Shown in pieces: positions 1 to 45,572 of a DNA stretch of 45,572 nucleotides. How positions within the stretch are numbered: position 1 is the stretch's first letter; each line of letters begins with the position of its first letter. The notes under the pieces were generated by a model. It saw only the letters and a program-made list of their open reading frames with translations, had not been told where the DNA came from and made no database searches. This stretch comes from a bacterium GBS-1. Lineage in GTDB: Bacteria; Synergistota; GBS-1. The position numbers were made by a program, and so were the translations under genes. Location: NCBI GenBank assembly GCA_001443005.1, contig LEKQ01000010.1, positions 1 through 45,572 of the forward strand, written 5' to 3'.

Positions 1-315
1 ACCGTAGGGAAGCCCCAATACCGAGCACTTCCAGGTCATCAAAGCGGAAAGCCCCATAACCTCCTCAAGGGTAACCTTCGAATGGTAGCGCACGCCACCC
101 TTATAAGGGCCCAAGGCATTGTTATGATGAGAGCGATAAGCCTTAAACACCTTTATTTCGCCGTCATCCATCTTCACAGGAAGATGCATGACCAAAACCT
201 CACGCGGATACTTAAGCGCTTCAAGGAGACCATCCTCAACGCCAACAAGATAGGGACGAGCATTTTCGACCAGCTTCAAGACCTGATCGAACAAAGTCTC
301 TTTAATCTCGCACAT
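1..315 (-). CDS. gdhA: Glu/Leu/Phe/Val dehydrogenase, N-terminal part (cut by window start)
   Basis: This is the first 105 codons of an NAD(P)-dependent amino acid dehydrogenase, most likely glutamate dehydrogenase, which interconverts glutamate and 2-oxoglutarate plus ammonia in the cytoplasm. The reverse-strand translation contains YRSHHNNALGPYKGGVRYH followed by VTLEEVMGLSALMTWKCSV and LGLPYG. These are the substrate-binding blocks of the ELFV dehydrogenase N-terminal domain, including the Lys of the GPYKGG block and the Lys of TWK. The gene begins with ATG at 315 after a purine run (AAGGGGGGG). The rest, including the Rossmann domain, lies outside the window. A plus-strand ORF over the same bases is only its shadow. 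Family is certain; glutamate rather than leucine or phenylalanine as substrate is likely but not proven by this fragment. Confidence 0.93.
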   Translation of the reverse strand, partial: MCEIKETLFDQVLKLVENARPYLVGVEDGLLEALKYPREVLVMHLPVKMDDGEIKVFKAYRSHHNNALGPYKGGVRYHSKVTLEEVMGLSALMTWKCSVLGLPYG

Positions 316-377
316 CAATAGCCCCCCCTTTTTAGAATAGGATTAGTAAAGCTAACACAGTACATTTACTTTCTTTA

Positions 378-406
378 ATTTTAAGGTATTTTTACAAAAA
401 AAGCAA
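378..406 (-). promoter_or_regulatory. Candidate promoter of the glutamate dehydrogenase gene
   Basis: On the minus strand TTGCTT (406-401), a 17-base spacer and TAAAAT (383-378) resemble a sigma-70 type promoter about 60 bases upstream of the start codon. The area is very AT-rich, so a chance match is possible. Confidence 0.4.
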
Positions 407-421
407 TATCCTCAGAAGGAG

Positions 422-451
422 TTGACCTTAAACCTAAGAAACTGATATACT
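422..451 (+). promoter_or_regulatory. Candidate promoter of pdxA
   Basis: TTGACC (422-427), an 18-base spacer and TATACT (446-451). Transcription would start near 458, giving an unusually short leader in which the Shine-Dalgarno sequence AAGGAGG (456-462) lies at the very 5' end. Confidence 0.55.
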
Positions 452-470
452 CTTCAAGGAGGTGGATAAA

Positions 471-1484
471 ATGAAGGATCTACCCTTAATAGGTATTACC
501 ATCGGAGACCCAGCGGGAATAGGGCCAGAGATATGCGTTAAGGCTCTAATGAAGGAGGAAATATACAAGATATGTAAGCCGGTGTTGTTCGGAGACGAGA
601 TAATAATAAGACACTACTTGGAATTACTTAACTTAGATTGCGATTTAAACCTCATAGAAAAGCCCAAAGATGGATTGTTCGAATACAAAACAATAGATCT
701 AATTGACCTTAAGGAATTAAAAAGCTTGAAGGACATAGAGATAGGAAGTATAAGCGCCAAAGCCGGTAGGGCGAGCGCTAGATACATAGAGGAAGCAGTA
801 AAGCTTGCGCGCGCGAAGGAGATAGACGGAATAGCAACCGCTCCCATAAACAAGGAGGCGTGGAGCTTAGCGGGCGTCCCCCACATAGGGCACACCGAAA
901 TGTTAGGTGACCTCTCGGGGGTAAGCGAGCCCCTAACCATGTTCCAAGTTAGAAACTTAAGGATTTTCTTTCTCTCAAGACACGTATCATTAAGAAAGGC
1001 TTGCGATCTCGTGAAGAAAGAAAGAATCCTTCTTTACATAATGGAGATGGAAAAGGCCTTAAGATCGCTCGGCATGGAAAAACCAAGGATAGCGGTCGCA
1101 GCCCTAAACCCCCACGGAGGGGAGCACGGGTTATTTGGAGACGAAGAGGAGAGGGAGATAAAGCCAGCAATCAAGGAGGCTCAAGAAAAGGGATACAACG
1201 TCCATGGCCCCATTCCAGCTGACTCCGTATTCTGGGCGTGCCTAAGCGAAAAATACGATGCCGTTTTATCCCTCTACCACGATCAAGGACACATAGCTGC
1301 TAAAACCCTTGACTTTCATAGAACGGTCTCGGTAACTTTAGGTCTTCCCTTTATAAGGACATCGGTTGACCATGGAACGGCAATGGATATAGCCGGCAAG
1401 GGAATAGCAGATCCCATAAGTATGATAGAGGCCATAAAGGTCGCCGCTCAATATGCAAAGAGCTATAGGATAAACTTGAGATAA
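471..1484 (+). CDS. pdxA: 4-hydroxythreonine-4-phosphate dehydrogenase family protein
   Basis: A PdxA-family NAD-dependent oxidative decarboxylase. PdxA makes 3-amino-2-oxopropyl phosphate for pyridoxal phosphate synthesis; the close paralogue PdxA2 acts on four-carbon acid phosphates such as phospho-threonate. The 337-residue protein has the family length. It shows the N-terminal GITIGDPAGIGPEI block, the metal-binding histidine blocks PHIGHTEML and YHDQGHIAAK, the ALNPHGGEHGLFG motif and the C-terminal RTSVDHGTAMDIAGKG block. I chose ATG 471 because AAGGAGG at 456-462 sits eight bases before it; an in-frame GTG at 462 overlaps that Shine-Dalgarno sequence. No other vitamin B6 gene is near, so the PdxA2 role remains open. 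It stands alone, downstream of its own promoter. Confidence 0.93.
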   Translation: MKDLPLIGITIGDPAGIGPEICVKALMKEEIYKICKPVLFGDEIIIRHYLELLNLDCDLNLIEKPKDGLFEYKTIDLIDLKELKSLKDIEIGSISAKAGRASARYIEEAVKLARAKEIDGIATAPINKEAWSLAGVPHIGHTEMLGDLSGVSEPLTMFQVRNLRIFFLSRHVSLRKACDLVKKERILLYIMEMEKALRSLGMEKPRIAVAALNPHGGEHGLFGDEEEREIKPAIKEAQEKGYNVHGPIPADSVFWACLSEKYDAVLSLYHDQGHIAAKTLDFHRTVSVTLGLPFIRTSVDHGTAMDIAGKGIADPISMIEAIKVAAQYAKSYRINLR

Positions 1485-1490
1485 TCCTCC

Positions 1491-1519
1491 TTGAAAAAAT
1501 TATAACTATGTATTAAAAT
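1491..1519 (+). promoter_or_regulatory. Candidate promoter giving a leaderless mRNA
   Basis: TTGAAA (1491-1496), a 17-base spacer and TAAAAT (1514-1519) lie directly before the ATG at 1527. The expected start point, about seven bases after the -10 box, coincides with the start codon, and no Shine-Dalgarno sequence is present. Confidence 0.5.
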
Positions 1520-1526
1520 AAAATCT

Positions 1527-2822
1527 ATGGAAAAATTGAAACTTTTAAGAAAGTACTTATACCTAAAGCGAGAAGTTGTGATTTCGCTTCTTGCAATAGT
1601 TTTTCTATACCCTTTAGCCAAGCTAAACTACCTGGTTTTCCATACGATAATCGAGATGCTTGCCGTTATAACTGCTTCAGTTTTATCGATCTTTAACTTT
1701 TTAATTCCCAAAAAAACCAGACCTAAATTCTTAAACAACGTTGCGATAGCTTATCTTAATGTTGCTGTAGTTGATTTCCTACACACGTTAGCCTATAAGG
1801 GAATGGGGGTTTTCCATACCTTTTCCGCAAATCAGCCTACCCAATTCTGGATACTGGGAAGGACCTTAGAAACCATCGGGCTCTCTTCAATAATCTTCAA
1901 AAGGATAGGGACAATACCAATTTTTATTATTCTTTCAACGCTAAACTTCCTTGGAACGCTTGCGATATTTAAAGGAACCTTTCCAGACTGCTTCATAGAG
2001 GGAAAGGGCCTAACCCCCTTTAAGATAGCGATGGAATACACGATCATAGCAATCCTGCTTCCTCTTGCTGTGAGGATACATCGTTCCGATGATAGAAACC
2101 TGATCCCCTATAAAGAGCCACTGATATCCGCCCTGATTTTCACCGCTTTAGCCGAGGCTTCCTTTACCCTTTACACCGATGTTTACGGCTTTTTTAACGC
2201 CCTTGGACATCTCTTTAGGTTCATCTCTTACCTGGTCATACTAAGCGGAATAGTGAGGATAAGCATCTTGACACCTCTAAGGACGATTTACTTCGATCTG
2301 TGCGAAGAGCTAAGAAGAAAGGAAGAATCTGCAGTTAGGGACGCTTTAACCGGCCTTTACAACAGAACTTTCTTTGAAGAAAGGATTAGGTATACCTTGG
2401 AAAGGCTTATAAGTGAGAGGGTACCCATAGTTGTTGCCATGGCTGACGTAGATAATTTTAAGAACATAAACGATAAATACTCTCATCTAGTTGGAGATAA
2501 AGTTCTAAGAAGGGTTGGGGAGATCTTAAGGAGCTCACTAAGAGCAGGCGATATAGTTATAAGATATGGAGGGGATGAGTTTTTGATATTTTTAACCGAT
2601 TGTAAAGTTGACCAAGCCGAGAGGATCCTAAAAAGGCTTGAGGATAAACTTTTAAAGCTCAAAGGGGAGTTTGGCTTTGACGTTAGCCTCTCCATCGGCT
2701 TCATCGAAGTTTTAACCGAAGGAACAGAAAGCTTAGACAAGCTTATAGAGACTGCTGACAAGAGGATGTACCAAACTAAAGCAAGGAAAGCTGAATCCCG
2801 GCCTCAAGCCTCTCCCACTTAA
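1527..2822 (+). CDS. Membrane-bound diguanylate cyclase (MASE3-GGDEF)
   Basis: Predicted to make cyclic di-GMP from two GTP at the inner membrane. The N-terminal half (about residues 10-260) is hydrophobic with several membrane segments and carries signatures of the MASE3 sensory domain, such as DFLHTLAYKGMGVF and QFWILGRTLETIGL. After a short linker comes a GGDEF domain with DALTGLYNRTFFEERI, DVDNFKNINDKYSH and the active site RYGGDEFLIF near residue 350. The inhibitory site RxxD (RAGD) lies five residues before GGDEF, so product feedback inhibition is likely. The ligand of MASE3 is unknown. There is no ribosome-binding site before the ATG. The last 47 bases overlap the 3' end of the convergent radical SAM gene. 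Confidence 0.92.
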   Translation: MEKLKLLRKYLYLKREVVISLLAIVFLYPLAKLNYLVFHTIIEMLAVITASVLSIFNFLIPKKTRPKFLNNVAIAYLNVAVVDFLHTLAYKGMGVFHTFSANQPTQFWILGRTLETIGLSSIIFKRIGTIPIFIILSTLNFLGTLAIFKGTFPDCFIEGKGLTPFKIAMEYTIIAILLPLAVRIHRSDDRNLIPYKEPLISALIFTALAEASFTLYTDVYGFFNALGHLFRFISYLVILSGIVRISILTPLRTIYFDLCEELRRKEESAVRDALTGLYNRTFFEERIRYTLERLISERVPIVVAMADVDNFKNINDKYSHLVGDKVLRRVGEILRSSLRAGDIVIRYGGDEFLIFLTDCKVDQAERILKRLEDKLLKLKGEFGFDVSLSIGFIEVLTEGTESLDKLIETADKRMYQTKARKAESRPQASPT

Positions 2823-3951
2823 TGGACGGAAAAGCCCTGTCTCCGAAGTATCTCCCCTTTATGGTTATGAAACTTCGAGCCCTTTCTACCACTACCCCAA
2901 AGCCTTTAAGAACCTCAAGCGAAAGCGGAACTTTCCCACGCTCCTCAACTATCCTCTTGGCCGACTTGGGACCTATTCCGGGCACCCTTAGGAGTTCCTC
3001 GTAGGACGCTTTAGTTACTTCCAAGGGGAAAAGGTGAAGGTTTCTTAAGGCCCAGGAAAGCTTGGGGTCTATATCTCGATCGAGAAAGCTTTTCCCCTGA
3101 GGTAAAATCTCCTCAAGGGCAAAGCCGTAAAGCCTAATCAGGAAGTCGGCTTGGTAAAGCCTACGCTCCCTAAGCGATGGGAAGAAGGGTCCAAGAGGAG
3201 AGGGAGCATCGGCGTTAACCTTTACATAGGCTGAGTAGTATACCCTGCTCACCTCAAGCTCCCTATAAAGCCAAAGGCTCGTTTTAAGAACGCTTAGGTC
3301 GCTCTCCCCTGTTGCCCCAACGATTATCTGGGTGCTTTGTCCCACTTTACCCTTAAAGCCACGCTCCCTTGCCTCCCTGACGATACGGCTGAGCTTAATC
3401 GTATCCGCTAAGAGGCCGTCGATCCTCTTTTCCGGCGTAAAGAGCTTAAAGGAAGTTTCCTCGGTGAACTCGATGTTTAAGCTCACCCTGTCGGCCAAAG
3501 TCACAGCCTCTCTCATCAAATCCTCAGAAGCTCCGGGCAAGACCTTAAGATGAAGATAACCCTTAAAACCGTAGTTATTCCTCAATATCTTAACCGCCCT
3601 TATCATGAGCTCCATGGTGTGGTCAGGGTCCTTAAGGACGCCGGAGCTCAAAAAAATGCCATCTATCGCTCCCTTCCTATAAAGATCATAGGCCAATTTC
3701 GCGAACTCCTCAGGCCCAAAGGTGACCCTGGGCATATCATTCTGAGCTCTATTAACGCAATAAGCGCAATGATTCTCGCAGTAATTAGTGAAAAGAGTCT
3801 TTAATACGGAGAGGCATTTCCCATCGCGCGCGAAAACCCGACATATCCCGGGATAGGTGGGCTTCTTGAAACTCCCTTGCGGACTTAAAACGTCGTACTC
3901 CGCTCCCCTTGAAAGAAGGGAGAGCTTCTCCTTTGGATCATCGAGGCGCAA
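2776..3951 (-). CDS. Radical SAM protein of the putative DNA modification/repair type with C-terminal helix-hairpin-helix
   Basis: A radical SAM enzyme with the CxxxCxxC cluster motif in LFTNYCENHCAYCVNRAQND, which matches what I recall of the family named putative DNA modification/repair radical SAM protein. A DNA-binding helix-hairpin-helix, LLRVPGIGPKSAKRIVEERG, lies near the C terminus. In other bacteria this family is often paired with a small uracil-DNA-glycosylase-like partner; none is seen here. The open frame extends up to 4104, but that would run through the promoter of the divergent chemoreceptor gene. I prefer TTG at 3951, which has GGGGGTG (3967-3961) nine bases upstream and gives a start like known members, 391 residues. 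The substrate is unknown. The 3' end overlaps the diguanylate cyclase gene. Confidence 0.85.
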   Translation of the reverse strand: MRLDDPKEKLSLLSRGAEYDVLSPQGSFKKPTYPGICRVFARDGKCLSVLKTLFTNYCENHCAYCVNRAQNDMPRVTFGPEEFAKLAYDLYRKGAIDGIFLSSGVLKDPDHTMELMIRAVKILRNNYGFKGYLHLKVLPGASEDLMREAVTLADRVSLNIEFTEETSFKLFTPEKRIDGLLADTIKLSRIVREARERGFKGKVGQSTQIIVGATGESDLSVLKTSLWLYRELEVSRVYYSAYVKVNADAPSPLGPFFPSLRERRLYQADFLIRLYGFALEEILPQGKSFLDRDIDPKLSWALRNLHLFPLEVTKASYEELLRVPGIGPKSAKRIVEERGKVPLSLEVLKGFGVVVERARSFITIKGRYFGDRAFPSIKWERLEAGIQLSLL

Positions 3952-4054
3952 TCCTAAAACCACCCCCAAAGCTATTTTAGCAAAAAGAGGAAGGAAGAAA
4001 GAACCCTCGTTTATACTAAAAAAAATACATGCAATATAACCCCTTCTTCCTATA

Positions 4055-4083
4055 TTGACAAGCAGATCAACTCTCAATATAAT
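4055..4083 (+). promoter_or_regulatory. Consensus sigma-70 type promoter of the chemoreceptor gene
   Basis: TTGACA (4055-4060), exactly 17 bases, then TATAAT (4078-4083): a perfect match to the housekeeping consensus. Transcription would begin near 4090, about 39 bases before the ATG at 4129. Confidence 0.85.
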
Positions 4084-4128
4084 ATAAGGAATAGTTGTTA
4101 GCAAAGTTTTACAGGAGGTGCCATTTTT

Positions 4129-5868
4129 ATGTTAAGAAGTGTTAAGGGAAGGATAATATTAATCGGGATACTTCTTTTAGCTCTAACGGGGGTGCTTTTC
4201 GTTTATCAGTCAAGCTCCTTGCTTGAAAGAAATCTAATGGATGATAGGAAGCTCAAGGCGCAGGATCTTGTGGAAACGGCATACTCGTTGATAGCTCTAG
4301 CCTATAACGAATATAAAGCAGGGAAGGTCAACGAAGCTGACGCCAAAGAGCTGGCTAAGAAGCTGGTTGAGGGGCTAAGATACGGTAAGGATGGTTACTT
4401 TTGGATCAATGACATGAACTTGATAATGGTTATGCACCCTATTCAAAAGCAACTTAACGGAACTGACTTAAGCGGATACAAGGACCCTCAAGGGAAATAC
4501 CTTTTTAGGGAGATGGTAGATGTATGTAAGAGGGAGAAGGGTGGCTTCGTTGACTACATGTGGCCCAAACCTGGATTTGACAAGCCCGTCCCAAAGCTCT
4601 CCTACGTAAAGCTGTTTGAACCTTGGGGGTGGATTATTGGAACGGGATTCTACATAGACGACGTAGCCGCAGCTTTAGCCAAACAGAGAAACGAAGCCAT
4701 AACGATGTTTGCGATCGCGATAGCCGCTTTGGCAACTGTCCTATACCTCTTTTTAAGGAGCTTCTTCGCTAAACCGCTGGCCGTACTGGTTCAAGCTGTA
4801 GACAGATTAACTCAGACCAAGGACTTGACGCAGAGGATATTGGCTAAGGGAGGAAGCGAATTTGAGAAGCTGGCTAAGGAGTTTAACACCATGATAGAGG
4901 CCTTCTCTCAAGCGATCAGGGAGATTCAGTCGCAGGGGAGTAAAACTAACGCCGTAGCCCAAAACGTCGCAGCATCGGTTGAGGAAACGAGCGCTACATC
5001 AAGCCAGATAGCGAGCTCTATCTCCCAAATAAGGGAGGAAATAGAGAGCATAGCAGCATCCATAGAGGAGCTTAATGCAGGAATCGAGGAGGTGGCTAGC
5101 GGAGCCCAAACCGTAGCAGACCAGGCAGAGAGCGTCGCTCGGGACGCAGAAAACATGAGGTCAGCCGCCATAGAGGGAAGAAAGGGAATGCAAAAGGTCG
5201 TGGAAGCCATAAGCTCGGTGGAAAGCATAGCTGAGAAAACCGTCAAGGTTATGGGAGACCTCGAGAGCGCCTCAAGCGAGATAGGAGAGATAACTAAGAC
5301 CATAACGAGCATAGCTGAGCAAACCAATTTGCTCGCCTTAAACGCAGCAATAGAGGCCGCTCGCGCGGGAGAAGCAGGGCGCGGCTTCGCTGTGGTAGCC
5401 GATGAGGTGAGAAAGTTAGCCGAGGAAACCGCCAACGCTGCGAAGAGAATCGCCTCGATTATAAGCAAGATACAAGACATGACGAGGCTTGCAGCGGGAA
5501 CTGTCAAGGAGGCTCAGAGTTCGGTCAGGGAAAGCGTCAAGGTGGTTGAAGATGTAGAAAAACAGATAGAGACGATAGTCAAGGCCATAGAGAACACAGC
5601 ATATAGGGTCAAAGATATATCTACCGCAGTTGAGAATCAATCGGCATCCACAGAGCAGATGGCAGCGGGAGTCGACAACCTCGCTAAGACCATAACCAAG
5701 GTTAGCGAAAGCGTTAAAGAGATAGATGATAGCTTCAGGGAGCAAGCGAAGGCCATCGAGGAGATAGCAAACAACACTGAGGAGCTTGCTAACATAGCAA
5801 ACAAGCTTGAAGAAGTAGCCTCCATATTCAAGATATCAAAAGAAGTCACGGCAATAGCCCCAGCTTGA
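4129..5868 (+). CDS. Methyl-accepting chemotaxis protein with a single Cache sensor domain
   Basis: A transmembrane chemoreceptor that would sense a small molecule outside the cell and control CheA through CheW. An N-terminal membrane helix (about residues 8-27) is followed by an extracytoplasmic single-Cache domain with [19 protein letters not shown] and [15 protein letters not shown], a second membrane helix (about 190-212), a HAMP linker and a long coiled-coil signalling domain. The highly conserved hairpin tip [20 protein letters not shown] and [19 protein letters not shown] is intact near residues 390-430. No C-terminal CheR-docking pentapeptide is seen. AGGAGGTG precedes the ATG. The only other chemotaxis genes in the window are cheW and a receptor fragment at 34-36 kb. 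Confidence 0.96.
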
Positions 5869-5876
5869 GGAAAATT

Positions 5877-5922
5877 CTTAAAGAGGGGGGAAGTTCTTAA
5901 AGGAGCTTCCCTCCTCTTTAAG
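5877..5922. terminator. Bidirectional terminator between convergent genes
   Basis: Two 17-base arms (5877-5893 and 5906-5922) pair along their full length with a single G-U position and a 12-base loop. The stem has a GC-rich centre, an A-rich left foot and a T-rich right flank, so it can end transcription from both sides: the chemoreceptor gene from the left and the tsaC operon from the right. Confidence 0.85.
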
Positions 5923-5923
5923 A

Positions 5924-6886
5924 TTATTCTAATCCCTCAGCTTTCCTAAGCCTATCCATTATAGCCCTTCCAAGCCCCACTTCGGGAACCGCCTCGGCAT
6001 ATATCACGTCGAGGCCAGCGCTATCAAGCCTGTGTAAGGAGCGAAAGAGATTACAAGCTGCCTCCCTTAGATCCCCTGAAGGAGAAAGCACCTCTACGAC
6101 ATAAAACCCTTCCCTGCGCGGGGAACCCTTGAAGGCAAGCAAACCTGCCTTAACTCCTATTGGGATAACGAAACTCTCACCCCTTATTATTCGCAACGGG
6201 GTTCTGGGCGAGTAGTGCCGCTTAAGCTGTCCAGGAGAACGAGGCCTATCGCTTAAGGTCAAGATCTTAACCTTACCTATAACCCTCTCTATCTCCTCCA
6301 AGGGGAGTCCACCGGGCCTAAGAAGCGTGGGTTCCTCTGAGAGGTCCAATATGGTGGACTCAACCCCGATGGGGCAAGGTCCCCCATCTATTATAAGATC
6401 AATCCTGTCACCCAATTGATCCTTAACGTGCTCAGCCTGCGTTGGGCTAAGGAAACCGAAACGATTAGCGCTCGGCGCAGCTATAGGTCCTCCAAACTCC
6501 CTTAAGAGCGCCAAGGCAACAGGATGGGATGGCATCCTTATAGCGACGGTCCTTAAACCAGCCGTAACTATATCGGGAACGATATCGCCTTTCGGAAGAA
6601 CGAGTGTGAGAGGACCAGGCCAAAATCTGCTCATTAAGAGCCTCGCTCTATCATCAACCCTTGAACACAACCTTTCTATATCCTCAAATTTCGCTATATG
6701 AACTATCAAAGGGTCGAAGTAGGGCCTCTCCTTAGCCTCGAATATCTTAGCTACCGCTTCAGGATTAAGAGCATCCCCTCCGAGACCGTAAACCGTCTCA
6801 GTGGGGAAAGCTACAAGCCCCCCTTTTCTCAATAGGGAAGCCGCTTCCCTTAGGACCTCTTCTGTGGGCTTAAGCACCCTCACCAT
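5924..6886 (-). CDS. tsaC: L-threonylcarbamoyladenylate synthase, Sua5 type
   Basis: Makes threonylcarbamoyl-AMP from threonine, bicarbonate and ATP, the first step of the t6A37 modification of tRNAs that read ANN codons. The N-terminal YrdC domain shows GGLVAFPTETVYGLGGDA, KERPYFDPLIVHI, RFWPGPLTLVL and APSANRFGFLSPT; the C-terminal Sua5 domain shows SPGQLKRHYSP. The 320 residues fit the long two-domain form. I chose ATG 6886, with GAGGGAG upstream, over an in-frame TTG at 6895. The start overlaps the end of purC, so the two are probably co-translated. It is the last gene of a minus-strand run that may begin at the sigma factor gene. Confidence 0.94.
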   Translation of the reverse strand: MVRVLKPTEEVLREAASLLRKGGLVAFPTETVYGLGGDALNPEAVAKIFEAKERPYFDPLIVHIAKFEDIERLCSRVDDRARLLMSRFWPGPLTLVLPKGDIVPDIVTAGLRTVAIRMPSHPVALALLREFGGPIAAPSANRFGFLSPTQAEHVKDQLGDRIDLIIDGGPCPIGVESTILDLSEEPTLLRPGGLPLEEIERVIGKVKILTLSDRPRSPGQLKRHYSPRTPLRIIRGESFVIPIGVKAGLLAFKGSPRREGFYVVEVLSPSGDLREAACNLFRSLHRLDSAGLDVIYAEAVPEVGLGRAIMDRLRKAEGLE

Positions 6887-7910
6887 AGCTTTCAAACGCT
6901 CCCTCTATCTCCTTCAATATCTCCCTTAGTGGTGGAACATCGAACCAATCCCTTCCCGTTAACTCATTGGCATAAGCCATATAAACCTGAGATATAAGCT
7001 TAGCGAGCCTTTCGGGAAGCTTAGGTGGGGATACCTTAACCAAGCTCTTCCAGTTAACTCTATCCTTGCTTTTCGCGTCCGCAACTTCCTTATACCAATC
7101 AGTTTTACGATAGTATATCCTAGCTATCTCCTTGCTAACTGGAACACCTTTATAGCTGAACCTACACTCATCCAAAGTCCCCAGCGCATCAACCAAGACG
7201 AGGTTCCTACCTTCATCGAAACCGAACTCCACCTTACCATCTTCGTTAAACAACCCTAACCTCTCGACCTCTTTAGTTATGAGAGCATCTACCGCAAGCG
7301 TTATCTCCTTAATATCATTAAGCTCCATCTCGCTTAAAGCGCAGATATCCATAGCCTCCCTCCAGCTTAGGTACCTATCGGTCGCCTCAAGTTTGGTTGA
7401 GAAGTCAACTATAGGTCTTTCCAAGATCCTGCCGGGTTCGGGCATCTCCTTAAACCCTAAATCTTCAAGCCTTAAGCTTCCTTCCTTAAGCCTCCTAAAC
7501 ACAGAGGAACCCTCAGGCAAAGAGTTCCTATATATAACTTCAAGGGGTATGAGAAAGTTCCCCCTTTCCGATCGATAGATCGAATAGTCGTACCTACCAG
7601 AAACAAGCTTAGGCCTTAAAACCCTCAGGAGCTTGAACTCTAAGACATTCTGGGGCTCCTTAAGATCCTTAAGCCTCTTAACCTTTCCATCCTCAACTAC
7701 CCCAAGGTAGTGGGTCTTGATGCCCATATCCTCAAGCTTCTCGAAGAAGTAAGCGGTGGCGATACAAAGAGACTTCCCCTTTCCCAGAAGGTGGTCCGGC
7801 ATCTCCCCCCAATCGAAGACAGAGTACCTATCCGAAAAGATGAACCTCCCCACGCCCGGCTCTGAAACTCCGGCTTCCCTTAAGACAACTACATCTTTAA
7901 CGCTTCCCAA
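6870..7910 (-). CDS. purC: SAICAR synthase, archaeal-type
   Basis: Phosphoribosylaminoimidazole-succinocarboxamide synthase joins aspartate to CAIR using ATP in purine synthesis. The start MGSVKDVVVL and the block RFIFSDRYSVFDWGEMPDHL resemble the long PurC form common in archaea rather than the short bacterial form of about 240 residues; here 346 residues. The first codon is TTG at 7910 with AAGGAG eleven bases upstream and an in-frame stop just before, so no earlier start is possible. No other purine gene is nearby; the gene sits between a transporter-like gene and tsaC. Confidence 0.9.
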   Translation of the reverse strand: MGSVKDVVVLREAGVSEPGVGRFIFSDRYSVFDWGEMPDHLLGKGKSLCIATAYFFEKLEDMGIKTHYLGVVEDGKVKRLKDLKEPQNVLEFKLLRVLRPKLVSGRYDYSIYRSERGNFLIPLEVIYRNSLPEGSSVFRRLKEGSLRLEDLGFKEMPEPGRILERPIVDFSTKLEATDRYLSWREAMDICALSEMELNDIKEITLAVDALITKEVERLGLFNEDGKVEFGFDEGRNLVLVDALGTLDECRFSYKGVPVSKEIARIYYRKTDWYKEVADAKSKDRVNWKSLVKVSPPKLPERLAKLISQVYMAYANELTGRDWFDVPPLREILKEIEGAFESYGEGA

Positions 7911-7938
7911 AGAACATCACTCTCCTTAACCTAAAGGA

Positions 7939-9438
7939 TTAACTACCCTCAGCTATATAATAGCACTGGTCAGCGAACCTTCTGACGAAAGACGCAAACT
8001 CAAGCCAATCCCCCTTATCAACCAACTCCTCCTTCAAAAGGAAATCCTTCACTCTCTCTTCTATCCTTCTCCTCAACCCCCCAGCCTTCCTCACCATAAG
8101 CTTATCCGACAAAGCCAAAGCCCCCAACGACATCTTAAGTAGCTCGGATAACTCCTCTAATATCTCCTTAACCCTCTCCTTCCTCAAGCTCACCACCCTC
8201 TTGAACTCTCCATGATTTAAGTTATCGAGGGAGTCCTTCAAGATATCGCTAGCTTGCTTTATATCCCCTAAAACGGTTAGGATCTTGAGCTTCTCCTCCG
8301 CCATACCGCTAACGCGCTCAAGATAAAGCGCTATTTCATCAACGAGGTGATGTATAGAGTCCCTTAGGACCTCAACCATGGAAGCCTTACTCTCCTCGCC
8401 CAAGATAAGCCTCCTAGCTCTTAAAAGCTGATACTCCAAGATACTCCCAACCCTTAAGGTTTCTTTAACCGCAAGATAGCAAGCCCACTCTGGAAACTCA
8501 AGAGCGCTATCCTCGAGGAAAAGAGGCTCAGATAGGTCTTCGATCTCCTCCCTGGAGAAAACAAACCTTAAGGAGATCCGCGAAAGGAAGTGCAAGAATG
8601 GCATGAAAAGGATGGCGTTTATCAATACCACCTCCAGATGAAGGATGGCTACCCTCATGGAGGGAGAAAATCTTGAAACGGACAAGCAAAGGGGATAACT
8701 TAAAATGGAGATGAAGAAGGATCCAAAAAGCTTATAAATTAAGGAAGCCCAAGCCAAAGCCTGAGCCTCCCTCCTCATCCCAAAGGATGCCAGTAAAACC
8801 GTAAAGGAAGTAGCAAGATGAGCTCCCAGGACCACCCAAAAGGAATCCTCAATTCCCAACAACCCCTGTGATGCCATCGATATAGCTATTCCAAACGTTA
8901 AAGCACTGCTCTGAAAAAGGATGGTGAGAAGCACGCCTCCGAGAAAGGGGTAATATGAAGAACTTAAAAGCCTATAAAAGAGAGTCGATTCCTTTAGGGC
9001 AGATACGGAACTCTCCATAAGAAACATGCCGAAGAATATCAATCCCATCCCTAATATAATCCTGCCCAAAGCCCTTCCCTTGCCTCTAAAGAGATTAAAG
9101 GCTATATACCCTAAAAATAGGATGTAGGGGGAGTAAGAGGTGAGCCTTAAAGCGAGGAGCTGAGTCGTGATAGTAGCTCCAACGCTTGCACCCACCATCA
9201 TGCTTAAAGAGCGAGATAGGGACAAAAAGCCCGCGTTTATCATACTCGAAAGAAGGGCGATAGCAGCTGTGCTGCTCTGGGTTAAGGATGAGAGGATAAC
9301 TCCAACGATGAAAGGGAAAAACTTTCTACACTCAAGGGAGGTAATAAAGCTTTTAACCCGTCTATCTAAGACATCCTTAAGCCCCTCACCCAAGACCTTT
9401 ATTCCATAGAGGAAGATCACCAAACCAGATAAGAACAT
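7939..9438 (-). CDS. Na/Pi-cotransporter family protein with C-terminal PhoU-like domain
   Basis: A membrane protein of the NptA/YjbB type, related to sodium-phosphate cotransporters. It has two inverted-repeat transporter halves, each with the QSS signature: LSSLTQSSTAAIALLSSM and TILFQSSALTFGIAISM. The last 200 residues are soluble and helical like PhoU domains, which suggests control by phosphate status. Bacterial members may export or import phosphate; direction cannot be told here. The open frame starts at TTG 9453, but ATG 9438 gives the family's usual start at the first membrane helix (MFLSGLVIFLYGIKVL). It lies 23 bases after the pseudokinase gene and belongs to the same minus-strand run. 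Confidence 0.88.
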   Translation of the reverse strand: MFLSGLVIFLYGIKVLGEGLKDVLDRRVKSFITSLECRKFFPFIVGVILSSLTQSSTAAIALLSSMINAGFLSLSRSLSMMVGASVGATITTQLLALRLTSYSPYILFLGYIAFNLFRGKGRALGRIILGMGLIFFGMFLMESSVSALKESTLFYRLLSSSYYPFLGGVLLTILFQSSALTFGIAISMASQGLLGIEDSFWVVLGAHLATSFTVLLASFGMRREAQALAWASLIYKLFGSFFISILSYPLCLSVSRFSPSMRVAILHLEVVLINAILFMPFLHFLSRISLRFVFSREEIEDLSEPLFLEDSALEFPEWACYLAVKETLRVGSILEYQLLRARRLILGEESKASMVEVLRDSIHHLVDEIALYLERVSGMAEEKLKILTVLGDIKQASDILKDSLDNLNHGEFKRVVSLRKERVKEILEELSELLKMSLGALALSDKLMVRKAGGLRRRIEERVKDFLLKEELVDKGDWLEFASFVRRFADQCYYIAEGS

Positions 9439-9461
9439 CACAGGGGACCCCAAGGCTTAAA

Positions 9462-11213
9462 TCACCCGGAAGTAGGAAATATGGGAAACTCCACACTTAA
9501 AACTACCTCTTCATCGGAGCTCTCCCTAAAACTAAAGCCTCCACCGCATCTTTTAACTATATCCTCAATCATAGTTAAAGCTACGCTATCTTCTTTAAGC
9601 TTTCCCTTCATGCAGAGCTCCATCGAGACAACTGCCTTATCCCTCACATAGGATGTCCTAATCCTTAACGCTCTTCCATCATAGGCCATCAAGATAAGGG
9701 TTAAAAGGAGCTCCTTAAGGTCAGAAGGTTTAACATAAGGCAAGGGAAGTCTTTCATCGAGATCAAGCTCAAGTCTATCAAGACCCAAAAGATCCTTGAT
9801 CTCCAAGATGAGCCCATTCAGGTCAGCTCTCCTTTTCTCCTCACGAGCTTCATCGAAGTCAAAAAGAAACTCCCTAAAGCGATTAAAATCCTTAGCTTTA
9901 AAGAGAAGCTTTCCTACAATAAAGTTTCTCCAGCTTTCGCGAAGCATCCTCTCAATGGTGCTCTTCTCGGTAAAATCACAACCTAAAAGTAGATGTCTAC
10001 CCTCGCCCAACGAGGTCATCAAAAAGAAATAAACGCGGTCACCAAGCCTGATTTCCCCCTTGCGTTGGTTAATCAAGTTTCCAAGTTCGTCCTCTGGTAA
10101 AAGCTCCTTCAAGCTTTTACCGACCATCTCTTCCGCCGTTAAGGGTAGCTTGTCCGTCTTACCACTGAATCTCAAGACCTCAAAGGCATCGTTAAGCTCT
10201 ATTAAAATGCCAGGGTAGCTCTTCCTAAACTCCTCAAAGGAATCCTTAACCGAGGACCCGCTCTCACCATGCTCTTTAGGCTCCTCAAGCTCCTCCACAA
10301 CTTCCTTTAAAGCCCGATCACGAGCCTCATCTTTCCTTCTCCCCCAGGGAAGAGGGACCACAAATGAGAATAAGCCTGCAAGCGAGATCACCAGAAACTT
10401 AACCATAGCCAAAGGGTATTTCACCTTCCCTAAGAGAAAGTCCTGAGCCGCGTATAGCAGTATATACCAGGGCTCATCCCTCTCAACAGATATCATCCTA
10501 TAAAGAACCAGGGTCTTCACCCCTCCGAGGTCGATAACTTTCTTCCCCTCCTTGCCTAAGTCACTTAAAAGGTGAGCCGTGATCCTATCTCCCCAGACAA
10601 CGCCATCTTTACCCCTCAAGACCGACATATTCCAGAGAGAACCAAAAGGCTCATGCATCCTTTTAAAATTATCAACCATCATACCGGGATCAAGGAGATA
10701 AAACAGAACCCCTCTGAAGCTTCTACCTCTATCGAAAAGCGGAGCATATAGACCTATAAAACTCCTCTCCCCAAGGCGTAAGGGAAAGTCCATAACCAAG
10801 CCTATGGGCCCAGCTTTAATGAGCTTGAAGAAGGGCGCTTCAGCCACCGATTTCCCCTTTAAGGTAGGCTCATCAGGATAGATCTCAAGGATTGTGCCAT
10901 CCCTTCCGATAAGGCCACTCATAGAAACGAAAGTCCCCCGAGTCTCATGAAGACCACGTAAGCTATCGCTTAACTCCTCATCGCCAAGGTCACCTAGCAA
11001 GGAGAGCTTGCTTAGAGCGTAAAGCGTGGATTTAAGGCTAAAGACCTCTTCCTCAAGATACCTACACAGCGCGTTTCTTAGGGCCAATCCCTTTTTAACT
11101 TCATCGTCTATAAGGCTATCCTCAAGCCTCTCAATCAAGTAAAGAGCCAGTGATCCTAAAAGGATCACAACCCCTAAAATTAACACCTTCAACTTAAGGC
11201 TCCTAACTATCAT
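9462..11213 (-). CDS. Membrane sensor resembling a histidine kinase without catalytic residues
   Basis: A 583-residue two-helix membrane protein. After a first membrane helix (about residues 8-26) comes an extracytoplasmic double-Cache-like domain (IGRDGTILEIYPDEPTLKGK, GVLFYLLDPGMM), a second helix near 270-290, a charged linker and a PAS-like segment with MVGKSLKELLP. The C-terminal region has the shape of a kinase ATPase domain (ALTMIEDIVKRCGGGFSFRE, then VVLSVEFP), but the phospho-accepting His is not visible, the N-box Asn is replaced in LLLTLILMAYDG, and no DxGxG or GxGL motif is present. It overlaps the sigma factor gene by 11 bases, so it may control that sigma factor. The function is inferred, not established. 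Confidence 0.75.
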   Translation of the reverse strand: MIVRSLKLKVLILGVVILLGSLALYLIERLEDSLIDDEVKKGLALRNALCRYLEEEVFSLKSTLYALSKLSLLGDLGDEELSDSLRGLHETRGTFVSMSGLIGRDGTILEIYPDEPTLKGKSVAEAPFFKLIKAGPIGLVMDFPLRLGERSFIGLYAPLFDRGRSFRGVLFYLLDPGMMVDNFKRMHEPFGSLWNMSVLRGKDGVVWGDRITAHLLSDLGKEGKKVIDLGGVKTLVLYRMISVERDEPWYILLYAAQDFLLGKVKYPLAMVKFLVISLAGLFSFVVPLPWGRRKDEARDRALKEVVEELEEPKEHGESGSSVKDSFEEFRKSYPGILIELNDAFEVLRFSGKTDKLPLTAEEMVGKSLKELLPEDELGNLINQRKGEIRLGDRVYFFLMTSLGEGRHLLLGCDFTEKSTIERMLRESWRNFIVGKLLFKAKDFNRFREFLFDFDEAREEKRRADLNGLILEIKDLLGLDRLELDLDERLPLPYVKPSDLKELLLTLILMAYDGRALRIRTSYVRDKAVVSMELCMKGKLKEDSVALTMIEDIVKRCGGGFSFRESSDEEVVLSVEFPIFPTSG

Positions 11214-11700
11214 GGGCGCTCCTGAGCTTTTCCACCAACCTCCTTCGCCTTAGATTTACCCAGCTTCTGGATTTTCCCATTATCCTCGATATATTTTCGT
11301 CATTATACCCCCAAAGGTAATAAAGCTCAAGTAGACGTCTGTCCTCATCAGACAAGGGTATATCAACGAGGTCGTTCGCTAAAGGGGGCTCAGAGGGCAG
11401 TTCATCGCTTAAGATAACCCCTTTCTTCCAGTTAAGCTCCTTGAGCCAATAGCTTCTGATGTGCGCTTCCAAGCTTCCTTTGATATACCCTTCAAGGCGG
11501 ACCTTCCCTGCCCTATATCTGCGTATAAGCTTTATAAGCGTGAGATATCCTTCCTGCCTCAAATCCTCATAGGAGCCACCTTTAAGGGAATATCTACGCG
11601 CAATAGATTCAACCAAGGGACGAAAACTAAAAACCAGATCCTTTAAGATCTCCTCACCTATACTCTCCCCTGAGAGCAGAGACTCAAAGGGCAACCCCAT
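11203..11700 (-). CDS. Small sigma-70 family factor
   Basis: A two-domain alternative sigma factor of about 165 residues. Region 2 is visible as LVESIARRYSLKGG followed by EDLRQEGYLTLIKLIRRYRA, and region 4 as LSDEDRRLLELYYLWGYND followed by ISRIMGKSRSWVNLRRRRL, a helix-turn-helix for the -35 element. Region 3 is missing. The sequence is not a typical ECF factor; region 2 looks closer to small SigF- or BotR-like forms. The start is uncertain: ATG 11700 follows GAGAGGTG too closely, and TTG 11694 has better spacing; GTG 11703 is a third option. All candidate starts lie within or next to an inverted repeat arm. The 3' end overlaps the pseudokinase gene, its probable partner. Confidence 0.82.
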   Translation of the reverse strand: MGLPFESLLSGESIGEEILKDLVFSFRPLVESIARRYSLKGGSYEDLRQEGYLTLIKLIRRYRAGKVRLEGYIKGSLEAHIRSYWLKELNWKKGVILSDELPSEPPLANDLVDIPLSDEDRRLLELYYLWGYNDENISRIMGKSRSWVNLRRRRLVEKLRSAHDS

Positions 11701-11758
11701 CACCTCTCTATAGTAAAAATTTTTACTATAGAATAATAAATAGGGTTGCCCTTTTCAA
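11686..11758 (-). promoter_or_regulatory. Promoter with nested palindromes before the sigma factor gene
   Basis: On the minus strand TTGAAA (11758-11753), 17 bases and TATTCT (11735-11730) form a plausible promoter. A perfect 24-base palindrome (11708-11731; half-site CTATAGTAAAAA) overlaps the end of the -10 box and the expected start point near 11723. Around it lies a second inverted repeat with 15-base arms, 11740-11754 and 11686-11700, differing at one position. The inner arm of the first lies between -35 and -10; the other covers the first five codons of the sigma gene. The layout fits a repressor operator, an RNA hairpin hiding the start codon, or a terminator of the upstream DUF3084 gene. 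Confidence 0.65.
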
Positions 11759-12768
11759 ACTTCGCTTATTTTAAAATAGACCTCTAAAGGACCAATTGTG
11801 TATATATCCTTTTTGGTAATCACCTCTAAACGTACGCTTTTGCCTATTTCCTTTATCTGATTTAGCGTTTCATAAAACTCAGCAGCACTTATCACACCTA
11901 TTCTATGATAAAGAGGCTCAGGCAATACCCCCTTTTCCACAGCTATCTCCCTAACCTTGCTTAATACTAGCGTTAACCTATATTCTAACTGATCCTCAGG
12001 CAAGGAACCATCTATCTCCGTTACATATATTCGCTCATCCTTCTTAAAAACGAGCTTGTTGGGATGAACCTCTATTATCACGGGAACCCACTCTCCCACC
12101 ACCACATTAGCTGCCGCTATAAGCCTAACCACCGCCTCATCCTTTACACCCTTCAAAAGGGATATTGCCTTATTTAAATCATCAGGGTGAACTAAGAGAG
12201 CCTTCATGTCCTTAAGGGGCGGCTCAGCTCCCCTTTCCCTCACTATAGGATCAGCCTCACCTAACAACTTCTCCAGCTCTCCTTCGAGGTATTTCTCGTC
12301 CCCTTTCACCTTCACAATCTTCTGATAGACCAACTCCCCTGCCCTATAAATTATTGCCCTTCCCCTTATTGCTGATATGCTAAGATCTAATCGCCTAGCT
12401 ATCTCTCTCAACTGCGCAATCCTATCCTCAAGCTCCTTGAGCTTGGCGGTCTTTTCCTCAAGCTCAGAGCTCTTCTCTTTAAGCATGTCTGATAATATCT
12501 TTATCTCCTCCTGAAGGCTCCTCATACCCAAAAGCGCCCTCTGTACTGAAGGAATGGTGAAGGATAAAACCGTCATAGTGACGATCGCAACGGCAAGGCC
12601 GGTAAATATGGTTATCAAGCTCGTGGTATGCCTCGGCCTTAAACCCCAAAGGGTCAGCTTCTTCTTTCCCAGCTTCCAACCAACCTTATCCCCAACGAAA
12701 GCTATAAAGGCGCTTAGGCCAATGATTATAAAAAAAAGCGGCCAATTTAGCTCCTTAAAAAATCCCAT
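11755..12768 (-). CDS. DUF3084 membrane protein
   Basis: A 337-residue protein of the DUF3084 family, function unknown. Two membrane helices near the N terminus (about residues 9-25 and 50-72) flank the family block GWKLGKKKLTLWGLRPRHTT. A coiled coil follows (about 83-125, ILSDMLKEKSSELEEKTAKL), then a soluble domain rich in beta strands with GRAIIYRAGELVYQKIV. The architecture of membrane anchor plus coiled coil suggests a structural or envelope role, which is inference. GGAGGGATAAG precedes the ATG. The gene follows bactofilin, separated by a parS site, and its stop codon abuts the palindromic promoter of the sigma factor gene. Confidence 0.86.
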   Translation of the reverse strand: MGFFKELNWPLFFIIIGLSAFIAFVGDKVGWKLGKKKLTLWGLRPRHTTSLITIFTGLAVAIVTMTVLSFTIPSVQRALLGMRSLQEEIKILSDMLKEKSSELEEKTAKLKELEDRIAQLREIARRLDLSISAIRGRAIIYRAGELVYQKIVKVKGDEKYLEGELEKLLGEADPIVRERGAEPPLKDMKALLVHPDDLNKAISLLKGVKDEAVVRLIAAANVVVGEWVPVIIEVHPNKLVFKKDERIYVTEIDGSLPEDQLEYRLTLVLSKVREIAVEKGVLPEPLYHRIGVISAAEFYETLNQIKEIGKSVRLEVITKKDIYTIGPLEVYFKISEV

Positions 12769-12788
12769 CTTATCCCTCCCGTTCTAAA

Positions 12789-12804
12789 TGTTCCACGTGG
12801 AACA
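12789..12804. promoter_or_regulatory. parS: parS centromere site
   Basis: TGTTCCACGTGGAACA, a perfect 16-base palindrome matching the bacterial parS consensus TGTTNCACGTGNAACA. It lies between the bactofilin and DUF3084 genes and would load the ParB encoded 0.6 kb away. Confidence 0.95.
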
Positions 12805-12839
12805 TAAACCCCATCACCATAAACTCTTGCCACAGCTTA

Positions 12840-13280
12840 TTAAGGGTTGTTACTTTCCTTCGATGATGTCTCTCCTTTCCCCCCTTTAATGACCTCATAA
12901 GAGAAGGTCTCCTTATTCTCCTGAGGAAGGACCATCTCGCTTCTTCCTATAAATATAGCACCATCCGCTATAACGAGGTTCGGTGTCTTTATGTCCCCTA
13001 TAAGACGACCTGTAGCAACCAGCTCTATCCTTTCCTTAGCCTCGACATTCCCTTCGACTCTTCCCGCTATAAGTATGTTTTTAGCCATAAGTGTGGCCCT
13101 CGCAAACCCTTTCTCCCCTATTACCACATCACCATCCGCATAGATCTCCCCCTCGAAAGTCCCATCGATTCTCACAGAACCATCCGCCTTCATCGTCCCC
13201 TTAATCTCCGTCCCATTCCCCACTATGGTCTCAGACTTCTCCCTTTCAGCAAGCTTAACCTCTGACCTCCCAAAAACCAA
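12840..13280 (-). CDS. Bactofilin (polymer-forming cytoskeletal protein)
   Basis: Bactofilins self-assemble without nucleotide into beta-helical filaments near the membrane and organise cell-wall or segregation proteins. The 146-residue protein has the repeating beta-helix pattern GTEIKGTMKADGSVRIDGTF, GDVVIGEKGFARATLMAKNI, GRVEGNVEAKERIELVATGR and GDIKTPNLVIADGAIFIG, with disordered ends. The open frame extends to 13346, but TTG 13280 has a strong ribosome site AAGGGGGTG (13295-13287) six bases upstream and gives a normal N terminus. It directly follows parB, as in many Clostridia; in Myxococcus bactofilins work with ParABS, so a link to chromosome segregation is plausible. Confidence 0.92.
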   Translation of the reverse strand: MVFGRSEVKLAEREKSETIVGNGTEIKGTMKADGSVRIDGTFEGEIYADGDVVIGEKGFARATLMAKNILIAGRVEGNVEAKERIELVATGRLIGDIKTPNLVIADGAIFIGRSEMVLPQENKETFSYEVIKGGKGETSSKESNNP

Positions 13281-13329
13281 CGCGCCCACCCCCTTGCAGC
13301 ATATTTTTAAGCCAAAAGGAAAAGAGACG

Positions 13330-13355
13330 AAATTTTTGCATGCCAAAAATTTGGC
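13330..13355. repeat. Two overlapping inverted repeats between parB and bactofilin
   Basis: AAATTTTTG (13330-13338) and CAAAAATTT (13344-13352) form one hairpin with a five-base loop. GCCAAA and TTTGGC (within 13342-13355) form another that shares bases with the first. They cannot form together. A weak terminator, a promoter element or an operator are all possible. Confidence 0.5.
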
Positions 13356-13358
13356 CCT

Positions 13359-13372
13359 ATTACCCAGGAAAT
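13359..13372. promoter_or_regulatory. Candidate Noc-binding site
   Basis: ATTACCCAGGAAAT matches 12 of 14 positions of the Bacillus Noc-binding consensus ATTTCCCGGGAAAT. It lies directly after the parB stop codon, in a window that encodes a Noc-like protein. Confidence 0.5.
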
Positions 13373-14197
13373 TTATCTTGAGGAGAAAATCTCCTCAAGA
13401 GATCGAAGAAAGCTTTCCATCTCGTCTTCATCGTCAAATAGCACCTCTACGCTATTAACAGCCCCTCTTTTTACTCTAACCCTAACGTGGTAGAGTTCCG
13501 CAAATCTCTTTTCCGCTTCTTTGTCTCTTTCAACTGCTCTTCCCCTCTTAGAGACCTCCCTCTCAACATCTCTAACTGAAAGGGAATGCTCCAAGATTTC
13601 CTTTGCTACCCTTCTTTGTTCCTCAGGATCATCAAGAGAAAGTAAAGCCCTTGCATGTCCCATCGTTAAGCGCCCATCCGAAACCATCTCCTGGATATCT
13701 TCTGGAAGTTTCAAGAGCCTGAGAAGATTTGCAACGGTTGATCTCTTCTTACCTATCTTATCAGCAACCTCTTCCTGCGTTAAGCCAAAGCTTTCCATAA
13801 GCTTCCTTATAGCATAAGCAGCCTCTATTGGGTTCAAATCCTCCCTCTGCAGATTCTCTATTAGGGCATACTCCAGTAGCTCCTCATCCGATACCTCCTT
13901 GACCAGAGCAGGGATCTTCTGTAGGCCCGCTTTCTTCGCTGCACGATATCTCCTTTCTCCTGCTATTATCTCATACCCCTTTTCCACTTTACGAACCACA
14001 ATGGGCTGAAGGAGCCCATGTTGCTTTATCGAAAGAGCAAGCTCCTCCAAGGAGTCTTCATTCATAGTCTGGCGAGGTTGATAAGGGTTAGGAGCCACCT
14101 CGTCTAAGGATATTTCCATAAGCTTTTCCTTTCCAGGAACCGAGGGGATAAGGGCTTCTAACCCCCTACCCAACCCCCCTTTAGACTTAGGGGGCAT
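13373..14197 (-). CDS. parB: Chromosome partitioning protein ParB (Spo0J)
   Basis: The CTP-dependent DNA clamp that binds parS, spreads on DNA and works with ParA and SMC in origin segregation. The N terminus GGLGRGLEALIPS is typical of chromosomal ParB and carries the segment that stimulates ParA. CTP-binding motifs GYEIIAGERRYRAAKKAGL and ALIENLQREDLNPIEAA are intact. The parS-reading helix-turn-helix is EEVADKIGKKRSTVANLLRL. Key specificity positions (Arg in KKRST, Gly in TMGHARA) fit parS rather than Noc sites. Length 274 is usual. It lies three bases after parA and is followed by bactofilin. Two parS sites are in the window. Confidence 0.96.
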   Translation of the reverse strand: MPPKSKGGLGRGLEALIPSVPGKEKLMEISLDEVAPNPYQPRQTMNEDSLEELALSIKQHGLLQPIVVRKVEKGYEIIAGERRYRAAKKAGLQKIPALVKEVSDEELLEYALIENLQREDLNPIEAAYAIRKLMESFGLTQEEVADKIGKKRSTVANLLRLLKLPEDIQEMVSDGRLTMGHARALLSLDDPEEQRRVAKEILEHSLSVRDVEREVSKRGRAVERDKEAEKRFAELYHVRVRVKRGAVNSVEVLFDDEDEMESFLRSLEEIFSSR

Positions 14198-14200
14198 TAT

Positions 14201-14974
14201 CTATCCTCTCCTTCCCTTAACAAACTCACGTGCCAAGGAGATGTAAGCCTGAGCTCCGTTTGATTGTGGGGCATAGTATATGACCGGCTTCCCATAGCTT
14301 GGTGCCTCGCTTACCCTAACGCTCCTCGGTATTATCGCTTTAAAAACTTTTTCCTTAAAGTAATTCCTAACCTCAGCTGTAACCTGTTGCGCAAGCTTCG
14401 TCCTTGAATCATACATAGTCAATAAAACGCCAAAGATCTCAAGACCAGGATTCAGATATTCCCTTACCAGATCTATGGTTTTTAGGAGCTGTCCCAACCC
14501 CTCAAGGGCGTAATATTCACACTGGATAGGGATTATAACCCCATGAGCCGCGGTTAAAGCGTTTATAGTCAACAATCCCAAAGATGGAGGACAATCCATG
14601 AATATGTAATCATAATTGGAAATTAGGCTTTCCAAAGCCCTCTTAAGGCGTGTTTCACGTGAAACAGTATTAACCAGCTCTATCTCAGCCCCAGCCAGAT
14701 CTATATTTGAAGGCATAACATCCAGATTTTTATATACATTCTTTATTATAGCATCCTCGGCTTTAACTCTCCCAGAGATGACATCGTACAAACTATACTT
14801 CACATCCTCCTTCTCAATCCCTAATCCACTTGTAGCATTCCCCTGAGGATCGACATCAATGAGCAAAACCTTCTTGCCAAAGGAAGCAACTGCAGAAGAG
14901 AGATTAACAGCTGTAGTGCTTTTACCAACGCCACCCTTTTGATTAGCGAGAGCTACCGCCTTGCCAACCTTCAT
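14201..14974 (-). CDS. parA: Chromosome partitioning ATPase ParA (Soj)
   Basis: A deviant Walker-type ATPase that binds DNA non-specifically as an ATP dimer; ParB-parS complexes move along its gradient. In Bacillus the homologue Soj also regulates DnaA. The deviant P-loop is ANQKGGVGKSTTAVNLSS, the Walker A' is LLIDVDPQGNATSGLG, and DYIFMDCPPSLGLLT is the Walker B region. I chose ATG 14974, with AAGAGGTG six bases upstream, over the in-frame GTG at 14983, which overlaps that site. The start overlaps the end of noc, so noc, parA and parB form one operon. A parS site lies inside the coding sequence. Confidence 0.96.
   Translation of the reverse strand: MKVGKAVALANQKGGVGKSTTAVNLSSAVASFGKKVLLIDVDPQGNATSGLGIEKEDVKYSLYDVISGRVKAEDAIIKNVYKNLDVMPSNIDLAGAEIELVNTVSRETRLKRALESLISNYDYIFMDCPPSLGLLTINALTAAHGVIIPIQCEYYALEGLGQLLKTIDLVREYLNPGLEIFGVLLTMYDSRTKLAQQVTAEVRNYFKEKVFKAIIPRSVRVSEAPSYGKPVIYYAPQSNGAQAYISLAREFVKGRRG
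14651..14666. promoter_or_regulatory. parS: parS centromere site inside parA
   Basis: TGTTTCACGTGAAACA, a perfect 16-base palindrome and an exact parS consensus. It encodes the VSRET segment of ParA, a position where parS is also found in other bacteria. Confidence 0.96.
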
Positions 14975-15824
14975 AACCTTCACCTCTTAAGAAAGATATC
15001 CTCAACTCCCCGCGCTCTTCATCCAAAACCACGTTGAAGCTTACACCCTGTTTTTCAAACTTAGAGAGCGTTTTACATATAAAACCATACAAATCTTTCA
15101 GATTTTGGGGTGGCCTGTTGCCCTTATTCTTCATTTCCTGGGAAATTAGACCGAGCATTTTATCGACGAGCTCTTCGGTCTGGCTAACATTAAGCTTCCT
15201 CTGCTCTATCTGCTTTAAAGCCTTCATTATTTCTGTTTCTGAGGGAAGCTTGAGTAAGGCTCGGGCATGCCTCTCTGTTATTGTGCCATTCATTAGTTTC
15301 TCCTGAACTATGACAGGAAGCTTAAGAAGTCTAAGCTTATTTGCTATTGTAGACTGTTTCTTTCCCACCATCTGAGCGATTTCCTCTTGAGTTAAGTCAA
15401 ACTCTTGCATCAGCCTCTTATACCCATAAGCCTCCTCTAGGGGGTTAAGATCGCTTCTTTGTAGGTTCTCTATGAGGGCAAAGGAAAGAGCTTCTTTCTC
15501 CGTGGCCTCTATGACCATAGCAGGAATGAGACTTAATCCCGCGAGTCGAGCAGCTCTCCACCGCCTCTCTCCCGCTATTAGTTCATAGCGTTCCTCGCCA
15601 ATCTCTCTAACTATTATAGGTTGAAGGACTCCTACCTCCTTGATGGAAGAAGCTAACTCCTCCAAAGACTCGGGATCCATATTTTTCCTGGGTTGATAAG
15701 GGTTTAACACAACAGAGTCAATGGGGATCTCTCTAACCTCCTTCTTTTCCTTAGTCTCAGGGGGGTGCGGCAACTGTTCTAAAACTTCCCTCTTCTCCTG
15801 CTCCTTAGATTTTCCAAACCACAA
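14943..15824 (-). CDS. noc: ParB paralogue of the Noc (nucleoid occlusion) type
   Basis: Noc binds its own DNA sites, spreads with CTP and attaches to the membrane, keeping the division ring away from the chromosome. The protein has the ParB core (NPYQPRKNMDPESLEELASS, ERYELIAGERRWRAARLAGL, ALIENLQRSDLNPLEEAYG) and a helix-turn-helix GKKQSTIANKLRLLKLP that matches Bacillus Noc. Gln and Lys in that helix and Arg in ITERHARALLKLP occupy positions reported to switch specificity from parS to Noc sites. The short N terminus MWFGKSKEQ could be a membrane-binding segment. The order rsmG-noc-parA-parB is the Bacillus order. TTG 15824 follows AAGGAGGTGA. A near-consensus Noc site lies within the gene. 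Confidence 0.88.
   Translation of the reverse strand: MWFGKSKEQEKREVLEQLPHPPETKEKKEVREIPIDSVVLNPYQPRKNMDPESLEELASSIKEVGVLQPIIVREIGEERYELIAGERRWRAARLAGLSLIPAMVIEATEKEALSFALIENLQRSDLNPLEEAYGYKRLMQEFDLTQEEIAQMVGKKQSTIANKLRLLKLPVIVQEKLMNGTITERHARALLKLPSETEIMKALKQIEQRKLNVSQTEELVDKMLGLISQEMKNKGNRPPQNLKDLYGFICKTLSKFEKQGVSFNVVLDEERGELRISFLRGEGYEGWQGGSSR
15133..15146. promoter_or_regulatory. Candidate Noc-binding site inside noc
   Basis: ATTTCCTGGGAAAT matches 13 of 14 positions of the Bacillus Noc-binding consensus ATTTCCCGGGAAAT and lies within the noc coding sequence itself. Confidence 0.6.
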
Positions 15825-15838
15825 AATCTTTCACCTCC

Positions 15839-16531
15839 TTATAGCGGTCTCTTAAAGGGGATCCCAGACCTCCTTGGGTATTTTAGGGGTGTTTCCTCCT
15901 TTTTCCTAATAAACACCAAATACCCTTTAAAGTCAATCCCTTTTATGTGATATTCCTCTACTCTTTCTATCTCAGCCCTTAATTCCCTTAGGGCATTCCC
16001 TGAAGATTCGATTTCGTCGAAGACCCCCTTTCCTTTGTAAGCGACCATCAGCATTCCTTCTTTTAAGAAGGGAATGGTAATCTCAATCAGGGTTCTCAAG
16101 GGAGCTACAGCTCTCGAAACAACGATATCCATCTTTTCCCTAAGATTTGGATCCCTGGCAAGATCCTCCGCTCTTCCAGGTAAGACATAGACCTCGTCAA
16201 CAGCAAGATTACTAATCACACTTTTAAGGAAGTTTACCTTTTTCAAAGAGGACTCGAGAAGAAAGAGCCTAACATGGGGAAAAGCTATCTTCAGAGGTAT
16301 TCCTGGGAAACCTCCTCCTGTGCCCACATCAAGCAGGTTCTCGAAGTGCTGAAAATCAATAAACTTTAAGAGTTCCAACGAATCTATAAAGTGCCGATAA
16401 ACTATCTCCTTGGGGTCTTTTATAGATGTAATATTAATAGGAGAACTCAGAATGAGAGATACATACCTTTGAAACAGAAGCTCCTGATTTGGGGTTAATG
16501 GGAAACCTTCGCTTAAAAAAATCTCCCTCAT
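15839..16531 (-). CDS. rsmG: 16S rRNA (guanine527-N7)-methyltransferase RsmG
   Basis: Methylates G527 (E. coli numbering) of 16S rRNA with S-adenosylmethionine. The SAM-binding motif LLDVGTGGGFPGIPLKIAFP is intact, with LLESSLKKVNFLKSVISNL after it and the conserved VVSRAVAPLRTLIE further on. 230 residues is the usual length. The ATG at 16531 overlaps the mnmE stop codon by four bases (ATGA), so translation is coupled. In Bacillus mnmG lies between mnmE and rsmG; here it does not. The ribosome site of noc lies in the last codons or directly after this gene. Confidence 0.96.
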   Translation of the reverse strand: MREIFLSEGFPLTPNQELLFQRYVSLILSSPINITSIKDPKEIVYRHFIDSLELLKFIDFQHFENLLDVGTGGGFPGIPLKIAFPHVRLFLLESSLKKVNFLKSVISNLAVDEVYVLPGRAEDLARDPNLREKMDIVVSRAVAPLRTLIEITIPFLKEGMLMVAYKGKGVFDEIESSGNALRELRAEIERVEEYHIKGIDFKGYLVFIRKKEETPLKYPRRSGIPFKRPL

Positions 16532-17907
16532 TTACCTATGCAGAACTGCGAAAAGATAACGTCCAAGAGGTCCTCAGTCCATTCCTCCCCGGTTATCATG
16601 CCTATGGAGCTCAAAGCCTCTCGAATGCCTAAAGCAACCACATCGTAAGGCATACCATCTCTTAAAGAATTAAGAGAATCTCTCAAAGACAAAAGTGCCT
16701 CCTCCAAGCAAGTTATGTTTCTTAAAGATGTCATCCAGACCTCACCGCTTAAATCTATGCCCTCCTGAGCCTCTTCAACGATTCTATCCTTGAGATCCTC
16801 TATGCCTTCTTCAAGAAGCGCTGATATCCAAACCTCTCTGCTTTTCGGAAAGGCCCTTCTAACGCTATCCGCATCTATCCTTGTGGGCAGATCCCTCTTA
16901 TTAAAAACAAGGATAACCTTTCTTCCTTCAAGTTTACTCATCACTATGTGATCCTCCTCGGTGAGAGGAGAACTCGAATCCAAAACAAGCAGAACTATAT
17001 CTGCATTCTCAATTTGATATAGGCTTCTTGACACTCCCTCTCGCTCTATCTCGTCCCAAGCTTTTCTTATACCAGCTGTATCCACCAACCTTATGGGAAC
17101 TCCCCTTACATTCAAAACTTCCTCTATGATGTCCCTTGTAGTTCCGGGGATAGAGGTAACTATAGCTCTCGCCTCCTGAAGGAGAGCATTTAAGAGAGAG
17201 GATTTACCGACATTAGGCTTACCGCAGATAACCACCCTCACCCCATCTCTGTAGATAGATCCAGCTTTAGTTGAGTTTATAACTCTCTCTAAATCGCTTA
17301 ATATCTCCTTAAGCCTATCTTCGATCTCCTCGAGGGTTATGAGAGGTAGATCCTCCTCAGGAAAGTCTAAGGAAGCCTCAACCCAAGCTGAGAGGGATAG
17401 AAGCTTACCCCTTATGGATGAAAGCCTCTTACCAAACTCCCCTTTAAGCTTACGATTAGCTATCCTTATCGCCTCTTCGCTCTTCGCTCTAACTATCTCA
17501 AGCACAGCCTCAGCCTGCGTTAGGTCTATTCTTCCGTTTAAAAAGGCGCGGCGGGTAAACTCGCCCGGCTCAGCGAGGCGAGCACCCGCCGCAAGGATGA
17601 TTTCTAAAACCTTACGGGCAACGAGCGTTCCTCCATGACAGTTAATCTCTACCACATCTTCTCTCGTATAGCTATAAGGAGCCCTCATAAGAGAAAGTAT
17701 AACCTCATCTATCTCTTCCCCCGTTAAGGGGTCTATCACATGACCGTAAGCTATAGTATAACTTGACATATCAAAAACGCTCTTTCTCTTCCCCCTAAAG
17801 ACTCTCGCGGCAATCTCTAAAGCCTGAGGGCCACTTAGCCTGACTATAGCAATTCCGCCCTCTCCCCAAGGCGTAGCTATAGCGGCAATGGTATCTCCTT
17901 CCCTCAC
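16528..17907 (-). CDS. mnmE: tRNA uridine-5-carboxymethylaminomethyl modification GTPase MnmE
   Basis: With MnmG it modifies the wobble uridine (U34) of several tRNAs. The N-terminal tetrahydrofolate-binding domain starts DTIAAIATPWGEGGIAIVRL. The G domain has GKPNVGKSSLLNALL (G1), IPGTTRDIIEE (G2), VDTAGIRKA (G3) and NKRD (G4). The C terminus FCIGK contains the conserved cysteine motif C(I/L/V)GK. 459 residues is the normal length. The GTG start at 17907 overlaps the jag stop codon by four bases (GTGA). Its partner gene mnmG is not adjacent and is not in the window. Confidence 0.97.
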   Translation of the reverse strand: MREGDTIAAIATPWGEGGIAIVRLSGPQALEIAARVFRGKRKSVFDMSSYTIAYGHVIDPLTGEEIDEVILSLMRAPYSYTREDVVEINCHGGTLVARKVLEIILAAGARLAEPGEFTRRAFLNGRIDLTQAEAVLEIVRAKSEEAIRIANRKLKGEFGKRLSSIRGKLLSLSAWVEASLDFPEEDLPLITLEEIEDRLKEILSDLERVINSTKAGSIYRDGVRVVICGKPNVGKSSLLNALLQEARAIVTSIPGTTRDIIEEVLNVRGVPIRLVDTAGIRKAWDEIEREGVSRSLYQIENADIVLLVLDSSSPLTEEDHIVMSKLEGRKVILVFNKRDLPTRIDADSVRRAFPKSREVWISALLEEGIEDLKDRIVEEAQEGIDLSGEVWMTSLRNITCLEEALLSLRDSLNSLRDGMPYDVVALGIREALSSIGMITGEEWTEDLLDVIFSQFCIGK

Positions 17908-18509
17908 TTCGGAGCTATAACTACCCTCCTATAAGGTTCTCCACCTACGCTAATGGTGTATACACGAGGGTGATCCTTAAGCGTCATGTGAATCACCCTT
18001 CTTTCCCACGCTGCCATCGGTTCCAAAGTGAAGGCCTTCCCCTCCTCCTCCACCTTTCGAGCTATCTTAAGAGCCACCTCACGAAGCTTCTTCTTCCGCT
18101 TCTCCTTATATCCCCCCGCATCAAGCTCAACTCTCTTAGGATAGTGCTCTTTGGATATCGCCATGTTAACCCACTCCTCAAGGGCCTTCAGCGTTAAGCC
18201 CCTTCTTCCTATGAGCAGGCCAGCATCCCTTCCCTCTATAACTATGGTGTTACCATTCGCAACATTGATTGATGCTTCAACCTTCATGAGTTTTAGCAGA
18301 TCCCTCAATAAAGATTTAGCTTTAACAACATGGAGCCCCACCTTAGGCCTCCCCCGAACCTTAACTTTTTGCCCTAATAAACCCAAAAATCTCCTTTCCT
18401 CCTCTACCACTTCCCACTCAACCTCCTCCTCGCTCATCCCCAGCTTTTGAAGTATTTTCTCCTTCGCTTCTTCCAAATTCTTCCCCTCTGCTTCCAACCA
18501 CTCCTTCAT
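17904..18509 (-). CDS. jag: RNA-binding protein Jag/KhpB
   Basis: A KH-R3H RNA-binding protein, usually next to yidC and, with KhpA, linked to small-RNA function and cell division in Firmicutes. Domains in order: Jag-N (residues 1-53, KNLEEAKEKILQKLGMSEEE and RFLGLLGQKVKVRG), KH with VIEGRDAGLLIGRRGLTLKA, and R3H with WERRVIHMTLKDHPRVYT. All three are complete at 201 residues. The start ATG, with AGGAGG upstream, lies inside yidC: 92 bases are read in two frames, and the Jag-N domain needs this start. Confidence 0.95.
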   Translation of the reverse strand: MKEWLEAEGKNLEEAKEKILQKLGMSEEEVEWEVVEEERRFLGLLGQKVKVRGRPKVGLHVVKAKSLLRDLLKLMKVEASINVANGNTIVIEGRDAGLLIGRRGLTLKALEEWVNMAISKEHYPKRVELDAGGYKEKRKKKLREVALKIARKVEEEGKAFTLEPMAAWERRVIHMTLKDHPRVYTISVGGEPYRRVVIAPK

Positions 18510-19188
18510 CCTGCTTCCCCTCCTTCACCTTACGAGGCGGCTCCTTATAAAGCTTCACCTTCGTAGATCCTATGCTTTCTAATCTTCTCATAACATAAAG
18601 CTGGTGAGCTAAGCCTATCAAGCTTGAGGTGAGCCAGTAAAGCAACACTCCCGCTGGCAGGTTATAAGCTATAAGCAAGATGAATATGGGCATGATCCAG
18701 TTCATCATCTTCGCTTGGGGGGTGGTCTCTACGGTGGTGGTGAACTTCTGGTGCAGGAAGGTCTCCGCAACCACAAGTATAAGAAGGATTATATCAGGCT
18801 TACTTAGATCCTTAATCCATAGAAAGGACGGATTCTCAAACTTATACCTCATGAGAACGTTAAAGAGCAATATCAGAACCGGCATCTGAGCCAAAAGGGG
18901 CAAGCATCCAGAAGCAGGATTAACTCCCTCTTCCTTGTAAAGCTTCATCAGCTCCTGATTTAGCTTTTCCTTATCATCCTTATACCGCTCCTGAAGGCGC
19001 CTTATCTTCGGTTGAATCTTTTGCAGTTGCTGCATAGACTTAAGCTGCTTGTGCGTGAGGGGATAAAGAAGCAGCCTAACTATTACGGTCAAAAGTATTA
19101 TAGCTAAACCGTAGTTGCCCGTAAGGTGATAACAGAACAAAAGAGCGCTCTGCATGAAATCACTAGCAGAATTCCATAAGCTTCCCAA
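18418..19188 (-). CDS. yidC: Membrane protein insertase YidC
   Basis: Inserts membrane proteins, alone or with SecYEG. The protein has five predicted membrane segments, the substrate-groove arginine in LLTVIVRLLLYPLTHKQL, and the cytoplasmic hairpin YKEEGVNPASGCLPLLAQMP. The 256-residue form lacks the large periplasmic P1 domain of proteobacterial YidC, and no lipoprotein signal is evident. Start TTG 19188 has AAGGAGG seven bases before it. The charged C-terminal tail (KVKEGKQDEG and onward) is encoded in the 92-base overlap with jag. Confidence 0.96.
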   Translation of the reverse strand: MGSLWNSASDFMQSALLFCYHLTGNYGLAIILLTVIVRLLLYPLTHKQLKSMQQLQKIQPKIRRLQERYKDDKEKLNQELMKLYKEEGVNPASGCLPLLAQMPVLILLFNVLMRYKFENPSFLWIKDLSKPDIILLILVVAETFLHQKFTTTVETTPQAKMMNWIMPIFILLIAYNLPAGVLLYWLTSSLIGLAHQLYVMRRLESIGSTKVKLYKEPPRKVKEGKQDEGVVGSRGEEFGRSEGENTSKAGDERGGG

Positions 19189-19203
19189 AACCTTCCCTCC
19201 TTC

Positions 19204-19413
19204 CTAAGGAACTGGGTCATAACCACCAGGATGAAAGGGGTGACACCGCAATATCCTTTTTAAAGCGAGATATCCTCCCTTTAAAACACCGTACTTTTCA
19301 ATTGCCTTATAGGCGTAAGCTGAACACGTGGGAGTGAATCGGCAAACGGGGGGATAAAGGGGAGAGATGAACCTCCTATAAAAGGTCAGAAGAAGAAGGA
19401 CTGCCTTCCTCAT
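19204..19413 (-). CDS. yidD: Membrane protein insertion efficiency factor YidD
   Basis: A 69-residue membrane-associated protein thought to assist YidC-dependent insertion. It has the full family pattern: [39 protein letters not shown] and [17 protein letters not shown], with the three conserved cysteines. The ATG overlaps the end of rnpA, and yidC follows after 15 bases. Confidence 0.97.
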
Positions 19414-19771
19414 CCTCCCTCATCACCCCCGCTTCTCTCCAAACCTTTTCAAGCCTTTCCCACCAAGATCTCAAACTGTCACCTTCCGCCCCCTGCTTAA
19501 CCAAAACTATCATCCAAAACCCCTCTTTTAAACGCCCTCGGTTAAGCCTGAATACCTCCCTCACCAACCTCTTTATCCTATTCCTCTTGGGAGCGGTTCC
19601 AACCCTCTTAGGGACTATGCAGCCAAACCGCATTGGCCCTTCTCCCTTAAACAGGAGAAAGAGCGAAAAATCCCTTTCCCTGAAGATTTTACCCTTTCTT
19701 ATAACTTCTACTATTTCAGATGACCTTCTTAACCTCACCTCCTTTGGAAAGCTTAGACCGCGAGACGCCAA
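19376..19771 (-). CDS. rnpA: Ribonuclease P protein component
   Basis: The protein subunit of RNase P, which trims the 5' end of pre-tRNAs. [20 protein letters not shown] followed by LVREVFR is the RNA-binding RNR motif of the family; the N terminus has [20 protein letters not shown]. The first possible start is TTG 19771, which lies inside the last codons of rpmH, so the two genes overlap by 19 bases in different frames. No better start exists before the conserved region. The acidic serine-rich C-terminal tail ([12 protein letters not shown]) overlaps yidD. Confidence 0.93.
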
Positions 19772-19887
19772 CGTCCCTTCTTTCTCCTTCTCTTTAAAAT
19801 TCTGCGACCGCTTGGCGTTGCCATTCTCGCTAAGAAACCGTGAGTTCTCTTTCTGCGCAAATTATGTGGTTGGTAGGTTCTTTTCAT
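19753..19887 (-). CDS. rpmH: 50S ribosomal protein L34
   Basis: A complete 44-residue L34: it begins [20 protein letters not shown], continues [20 protein letters not shown] and ends RLAV. AGGAGG stands nine bases before the ATG at 19887, and a strong promoter lies upstream. It is the first gene of the leftward run rpmH-rnpA-yidD-yidC-jag-mnmE-rsmG-noc-parA-parB. Confidence 0.98.
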
Positions 19888-19916
19888 ACCATTATCCCTC
19901 CTTTCTCGCCTTTTAA

Positions 19917-19945
19917 ACTATACCTTTTTACTGCCTCCTTGTCAA
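19917..19945 (-). promoter_or_regulatory. Promoter of the rpmH operon
   Basis: On the minus strand TTGACA (19945-19940), 17 bases, TATAGT (19922-19917): near-perfect consensus. The start point would be near 19910, giving a short leader before rpmH. Confidence 0.85.
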
Positions 19946-19977
19946 CGGGGAGAGCTTTTGCTATTATAAGGTTGGTT

Positions 19978-20074
19978 TTATCCACATGTGGATAGTTTTG
20001 TGGATAAGTAGAAGGGGAATTCCTCTTATTTCACGGAAAAGTTATCCACAGAGGAATGTGAATATTGTGGATGG
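19978..20074. other. oriC: DnaA-box cluster upstream of dnaA (part of oriC / dnaA autoregulation)
   Basis: TTATCCACA occurs at 19978-19986 and 20042-20050, and its reverse TGTGGATAA at 19999-20007; all are perfect DnaA boxes. A fourth, TGTGGATAG (19987-19995), abuts the first so that the pair forms a 16-base palindrome. A weaker TGTGGATGG is at 20066-20074. The cluster lies between the divergent rpmH and dnaA genes. It may serve origin function, dnaA autoregulation or both. Confidence 0.88.
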
Positions 20075-20083
20075 TGGTTGAAT

Positions 20084-21415
20084 ATGCCCGATATGGAAGA
20101 GCTATGGCAAAGATCTTTAAGAAAATTAGAGCAAGTGGTCTCAAGGCCGAGTTTTGAAAGCTGGATAAGAGCATTAAAACCCTTAGAAATTAAGGGAGAA
20201 AGCCTCCTTTTAGAGGCTCCAAACAGATTTACAGCTGAACAGATCAAAAGAAGGTTTATCAAGATAATAGAGAACGTCATCTCAGACTTGATGGGAAAGA
20301 GCTTAGAAATAAAGGTGGTTGTTTCTGAAGGAGTGAAGGAAGTAGATAATCCACCTGAAGAAGAGGTAGTAGAGGAATATGTGGATTACAGACAATATGG
20401 TTTAAACCCAAAGTATGTTTTTGAGACCTTCGTTGTGGGAAAGTGCAATAAGCTTGCTCATGCAGCGGCCTTAGCGGTAGCAGAGTCGCCGGGAAAAGCC
20501 TATAACCCCCTTTTTATCTACGGAGGGGTTGGTTTGGGAAAGACTCACCTTATGCATGCTATAGCTCACTTCGTACTTAAGAGAAACCCAAAGACCAAGG
20601 TCGTTTACGTGTCATCGGAGAAGTTCACAAACGAACTTATAAACGCCATAAGGGATGACAGTACAAACGCCTTCAGAAGAAAGTACAGAAACGTCGATAT
20701 CCTCCTCATCGATGATATACAGTTTCTCTCAGGTAAAGAGGGAACCCAAGAGGAGTTCTTCCATACCTTTAATACGCTTTACGAGGCAAATAAACAGATA
20801 GTTATATCAAGCGATAGACCTCCCAAGGAGATCCCAGACCTGGAGGATAGATTGGTGTCAAGATTCGAGTGGGGACTTTTAGCTGATATACAGCCTCCGG
20901 ACTTTGAAACCCGAGTAGCCATCCTTAAGAAGAAGATGGAACTCGAAAGAATCTCTCTGCCAGAAGATGTGGTTATATTCATAGCTGAGAACTTCACATC
21001 AAATATCAGGGAGCTTGAGGGAGCTTTAATAAAGGTGGTGGCTCACTTTTCCCTTCACCAAGATGAGGAGATAAGCATTTCTAAGGCTGCGGAAGTGCTG
21101 AAGGATATATTACCCATTAAGAAGAAAACGATAAGCATTGAGGATATTAAGGATGCAGTAGCAACAGAGTTCAACATAAGTATGAGTGACCTACTAAGCG
21201 AAAAGAAGGCCCAAGATTTCTCACTTCCTCGTCAGATAGCTATGTATCTAGCAAGGGAGTATACCAACCTATCCCTTCAACAGATAGGTAAGGAGTTTAA
21301 CAAGAAGGATCATACTACCGTGATACACGCCCATAAGAAGGTCTCCCAGATGATAAAGAGCAATCCTGATATAAAAAGAAAGATAGAAAGGATCTGTGGA
21401 AAGTTAGGTGTTTAG
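20084..21415 (+). CDS. dnaA: Chromosomal replication initiator protein DnaA
   Basis: Binds DnaA boxes as an ATP form, opens the origin and loads the helicase. Domain I is at the N terminus (MEELWQRSLRKLEQVVSRP), domain II is a short acidic linker near residues 80-105, domain III has Walker A GGVGLGKTHLMHA near residue 147 and Walker B NVDILLIDDIQFLSG, and domain IV ends with the DnaA signature GKEFNKKDHTTVIHAHKKVS. The open frame starts at TTG 20078, but ATG 20084 is preceded by GGTGG at a suitable distance; ATG 20093 is also possible. DnaA boxes stand on both sides. Confidence 0.97.
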   Translation: MPDMEELWQRSLRKLEQVVSRPSFESWIRALKPLEIKGESLLLEAPNRFTAEQIKRRFIKIIENVISDLMGKSLEIKVVVSEGVKEVDNPPEEEVVEEYVDYRQYGLNPKYVFETFVVGKCNKLAHAAALAVAESPGKAYNPLFIYGGVGLGKTHLMHAIAHFVLKRNPKTKVVYVSSEKFTNELINAIRDDSTNAFRRKYRNVDILLIDDIQFLSGKEGTQEEFFHTFNTLYEANKQIVISSDRPPKEIPDLEDRLVSRFEWGLLADIQPPDFETRVAILKKKMELERISLPEDVVIFIAENFTSNIRELEGALIKVVAHFSLHQDEEISISKAAEVLKDILPIKKKTISIEDIKDAVATEFNISMSDLLSEKKAQDFSLPRQIAMYLAREYTNLSLQQIGKEFNKKDHTTVIHAHKKVSQMIKSNPDIKRKIERICGKLGV

Positions 21416-21417
21416 GT

Positions 21418-21559
21418 TGTGGATAGCTTTCAAGAAAGGTCAATTTTGTGGAAGATGTGGATCAAAGAGTAGTTTCTTTCACAGACATCCGTGGAAGTGA
21501 AAGTCCATAAGAGAAAGGTAAATAACTTCCTTTTCACTTTTCCACATTCTCTACTATTA
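21418..21559. other. oriC: DnaA boxes and DnaA-trio-like motif between dnaA and dnaN (candidate unwinding region of oriC)
   Basis: The 184 bases between dnaA and dnaN hold TGTGGATAG (21418-21426), TGTGGATCA (21456-21464) and, on the other strand, TTTTCCACA (21538-21546). Four bases after the last box comes CTACTATTA (21551-21559), whose complement is three TAG/TAA-type trios as described for the Bacillus unwinding element. A seven-base inverted repeat CTTTCAC/GTGAAAG (21476-21503) lies in the middle. Its position and motifs suggest that strand opening happens here. Confidence 0.75.
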
Positions 21560-21599
21560 AGACTTCTAACTTAAGCTTTAAAGATAGGAGGGAAAGGGA

Positions 21600-22706
21600 A
21601 TGAAGGTTATTGTGGAAAGAGAGGAGTTCTTAAGAGGGCTTCAGCTTGTAGCAAGAGCGATAAATCCAAAGAGCTCAATAACTATTCTCTCAGGGAGCTT
21701 GATGGAAGTTTCAGAAGATAAGATCAGCTTGAAAGGAACAGATCTCAAAATAGGTGTTCAGACTGATGTTAAATCCATAGAAGTTAAAAAGGATGGAAAG
21801 GCGATAATACCCCTTAAGAACTTTTACGATATAGTTAGGAAGCTGCCGGAAAGGCCAATAGAACTTGAAACTAAAGAATCGGTTCTATTTTTAAGGAGTG
21901 AGGGGATAGAATATAGCTTTTCCACATATCCTGTGGAAGACTATCCGGAGTTTCCGAGGGTTGAGGAATCTAACCTTATATTTGAGACGGAGTGTGATCT
22001 TCTTTCCAAGATGATCAGAGAAACTACTTTTGCGGGATCTCCTCATGATGAGATACCTCCCTATCTTTCAGGAACTCTTTTTGATGTGAGGGAAAACGAA
22101 ATAAGATTGGTTGCTACCGATGCTAAAAGGCTTGCCTTATCTAAGATGCCTGCTTCCATTCGCAAAACAGGAAAATATTTAGTTCCCATAACTACTTTGG
22201 AAGAGCTAAGAAGGATAATGACTTTGGGAAAGATAGAAGTTTATGAGTCTAAGGGTGAAATAACTTTCAAATGGGAGGATGCTATTCTCTGGAGCAGGTT
22301 GATAGATGCGGAGTTTCCTCCCTATGAGAGGGTGATACCTACCACGTGGACTACAAAGATTACGGTTTCGGCAGATGAGATTGAATCGGCTATGGAGAGG
22401 TTAAGCTATCTGGTTAAGGAAAGAGGGAATATAGTTAAGCTTGAGATAAATAAGGGGGAAATCATCTTAAGCGGAGACGTTCCGGAGTTAGGAAGTGGAA
22501 GGGAAAAGATTCCAGTGGAGTTCGAAGGAGAACCCCTCAAGATAGCCTTTAACGTAAGGTTCTTCTTAGATATGATGAAGCATGTGGATGCGACTCATTT
22601 CACGATGGCTTTCAGAGGTCCCTTAGAGCAGGCTGTCATAACTCGTGAGGGAAGGGATGATTTCCTTTACATCCTTATGCCTGTAGCTGTTCCTGATGAA
22701 GATTGA
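21600..22706 (+). CDS. dnaN: DNA polymerase III beta subunit (sliding clamp)
   Basis: The ring-shaped processivity clamp of the replicase. The 368-residue protein has three clamp domains with ITILSGSLMEVSEDKISLKG, YPVEDYPEFPRV, IRLVATDAKRLALSKM and the C-terminal YILMPVAV that lines the protein-binding pocket. TAGGAGG precedes the ATG by eight bases. It overlaps recF by 11 bases. Confidence 0.97.
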   Translation: MKVIVEREEFLRGLQLVARAINPKSSITILSGSLMEVSEDKISLKGTDLKIGVQTDVKSIEVKKDGKAIIPLKNFYDIVRKLPERPIELETKESVLFLRSEGIEYSFSTYPVEDYPEFPRVEESNLIFETECDLLSKMIRETTFAGSPHDEIPPYLSGTLFDVRENEIRLVATDAKRLALSKMPASIRKTGKYLVPITTLEELRRIMTLGKIEVYESKGEITFKWEDAILWSRLIDAEFPPYERVIPTTWTTKITVSADEIESAMERLSYLVKERGNIVKLEINKGEIILSGDVPELGSGREKIPVEFEGEPLKIAFNVRFFLDMMKHVDATHFTMAFRGPLEQAVITREGRDDFLYILMPVAVPDED

Positions 22707-23727
22707 TAAGCTAAATATAGTTAACTTTAGAAGGTTTAAGTCCCTTGATCTTTCCTTTGATGATAGAAACCTTATCGTTGGTATAAACGGTTCCGGCAAG
22801 ACTACTCTCTTAGAAGCTATATATATGCTCTGCTGGGGAAAGTCCTTCAGAACGACCAAGGATAATGAGGTAATACGGTGGGAAGAAAGAAGCGCCCTTT
22901 TGGAAGGAGAGTTTAGCGGGGAGGATATATATAGTTTAAGGCTTCTCTTATCTTCTTCGGGGAAGAGGATAACCTTAAATGGTAAGGCGATCGCGCGAGC
23001 TAACCTTATAGGAAAGATACCAGTTCTTTTTGTTTCACCTGAGGAGTTATCATTACTTTCTGGTCCCCCAAAGGTGAGAAGAGACTTCCTTAACAAGCTT
23101 TTATCTCAGTTAGACAACGAGTATCTAACCAAATATAGGCTCTATCTTAAGTTGATAAAGGAAAAGAACTCAGCCCTATCGAGGGGAGAGAAAATCGGCA
23201 AAATATTAGATTTCATCAATGAAAGACTTTTCAACGTTTCCTTTTATATATGGAAGAAAAGGGAGGAGGTTCTTAATCTTCTAGGAGGTGAGGAGATAAA
23301 GATAGTTTATAAGCCCTCAGGCTTGAACGTTGATCTGGATCGCGATGCTCTTAAACGAGTTATGATATCATTAAAAGATAAGGAAATAAGTAGGGGTTTT
23401 GCCTCATTTGGGCCTCATCTTGATGAGTTTGATATACTAAGAAGGGAAGGCTTCTCCTTTAGGAAGTTTAGCTCAAGAGGAGAGAGTAAATTGATCATAT
23501 GGAGGTTCTTCATGAGAGCTTTAAGCCTCTTTAAGGAGAAGAAACCGATACTTCTTATCGATGAGCTCTTCGCTGAGCTGGATAGCTCTAAAAGATCAAT
23601 GGTTCAGGAAGACCTTAATGGATTAAGGTCTCAGATTTTCATAACGGCCTTGACTCCCTATGTGGAGCTAAAAGACTTTTCCCTTTTCGAGGTGAGGGAT
23701 GGAGAAGTTAGGAGATATAATAGCTAA
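22696..23727 (+). CDS. recF: DNA replication and repair protein RecF
   Basis: An SMC-like ATPase that helps load RecA at gaps. The N terminus MKIDKLNIVNFRRFKSLDL, Walker A VGINGSGKTTLLEAIY, the signature region KFSSRGESKLI and Walker B PILLIDELFAELDSSKRS are all present. The 343-residue length is usual. The start lies in dnaN and the end overlaps the next gene, so dnaN-recF-dciA are translated together. The small S4 protein gene often found between dnaN and recF is missing. Confidence 0.95.
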   Translation: MKIDKLNIVNFRRFKSLDLSFDDRNLIVGINGSGKTTLLEAIYMLCWGKSFRTTKDNEVIRWEERSALLEGEFSGEDIYSLRLLLSSSGKRITLNGKAIARANLIGKIPVLFVSPEELSLLSGPPKVRRDFLNKLLSQLDNEYLTKYRLYLKLIKEKNSALSRGEKIGKILDFINERLFNVSFYIWKKREEVLNLLGGEEIKIVYKPSGLNVDLDRDALKRVMISLKDKEISRGFASFGPHLDEFDILRREGFSFRKFSSRGESKLIIWRFFMRALSLFKEKKPILLIDELFAELDSSKRSMVQEDLNGLRSQIFITALTPYVELKDFSLFEVRDGEVRRYNS

Positions 23728-23989
23728 AGTACTTAAGAGATATGGGAAAAGATTAGCGGAGGAAAGGGTTAAGGTAGAGTGGGTTAAGATAGTTGGAGAG
23801 GATGTGGCGATTAGGACGGTTCCCTTGAGCTTAAGCGATGGGGTCCTGGAGGTAGCCGTTCCTGATGGAGCTTGGGCTAAAGAGTATCAGTTTAGGGAGG
23901 AGATCTTCCTTGAGAAGCTTAAAGATTATGATGTTAGAAAGATAAAATTCGTTCCTTTACCGAGACTTTTCTTAAGGGGGAAGAGATGA
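23699..23989 (+). CDS. DUF721 protein, DciA-like
   Basis: A 96-residue DUF721-family protein. The family includes DciA, the helicase operator that helps load DnaB in bacteria without DnaC. Family features are the basic N-terminal helix GDIIAKVLKRYGKRLAEERV, the VKVEWVKIVGEDVAIRTVPL block and the strand pair GVLEVAVPDGAWAKEYQF. The position right after recF, before remB and gyrB, is common in Clostridia. It overlaps recF by 29 bases in another frame. A helicase-loading role is inferred from the family. Confidence 0.85.
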   Translation: MEKLGDIIAKVLKRYGKRLAEERVKVEWVKIVGEDVAIRTVPLSLSDGVLEVAVPDGAWAKEYQFREEIFLEKLKDYDVRKIKFVPLPRLFLRGKR

Positions 23990-23990
23990 G

Positions 23991-28449
<4,459 letters not shown>

Positions 28450-28469
<20 letters not shown>

Positions 28470-29115
28470 AGGTAAAAGGGTTATACTCGCCTTTTTTCTC
28501 CTTTCCATACTCCTTTCTCTTTGGTTTCCCTGGTTGTCCTTGCCAGCTTGGGGATTTTTCGTGGCCCTACTTTACTTTTTCAGGGACCCTGAGAGGTTTC
28601 CTCCGCTGGAGGAAGGGGCTGTAGTTTCTCCTGCTGATGGGAGAATAATAGATATATCTGAGGCTTTTGAGAACAAATTTCTCAAGGATAGGGCTAATAG
28701 GGTAAGCATTTTCATGAGCTTGTTTGACGTTCACGTTAACAGGTCTCCCATCGAGGGGAAGGTCCTCTTCAGGGATTACCTTCGAGGGGCTAAAAGGATG
28801 GCCTTTGGTGCCAAATCTTCTCTGGATAATGAGAGGAGCTTTGTGGGAATTCAGGGGGATATCCCAGTTCTTCTCGTTCAGGTTGCTGGTTTTGTAGCGC
28901 GCAGGATAGTAACCTATCCGAAAGTTGGGGATTTCCTCAAGAAGGGGGAGCGCCTTGGCATAATAAAGTTTGGCTCCCGTGTAGATCTTTATCTTCCTAC
29001 TTGCGTTGAGCTATCGGTTAAGGTGGGGGATAAAGTTAGGGCGGGAGAGACTGTTTTGGGGGTGATTAAGAAGGATGAAGAAGGAAAGATGGCCGAACTT
29101 TCTGACGAGCGGTAA
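28450..29115 (+). CDS. psd: Phosphatidylserine decarboxylase
   Basis: Converts phosphatidylserine to phosphatidylethanolamine. It is the short, single-chain archaeal/actinobacterial-like type of 221 residues. A membrane hairpin near residues 8-42 is followed by [43 protein letters not shown] and the self-cleavage site [13 protein letters not shown], where the serine after Gly becomes the pyruvoyl group. It overlaps gyrA by 20 bases and pssA by 41, the latter making its substrate. Confidence 0.95.
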
Positions 29116-29788
29116 TTTAATGTGCGGCGTATTAGCTTTGATCCTCCTCTCTCGGGAGCATGTGATGGCCGCTGCTTGGCTTATAGGTGTTGCTATAGTT
29201 TTCGATTTCCTGGATGGAAAGATAGCGAGGCTTTTAGGAGTCAGTGGTGAGTTTGGAAAGGAGTTTGATTCTTTGGCAGATATAGTCTCCTTCGGTGCTG
29301 CGCCAGCCTTGATGATGTACGTTTACGGTCTCCATGAATATGCTCTCTTTGGAGCTATGGTTGGGGTTATATACGTCCTATGTGGTGCTTTAAGACTCGC
29401 AAGATTTAACTTAATGAAGTCAAAACCTTATTTTTTAGGGTTGCCTATAACTGCTGCTGGAGGTTTCCTGGCAAGCCTTGTGCTATCAGGTATTTCCTTC
29501 CCTGGGCCGGTCATAATTGCCATAATGTTCGCTCTATCCTACCTTATGGTTAGCAAGATAAAATACGGTAACCTTAAGAGGATATCTAAGGAGAACCCTC
29601 TTAATAGGAAGGTTTTTATCTTCATGGTTTCGGGGTTTATCGGGCTCGTGATTCTATCTTCACGAGTAGCTCCCTTTATAGCTATGAGCATCTACCTCTT
29701 AAGCGGGCCATTGGGTATAGATTGGGGTGAGATATTGGCTAAGAAGAGAGAAGGGGATGAAGAAGATGAAGAAAGCGAAGAAGCTTGA
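29075..29788 (+). CDS. pssA: CDP-diacylglycerol-serine O-phosphatidyltransferase
   Basis: Makes phosphatidylserine from CDP-diacylglycerol and serine in the membrane. The full CDP-alcohol phosphotransferase motif DGx2ARx8Gx3Dx3D is present in DGKIARLLGVSGEFGKEFDS and the following LAD. Six or more membrane segments are predicted across 237 residues. The pair psd-pssA gives the whole route to phosphatidylethanolamine. The charged tail (REGDEEDEESEEA) overlaps the start region of the creatininase-like gene. Confidence 0.95.
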   Translation: MKKERWPNFLTSGNLMCGVLALILLSREHVMAAAWLIGVAIVFDFLDGKIARLLGVSGEFGKEFDSLADIVSFGAAPALMMYVYGLHEYALFGAMVGVIYVLCGALRLARFNLMKSKPYFLGLPITAAGGFLASLVLSGISFPGPVIIAIMFALSYLMVSKIKYGNLKRISKENPLNRKVFIFMVSGFIGLVILSSRVAPFIAMSIYLLSGPLGIDWGEILAKKREGDEEDEESEEA

Positions 29789-30521
29789 GGAGTTAACGTG
29801 GGAAGATGTGGAGAGGGAGGAAGAGGGGATTATCATTATTCCCGTTGGTAGCGTTGAACAGCACGGTAGACATCTCCCCTTGGGGACCGATTCTATGGTG
29901 GCTATAGCGATCGCTGAGGAAGCTTCAGCTCGAACTGGCGTTCCAGTTGCTCCTCCCCTTTGGTATGGTTGGTCTCCTCATCATATGGTTTTGCCTGGTA
30001 CTGTTAACATTAGGCCTGAGGTTTTGGAAGAGCTTCTCTACGACATAATCGCTTCTCTTTCTGAGCACGGTTTTAAGCACTTTGTGGTAGTGAATGGGCA
30101 TAGGGTGGTTAACATTCCCTGGATTCAGCTTGCTGCATATAGAGCTAAAGAGGACCTTAATGTTAACGTTTACATATTTGATCCAGCCTTCGCTTCAAAG
30201 GAGCTTAAGTTAGGAAGGATGGGACATGCGGAGGAGATAGAGACGTCTCAGATGATGGTTATTAGGCCAGATTTGGTTAGGAAGGATAAGATAGTTGACT
30301 CGCTGGTTAAGGAGGAGTTTCTCTATCACGTTGACCCTTCTGACCCTCGGGATACGCTTTGCTATCTTCCCTCTAGGGAAAGGATGGAAGAGCTCGCTAA
30401 AGAATCTGGTGGTGTTAATGGAACTCCTTCTAAATCTTCCTTGGAGTTAGGTAGAAAGTATCATGAGCATGTGGTTAGCAGGCTGGTTGAACTAATAGAG
30501 CATATAAAGGGGGTGCGCTAA
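29766..30521 (+). CDS. Creatininase family protein
   Basis: A metal-dependent amidohydrolase fold protein. The metal-binding motif PVGSVEQHGRHLPLGTDSM is intact, as is GHAEEIETSQMM. The usual NGHGGN loop reads NGHRVVN here, so one glycine pair is changed. Members act on creatinine, on formylamino-pyrimidines in flavin pathways or in peptide maturation; the substrate cannot be told. The open frame begins at 29727 inside pssA, but ATG 29766 has AAGGGG nine bases upstream. It is followed directly by ilvE (TAATG overlap), so they share an mRNA. Confidence 0.85.
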   Translation: MKKAKKLEELTWEDVEREEEGIIIIPVGSVEQHGRHLPLGTDSMVAIAIAEEASARTGVPVAPPLWYGWSPHHMVLPGTVNIRPEVLEELLYDIIASLSEHGFKHFVVVNGHRVVNIPWIQLAAYRAKEDLNVNVYIFDPAFASKELKLGRMGHAEEIETSQMMVIRPDLVRKDKIVDSLVKEEFLYHVDPSDPRDTLCYLPSRERMEELAKESGGVNGTPSKSSLELGRKYHEHVVSRLVELIEHIKGVR

Positions 30522-31405
30522 TGAGTAGGCTAGTTTATATCAATGGGGAGTTTGTTCCATCAGAAGAGGCCAAGATCTCCGTCTTTGACAAAGGGTTTTT
30601 ATTTGGCGATGGTGTTTTCGAAGGTATAAGAGCTTATGAGGGTAGGATATTTCGCCTTGATGAGCACCTTAAGAGACTCTATAACTCCGCTAAGGCTCTT
30701 TTGATAAATGTCCCACTATCCTTTGAAGATATGAGAAAGGCGGTTATAGAAACCGTGAAGAGGAACAACCTCAAGGACGCTTATATAAGACTCATAGTCA
30801 CGAGGGGTATAGGGGATTTGGGTCTGGACATAACTAAGTGTAAGAACCCGAGCGTAGTCATAATAGCTGACGAAATAGCTCTTTTCCCAAAGGAGATATA
30901 CGAGAAGGGCATAGAGGTTATAACTTCCTCCATAAGGGCTTCCTATGGCGATGTGCTTCCTCCTCAGATAAAGAGCCTAAACTACCTATCTCATATACTG
31001 GCTAAGTGGGAGGCCACAAACGCTAAGGTTCAAGAGGCCATCCTCTTAAGCAGGGAAGGTTATGTTACCGAGGGCTCCGCTGAAAATATCTTCATAGTTA
31101 GGGATAAGTGCCTTATAACCCCTCCATCTTGGGTTGGTATATTGGAAGGGATAACGAGAAGCGCTGTGCTTGAGATAGCTTGGGAGATAGAGGAGGTTGA
31201 GGATATAATAGAGGATGTCTTCACAAGGTACGATTTATACGTTGCCGATGAATGTTTCCTTTGCGGGACTGCGGCGGAGGTTGTGCCGGTTGTTAAGGTG
31301 GATGGTAGAGTTATAGGGGATGGGGTTCCCGGTCCTATTACCCGGGAAATAATGAGAAGGTTCAGGGAGTTAGTTTCTACTGAAGGAGTGGACGTTTACG
31401 CTTGA
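30521..31405 (+). CDS. ilvE: Branched-chain amino acid aminotransferase
   Basis: A PLP-dependent class IV aminotransferase that moves the amino group between leucine, isoleucine or valine and 2-oxoglutarate. FDKGFLFGDGVFEGIRAYEG opens the protein. The catalytic lysine lies in PPQIKSLNYLSHILAKWEA, and the PLP-phosphate region has EGSAENIFIV and LCGTAAEVVPVV. 294 residues is typical. With buk and ptb downstream it fits a degradative role, feeding branched 2-oxoacids to acyl-CoA and acyl-phosphate, rather than only synthesis. D-amino acid aminotransferase is the main alternative. Confidence 0.92.
   Translation: MSRLVYINGEFVPSEEAKISVFDKGFLFGDGVFEGIRAYEGRIFRLDEHLKRLYNSAKALLINVPLSFEDMRKAVIETVKRNNLKDAYIRLIVTRGIGDLGLDITKCKNPSVVIIADEIALFPKEIYEKGIEVITSSIRASYGDVLPPQIKSLNYLSHILAKWEATNAKVQEAILLSREGYVTEGSAENIFIVRDKCLITPPSWVGILEGITRSAVLEIAWEIEEVEDIIEDVFTRYDLYVADECFLCGTAAEVVPVVKVDGRVIGDGVPGPITREIMRRFRELVSTEGVDVYA
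31337..31350. promoter_or_regulatory. Candidate Noc-binding site inside ilvE
   Basis: ATTACCCGGGAAAT matches 13 of 14 positions of the Bacillus Noc-binding consensus. It lies about 10 kb from the origin, in the coding sequence of ilvE. With the site at 13359 it shares CCTATTACCC, one variable base and GGAAAT. Confidence 0.5.
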
Positions 31406-32478
31406 GGATATTGGTTATAAACCCTGGCTCAACCTCCACGAAGATAGCATCCTTTCTAAATGATAGGGAGCTTTGGCGGGAGACGATTTATCATCCCGAG
31501 GAGGAGCTTTCGCGATTTAAGAGTTTCATAGATCAATACGAATATAGGGTGAAGAGCGTTCTGGATGTTTTGAAAAGGAGGGGGGAGGACCCCTCCTTTT
31601 ATGATGCCTTCGTGGGAAGAGGGGGGATAGTGGATCCCGTAGAAGGAGGAACCTACCTTATAACTTCTGAACTTTTGGCTGACCTAAAGAGGGGGAAGCC
31701 TTGGGAGCACGTTTCGAATCTCGGCGGCTTAATCGCCCATGAACTTGCTAAGGAGAAGAGCCTTCCTGCCTTCATAGTTGATCCTGTGTCGGTGGATGAG
31801 TTTGAGGAGGTCGCTCGCCTAACAGGTTTGCCCTTCGTTAAGAGGAGGAGTTTAGTTCACGCTCTTAACATTAAGGCTGTATCTAGAAAGGCTGCTAAAG
31901 AGATTGGTAAGAGCCTTGAGGATTCCAAGTTCGTCGTGGCCCATCTTGGAGGTGGATTCTCTATAGCTGCGGTTAAGGGTGGAAGGATAATAGATGTGAA
32001 CGTTGCCAACGATATGGGGCCCTATTCCCCGGAGAGATCTGGAGGACTTCCTCCCCTTTCCCTCATAAGGTATGTTTCGGAGAGGGGGCTTTCTTTCACC
32101 GAGACAAGAAGGATCCTCGGGGGTAGGGGAGGGCTTAAGGCCTATCTTGGGACGGCTGATATGAGAGAAGTAAGGAGGAGGATTAATGAGGGAGATAGCT
32201 ATGCTGATCTGATCTACAGAGGGATGGTATATCAGGTGGCGAAGGAGATAGGGGCTATGGCAGCGGTTTTAGGAGGGGAGATCGATGCCATAGTCTTAAC
32301 AGGTGGGGTAACCTATGATGAGGGTTTCATAAAGGATATAAAGGAGTATATAGGTTGGCTTTCTAAGGTGATGGTTTTTCAGGGCGAGTTTGAGATGGAG
32401 GCTTTGGCCTCTGGAGCCTTGAGGGTTTTAAGGGGGGAGGAGAAGGCGAGGATTTACAAGGGGGAGAGAGGTTTTTGA
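31402..32478 (+). CDS. buk: Butyrate kinase (branched-chain or short fatty acid kinase)
   Basis: Makes ATP from butyryl-, isobutyryl- or isovaleryl-phosphate. The ASKHA kinase pattern is clear: VINPGSTSTKIASF (first phosphate loop), GRGGIVDPVEGGTY, VVAHLGGGFSIAAVKGGRII (second phosphate loop), RSGGLPPLSLIR and IDAIVLTGGVTYD (adenosine). 358 residues is typical. The TTG start overlaps the ilvE stop (TTGA). ptb follows in the same way. Next to ilvE the likely substrates are branched acyl phosphates, which is inference. Confidence 0.95.
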   Translation: MRILVINPGSTSTKIASFLNDRELWRETIYHPEEELSRFKSFIDQYEYRVKSVLDVLKRRGEDPSFYDAFVGRGGIVDPVEGGTYLITSELLADLKRGKPWEHVSNLGGLIAHELAKEKSLPAFIVDPVSVDEFEEVARLTGLPFVKRRSLVHALNIKAVSRKAAKEIGKSLEDSKFVVAHLGGGFSIAAVKGGRIIDVNVANDMGPYSPERSGGLPPLSLIRYVSERGLSFTETRRILGGRGGLKAYLGTADMREVRRRINEGDSYADLIYRGMVYQVAKEIGAMAAVLGGEIDAIVLTGGVTYDEGFIKDIKEYIGWLSKVMVFQGEFEMEALASGALRVLRGEEKARIYKGERGF

Positions 32479-33380
32479 AGAAGCTCAGGGAGTTAGTTAA
32501 TATGGCCAGGGATAGCGGGGTGAAGACTCTGGCTTTGACTTCCGCCGAAGAGAGATCCGCCTTAGAGGCCGTTTATTTGGCGGTTAAGGAGGGGATAATT
32601 CGAGCTTTACTAATCGGTGATAAGGAAAGGATCTGGAGCATAATCAAGGATAGGGGGTTTGATGTTAGGGGAATGGAGATAATCGATGAAAAGGATCCCG
32701 TAGTTGCGGCTCAAAGGGCTGTTAAGATCGTCAGAGATTGCCAGGCCGATCTACTGATGAAGGGTCTCGTCAAAACTGCGGATCTCTTCAAAGCGGTCTT
32801 AGACAAGGATATAGGCTTGCGCACGGGGAGGCTCTTAAGCCACGTCTTCTTAGTAGAGATTCCAAGAAAGAGAAGATGGTATGCTCTATCTGACGCGGCG
32901 ATAGTCATATCTCCCACGCTGCCAGAGAAGGTTCAGATAATAGAAAACGCTGTAACCTTAATGCATCTTCTTGGGGTTAACGAGCCTAAGGTTGCCGTTC
33001 TTTCGGCGATTGAGACGGTTAATCCCGCAATACCCTCGACATTAGATGCGGCGGCCTTGACCCTTATGGCTTCAAGGGGGCAGATAAAGGGGGCGATAGT
33101 GGATGGTCCGCTGGCGCTTGACGTTGCCATAAGTAAAAGGTGCGCTCAAGTTAAGGGTGTAAAGAGCCCAGTTGCTGGAGATGCTGACCTTTTGATAGTT
33201 CCTAACGTGGAAGCGGGGAACCTCATGGGTAAGGCTCTATTGCACGCTGGGGGAGGGGCTGTGGCTGGGGTGGTTATGGGGGCGCGCAAGCCCATAGTTT
33301 TGACATCTCGGGCCGAGGGGCCTGAGGGTAAGTACCTTTCCATAGCTTTAGGGGTATTTTTAGCAGGGAGGATGAGCTAA
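32475..33380 (+). CDS. ptb: Phosphate butyryltransferase
   Basis: Swaps CoA for phosphate on short acyl groups, giving the acyl phosphate that butyrate kinase uses. Family blocks include ADLLMKGLVKTADLFKAVLD, LSHVFLVEIPRKRRWYALSD, IVDGPLALDVAISKRCAQVK and GNLMGKALLHAGGGAVAGVV. 301 residues is usual. The start TTG overlaps the buk stop codon. Together with buk it gives substrate-level ATP. Confidence 0.95.
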   Translation: MKKLRELVNMARDSGVKTLALTSAEERSALEAVYLAVKEGIIRALLIGDKERIWSIIKDRGFDVRGMEIIDEKDPVVAAQRAVKIVRDCQADLLMKGLVKTADLFKAVLDKDIGLRTGRLLSHVFLVEIPRKRRWYALSDAAIVISPTLPEKVQIIENAVTLMHLLGVNEPKVAVLSAIETVNPAIPSTLDAAALTLMASRGQIKGAIVDGPLALDVAISKRCAQVKGVKSPVAGDADLLIVPNVEAGNLMGKALLHAGGGAVAGVVMGARKPIVLTSRAEGPEGKYLSIALGVFLAGRMS

Positions 33381-33384
33381 GAGT

Positions 33385-33948
33385 ATGATTGAGGAGGCGC
33401 GTCTTTCCGGTCTGCCTGGTATAGAGAGGGAGCCCCTATATCATAAAGAGCATCACCTTCTTTTGAAAGAGGTTAGGGAGAGGTTTCCGAACGCCCATAG
33501 GGTTATAACCGTCTATCTAGGCTTAGAGGTTTCCATAGCTGCGTGGTGCTGCGAGAAGTTGATAGATGCCGATAATTATCTCACTGGCGATTCTCCTATG
33601 GGTGTTAGGTCATCGGGCTGGCTTCCCAATATGGGAACATTATCTCTTTACTATGAGGATGGAAGGAGCTTAAAAGAGATAGAGAAGCTCATCTCAGGTG
33701 AGGGGGGGCTTAAGTCCTACTACGGGACTGAGGATTTAGAAAATCTCTCTCGCAGAGTTGAAGATCTCCCCTTCGAGGCCTTTTTATATTGGATAGCTAA
33801 GGGGATAGGGGGTATGGCAGCCATACTTAAGGGAAAGCCTGACATCGTCATCTTAGGGGGCCCGTGGGTAAGATATGAGGCTGTTATCTTGAAGCTTAAG
33901 AAGCGGCTTTCTTATCTTCCGCTTATTGAAAGCGATAGAATAAGATGA
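33385..33948 (+). CDS. Half-length butyrate-kinase-like protein
   Basis: A 187-residue protein related to the middle and C-terminal part of butyrate kinase. Side by side with the full-length enzyme of this operon, these blocks align: ARLSGLPGIEREPLYH with ARLTGLPFVKRRSLVH, VYLGLEVSIAAW with AHLGGGFSIAAV, GGLKSYYGTEDLENLSRR with GGLKAYLGTADMREVRRR, WIAKGIGGMAAILKGKPDIV with the matching segment, and IVILGGP with IVLTGGV. The first phosphate loop is missing and the second is altered, so it is unlikely to be a kinase by itself. The frame is intact and follows ptb by four bases. It could be a regulatory or partner subunit, or a decaying duplicate. Confidence 0.72.
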   Translation: MIEEARLSGLPGIEREPLYHKEHHLLLKEVRERFPNAHRVITVYLGLEVSIAAWCCEKLIDADNYLTGDSPMGVRSSGWLPNMGTLSLYYEDGRSLKEIEKLISGEGGLKSYYGTEDLENLSRRVEDLPFEAFLYWIAKGIGGMAAILKGKPDIVILGGPWVRYEAVILKLKKRLSYLPLIESDRIR

Positions 33949-33972
33949 TAAAATTGAAAAGGTGAAGCGTCT

Positions 33973-34449
33973 ATGAAAGAGATCTTTTACAGTCCCACGA
34001 AGGGGACTCTTAGCTTTGAAGAGATGGTAAACCTAATAGTGGATTACATCTCAAGGAATGGAGGGCCCTATCGCTTGATAATCGGAACGGACTCCTCTGA
34101 AAGTGAAGGGGAGACGATCTTCGTCACCGCTGTGGTGCTTTACAGGGTGGGTAAGGGTGGCATATACTTCTATAAGAGAATGAGGGATGAGGGTAAGCAT
34201 GGCTTTAAGAAGAGGATATTTTACGAGACTCACCTTAGCCTTGATGTCGCTAGCAGGATAAGTTACGCTCTGTCTAAGGTAGACCTTGAGGAGATTCCCC
34301 ATTTAGAGATTCACCTGGACGTTGGGGAGGAAGGTAGGACGAAGGAGATAGTTGCGAGCGTGATATCCTACGTGAGCGGAAACGGTTTTGAGGCCAAGAT
34401 AAAGCCCGAGTCTTTCGGGGCAACGAAGGTGGCTGATAAATATGTTTAG
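33973..34449 (+). CDS. YkuK-like ribonuclease H-like protein (DUF458)
   Basis: A 158-residue protein of the YkuK/DUF458 family, predicted to have an RNase H-like fold. The blocks FYSPTKGTLSFEEMVNLI, RLIIGTDSSESEGETIFVTA, GFKKRIFYETHLSLDVAS and HLDVGEEGRTKEIV match the family, including the acidic residues that could bind metal. The biological role is not known. AAGGTGA precedes the ATG at a normal distance. Confidence 0.83.
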   Translation: MKEIFYSPTKGTLSFEEMVNLIVDYISRNGGPYRLIIGTDSSESEGETIFVTAVVLYRVGKGGIYFYKRMRDEGKHGFKKRIFYETHLSLDVASRISYALSKVDLEEIPHLEIHLDVGEEGRTKEIVASVISYVSGNGFEAKIKPESFGATKVADKYV

Positions 34450-34462
34450 GGGGTGTTTTTGA

Positions 34463-34930
34463 ATGTCTGCTATATCGCTTGAGGAGCTTATAATCGCCTT
34501 CAGGTTGGGGGAAGAGGAGTATGGGGTTGATGTTTCTCAGATTCAAGAGATAATAAAGATGAGAGAGATAACCAGGGTTCCTAAGGCACCTTACTATATA
34601 AGGGGTGTCATAAACTTAAGGGGTAATGTTATTCCGATCATAGACCTTAGGAAGAGGTTTAACCTTCCCTTCAAAGAGGTGACGGATCAATCAAGAATAA
34701 TAGTTTTCGACATAAAGGGGGTTAGGTTCGGTATAATAGTTGATGCGGTTTCTGAGGTTATAAGGTTGCCTCGGGAGAACATAGAGCCGCCTCCACCTAT
34801 CGCGATGGGTGGTATAGAAACTGTCTATCTGAAGGGGGTTGGCAAGGTTAATAACAAACTTATAATCTTACTTGATTTGGAAAAGGCTTTGGGGCTTGAG
34901 GAGCTTATAGGGGAGGAGGTGGCAGAATAA
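34463..34930 (+). CDS. cheW: Chemotaxis coupling protein CheW
   Basis: Links chemoreceptors to the kinase CheA. The 155-residue protein is a single CheW domain with FRLGEEEYGVDVSQIQEII, PYYIRGVINLRGNVIPIIDL, KRFNLP and GVRFGIIVDAVSEVIRLPRE. No cheA is in the window. A decayed chemoreceptor fragment lies 0.5 kb downstream, so a small cheW-receptor cluster may once have stood here. Confidence 0.95.
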   Translation: MSAISLEELIIAFRLGEEEYGVDVSQIQEIIKMREITRVPKAPYYIRGVINLRGNVIPIIDLRKRFNLPFKEVTDQSRIIVFDIKGVRFGIIVDAVSEVIRLPRENIEPPPPIAMGGIETVYLKGVGKVNNKLIILLDLEKALGLEELIGEEVAE

Positions 34931-34934
34931 GGGA

Positions 34935-35255
34935 TTGTCAACCATATTTATAGCGGCCTACGCTCACCTTCCCCATGATATAACCGCCTACGAGCTTTAC
35001 AAGGTTCTCGGCCTTTTCCTCGAGGTTGATGAGGAAAGTGGCCTGATAGTTGATGTTGAGGTTAGCTTGACGAGTAAAATCGCTCAAAGGATTTTAAGCG
35101 AGTGTATAAAGGGAAAGAACTTAGTTAGCGAAATCGATGTGATTAAAAAGGAGCTTTATAGAAAGTATCATGGTGAGGCGCGAGGAGCGGTAATATCGGC
35201 TTTAAATGCGGCCCGCCAGCGCTACATAGATAGAAAGAAAATCGTCGCTGAGTGA
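34935..35255 (+). CDS. DUF3870 protein
   Basis: A 106-residue protein that I recognise as DUF3870 from the start FIAAYAHLPHDITAYELYKV, the block DEESGLIVDVEVSLTS and the end KYHGEARGAVISALNAARQR. The function is unknown. Homologues are known to me from Clostridia and Synergistota, often near transporters. The start is TTG 34935, four bases after cheW. Confidence 0.78.
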   Translation: MSTIFIAAYAHLPHDITAYELYKVLGLFLEVDEESGLIVDVEVSLTSKIAQRILSECIKGKNLVSEIDVIKKELYRKYHGEARGAVISALNAARQRYIDRKKIVAE

Positions 35256-35408
35256 GAAAGCGCAACCTGAGAATAGCTTGTATGCTTGTTGGTCCCCGTA
35301 GTGAGGGTTATCCCTTTCTTAAGATTTTCCCCGCAAGCTTTCCTTTCGGGCTCCTTTATTTTAACAAAATATTTTTTGATATTGACGAGCAGATTTTCGA
35401 TGTTATAG
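35256..35408 (+). other. Unassigned stretch with a weak 62-codon frame, probably decayed
   Basis: Between the DUF3870 gene and the receptor fragment lies an open frame (35252-35440, product starting MRKRNLRIACMLVG). No family is recognised and no ribosome site is seen. Its end (DEQIFDVIEAVSKH) could be the front part of the decayed receptor, shifted by one frame relative to 35409-35591. Confidence 0.35.
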
Positions 35409-35591
35409 AGGCAGTCAGCAAACATAGGGGAGATCGTTAAAACTGTGGCAAAAATAGCCGATCAAACTAACCTTCTTGCCTTCGAGAAGCACACTCCTAT
35501 AAGGTTTTATGCGCTTAGGAGTCGTGGTGCTCTTGATTACAAGCTTCTGGCGGATGAAGTTTTGAGTGAAATAGGAAGAAGAGGGATTTGA
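35409..35591 (+). pseudogene. Remnant of a chemoreceptor signalling domain
   Basis: This frame has no start codon and follows a stop. It reads IGEIVKTVAKIADQTNLLAF, which is the start of the chemoreceptor hairpin tip, and then diverges where [12 protein letters not shown] should come. A later segment LLADEVLSEIG resembles [11 protein letters not shown]. It is about 60 codons long, so only a fragment of a methyl-accepting chemotaxis protein survives. Confidence 0.72.
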
Positions 35592-35627
35592 AGAAAGTCG
35601 GGATAAGCTATCTTTAAAATTCTTGTA

Positions 35628-35657
35628 TTGACCATAAAAGATGCTTTATGTTATAAT
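35628..35657 (+). promoter_or_regulatory. Candidate promoter of the TRAP transporter operon
   Basis: TTGACC (35628-35633), 18 bases, TATAAT (35652-35657). The palindrome TTATAATTATAA (35651-35662) overlaps the -10 box. The leader before dctP would be about 47 bases. Confidence 0.65.
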
Positions 35658-35710
35658 TATAATTGCTGTCTCTTAAGGTGTGCTTATCTCAGTGGGAGGG
35701 AGGAATGAGG

Positions 35711-36784
35711 ATGCGAGGAGTGAGGGTGTGGGGTTTAGCCGTTGTGGTTTTCGTTTCACTAGTTTTTGGTATGATCTTCGCCGCTCAGGCTCAGACCTTC
35801 AACTTCAAGATGGCGACCTTCTACGTTGCGGGTGACCCTGCTTTTGACGTAGCGAACCATTTTGCAAAGCTGGTTAAGGAGAAAACCGGTGGGAAGGTTA
35901 ACATTGAGGTTTTTCAGGCTGGGGAGCTGGGCTTTCCTGTAGTGGAGATACTTGAGGCCACCTCTAGGGGCGTTATTGAGACTGCTATATTCTACACGAG
36001 CTACAAGGCTGCGCAGGATGCAGTTATGGCTTTAGCTGGTGGAAGACCGGGACCTGTTTTTAACTTCGATGAGCAGGTTAAGTATGTAAAAGCCGTTGAG
36101 GATATAGTAGCTTCTGCCTTCAAAAGATTCGGCGTTACCTACATAGGGCCGATAGTATACGGTGAGCCTGAGATATTGGTATCTACTAAGCCACTCACCG
36201 GAATTAAGGACATTAAGGGAAGGATATTCAGAGCTTCGGGCATGGCTGCTGAGTTCTATAAGGCATTGGGAGCTCAGGCTGTGATGTTGCCTGCGGGAGA
36301 GCTTTACCAAGCCCTTCAGCTTGGAACGATAGATGGGCTTGAGTGGACTGATTTCACGGCTAACTATAAGCTTGGATTCTATGAGGTAGCTAAGCATGTG
36401 CTTGAACCTACGAAGGGCGTTAACCTTCATAGCGAGGCGGCGGTCCATGCCTTCCTGGTCTTTAATCCGGCGGTTTGGGATAAGCTACCTAAGGAGTATC
36501 AGGAGATAGTGAAGAGCTCCTGTGCTGAAGCCTATAAGTGGGGTGGAGAGTTCATAGCTAATCTGAATAAGGAGTATAGGCAGAAATGGATAGATGCTGG
36601 GGCAAAGGTGGTGCAGCTGCCTCAGGAGGACTTAGACCAGATTATAAGCGTTGGTGCCAAGCTTATCGCTAGCTATGCCGCTAAGTCTCCCGATGCTAAG
36701 GATTTCTGCCTTAAGCTCATTCCTCTTTGGAAGGAGCTCGGCTATGAGAGGTGGAGTAAGGCTCTAGAAGGGGAGTTGAAGTAA
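35711..36784 (+). CDS. dctP: TRAP transporter solute-binding protein DctP
   Basis: An extracytoplasmic receptor that hands organic acids to the DctQM permease. A signal peptide (VWGLAVVVFVSLVFGMIFAA, ending AQAQ) leads into the DctP fold: FYVAGDPAFDVANHFAKLVK, GKVNIEVFQAGELGFP, the conserved arginine region IKGRIFRASG and LQLGTIDGLEWTDFTANYKL. The EWTDF segment recalls TakP-type receptors for 2-oxo acids, but the ligand is not certain. Of several in-frame starts I chose ATG 35711, seven bases after the GGGAGGG-type ribosome site. A terminator follows before dctQ. Confidence 0.94.
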   Translation: MRGVRVWGLAVVVFVSLVFGMIFAAQAQTFNFKMATFYVAGDPAFDVANHFAKLVKEKTGGKVNIEVFQAGELGFPVVEILEATSRGVIETAIFYTSYKAAQDAVMALAGGRPGPVFNFDEQVKYVKAVEDIVASAFKRFGVTYIGPIVYGEPEILVSTKPLTGIKDIKGRIFRASGMAAEFYKALGAQAVMLPAGELYQALQLGTIDGLEWTDFTANYKLGFYEVAKHVLEPTKGVNLHSEAAVHAFLVFNPAVWDKLPKEYQEIVKSSCAEAYKWGGEFIANLNKEYRQKWIDAGAKVVQLPQEDLDQIISVGAKLIASYAAKSPDAKDFCLKLIPLWKELGYERWSKALEGELK

Positions 36785-36830
36785 TCTCGTGTTTGCCTTA
36801 TAGAAGTCATTAATTTCTTAAGCTGCGTAG

Positions 36831-36874
36831 CCACCCCGGGTTTAAGCCTCTCTATGAGGCCCCGGGGTGGTTTT
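36831..36874 (+). terminator. Strong hairpin terminator between dctP and dctQ
   Basis: CCACCCCGGG (36831-36840) pairs with CCCGGGGTGG (36861-36870), with an inner GCCTC/GAGGC stem, then TTTT. Incomplete termination here would yield more binding protein than permease. Confidence 0.85.
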
Positions 36875-36901
36875 ATAAGTTCATAGAAGGGAGTGAGTTT
36901 C

Positions 36902-37408
36902 TTGAGCTTCATAGATAGGCTTAACGTTAGATTGGCTCGCTTTTTAATGTATCTTACGCTGGCAATAGTCCTGGTGGTCGTTTACGGCGTTTTTACCAGG
37001 TACTTCATCGGCAGGGCTGATGCGAGGGTTATATTCGTCTCGGTTTGGCTTTACGGCTCCCTCTTCGCCCTGGGGGGTGGTTTCACGCTGCTTGAGAAGG
37101 GGCACGTCTCGGTGGACATAGTTTATAAGAAGCTGCCTTCGAGAATCAAGAGGGCCTTAGATATCATCAACCTCCTCCTTATAATCTTCTGCGGAGCGGT
37201 GATAATCTACGTGAGCTTACCCTTAGCCTATGAGTCATTCCTTAAGAGAGAGGTAGACTCAAGCCTTGGGATAGTTTTCGCTCCCCCCATATGGTGGTTT
37301 AAGTGGGTGCCGGTTATAGCGGTTATCCTGATTGTGCTTCAGGCGCTTTCTCTCTTGAACAAGATTCTTAAAAACAAAACGATACGGAAAGGAAGGGATG
37401 AGAAGTGA
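36902..37408 (+). CDS. dctQ: TRAP transporter small permease DctQ
   Basis: The small four-helix subunit of a tripartite ATP-independent periplasmic transporter. Membrane segments are seen at FLMYLTLAIVLVVVYGVFTR, SVWLYGSLFALGGGFTLLEK, IINLLLIIFCGAVIIYVSLP and WVPVIAVILIVLQALSLL; GHVSVDIVYKKLP is a family motif. TTG 36902 has GAAGGGAG eight bases upstream; GTG 36893 is an alternative start with poorer spacing. The stop codon overlaps the dctM start (GTGA). Confidence 0.92.
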   Translation: MSFIDRLNVRLARFLMYLTLAIVLVVVYGVFTRYFIGRADARVIFVSVWLYGSLFALGGGFTLLEKGHVSVDIVYKKLPSRIKRALDIINLLLIIFCGAVIIYVSLPLAYESFLKREVDSSLGIVFAPPIWWFKWVPVIAVILIVLQALSLLNKILKNKTIRKGRDEK

Positions 37409-38712
37409 GCGTAAGCTATATGCCTTTTGTGATGTTTGCTGTTCTCTTTGGGATGATTCTCATAAACCTACCCGTAGCCTTTGCGCTCTTTTTGGTGTCT
37501 ATAGTCTTTGGTTTCCTCTTCTGGGGTTGGGGAGGGCTTTACGTGGTCTTTCAGGGCATATGGAATCTGATGAACAACTGGGCTTTAGTGTCCTTACCTC
37601 TTTTCGTCTTCATGTCGGCTCTACTGGAGAAAAGCGGCATAGCCGAGGAACTCTTCACGACGCTTTACAACCTTCTCGGTAAGGTTAGAGGCTCTTTAGC
37701 GATTATAGCTGTGGTCTTCGGTTACCTTATAGGTGCCATGTCGGGTGTCATTGCTGCCGCAGTTTCCGCTTTAGCTCTGATAATCTTTCCCGCTATGGAG
37801 AAGCACAACTACGATAGAAGGCTTTCTATAGGCTCCATATTAGCTGCCGGCTGTCTTCCCCAAATAGTTCCTCCCAGCTTTAACATGATAGTATACGGCT
37901 CGGTCGCCGGTGTTTCGGTCGGAAAGCTGTTTGCGGGTGGCATAGGCGCGGGATTGGTTATGGCCATATTCTTTATAATATACATAGCCCTATGGAGCTT
38001 GTTTAATAAGGATAGGGTTCCGGTAATAAGGGAGGATATCCCCTTGAGGGAAAAGATAGCCTCCCTAAGGTTTATCATAGGGCCCTTCGTGATAATAATC
38101 GGTGTTTTGGGTTCTATATTCACCGGAATGGCTACACCGACGGAGGCCTCAGGGGTTGGAGCTCTTCTTAGCCTTATATACGTGGGGTTTAGGAGAAGGC
38201 TTAGCGGGAAGGTTCTGGCCGAATCCCTGTTGGTCACCCTCAAGGTCACCTCCATGGCCTGTTGGATAATGTCGGCGGGCTCAGCCTTTAGCTCGGTGTT
38301 TAACGGCATAGGTGGTAGAAGGATAATGATAGGCTTGCTTTCCTCTCTTCCCGCTGCCGAGATAACCGTTTTAGTCTTTTCCGCTGCGATAATATTCTTC
38401 CTCGGAATGTTCATCGATCCGGTTTCCATAACGATGATAATGACGCCGATATTGACTCCTGTTGTCGTGTCCTTCAAGTACGATCCCATATGGTGGGGCG
38501 TTATCTTCTGCTCCCTCCTTCTGCTTTCCTACATCACGCCTCCAGTTGGGCTTGGTCTCTACTACTTTAAGGGGGTAGCAGAGCATGTGTCCATGGATGA
38601 GATCTACAAAAGCGTCTTGCCCTTCGTTATAATCATGTTTTTAGCCATAGTCATCGCTATGATCTTCCCAAGCAGCATATTGTGGTTCGTTAGGGTGCTG
38701 GGAAAGGTTTAA
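37405..38712 (+). CDS. dctM: TRAP transporter large permease DctM
   Basis: The sodium-driven transport subunit with about twelve membrane segments. Typical blocks are INLPVAFALFLVSIVFGFLF, SLPLFVFMSALLEKSGIAEE, AMSGVIAAAVSALALIIFPA, GCLPQIVPPSFNMIVYGSVA and GMATPTEASGVGALLSLIYV. 435 residues is normal. The gene ends 11 bases before the convergent feoB; a short AAGGG/CCCTT inverted repeat (38711-38725) spans the gap. Confidence 0.95.
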   Translation: MSVSYMPFVMFAVLFGMILINLPVAFALFLVSIVFGFLFWGWGGLYVVFQGIWNLMNNWALVSLPLFVFMSALLEKSGIAEELFTTLYNLLGKVRGSLAIIAVVFGYLIGAMSGVIAAAVSALALIIFPAMEKHNYDRRLSIGSILAAGCLPQIVPPSFNMIVYGSVAGVSVGKLFAGGIGAGLVMAIFFIIYIALWSLFNKDRVPVIREDIPLREKIASLRFIIGPFVIIIGVLGSIFTGMATPTEASGVGALLSLIYVGFRRRLSGKVLAESLLVTLKVTSMACWIMSAGSAFSSVFNGIGGRRIMIGLLSSLPAAEITVLVFSAAIIFFLGMFIDPVSITMIMTPILTPVVVSFKYDPIWWGVIFCSLLLLSYITPPVGLGLYYFKGVAEHVSMDEIYKSVLPFVIIMFLAIVIAMIFPSSILWFVRVLGKV

Positions 38713-38723
38713 GGGGTCGGCCC

Positions 38724-40778
38724 TTAGCCAAGTCCTAGCATGAGCCCGCCTTGATATACGATTACCGCTACAAGCCATCCAAGGATGAGGCTGTAGCTAA
38801 CGGCAAGGGCCGCCCACACCCAGGAGTTGGTCTCTCCCTTGATTACGGCGATGGTAGCGATGCATGGGATATAGATCAGGCTCATCACCATGAAGGCGTA
38901 GGCGGAAAGCGGCGTCCAGTTTTGGCTGATCGCCTCTCTAAGCCCAGATTCCTCAACGCCGTAAACTACGCCCAGCGTGCTGACCACGACCTCCTTAGCC
39001 AGTATGCCGAATAGCAGCGCGACAGCTGCTTCCCAGCTGCTGAATCCCGCAGGCTTAAAGATTGGGGCTATGAAGCTCCCGATGCGACCTAACGCGCTTT
39101 CTTGACTCGCATACTCAACGCCTATCGGCAGATTCGCCAGCACCCAGATGAGCACCGTCACCATGAAGATTATAGTCCCGGCTTTACGGATGAAGTGGCT
39201 ACCCCTTTCCCACATGTGGATGAAGGTACTTTTAAGGGTCGGCATGCGGTAGGGAGGAAGCTCCATCAGGAAGTGGGAGGACTCTCCCTTAAATAGAAAG
39301 CTCTTAAATATTACTCCCATTAAGATGGCTAGAATTATTCCCAATAGGTAGAGCGAGAAGGTTACCAATCCCTGATGTGAGCTGAAAAAGGCGCTAGCAA
39401 ATAGAACGTAGATGGGTAGTCGGGCGCTGCACGACATGAGCGGGATTATCAGGATGGTGATCAGTCGGTCGCGCTTGCTTTCAAGGGTTCTTGTGGCCAT
39501 GATGGCTGGCACGTTGCAACCGAAGCCGAGAAGAAGGGGGATGAAGGACTTACCGTGTAGCCCAAATGCGTGCATGAATCGATCCATGATATAGGCCGCT
39601 CTGGCCATGTATCCGCTATCCTCTAAGATCGAGATGGCGAGGAATAGTAAAAAGATGTTTGGTACGAAGACCAGGACCGATCCCACGCCGTTGATGACGC
39701 CGTCGACCAGCAGCGACGATAGCAGCTTAGGTGCTCCAAGGCCCTCTAACCACGCTCCCATTAGTTCACCAAGCCGCTCAAAGAGGCCCTCGATCAACCC
39801 CGTCAGCGGGTCACCCAGCTTAAAGGTGAACTGAAACACCATCCACATGGTTAGCAGGAATATGGGGATTCCCAGGTAGCGGTTTGTAACGATGCGGTCG
39901 ATCTTATCGGATATCGAAGCCTGATCTTCGGTCGCTTGGTACCGCCTTATCACCTCTTTAGCCACGCTCTCGATGAAGCCGTATCGACGATTGGCGATTA
40001 GGGATTCGATCTCCTCTCCAAAGATGCTCTCCAATCGATTTAAGGCCGCTTCGCGCCTAGTTTTGATCTCATCTAAATCGCAGAATCCCCCTATTACTCT
40101 TAAAAGATCCTCGTCACCCTCTAGTATCCTGATAGCTAGCCATCGGGGGACGAACTTTTCCGCTAGCTTCGGACAGGAGGAGAGATACCTCTCAATGTCG
40201 CTGATTTCGGCCTCTATTTCTCTGCCGTAGTCTATCCTCAAGGGGCTTCGGCCCTTAGCCTTGGCCGCCTCAAGCGCCTGGGATATGATCTCCTTCATCC
40301 CTTGACCGCGCGTGGCCACCGTTGGAATCACTGGTGTGCTCAATAGTTCCGATAGTCTGGCCGTATCTACGTCCGCACCCTTGGCCCTTAGCTCATCGTA
40401 CATGTTTAAAGCGATAACTACGTTGGCGCCCATTTCCAAAAGCTGCAGGGTTAGGTATAGGTTTCGCACAAGGTTTGTGGCATCAACTATGTTGATCACC
40501 ACATCAGGCTTTTCAAGGAGAATGTAGTCGCGGGCGATCGCGGCGTCCTCCGAGTGGACCCCGAAGCCGTATATCCCAGGTAGGTCTACGACTTGGATCG
40601 TTCTTCCCTCCCATAAAAGTTCCCCTTCCTTCTTTTCCACGGTTACGCCGGGCCAGTTCCCCACGTGCTGACGGGCGCCCGTTAAATTATTGAAAATCGT
40701 CGTCTTTCCCGAGTTAGGGTTACCGATCAAAGCCAACACTAACTTCTGCTCATCCTTCGCAACTTGCTTCGCCTTCAT
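38724..40778 (-). CDS. feoB: Ferrous iron transporter FeoB
   Basis: A GTP-dependent Fe2+ importer. The N-terminal G domain has [18 protein letters not shown] (G1), [18 protein letters not shown] (G2), [11 protein letters not shown] (G3) and NMYDE (G4); the membrane part has two gate regions, with [20 protein letters not shown] and [21 protein letters not shown] chose ATG 40778, which has GGGGGTGA nine bases upstream, rather than GTG 40790. The gene overlaps the end of feoA. An operator-like repeat lies just before its start. Its GC content is clearly higher than that of the origin-side genes. Confidence 0.96.
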
Positions 40779-41073
40779 CGATGGCTTCACCCCCTAAGTT
40801 AGTTTGTCCTAACATTTGGGCAAGATTTTCGCCTCTTTCGAGTTCCTCTACCAGGATCTTTAGAGCGATTCCACGACCGATAAGCAGCTTGCTCTCTTTT
40901 ACCGAGATGATCATCGGTCCGACCATGTCGTTTCTCACGACCTTTACCTTAGTACCGCAAGTTAAGCCTAGCTCTGCCAGTCTCTGGGATAGACCTCGAC
41001 CACCGTTAAATTCCTTTATGATCGCCTCACGCCTCGCTTGTAGAAAGCTTAACGGGAAAGCTCCGTTTCTCAT
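40750..41073 (-). CDS. feoA: Ferrous iron transport protein FeoA
   Basis: A small SH3-like protein needed by FeoB. The fold is visible as [40 protein letters not shown] and LKILVEE. 107 residues is longer than most (about 75-85) because of both ends; the C-terminal tail ([20 protein letters not shown]) coincides with a DNA element that resembles the upstream operator. The start overlaps nothing but lies four bases after the regulator gene. Confidence 0.93.
40794..40818. promoter_or_regulatory. Second copy of the iron-operator-like element, inside the feoA end
   Basis: A 25-base element that differs at only three positions from the one before the regulator gene (41765-41789). Both keep GTTAG, six bases, CTAAC. 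It lies about 16 bases upstream of the feoB start and within the feoA reading frame. Confidence 0.6.
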
Positions 41074-41077
41074 GTGG

Positions 41078-41743
41078 CTAAAGCACCTCCACCATGATGT
41101 AAGATGCCTCCTCTTTCCTGAGGCTTAGGCGGTAGCCCTTTATCATCACCTCGATGGGGTCACCCAGCGGGGCGATGCCCACAATGCTGAGTTCGCTCCC
41201 CGGTGTTACTCCCATCTCTAGGATTCGGCGGCCGATGGAGCCCTTCGCGGTTATTCGAGTCACCCTGCCTTTCTCTCCAATACCTAGATCGCTAAGAGGC
41301 TTAGCCTTGATCGGCATCGCTGTTCCTTGCTCTTTTCCCTCCTCTGTGGCGCCAGGCGTCTTTTGAAGCGACTCTAGGAAACTCATGAGTTTCTCCATGG
41401 TTTGTGGGCTGACCGCGTGCTCTATAAGACAAGCATCCCTTTCAGCGATCTTGGGATCGACCCCTAGAACCTCGATGAGGAACCTCTTAAGCATTAGGTG
41501 TCTTTGTTGAACCTTTGAGGCTATCTCCCTACCCCTCTGCGTTAGCTCGATAGGTCCATACCTCTCCTGCTTTACGAGCCCCAGTTCCTTAAGGTTAGCG
41601 ATGGCCTGTGCGACGCTGGCCTTGGTTATGCCCAGCCTTGAAGCGATGTCGGTAACCCTAACTATGCCTGACCTTTCGGCTATGTTCAGGATGGCCTCCA
41701 GGTAGTCCTCCATAGCTGATGATAGGGCTGCCGCATCTGTCAT
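41078..41743 (-). CDS. DtxR/MntR-family metal-dependent regulator with FeoA-like domain
   Basis: A metal-sensing repressor, here most likely of iron uptake. The winged helix-turn-helix reads VRVTDIASRLGITKASVAQA and IANLKELGLVKQERYGPIEL; the metal-binding and dimerisation helix follows with RHLMLKRFLIEVLGVDPKIA and CLIEHAVSPQTMEKL; the C-terminal SH3-like domain is SDLGIGEKGRVTRITAKG and RRILEMGVTPGSELSI. 221 residues with all three domains resembles full-length DtxR. GGGAGGTG precedes the ATG. It heads the operon with feoA and feoB, and a palindromic operator lies in its leader. Confidence 0.92.
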   Translation of the reverse strand: MTDAAALSSAMEDYLEAILNIAERSGIVRVTDIASRLGITKASVAQAIANLKELGLVKQERYGPIELTQRGREIASKVQQRHLMLKRFLIEVLGVDPKIAERDACLIEHAVSPQTMEKLMSFLESLQKTPGATEEGKEQGTAMPIKAKPLSDLGIGEKGRVTRITAKGSIGRRILEMGVTPGSELSIVGIAPLGDPIEVMIKGYRLSLRKEEASYIMVEVL

Positions 41744-41764
41744 AGTGACACCTCCCTTCGACCC

Positions 41765-41789
41765 CTAAGTTAGGTTAGCCTAACATTTG
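41765..41789. promoter_or_regulatory. Candidate DtxR-type iron operator
   Basis: GTTAGG (41769-41774), TTAG, CCTAAC (41779-41784) form an inverted repeat close to the actinobacterial iron box TTAGGTTAGGCTAACCTAA. It lies just after the predicted transcription start of the regulator-feoAB operon, so a bound repressor would block it. Confidence 0.78.
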
Positions 41790-41798
41790 ATTGGTTAA

Positions 41799-41827
41799 AG
41801 TATATCATGGCGCTGGTCATTTGTCAA
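41799..41827 (-). promoter_or_regulatory. Promoter of the regulator-feoA-feoB operon
   Basis: On the minus strand TTGACA (41827-41822), 17 bases, TATACT (41804-41799). The start point would be near 41791, directly before the operator. Confidence 0.82.
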
Positions 41828-41946
41828 TTAAAAGCGTTATTATGGCGGATGTGATCGCCGTAAGCGTTATGCAAGTTTCTATCGTGCGAGAAAGTCCTTC
41901 TCTATCTTCCTCATCTCCTTAACGCGCAGCAATTTCTTTATATTTA

Positions 41947-41966
41947 TATTATGATATGATATAATA
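41947..41966 (+). promoter_or_regulatory. Candidate -10 region with inverted repeat before the GntR gene
   Basis: TATTAT and ATAATA, eight bases apart, flank a TATAAT box at 41960-41965, about 40 bases before the GntR start. The -35 region is weak (TTTATA near 41937). The inverted repeat could allow autoregulation. The rest of 41828-42005 shows no gene. Confidence 0.4.
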
Positions 41967-42005
41967 AAAAGGTGATGCTCTTCCTGAGGTAAGAGGTGGA
42001 TTTAG

Positions 42006-42698
42006 GTGTTTGAGAGGCTTGAGAGGGATAAAAAATCGATATATGTCGCTAGGCAGATTATAAAGGGTATACAGGATGGGAGGTTCCGGCTTGGAGATAG
42101 GATCCCTCCAGAGCAGGTCATAGCTGAGGAGATAGGGGTTAGTAGGACGGCGGTAAGGGAAGCCCTGGTGGCCCTTGAGATGGCTGGGGTCCTGGAGAGG
42201 AGGGCAGGAGATGGAACCTACATCACTGGGTTTCTTCCGGTTTCATTTGCTCAAGCCATCGAGATCCTTCAGGAGGATGGAAATACCATTGAGATCATTG
42301 AAGCTAGGGCTCTCTTAGAGCCTTGTATAGTGGATTTGGTCTGTGAGCGGGCTTCAGAAGCAGAGATAGCTACCCTTTACCCTTTCGTTGAGAGGATGGA
42401 TAGGGCGGTTAAAAGTAGCGATGTCGATGGTTTTATAGAGGGAGATTACCTATTTCATAGCCAGCTTGCCAAGTTAAGCAAGAACTCTATCCTTGAGGGC
42501 ATCATGGAGCAGTTGCTTTTCCTGATGAGGAAGCATCTGTGGAGGTATATAAAGGAAAAGTGCCTTAGGGAAAAGAAAAGGTGGGCAGAATCAGCAGAAA
42601 TTCACAGGGTCATAGCTGACGCTCTTAAGGCTAAAGATCTATCCGAAGCTAAAAGGGCCGTTTCAAAGCATTTTGAGGATATATTCAAGCTACTTTAA
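42006..42698 (+). CDS. GntR-family regulator, FadR (FCD) type
   Basis: A ligand-responsive transcription factor. The N-terminal winged helix has GRFRLGDRIPPEQVIAEEIG, VSRTAVREALVALEMAGVLE and RRAGDGTYI. The C-terminal FCD domain has the metal-binding pattern: EARALLEP, DYLFHSQLAKLSKN, then EIHRVIADALKAKD and KHFEDIF. Family ligands are sugar acids or other small acids. Start is GTG 42006. Directly downstream lie a 21-base palindrome, a dehydratase-like gene and a GntP permease, which it probably controls. Confidence 0.94.
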   Translation: MFERLERDKKSIYVARQIIKGIQDGRFRLGDRIPPEQVIAEEIGVSRTAVREALVALEMAGVLERRAGDGTYITGFLPVSFAQAIEILQEDGNTIEIIEARALLEPCIVDLVCERASEAEIATLYPFVERMDRAVKSSDVDGFIEGDYLFHSQLAKLSKNSILEGIMEQLLFLMRKHLWRYIKEKCLREKKRWAESAEIHRVIADALKAKDLSEAKRAVSKHFEDIFKLL

Positions 42699-42724
42699 AA
42701 AAAGCGTTTTTTAAGGACCTAAAT

Positions 42725-42745
42725 ATCATACATATTATGTATGAT
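42725..42745. promoter_or_regulatory. 21-base palindromic operator candidate
   Basis: ATCATACATA, one T, TATGTATGAT: a perfect 21-base palindrome between the GntR gene and the dehydratase-like gene, 15 bases before the GTG start and directly before the ribosome site AGGAGGTGA. It is the best candidate for the binding site of the neighbouring GntR protein. Confidence 0.7.
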
Positions 42746-42760
42746 TAGGAGGTGAGATAG

Positions 42761-43870
42761 GTGAAGGTTGTTGATGTGAAGTTTTTTCCGTTGAAGTGTA
42801 GGTTGGAGAAGCCGGTCAAGTTTTCCTTAGGGGTCTTAACTCATAGAAACTTCGCCTTGGTTAAGGTTGAGACCGACGAGGGAGTCTCAGGTTGGGGGGA
42901 GGCCTTCGTTAACTTTCCCGCATGGGCTCCGATGGAGCGCGCTATTACCATCGAGCATGGTATCAAGCCTCTCCTAATTGGCGAGAGTCCCTTGGAGCCA
43001 GACGTTGTGAGCGAAACCATAATCTCAAAGCTTTACAGGTTGGGGCTTCAGTGGGGTGCGAAGGGTTGTATCTATCAGGCTGTGAGCGCCATAAACATCG
43101 CCCTTTGGGATATAAAGGGAAGGATCGAGGGTAAGCCCCTATACCGTCTCCTTGGGGGAGAGAAAAAGAGGATCCCTCTTTACGCCATAGGCATGGATAT
43201 GTCTCAACTGGAGATCTCCCTTCCAGCGTGTCTGCAAGCTGGCTTTAAGGCCTTGAAGATAAGGGTGGGCTTTGATAGGGAGGGGGATTTGAGCCTCCTA
43301 AGGAGGGCTAGATCGATCGTCGGAGAGGGGGTCAAGGTATACGTCGATGCTAACCAGGCATGGGGTGAAAAGGAGGCGGAGGAGATGGCGTTGAGGATGG
43401 AGGATGCTGGAGCCGACTGGATAGAGGAGCCGACGCTGTGCGAGGACCTGGAGATTATGGCTAGGATAGCCGAGAGGTTAACTATACCCTTAGCTGCAGG
43501 TGAGAACTTCTTTGGGATCAAGGATTTTAAAAGGGCGGTTGATCTTAAGGCTATCGATGTGGGTATGCCGGACCTAACGAGGGTTGGAGGCTTTGGTGAG
43601 ATGAAAAGGGTTTGTGAACTGCTTAAGGAAAAGGGGCTTTTCTACTCTCCTCATCTTTACGGAAGCGACGTGAGCTTTGTGGCCACGCTTCACTTCGCCT
43701 GTGCCGTTCCAGGTCACCTTGAGATCCCGAGGGACGTTTCTTCCACTCCCTTGAGGGAAGAAATCCTTAGGGAGCCTTTGGCTTTAGTCGATGGCTATGC
43801 TATCCCGCCTGATGGTCCAGGCTTGGGGATAGAGGTCAATGAGGAAGCGCTAGAGAAGTATAAATTTTAA
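42761..43870 (+). CDS. Mandelate racemase/muconate lactonizing enzyme family protein
   Basis: An enolase-superfamily enzyme that abstracts a proton next to a carboxylate, here probably a sugar-acid dehydratase or racemase. The catalytic barrel has FKALKIRVGFD (a KxR form of the KxK motif), metal ligands Asp in VYVDANQAW, Glu in WIEEPTL and Glu in LAAGENFFG, then MPDLTRVGGF and the His of YSPHLYGSDV, which suits the Asp-His dyad of the mandelate racemase subgroup. 369 residues is normal. It lies between its likely regulator and the GntP permease, which supports a sugar-acid substrate. The exact substrate is not known. Confidence 0.92.
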   Translation: MKVVDVKFFPLKCRLEKPVKFSLGVLTHRNFALVKVETDEGVSGWGEAFVNFPAWAPMERAITIEHGIKPLLIGESPLEPDVVSETIISKLYRLGLQWGAKGCIYQAVSAINIALWDIKGRIEGKPLYRLLGGEKKRIPLYAIGMDMSQLEISLPACLQAGFKALKIRVGFDREGDLSLLRRARSIVGEGVKVYVDANQAWGEKEAEEMALRMEDAGADWIEEPTLCEDLEIMARIAERLTIPLAAGENFFGIKDFKRAVDLKAIDVGMPDLTRVGGFGEMKRVCELLKEKGLFYSPHLYGSDVSFVATLHFACAVPGHLEIPRDVSSTPLREEILREPLALVDGYAIPPDGPGLGIEVNEEALEKYKF

Positions 43871-43887
43871 AAGGAGGTGTTTTAGGT

Positions 43888-45222
43888 ATGCTTGTGCTTC
43901 ACCTGATTATATCTATCGGTATAGCCCTGTTTCTGATAATACGTTTGAGATGGTCTCCTGTCTTTGGCTTGGTCCTAGGAGCCTTATATTTTGGTATTGC
44001 CTCTGGTCAAGGAGCCTTAAATACGGCTGCCAATATAGCTAAGGGATTTGGGGCTACCATGACTGGAATAGGGCTGGTCGTGGGCTTCGGTGTGATAATA
44101 GGGCAGCTTTTGGCAGACTCGGGTGCCGTTGAGAGCATAGTTAGGTCCCTTCTTAAGGTTTTTTCTCCGAAAAGGACTCCCGAGGCTTTGTGCACCGCAT
44201 CTCTTATCGTCTCAACTCCAGTTTTCTTTGACGTAGGGTTTATAATTCTTGCCCCAATAGCGAGGAGGATAGCCAAGGTTACAGGTGGAAGCTTGGCTAT
44301 CCTGGTTTCTTCGCTCATAATAGGTCTTGGCACGGCTCACATGCTCATTCCTCCAACTCCTGGTCCTCTCGTCGTAGCTGATACCTTGAAGGTCCCTTTG
44401 GGAAGCATGATAATGGGCGGCTTTCTGGTCGGTGTTCCCGGCGCCTTTTTGGCTCTCTTCATCTACAGGTTTATAGCTAGCGCGAGAGGTTTTTGGTCGC
44501 CCGATGATGAGGATGCCTTCTTCAAGGAGGTAGCCTATGAGGATCTCGCGAGTAAGGGTAAGCTTCCATCCCTTGGGCTTTCTCTCCTGCCCATAGTCAC
44601 GCCGATAGTCTTGATCCTCTTAGCCTCCCTGGTTAAGGTTATATCTGGCTCTAAACCCGGTCCTATTGGCAATTTCATATCCTTCCTGGGAGACAGGACG
44701 ATAGCCATGCTTATAGGTGCCATGCTGTCCTTATGGGTTGGTTACCTCTTTATGGATAGGGATAGCTTGTCTAAATCGGTCGATAAGGCCTTAGCTAGCG
44801 CTGGGATAGTTCTTCTGATAACTGGTGCCGGAGGCTCTCTGGGGGCGGTCTTGGGGGGAAGCCAAATAGGCAAGGTTCTGGCTGAGGCAATGAAATCCTA
44901 TGAGATTCCTATGATTCTTTTGGCTTGGATAATAGCCTCGGTGATAAAGATAGCTCAAGGTTCTGGAACCGTCGCCATAATAACCACGGCTAACCTCATA
45001 GCTCCCTTAGCCTCGCAGATGGCTGTTCCCGGGCTCTGGCTGGCTTTAGCCATAGGCTCAGGGGCTTTGCTTGGTTGTCACATAAACGATAGCGGCTTTT
45101 GGGTTGTGGCCAAGGTTTCAGGACTCACGACGAAGGGCGGCTTTAAAACCTATACTCTAGCTACCGCCGTAAACGCGGTCACAACCCTTGTAATGATCCT
45201 AATTCTTAAAGCTATGTTTTAA
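43888..45222 (+). CDS. GntP-family permease (gluconate/sugar-acid:H+ symporter)
   Basis: A proton symporter with about 12 membrane segments. Family blocks are GFGATMTGIGLVVGFGVIIG, VSTPVFFDVGFIILAPIARR, GTAHMLIPPTPGPLVVADTL and AQGSGTVAIITTANL with GCHINDSGFWVVAK. 444 residues is typical. AGGAGGTG stands before the ATG. With the dehydratase-like gene it forms a catabolic unit that would import the substrate. Confidence 0.95.
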   Translation: MLVLHLIISIGIALFLIIRLRWSPVFGLVLGALYFGIASGQGALNTAANIAKGFGATMTGIGLVVGFGVIIGQLLADSGAVESIVRSLLKVFSPKRTPEALCTASLIVSTPVFFDVGFIILAPIARRIAKVTGGSLAILVSSLIIGLGTAHMLIPPTPGPLVVADTLKVPLGSMIMGGFLVGVPGAFLALFIYRFIASARGFWSPDDEDAFFKEVAYEDLASKGKLPSLGLSLLPIVTPIVLILLASLVKVISGSKPGPIGNFISFLGDRTIAMLIGAMLSLWVGYLFMDRDSLSKSVDKALASAGIVLLITGAGGSLGAVLGGSQIGKVLAEAMKSYEIPMILLAWIIASVIKIAQGSGTVAIITTANLIAPLASQMAVPGLWLALAIGSGALLGCHINDSGFWVVAKVSGLTTKGGFKTYTLATAVNAVTTLVMILILKAMF

Positions 45223-45246
45223 TTTCAATAGGAGGTGTTTAAGGCT

Positions 45247-45572
45247 ATGCACAAAGTAGTGATAAAGAAAAGCGAGTTTATAGGTGGTGCTCCGATGGAG
45301 AAGAAGAAGGGTGTAAGGGATTGGAAGGTCATCTATCCTGAAACGGGCTTCCCCACTAAGTCTTTGGTTGTGGGTATAGTGGAGATACCACCTGGGGCTC
45401 ACTCTCCCCTTCATCGTCATAACTGCGAGGAGATATATTACGTCCTTCAGGGAAAGGGTGAAGTGGAGGTTGAGGGGCAGAGGTTCCCCTTCGAAGCCGG
45501 AGACGCGATATATAATAAGGAAAACACCTGCCATCGCGTCTTTAACACCGGAGAGGAGGATGTGAGGCTTCT
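45247..45572 (+). CDS. Cupin-domain protein (cut by window end)
   Basis: The first 108 codons of a small cupin. The metal-binding cupin motif 1 reads PPGAHSPLHRHNCEEIYYVL followed by QGKGEVEVEG, with HRH and Glu as ligands; motif 2 has FEAGDAIYNK and the His of CHRVFNTG. AGGAGGTG stands upstream of ATG 45247. Cupins next to sugar-acid genes often act as isomerases or sensors, but the role here is unknown. A minus-strand frame over the same bases is its shadow. Confidence 0.9.
   Translation, partial: MHKVVIKKSEFIGGAPMEKKKGVRDWKVIYPETGFPTKSLVVGIVEIPPGAHSPLHRHNCEEIYYVLQGKGEVEVEGQRFPFEAGDAIYNKENTCHRVFNTGEEDVRL

Follow-up and report, generated by a model that had tools for sequence, protein, structure and literature searches.

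What does a sensor shaped like a histidine kinase do when the residues for phosphotransfer are missing and its gene overlaps that of a sigma factor? The question is raised by a locus in the stretch of DNA analysed here (hereafter the window), the 45,572 nucleotides of contig LEKQ01000010.1 from the Synergistota bacterium GBS-1 (assembly GCA_001443005.1). The first-pass annotation had described the locus as a possible new signalling pair. We compared the window genome (G000) with a genome of a sister genus (G001) and with two other members of the family (G002 and G003); the comparison rests on these four family genomes.

The sigma factor and the sensor are encoded by linked genes

Both genes lie on one strand:

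11203..11703, minus strand: two-domain sigma-70 family factor of 166 aa (Pfam/NCBIfam matches)
9462..11213, minus strand: membrane sensor of 583 aa, very probably a dismantled histidine kinase (alignment, profiles, predicted fold)

The reading frames share 11 bp (ATGATAGTTAG), as the first-pass annotation had read them, and the Shine-Dalgarno sequence of the sensor gene, AGGAG, is located within the sigma gene. A DUF3084 gene lies upstream of the sigma gene, and a Na/phosphate transporter gene lies downstream of the sensor gene. Whether the pair co-occurs in other genomes was also looked at: sigma and sensor are linked in 4/4 family genomes, the G001 version being an intact kinase, and unlinking was not seen. 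In G000 and G003 the transporter gene comes after the sensor gene, in G001 after the regulator gene; it is absent from G002 (L002:1437-1471). Elsewhere in the window, ParB-like genes (13373-14197 and 14943-15824) stand on either side of a ParA-like gene, a Spo0J/Noc-like duplication with an adjoining rsmG-like gene. PADLOC gave no relevant defence-system match.

The designation as a small sigma factor was confirmed by matches to Sigma70_r2 (E 6e-10), Sigma70_r4 (E 6e-5) and TIGR02937 (above its cut-off) in Pfam and NCBIfam. According to these profile matches, regions 2 and 4 follow each other in order without region 3. Judged by homology, translation likely starts at the TTG at 11694 rather than at the GTG at 11703. 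Sigma identity across genera is 58–66%, versus 28–30% for the sensor, and an approximate dN/dS for sigma between G002 and G003 is ~0.17, with dS near saturation.

The sensor lacks the parts of a kinase that carry phosphotransfer

Four parts of the sensor can be placed on the window:

10419..11126, minus strand: extracytoplasmic Cache-type domain between two membrane helices, residues ~30-265 (dCache_1 matches of orthologues)
9975..10232, minus strand: short PAS-like segment, residues ~328-413 (sub-threshold PAS match)
9891..9914, minus strand: site of the missing DHp/H-box helix, residues 434-441 (alignment with G001)
9465..9851, minus strand: pseudo-CA (ATPase-like) domain without N box, G1, lid or G2, residues 455-583 (alignment, predicted fold)

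The window sensor itself has no dCache_1 match in Pfam. The outer Cache-like domain that had been proposed is recognised through its orthologues, with dCache_1 at E 1.1e-10 in G002 (slightly below the curated cut-off) and at E 9e-8 in G003. The proposed PAS-like segment is likewise upheld, by a sub-threshold PAS match here and by PAS_4/PAS_9 matches at the aligned place in the intact G001 orthologue. A GGDEF-type protein of G003 (G003:C181:11309; L072) has a Cache-type sensor domain in common with the pseudo-kinase (E 4e-7).

About 54 codons, which form the H-box helix in G001, are absent from G000, G002 and G003 at the same boundary. In the alignment with the G001 kinase, both N-box Asn residues are replaced (T/M in G000, A/K and F/K in the orthologues), and in all three genomes the G1 Asp is replaced and the ATP lid/G2 segment deleted. 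Neither HisKA nor HATPase was matched by the sensor in Pfam and NCBIfam, and searching the C terminus against the HATPase and DHp profiles of these collections revealed no overlooked intact motifs. The alignment and these searches agree with the earlier reading that the phospho-His, the N-box Asn and the glycine motifs are gone. A search of the sensor profile against PDB sequences returned nothing relevant.

AlphaFold2, run on two sequences, predicted the C terminus (residues 455-583, pLDDT mostly 73–89) as a kinase CA fold that superimposes on ThkA with Z 13.6 and an rmsd of 2.3 Å over 123 residues, in keeping with the kinase-type ATPase fold first proposed. RetS and DivL were also among the structural matches of this model. 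Residues 1-424 had pLDDT <50, so the model was not used for the Cache or PAS parts. Of the features of a histidine kinase, then, the CA fold and common ancestry are present, and the DHp phospho-acceptor His and the N box, G1, lid and G2 are absent.

The sister genus keeps an intact kinase at the same place

Among 185 phylum genomes searched, whole-length relatives of the sensor occur in four genomes of three genera, all in the window's family, and none was found outside it. Three of them (G000, G002, G003) have the degenerate form and G001 has the intact kinase; G001 is also the most distant by its DUF3084 gene (69% identity versus 77–79%). At the G001 locus the sigma gene, of which the end is present, overlaps the intact kinase gene by 4 bp, and an RR-HD-GYP regulator gene and then the same Na/phosphate transporter gene follow. 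Its kinase matches HATPase_c at E 2.8e-27 and also HisKA. A profile of the degenerate sensors finds this kinase with E 1e-66 over the sensor part and E 1.7e-7 over the CA part, and the DHp helix falls into the gap between them. The G001 regulator has no full-length orthologue in G000, G002 or G003, where only separate HD-GYP and receiver matches of ≤49% identity were found, and the family contains no close paralogue of the sensor.

Judged from these alignments, the sensor is very probably a two-component histidine kinase of the Cache-PAS type that has been dismantled. The simplest history has the kinase dismantled once, before G000, G002 and G003 diverged.

A shared promoter-like element points to a separate cassette as the probable sigma target

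No sensor gene neighboured the sigma relative at the first four loci read in the phylum's other families; those loci pointed to a DUF2922 cassette instead. Of the 20 best-scoring sigma relatives that the phylum holds beyond this family, 17 have a DUF2922 gene ≤3 kb away. The cassette elsewhere in the phylum comprises DUF1659, DUF2922, YvrJ, an M15 peptidase and a sigma gene (e.g. L039). The window's family also has it, away from the sigma locus (G000:C5, G002:C6, G003:C26, G001:C28), and the genes read there include no sigma gene in G000, G002 or G003. In the window genome it is found on another contig:

G000:C5:64468 (L106:2469-3700): cassette DUF1659-DUF2922-M15 peptidase-YvrJ

Cassette proteins match YvrJ (E 4e-14), DUF2922 (E 6e-20) and Peptidase_M15_3 (E 2e-20); the M15 protein further matches a phage endolysin (E 3e-28), and YvrJ weakly matches a holin (E 1e-4). 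DUF2922 is present in 93 of 120 phylum genomes and also in Thermotoga maritima. No functional paper on the cassette was found in the literature searched.

The sigma gene and the cassette have a leader sequence in common, which at the sigma gene is part of a palindrome:

11708..11731, no strand assigned: perfect 24-bp palindrome CTATAGTAAAAATTTTTACTATAG, with AAATTTTTACTATAG as its half

The one further copy of AAATTTTTACTATAG in the window genome stands before the DUF1659-DUF2922 cassette, and in G000, G002 and G003 this exact 15-mer occurs only at the sigma-gene palindrome and in the cassette leader. The G001 cassette leader has a diverged version of the element. Across the phylum, a pattern chosen after inspecting the leaders, TACTAT followed after 28–29 bases by TATR, occurs in 8/14 cassette leaders (shuffles: mean 0.01, largest 1), including those of families whose cassette carries its own sigma gene. 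Given the shared 15-mer and the recurrent TACTAT pattern, we read TACTATAG as part of a putative sigma-dependent promoter, leaving the identity of the box aside. Position, shared element and gene neighbourhoods together make a strong case that sigma drives its own gene and the cassette, and the cassette can be called its probable target with good confidence.

In Bacillus subtilis the split sigma factor SigO-RsoA transcribes yvrJ (PMC8103513), and in clostridia, bacteriocins and toxins have known sets of sigma, holin and endolysin genes (PMC9527704). Together with the endolysin and holin matches, these cases suggest release or lysis as a reasonable guess at the function of the cassette.

A hairpin covers the start of the sigma gene

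The palindrome lies within a larger predicted RNA structure:

11686..11754, minus strand: RNA hairpin over the ribosome-binding site and start of the sigma gene (folding, pairing in four genomes)

The hairpin follows immediately on the DUF3084 stop codon. Its z-scores are ~-9 in G000, -8.4 in G002, -7.1 in G003 (joined from two contig ends) and -2.2 in G001. We compared the pairing by a pair table from individual folds. Outside the near-identical palindrome, positions 1-11 are almost all paired in 4/4 genomes despite changes on both sides; one position, for example, is A-U, U-A or C-G across the genomes. The centre of the G001 hairpin is held by a G-U pair, which RNA tolerates and a DNA dyad does not, and thus fits RNA pairing.

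Such a hairpin would block translation of sigma from transcripts that read through from the upstream operon, whereas transcripts starting at the element in its 3' half would be translatable. From this arrangement we infer a guard against read-through translation of sigma, a role that resembles the read-through protection of transposase genes. An RNA thermometer found no support as a common mechanism: on heating to 80 °C the ribosome-binding site is predicted to open to a large extent in G000 only (from 0.25 to 0.69 unpaired) and by at most ~0.1 in the others. An intrinsic terminator was rejected, the stem having no following U tract. Rfam returned only chance matches to miRNA-type hairpins for the leader. 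A hairpin likewise covers the ribosome-binding site of the cassette's first gene in G000, G002 and G001. In the assemblies of G003 (L051, L075) and G001 (L036, L076), contigs end at the hairpin of the sigma leader or shortly beyond it. Genomes of this group may therefore often have their sigma gene split or overlooked.

The palindrome might instead be the operator of a repressor, the cassette being merely co-regulated with the sigma gene. A perfect 24-bp dyad would suit an operator, and no conserved -35 box can be assigned. However, the cassette retains just one of the two halves, the G001 dyad holds only through the G-U pair expected of RNA pairing, and TACTAT with fixed spacing recurs ahead of cassettes that have a sigma gene of their own. 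We therefore consider an operator rather unlikely and keep to the sigma-dependent promoter.

The sensor may control sigma without phosphorylation

Lacking an acceptor His and an ATP site, and with the regulator gone, the sensor has no means of ordinary phosphotransfer; together with the gene overlap, this makes sigma the obvious target. Our main reading, to which we assign a probability of about 0.5, is a locus of three parts: a dismantled kinase, a sigma factor with the cassette as its regulon, and stoichiometric control of sigma by the sensor. As the comparison with G001 shows, the ancestral Cache-PAS kinase has shed its phospho-acceptor helix, ATP lid and response regulator and has retained the sensor and the ATPase-like scaffold. 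Sigma would activate its own gene and the separate cassette of endolysin-like, holin-like and small DUF proteins. The sensor would control sigma by direct contact, an outside ligand on the Cache domain altering the grip of the pseudo-CA domain on sigma, and without a signal sigma would most likely be held inactive.

We infer direct binding from gene arrangement and lost catalysis, and by analogy the sensor is most likely a NifL-like, phosphorylation-free sigma regulator, probably of the anti-sigma sign. More specifically, and more tentatively than the main reading, it may be a dedicated transmembrane anti-sigma factor derived from a sensor kinase, whose ATPase scaffold sequesters sigma under ligand control while the sister genus keeps the kinase state. 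No anti-sigma domain model in Pfam or NCBIfam reached E 1 for the sensor, which is compatible with a new anti-sigma type. The fast divergence of the sensor relative to sigma means that an interface between them is not visibly conserved. The G001 sigma gene, moreover, adjoins the genes of an intact kinase and its regulator; lying side by side is therefore no proof of contact.

Other accounts of the sensor were weighed against control of sigma by binding. The loss of its catalytic parts and its fast divergence would suit a decaying relic without function, but its reading frame is open in all three degenerate-form genomes, linkage and the ATPase-like fold are kept, and dN/dS between G002 and G003 is 0.23 for the pseudo-CA domain and 0.26 for the Cache domain (rough figures, with dS near saturation). 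The remnant appears to be under purifying selection, and we regard a relic as highly improbable. It is also unlikely, though clearly less so, that the sensor is an activator or scaffold that binds sigma when the signal is on. The sequence does not fix the sign, and the gene overlap suggests coupled amounts; against this, the characterised precedents with a histidine-kinase-like ATPase fold inhibit their transcription factor, as NifL does and as SpoIIAB and RsbW do with their sigma factors. To a similar low degree, the pseudo-kinase could act on some other partner; it might serve as a decoy of the RetS/ChrS kind, heterodimerising with an intact kinase, and its operon with sigma would then only coordinate expression. 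The structural matches to RetS and DivL and the working-looking kinase at the same place in G001 agree with this, and ChrS is a documented case of a histidine-kinase pseudokinase that works by heterodimerising with a paralogous kinase (PMC9491836). Yet a decoy of the RetS/ChrS type is expected to need the dimerising DHp helix, which is deleted in all three genomes, and the family offers no close sensor paralogue as partner.

Comparison with known systems

Histidine-kinase-like proteins that hold a transcription factor are already known from NifL, and anti-sigma factors of the GHKL type from SpoIIAB and RsbW; a sigma factor paired with a dead kinase is apparently new to the literature. The open-licence literature searched contained no case of a sigma-70-type factor coupled to a transmembrane pseudo-histidine kinase whose kinase ancestor persists in a sister genus.

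NifL also combines sensor domains with a histidine-kinase-type C terminus and holds a transcription factor without phosphotransfer. The C-terminal domain of Klebsiella pneumoniae NifL has no ATP-binding features, yet it forms a complex with NifA (PMC9866876). NifL differs in its target, a sigma-54 activator, and in not being a transmembrane sensor of the Cache type; the sensor described here is of that type, has its DHp helix deleted and is encoded beside a sigma-70-type factor. Since the sensor's adjoining genes encode sigma and a transporter and not NifA, the likeness is one of working only. SpoIIAB and RsbW share the ATPase-fold superfamily and genetic linkage to their own sigma factor. Both are soluble serine kinases of small size whose ATP site is intact, whereas the protein described here is membrane-bound, descends from a sensor kinase and has no GHKL ATP site. 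RetS, DivL and the ChrS variant have the histidine-kinase fold without ordinary kinase output, but they reach their targets, other kinases or regulators, by way of DHp contacts, and the present sensor has no DHp.

On the side of the sigma factor, SigO-RsoA is similar in its small two-domain sigma function and transcribes yvrJ in B. subtilis (PMC8103513), as is predicted for the sigma factor of this locus, with the difference that it consists of two chains there, as opposed to one chain with another genomic partner here. UviA-UviB and TcdR-TcdE likewise join a small sigma factor to holin-like and endolysin genes (PMC9527704), but here no toxin or bacteriocin gene is seen, two 65-aa DUF proteins are present and sigma is paired with a sensor. 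For the widespread, uncharacterised DUF1659-DUF2922-YvrJ-M15 cassette, which is similar to holin-dependent release systems, the locus supplies a probable sigma factor together with a probable promoter element. Set beside these known systems, it would also provide a before-and-after pair at one locus in one family, from a phosphorelay sensor to a phosphorylation-free regulator.

Follow-up and report, generated by a model that had tools for sequence, protein, structure and literature searches.

The gap in front of an alternative sigma factor gene of bacterium GBS-1, found in a stretch of 45,572 nt (the window), is best explained as a promoter embedded in an RNA lock against read-through transcription, an explanation that we consider probable. 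A sigma-A-type promoter (TTGAAA-17-TATTCT) would drive the gene from a predicted start located in the center of a palindrome. Since the promoter spacer is also the 5′ arm of a hairpin, and since the predicted start is the palindrome center, RNA made from this promoter would contain neither the 5′ arm nor the left palindrome half and could not form the hairpin, leaving the Shine-Dalgarno (SD) sequence and the TTG start codon free. RNA reading through from the parA, parB, bactofilin, and DUF3084 genes would carry both arms, and the resulting 31-pair hairpin would bury the SD sequence and the start codon, thereby leading to the synthesis of little sigma factor. The alternative sigma factor would thus be kept independent of its housekeeping neighbors.

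Promoter, palindrome, and hairpin of the sigma factor gene

The sigma factor gene (positions 11203 to 11694, minus strand) encodes a protein (MPFESL...) that contains sigma-70 regions 2 and 4 and the recognition helix KSRSWVNLRRRRLVEKL. Translation most likely begins at the TTG codon at 11694 rather than at the GTG and ATG codons located 3 and 2 codons upstream, because of the position of the SD sequence GAGGTGAT (11699 to 11706, minus strand), the GAGG core of which is 8 nt from this TTG, and because the relatives also have an SD sequence before a TTG start, the distance being 8 to 10 nt in 4/4 genomes of the family. A gene encoding a membrane sensor-like protein of 583 residues (9462 to 11213, minus strand) overlaps the sigma gene at its end and is also located directly after it in the relatives. 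This protein had no confident Pfam match and is a possible sensor or anti-sigma factor. Immediately upstream of the sigma gene and on the same strand lies the DUF3084 gene (11755 to 12768, minus strand), the proposed source of read-through, beyond which the genes encoding bactofilin, ParB, and ParA are located, again on the strand of the sigma gene. The gap between the DUF3084 and sigma genes is 51 to 60 nt, and no terminator was found between the two genes. Two ParB-family genes (13373 to 14197 and 14943 to 15824) are located near parS-like palindromes, namely, TGTTTCACGTGAAACA within parA (14651 to 14666) and ATGTTCCACGTGGAACAT upstream of the DUF3084 gene (12788 to 12805).

The predicted promoter comprises a −35 box, TTGAAA (11753 to 11758, minus strand), which overlaps the DUF3084 stop codon, and a −10 box, TATTCT (11730 to 11735, minus strand). 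Four genomes of the same family were compared, that of the window (G000) and G001, G002, and G003 (bacterium 42_11). The −35 boxes of the four genomes are TTGAAA, TTGAGA, TTGAAG, and TTGAAA, the −10 box is TATTAT in G001, and the spacer is 17 bp throughout, so that TTGA[AG][AG]-17-TATT[CA]T occurs at the same place in 4/4 genomes despite divergence of the spacer. The promoter of the window matches the consensus at 9/12 positions, which is not above the shuffle expectation for the region; placement of a sigma-A-type promoter is therefore supported by conservation and not by the consensus match. A reading of this DNA from its sequence only had located one outer arm of an inverted repeat between the two boxes, in agreement with the conserved boxes and with the identity of the 17-bp spacer (11736 to 11752) and the 5′ arm. 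The same reading had placed a palindrome at the predicted transcription start, and the start that we infer, about 7 nt past the −10 box, is indeed the palindrome center. RNA beginning at the predicted internal promoter, devoid of the 5′ arm, folds weakly.

The palindrome, TCTATAGTAAAAATTTTTACTATAGA, is perfect over 26 bp (11707 to 11732, no strand assigned) and forms the inner stem and the apex of the hairpin. It had been described as a perfect palindrome of 24 bases at 11708 to 11731; the perfect symmetry stands, and the length and coordinates are corrected here. Based on base composition, perfect palindromes of 26 bp are expected by chance at a frequency of 0.0007 per window and 0.03 per 1.81-Mb genome, and the second-longest palindrome within the window is an 18-bp, parS-like sequence. 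Among 151 genomes of the phylum searched with ≤3 mismatches, the full palindrome was present in a single copy per genome and was found elsewhere only at the G002 ortholog. Its identification as parS (a ParB site, typified by the TGTTTCACGTGAAACA-like 16-mer) was rejected, since the sequence differs and parS-like sites are located elsewhere in the window. A loose likeness to the phage T7 promoter was observed for TAAAAATTTTTACTATAG. The outer repeat has 15-base arms (11686 to 11700 and 11740 to 11754) that are 93% complementary, with one differing position, as previously described; this odd position forms a U.G pair on the mRNA strand.

The complete mRNA hairpin (11686 to 11754, minus strand) contains 31 pairs, including 5 G.U pairs, and its formation requires a transcription start upstream of about 11754. 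The 5′ outer arm (11736 to 11754, minus strand), which is essentially the promoter spacer, is free in sequence and keeps its complementarity to the 3′ outer arm (11686 to 11704, minus strand). Since translation most likely begins at 11694, this 3′ arm extends over the end of the SD sequence, the TTG, and roughly the next two codons, and not over the first five codons of the sigma gene, as had been assumed. The SD sequence is held by the G+C-rich outer stem and not by the A/U-rich apex. Folding of an 81-nt region as gene-strand RNA gave −40.1 kcal/mol (z of −8.3), a value attained by 0/200 shuffles. This is the strongest start-region fold among 39 genes of the window that were tested, the runner-up containing an ordinary intrinsic terminator. 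Composition-preserving shuffles, which correct for the cheap pairing of a C/T-rich spacer with a G-rich SD sequence, were restricted to the 17-nt spacer and attained the native energy in 0, 0, 2, and 6 of 2,000 cases in the four genomes; the hairpin signal of the sigma gene thus survives the composition correction in the family of the window. An Rfam search of the hairpin returned sub-threshold matches to generic hairpins and none at the gathering score.

Conservation of the hairpin and alternative explanations

The outer arms diverge in sequence yet stay complementary in 4/4 genomes of the family. The sequence-only reading had suggested looking for compensatory changes of the arms in related genomes, and such changes were found. 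In G002 and G003, which belong to the same genus, the outer stem, compared over its 12 inner pairs, shows 2 two-sided changes (A-U to C-G), 2 one-sided changes, and no broken pair. Chimeras combining the 5′ arm of one genome with the 3′ arm of another mostly gave much weaker folds. The energies calculated at 37°C were −40.1 (G000), −43.3 (G002), −35.9 (G003), and −23.0 (G001) kcal/mol; in G001, in which the hairpin is weaker, part of the sigma gene is lost in an assembly gap. Together, covariation, chimera folds, and spacer shuffles support the existence of one RNA hairpin over the SD sequence and the conserved TTG, the covariation and conservation resting on four genomes, one of which (G003) is split over two contig ends. 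Among the possibilities raised from the sequence, an mRNA fold that conceals the start codon in transcripts coming from upstream is thus the best-supported one.

Conservation of the inner palindrome is of a different kind. The 26-mer is identical in G000, G002 (L006), and G003, although the sigma proteins of these three genomes are only about 66% identical. The G003 contigs break inside the palindrome, and two overlapping contig ends (L040 and L004/L007) yield the identical 26-mer. G001 (L041) has the variant TATAGTGAAAATTTTACTATA, a 21-nt dyad form that is one base shorter and in which the changed position forms a G.U pair in RNA. The palindrome is therefore conserved in close relatives. Its 3′ half corresponds to a 17-nt element, AAAAATTTTTACTATAG (11708 to 11724, minus strand), and a search of the genome for this half-site, also proposed in the sequence-only reading, identified exactly one further site, located 50 nt 5′ of an operon encoding DUF1659, DUF2922, an M15 peptidase, and YvrJ (G000:C5:64471). 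The element upstream of DUF1659 is exact in three genomes (G000, G002, and G003), and in G001 it differs at 2 positions. A wider regulon was rejected, since weak matches are at background level (33 matches with ≤3 mismatches in G000 versus 52 for the reversed pattern). A third site in G001 (L069) was also rejected, since it is absent from the second G001 copy and from the G000 and G002 orthologs; AATATTTTTACTATAG is found there (L069:110-170, G001 C79), directly 5′ of a gene encoding an inhibitor-like secreted protein.

The symmetry and frozen sequence of the inner 26 bp exceed the needs of an RNA stem and make an additional role as DNA very probable, because the sequence and not merely the pairing is frozen and because one half recurs at a probable target operon. 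The palindrome may be a protein site, in view of this recurrence 5′ of a second operon. In its full form, this explanation holds that a dimeric regulator, either a repressor or an activator, occupies the dyad at the sigma gene start and the half-site at the DUF1659 operon. It accounts for a perfect zero-loop symmetry conserved at a promoter, for the identity of 26 bp between genomes with diverged sigma proteins, and for the conservation of the half-site before the other operon. However, it leaves the covarying outer arms unexplained, and the symmetry of the shorter G001 dyad is broken by the very change that preserves pairing in RNA. In addition, only half of the dyad is present at the DUF1659 operon, no full dyad was found at other regulated promoters in the 151 genomes, and no candidate binding protein was found. 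As a replacement for the RNA lock, an operator is accordingly unlikely, although it is the alternative that survives best. A repressor with two sites in the strict sense, as initially envisaged, is not supported, since the outer repeat keeps its complementarity and not its sequence and is thus not a protein site; this leaves the inner palindrome as the candidate.

The RNA thermometers known from rpoH and other sigma genes also hold the SD sequence and start codon within a hairpin. Control by a thermometer or, in a riboswitch-like manner, by a trans-acting factor would imply that every transcript carries the hairpin, which is then opened by heat or by the factor. The location of the SD sequence and start codon of the sigma gene within a hairpin with an A/U-rich apex is consistent with such control. 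Unlike in rpoH-type thermometers, the hairpin encloses conserved promoter boxes, and the main transcript would consequently be devoid of the 5′ arm. The G000 hairpin is moreover predicted to remain folded when hot, with −24 kcal/mol at 60°C and −17.6 kcal/mol at 70°C, and its G+C-rich stem is the part that holds the SD sequence. The temperature sensitivity suggested earlier is conceivable for this structure but is not favored, and we regard this type of control as improbable. Even less probable is a hairpin acting mainly as a 3′ mRNA stabilizer or attenuator for the upstream operon, with sigma expression as a by-product. The hairpin does start right at the DUF3084 stop codon, but the absence of a U-run indicates that it is no intrinsic terminator, and the 3′ arm follows the SD sequence and TTG of the sigma gene, the position of which shifts between genomes along with the pairing. 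Finally, a cruciform (another early proposal), a mobile-element remnant, or chance, to which the palindrome and the G003 assembly break at exactly this place might point, is hardly credible in view of the single full copy per genome, the conserved position, the compensatory changes, and the G.U pairs, which are more readily explained by RNA made from one strand than by a DNA cruciform.

The shared element and the sigma factor family in the phylum

At the DUF1659 operon, AAAAATTTTTACTATAG is located near a −35 position, with the invariant sequence CATCTATAT about 22 nt past it. The shared site is real, and it may act differently at the operon and at the sigma gene, because it has a −35-like placement at the former and a +1 placement at the latter. 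Both loci would be tied together by one factor that binds the element and that might be the sigma holoenzyme. The DUF1659-DUF2922-M15 peptidase-YvrJ operon is a probable target of the sigma factor; the sigma gene and yvrJ are at separate loci in the genome of the window. The SD sequence of the operon (L059-L062) is located in a hairpin with CATCTATAT as its invariant apex in each of the four family genomes, with pairing that is mostly no better than predicted from base composition.

Profile searches detected DUF2922 in 112/151 genomes of the phylum. A single-sequence search had suggested that DUF1659 and the sigma factor co-occur solely in the family of the window; this was wrong, since the profile searches showed that DUF1659 and DUF2922 are widespread. 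These proteins and YvrJ are functionally uncharacterized and barely mentioned in the open literature searched. The first 16 loci, which were picked because a sigma match lay near DUF2922, all (16/16) had a sigma homolog in one operon with DUF2922, YvrJ, and M15. In other families, the sigma gene was inside the operon at 38 of 76 DUF2922 loci, with the order DUF1659-DUF2922-YvrJ-M15-sigma in 28, and the sigma and yvrJ genes shared an operon at 36/76 loci. The link between the sigma factor and this regulon is strong.

The sigma-bearing operons (L107-L122 and L127-L186) have the promoter TTTGTA-N18-CACTcTTAta, a new-looking motif. A relaxed form of this pattern was present in 28/38 sigma-bearing versus 5/36 sigma-less operons (Fisher, 2e-7, an optimistic value, as for all the motif tests, since related genomes were counted separately). 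Spacers of 18 were counted in 24 cases, and spacers of 17 or 19 in none. Conversely, TTGACA/TATAAT promoters were found in 19/36 sigma-less and 0/38 sigma-bearing operons. Operons reduced to DUF1659-DUF2922 and lacking the sigma gene (L157, L162-L171, and L176-L186) mostly have such ordinary promoters and provide a natural control for promoter switching upon sigma loss. The motif accompanies a [TS]QQ recognition helix (28/31 versus 1/7, p of 2e-4), with which it covaries as TQQAVS in region 4 of the sigma factor, the single exception being an open reading frame with an unread helix.

The family of the window has the helix SRSWVN (SRSWVNLRRR instead of TQQAVSARL) and is devoid of the TTTGTA-N18-CACTcTTAta motif. 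The phylum promoter profile gave unconvincing scores on the DUF1659 and sigma promoters of this family, the lone low p value (G003 sigma gene) stemming from a match unrelated to the boxes. The sigma factor has apparently changed its −35 preference in this family, and its gene would have left a self-regulated operon and gained a sigma-A-type promoter and an RNA lock. The hairpin architecture was rejected as a phylum-wide rule: at 26 promoters of other families, spacer shuffles detected complementarity between the spacer and the SD sequence in 5 cases (p<0.05; median z of −0.3) and resembled sigma-less controls per site.

The palindrome could also be an inverted pair of new −35-type elements read by the altered sigma factor of this family, a rather unlikely extension of these observations. 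If so, the sigma holoenzyme would activate the DUF1659 operon and, at its own gene, block the sigma-A start. The 26 bp would then be an RNA lock, a transcription start, and an autorepressor site, a triple role that would have arisen after the sigma gene left its ancestral self-activating operon.

Comparison with known systems

In transposase genes of the IS10 type, a fold-back inverted repeat hides the start region in read-through RNA only. Unlike this repeat, the element of the window is present in a single copy and is not mobile.

In phage T4, the hairpin structure of the lysozyme gene (e) lowers lysozyme synthesis about 100-fold (PMC3014915). The leaders of e, soc, 49, and I-TevI have a promoter in or beside a hairpin that hides the ribosome-binding site, so that the long transcripts are silent and the RNA from the internal promoter is devoid of the 5′ arm (PMC3014915). 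As in gene e, the SD sequence and start codon of the window's sigma gene are sequestered in a stable predicted hairpin, the predicted promoter lies inside this hairpin, and the 5′ arm would be missing from its RNA in the four genomes. Maintenance of the structure by compensatory change was also observed here. Unlike gene e, the gene is a chromosomal sigma gene, its promoter resembles those of sigma-A and not phage late promoters, its silencing would follow from the predicted fold, and the hairpin apex consists of a perfect DNA palindrome, part of which recurs at another operon.

The group V clostridial sigma factors TcdR and BotR are small and divergent and contain regions 2 and 4 (PMC8103513). 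The sigma factor of the window shares these features; unlike TcdR and BotR, it is found without toxin genes, and its relatives are associated with the TTTGTA-N18-CACTcTTAta motif. The alternative sigma factor SigO-RsoA of Bacillus subtilis drives yvrJ and its own operon (PMC8103513). As for SigO, the sigma factor is genetically linked to YvrJ elsewhere in the phylum, and this likeness supports, by analogy, a functional kinship of the family. Unlike SigO-RsoA, with its regions 2 and 4 split over two subunits, the sigma factor of the window is a single protein containing both, and the operon contains DUF1659, DUF2922, and the M15 peptidase. Compared to the shared autoregulated promoter of SigO, the 17-nt element is common to the sigma and yvrJ loci at different positions relative to the promoters.

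For the widespread sigma factor family attached to DUF1659, DUF2922, and YvrJ, the analysis provides a testable promoter motif and a recognition-helix rule. If the RNA lock is right, the promoter, its spacer, and the ribosome-binding site would be parts of one fold, and a cellular bacterium would use the trick of T4 lysozyme for insulating an alternative sigma factor from read-through of chromosome-partition genes.
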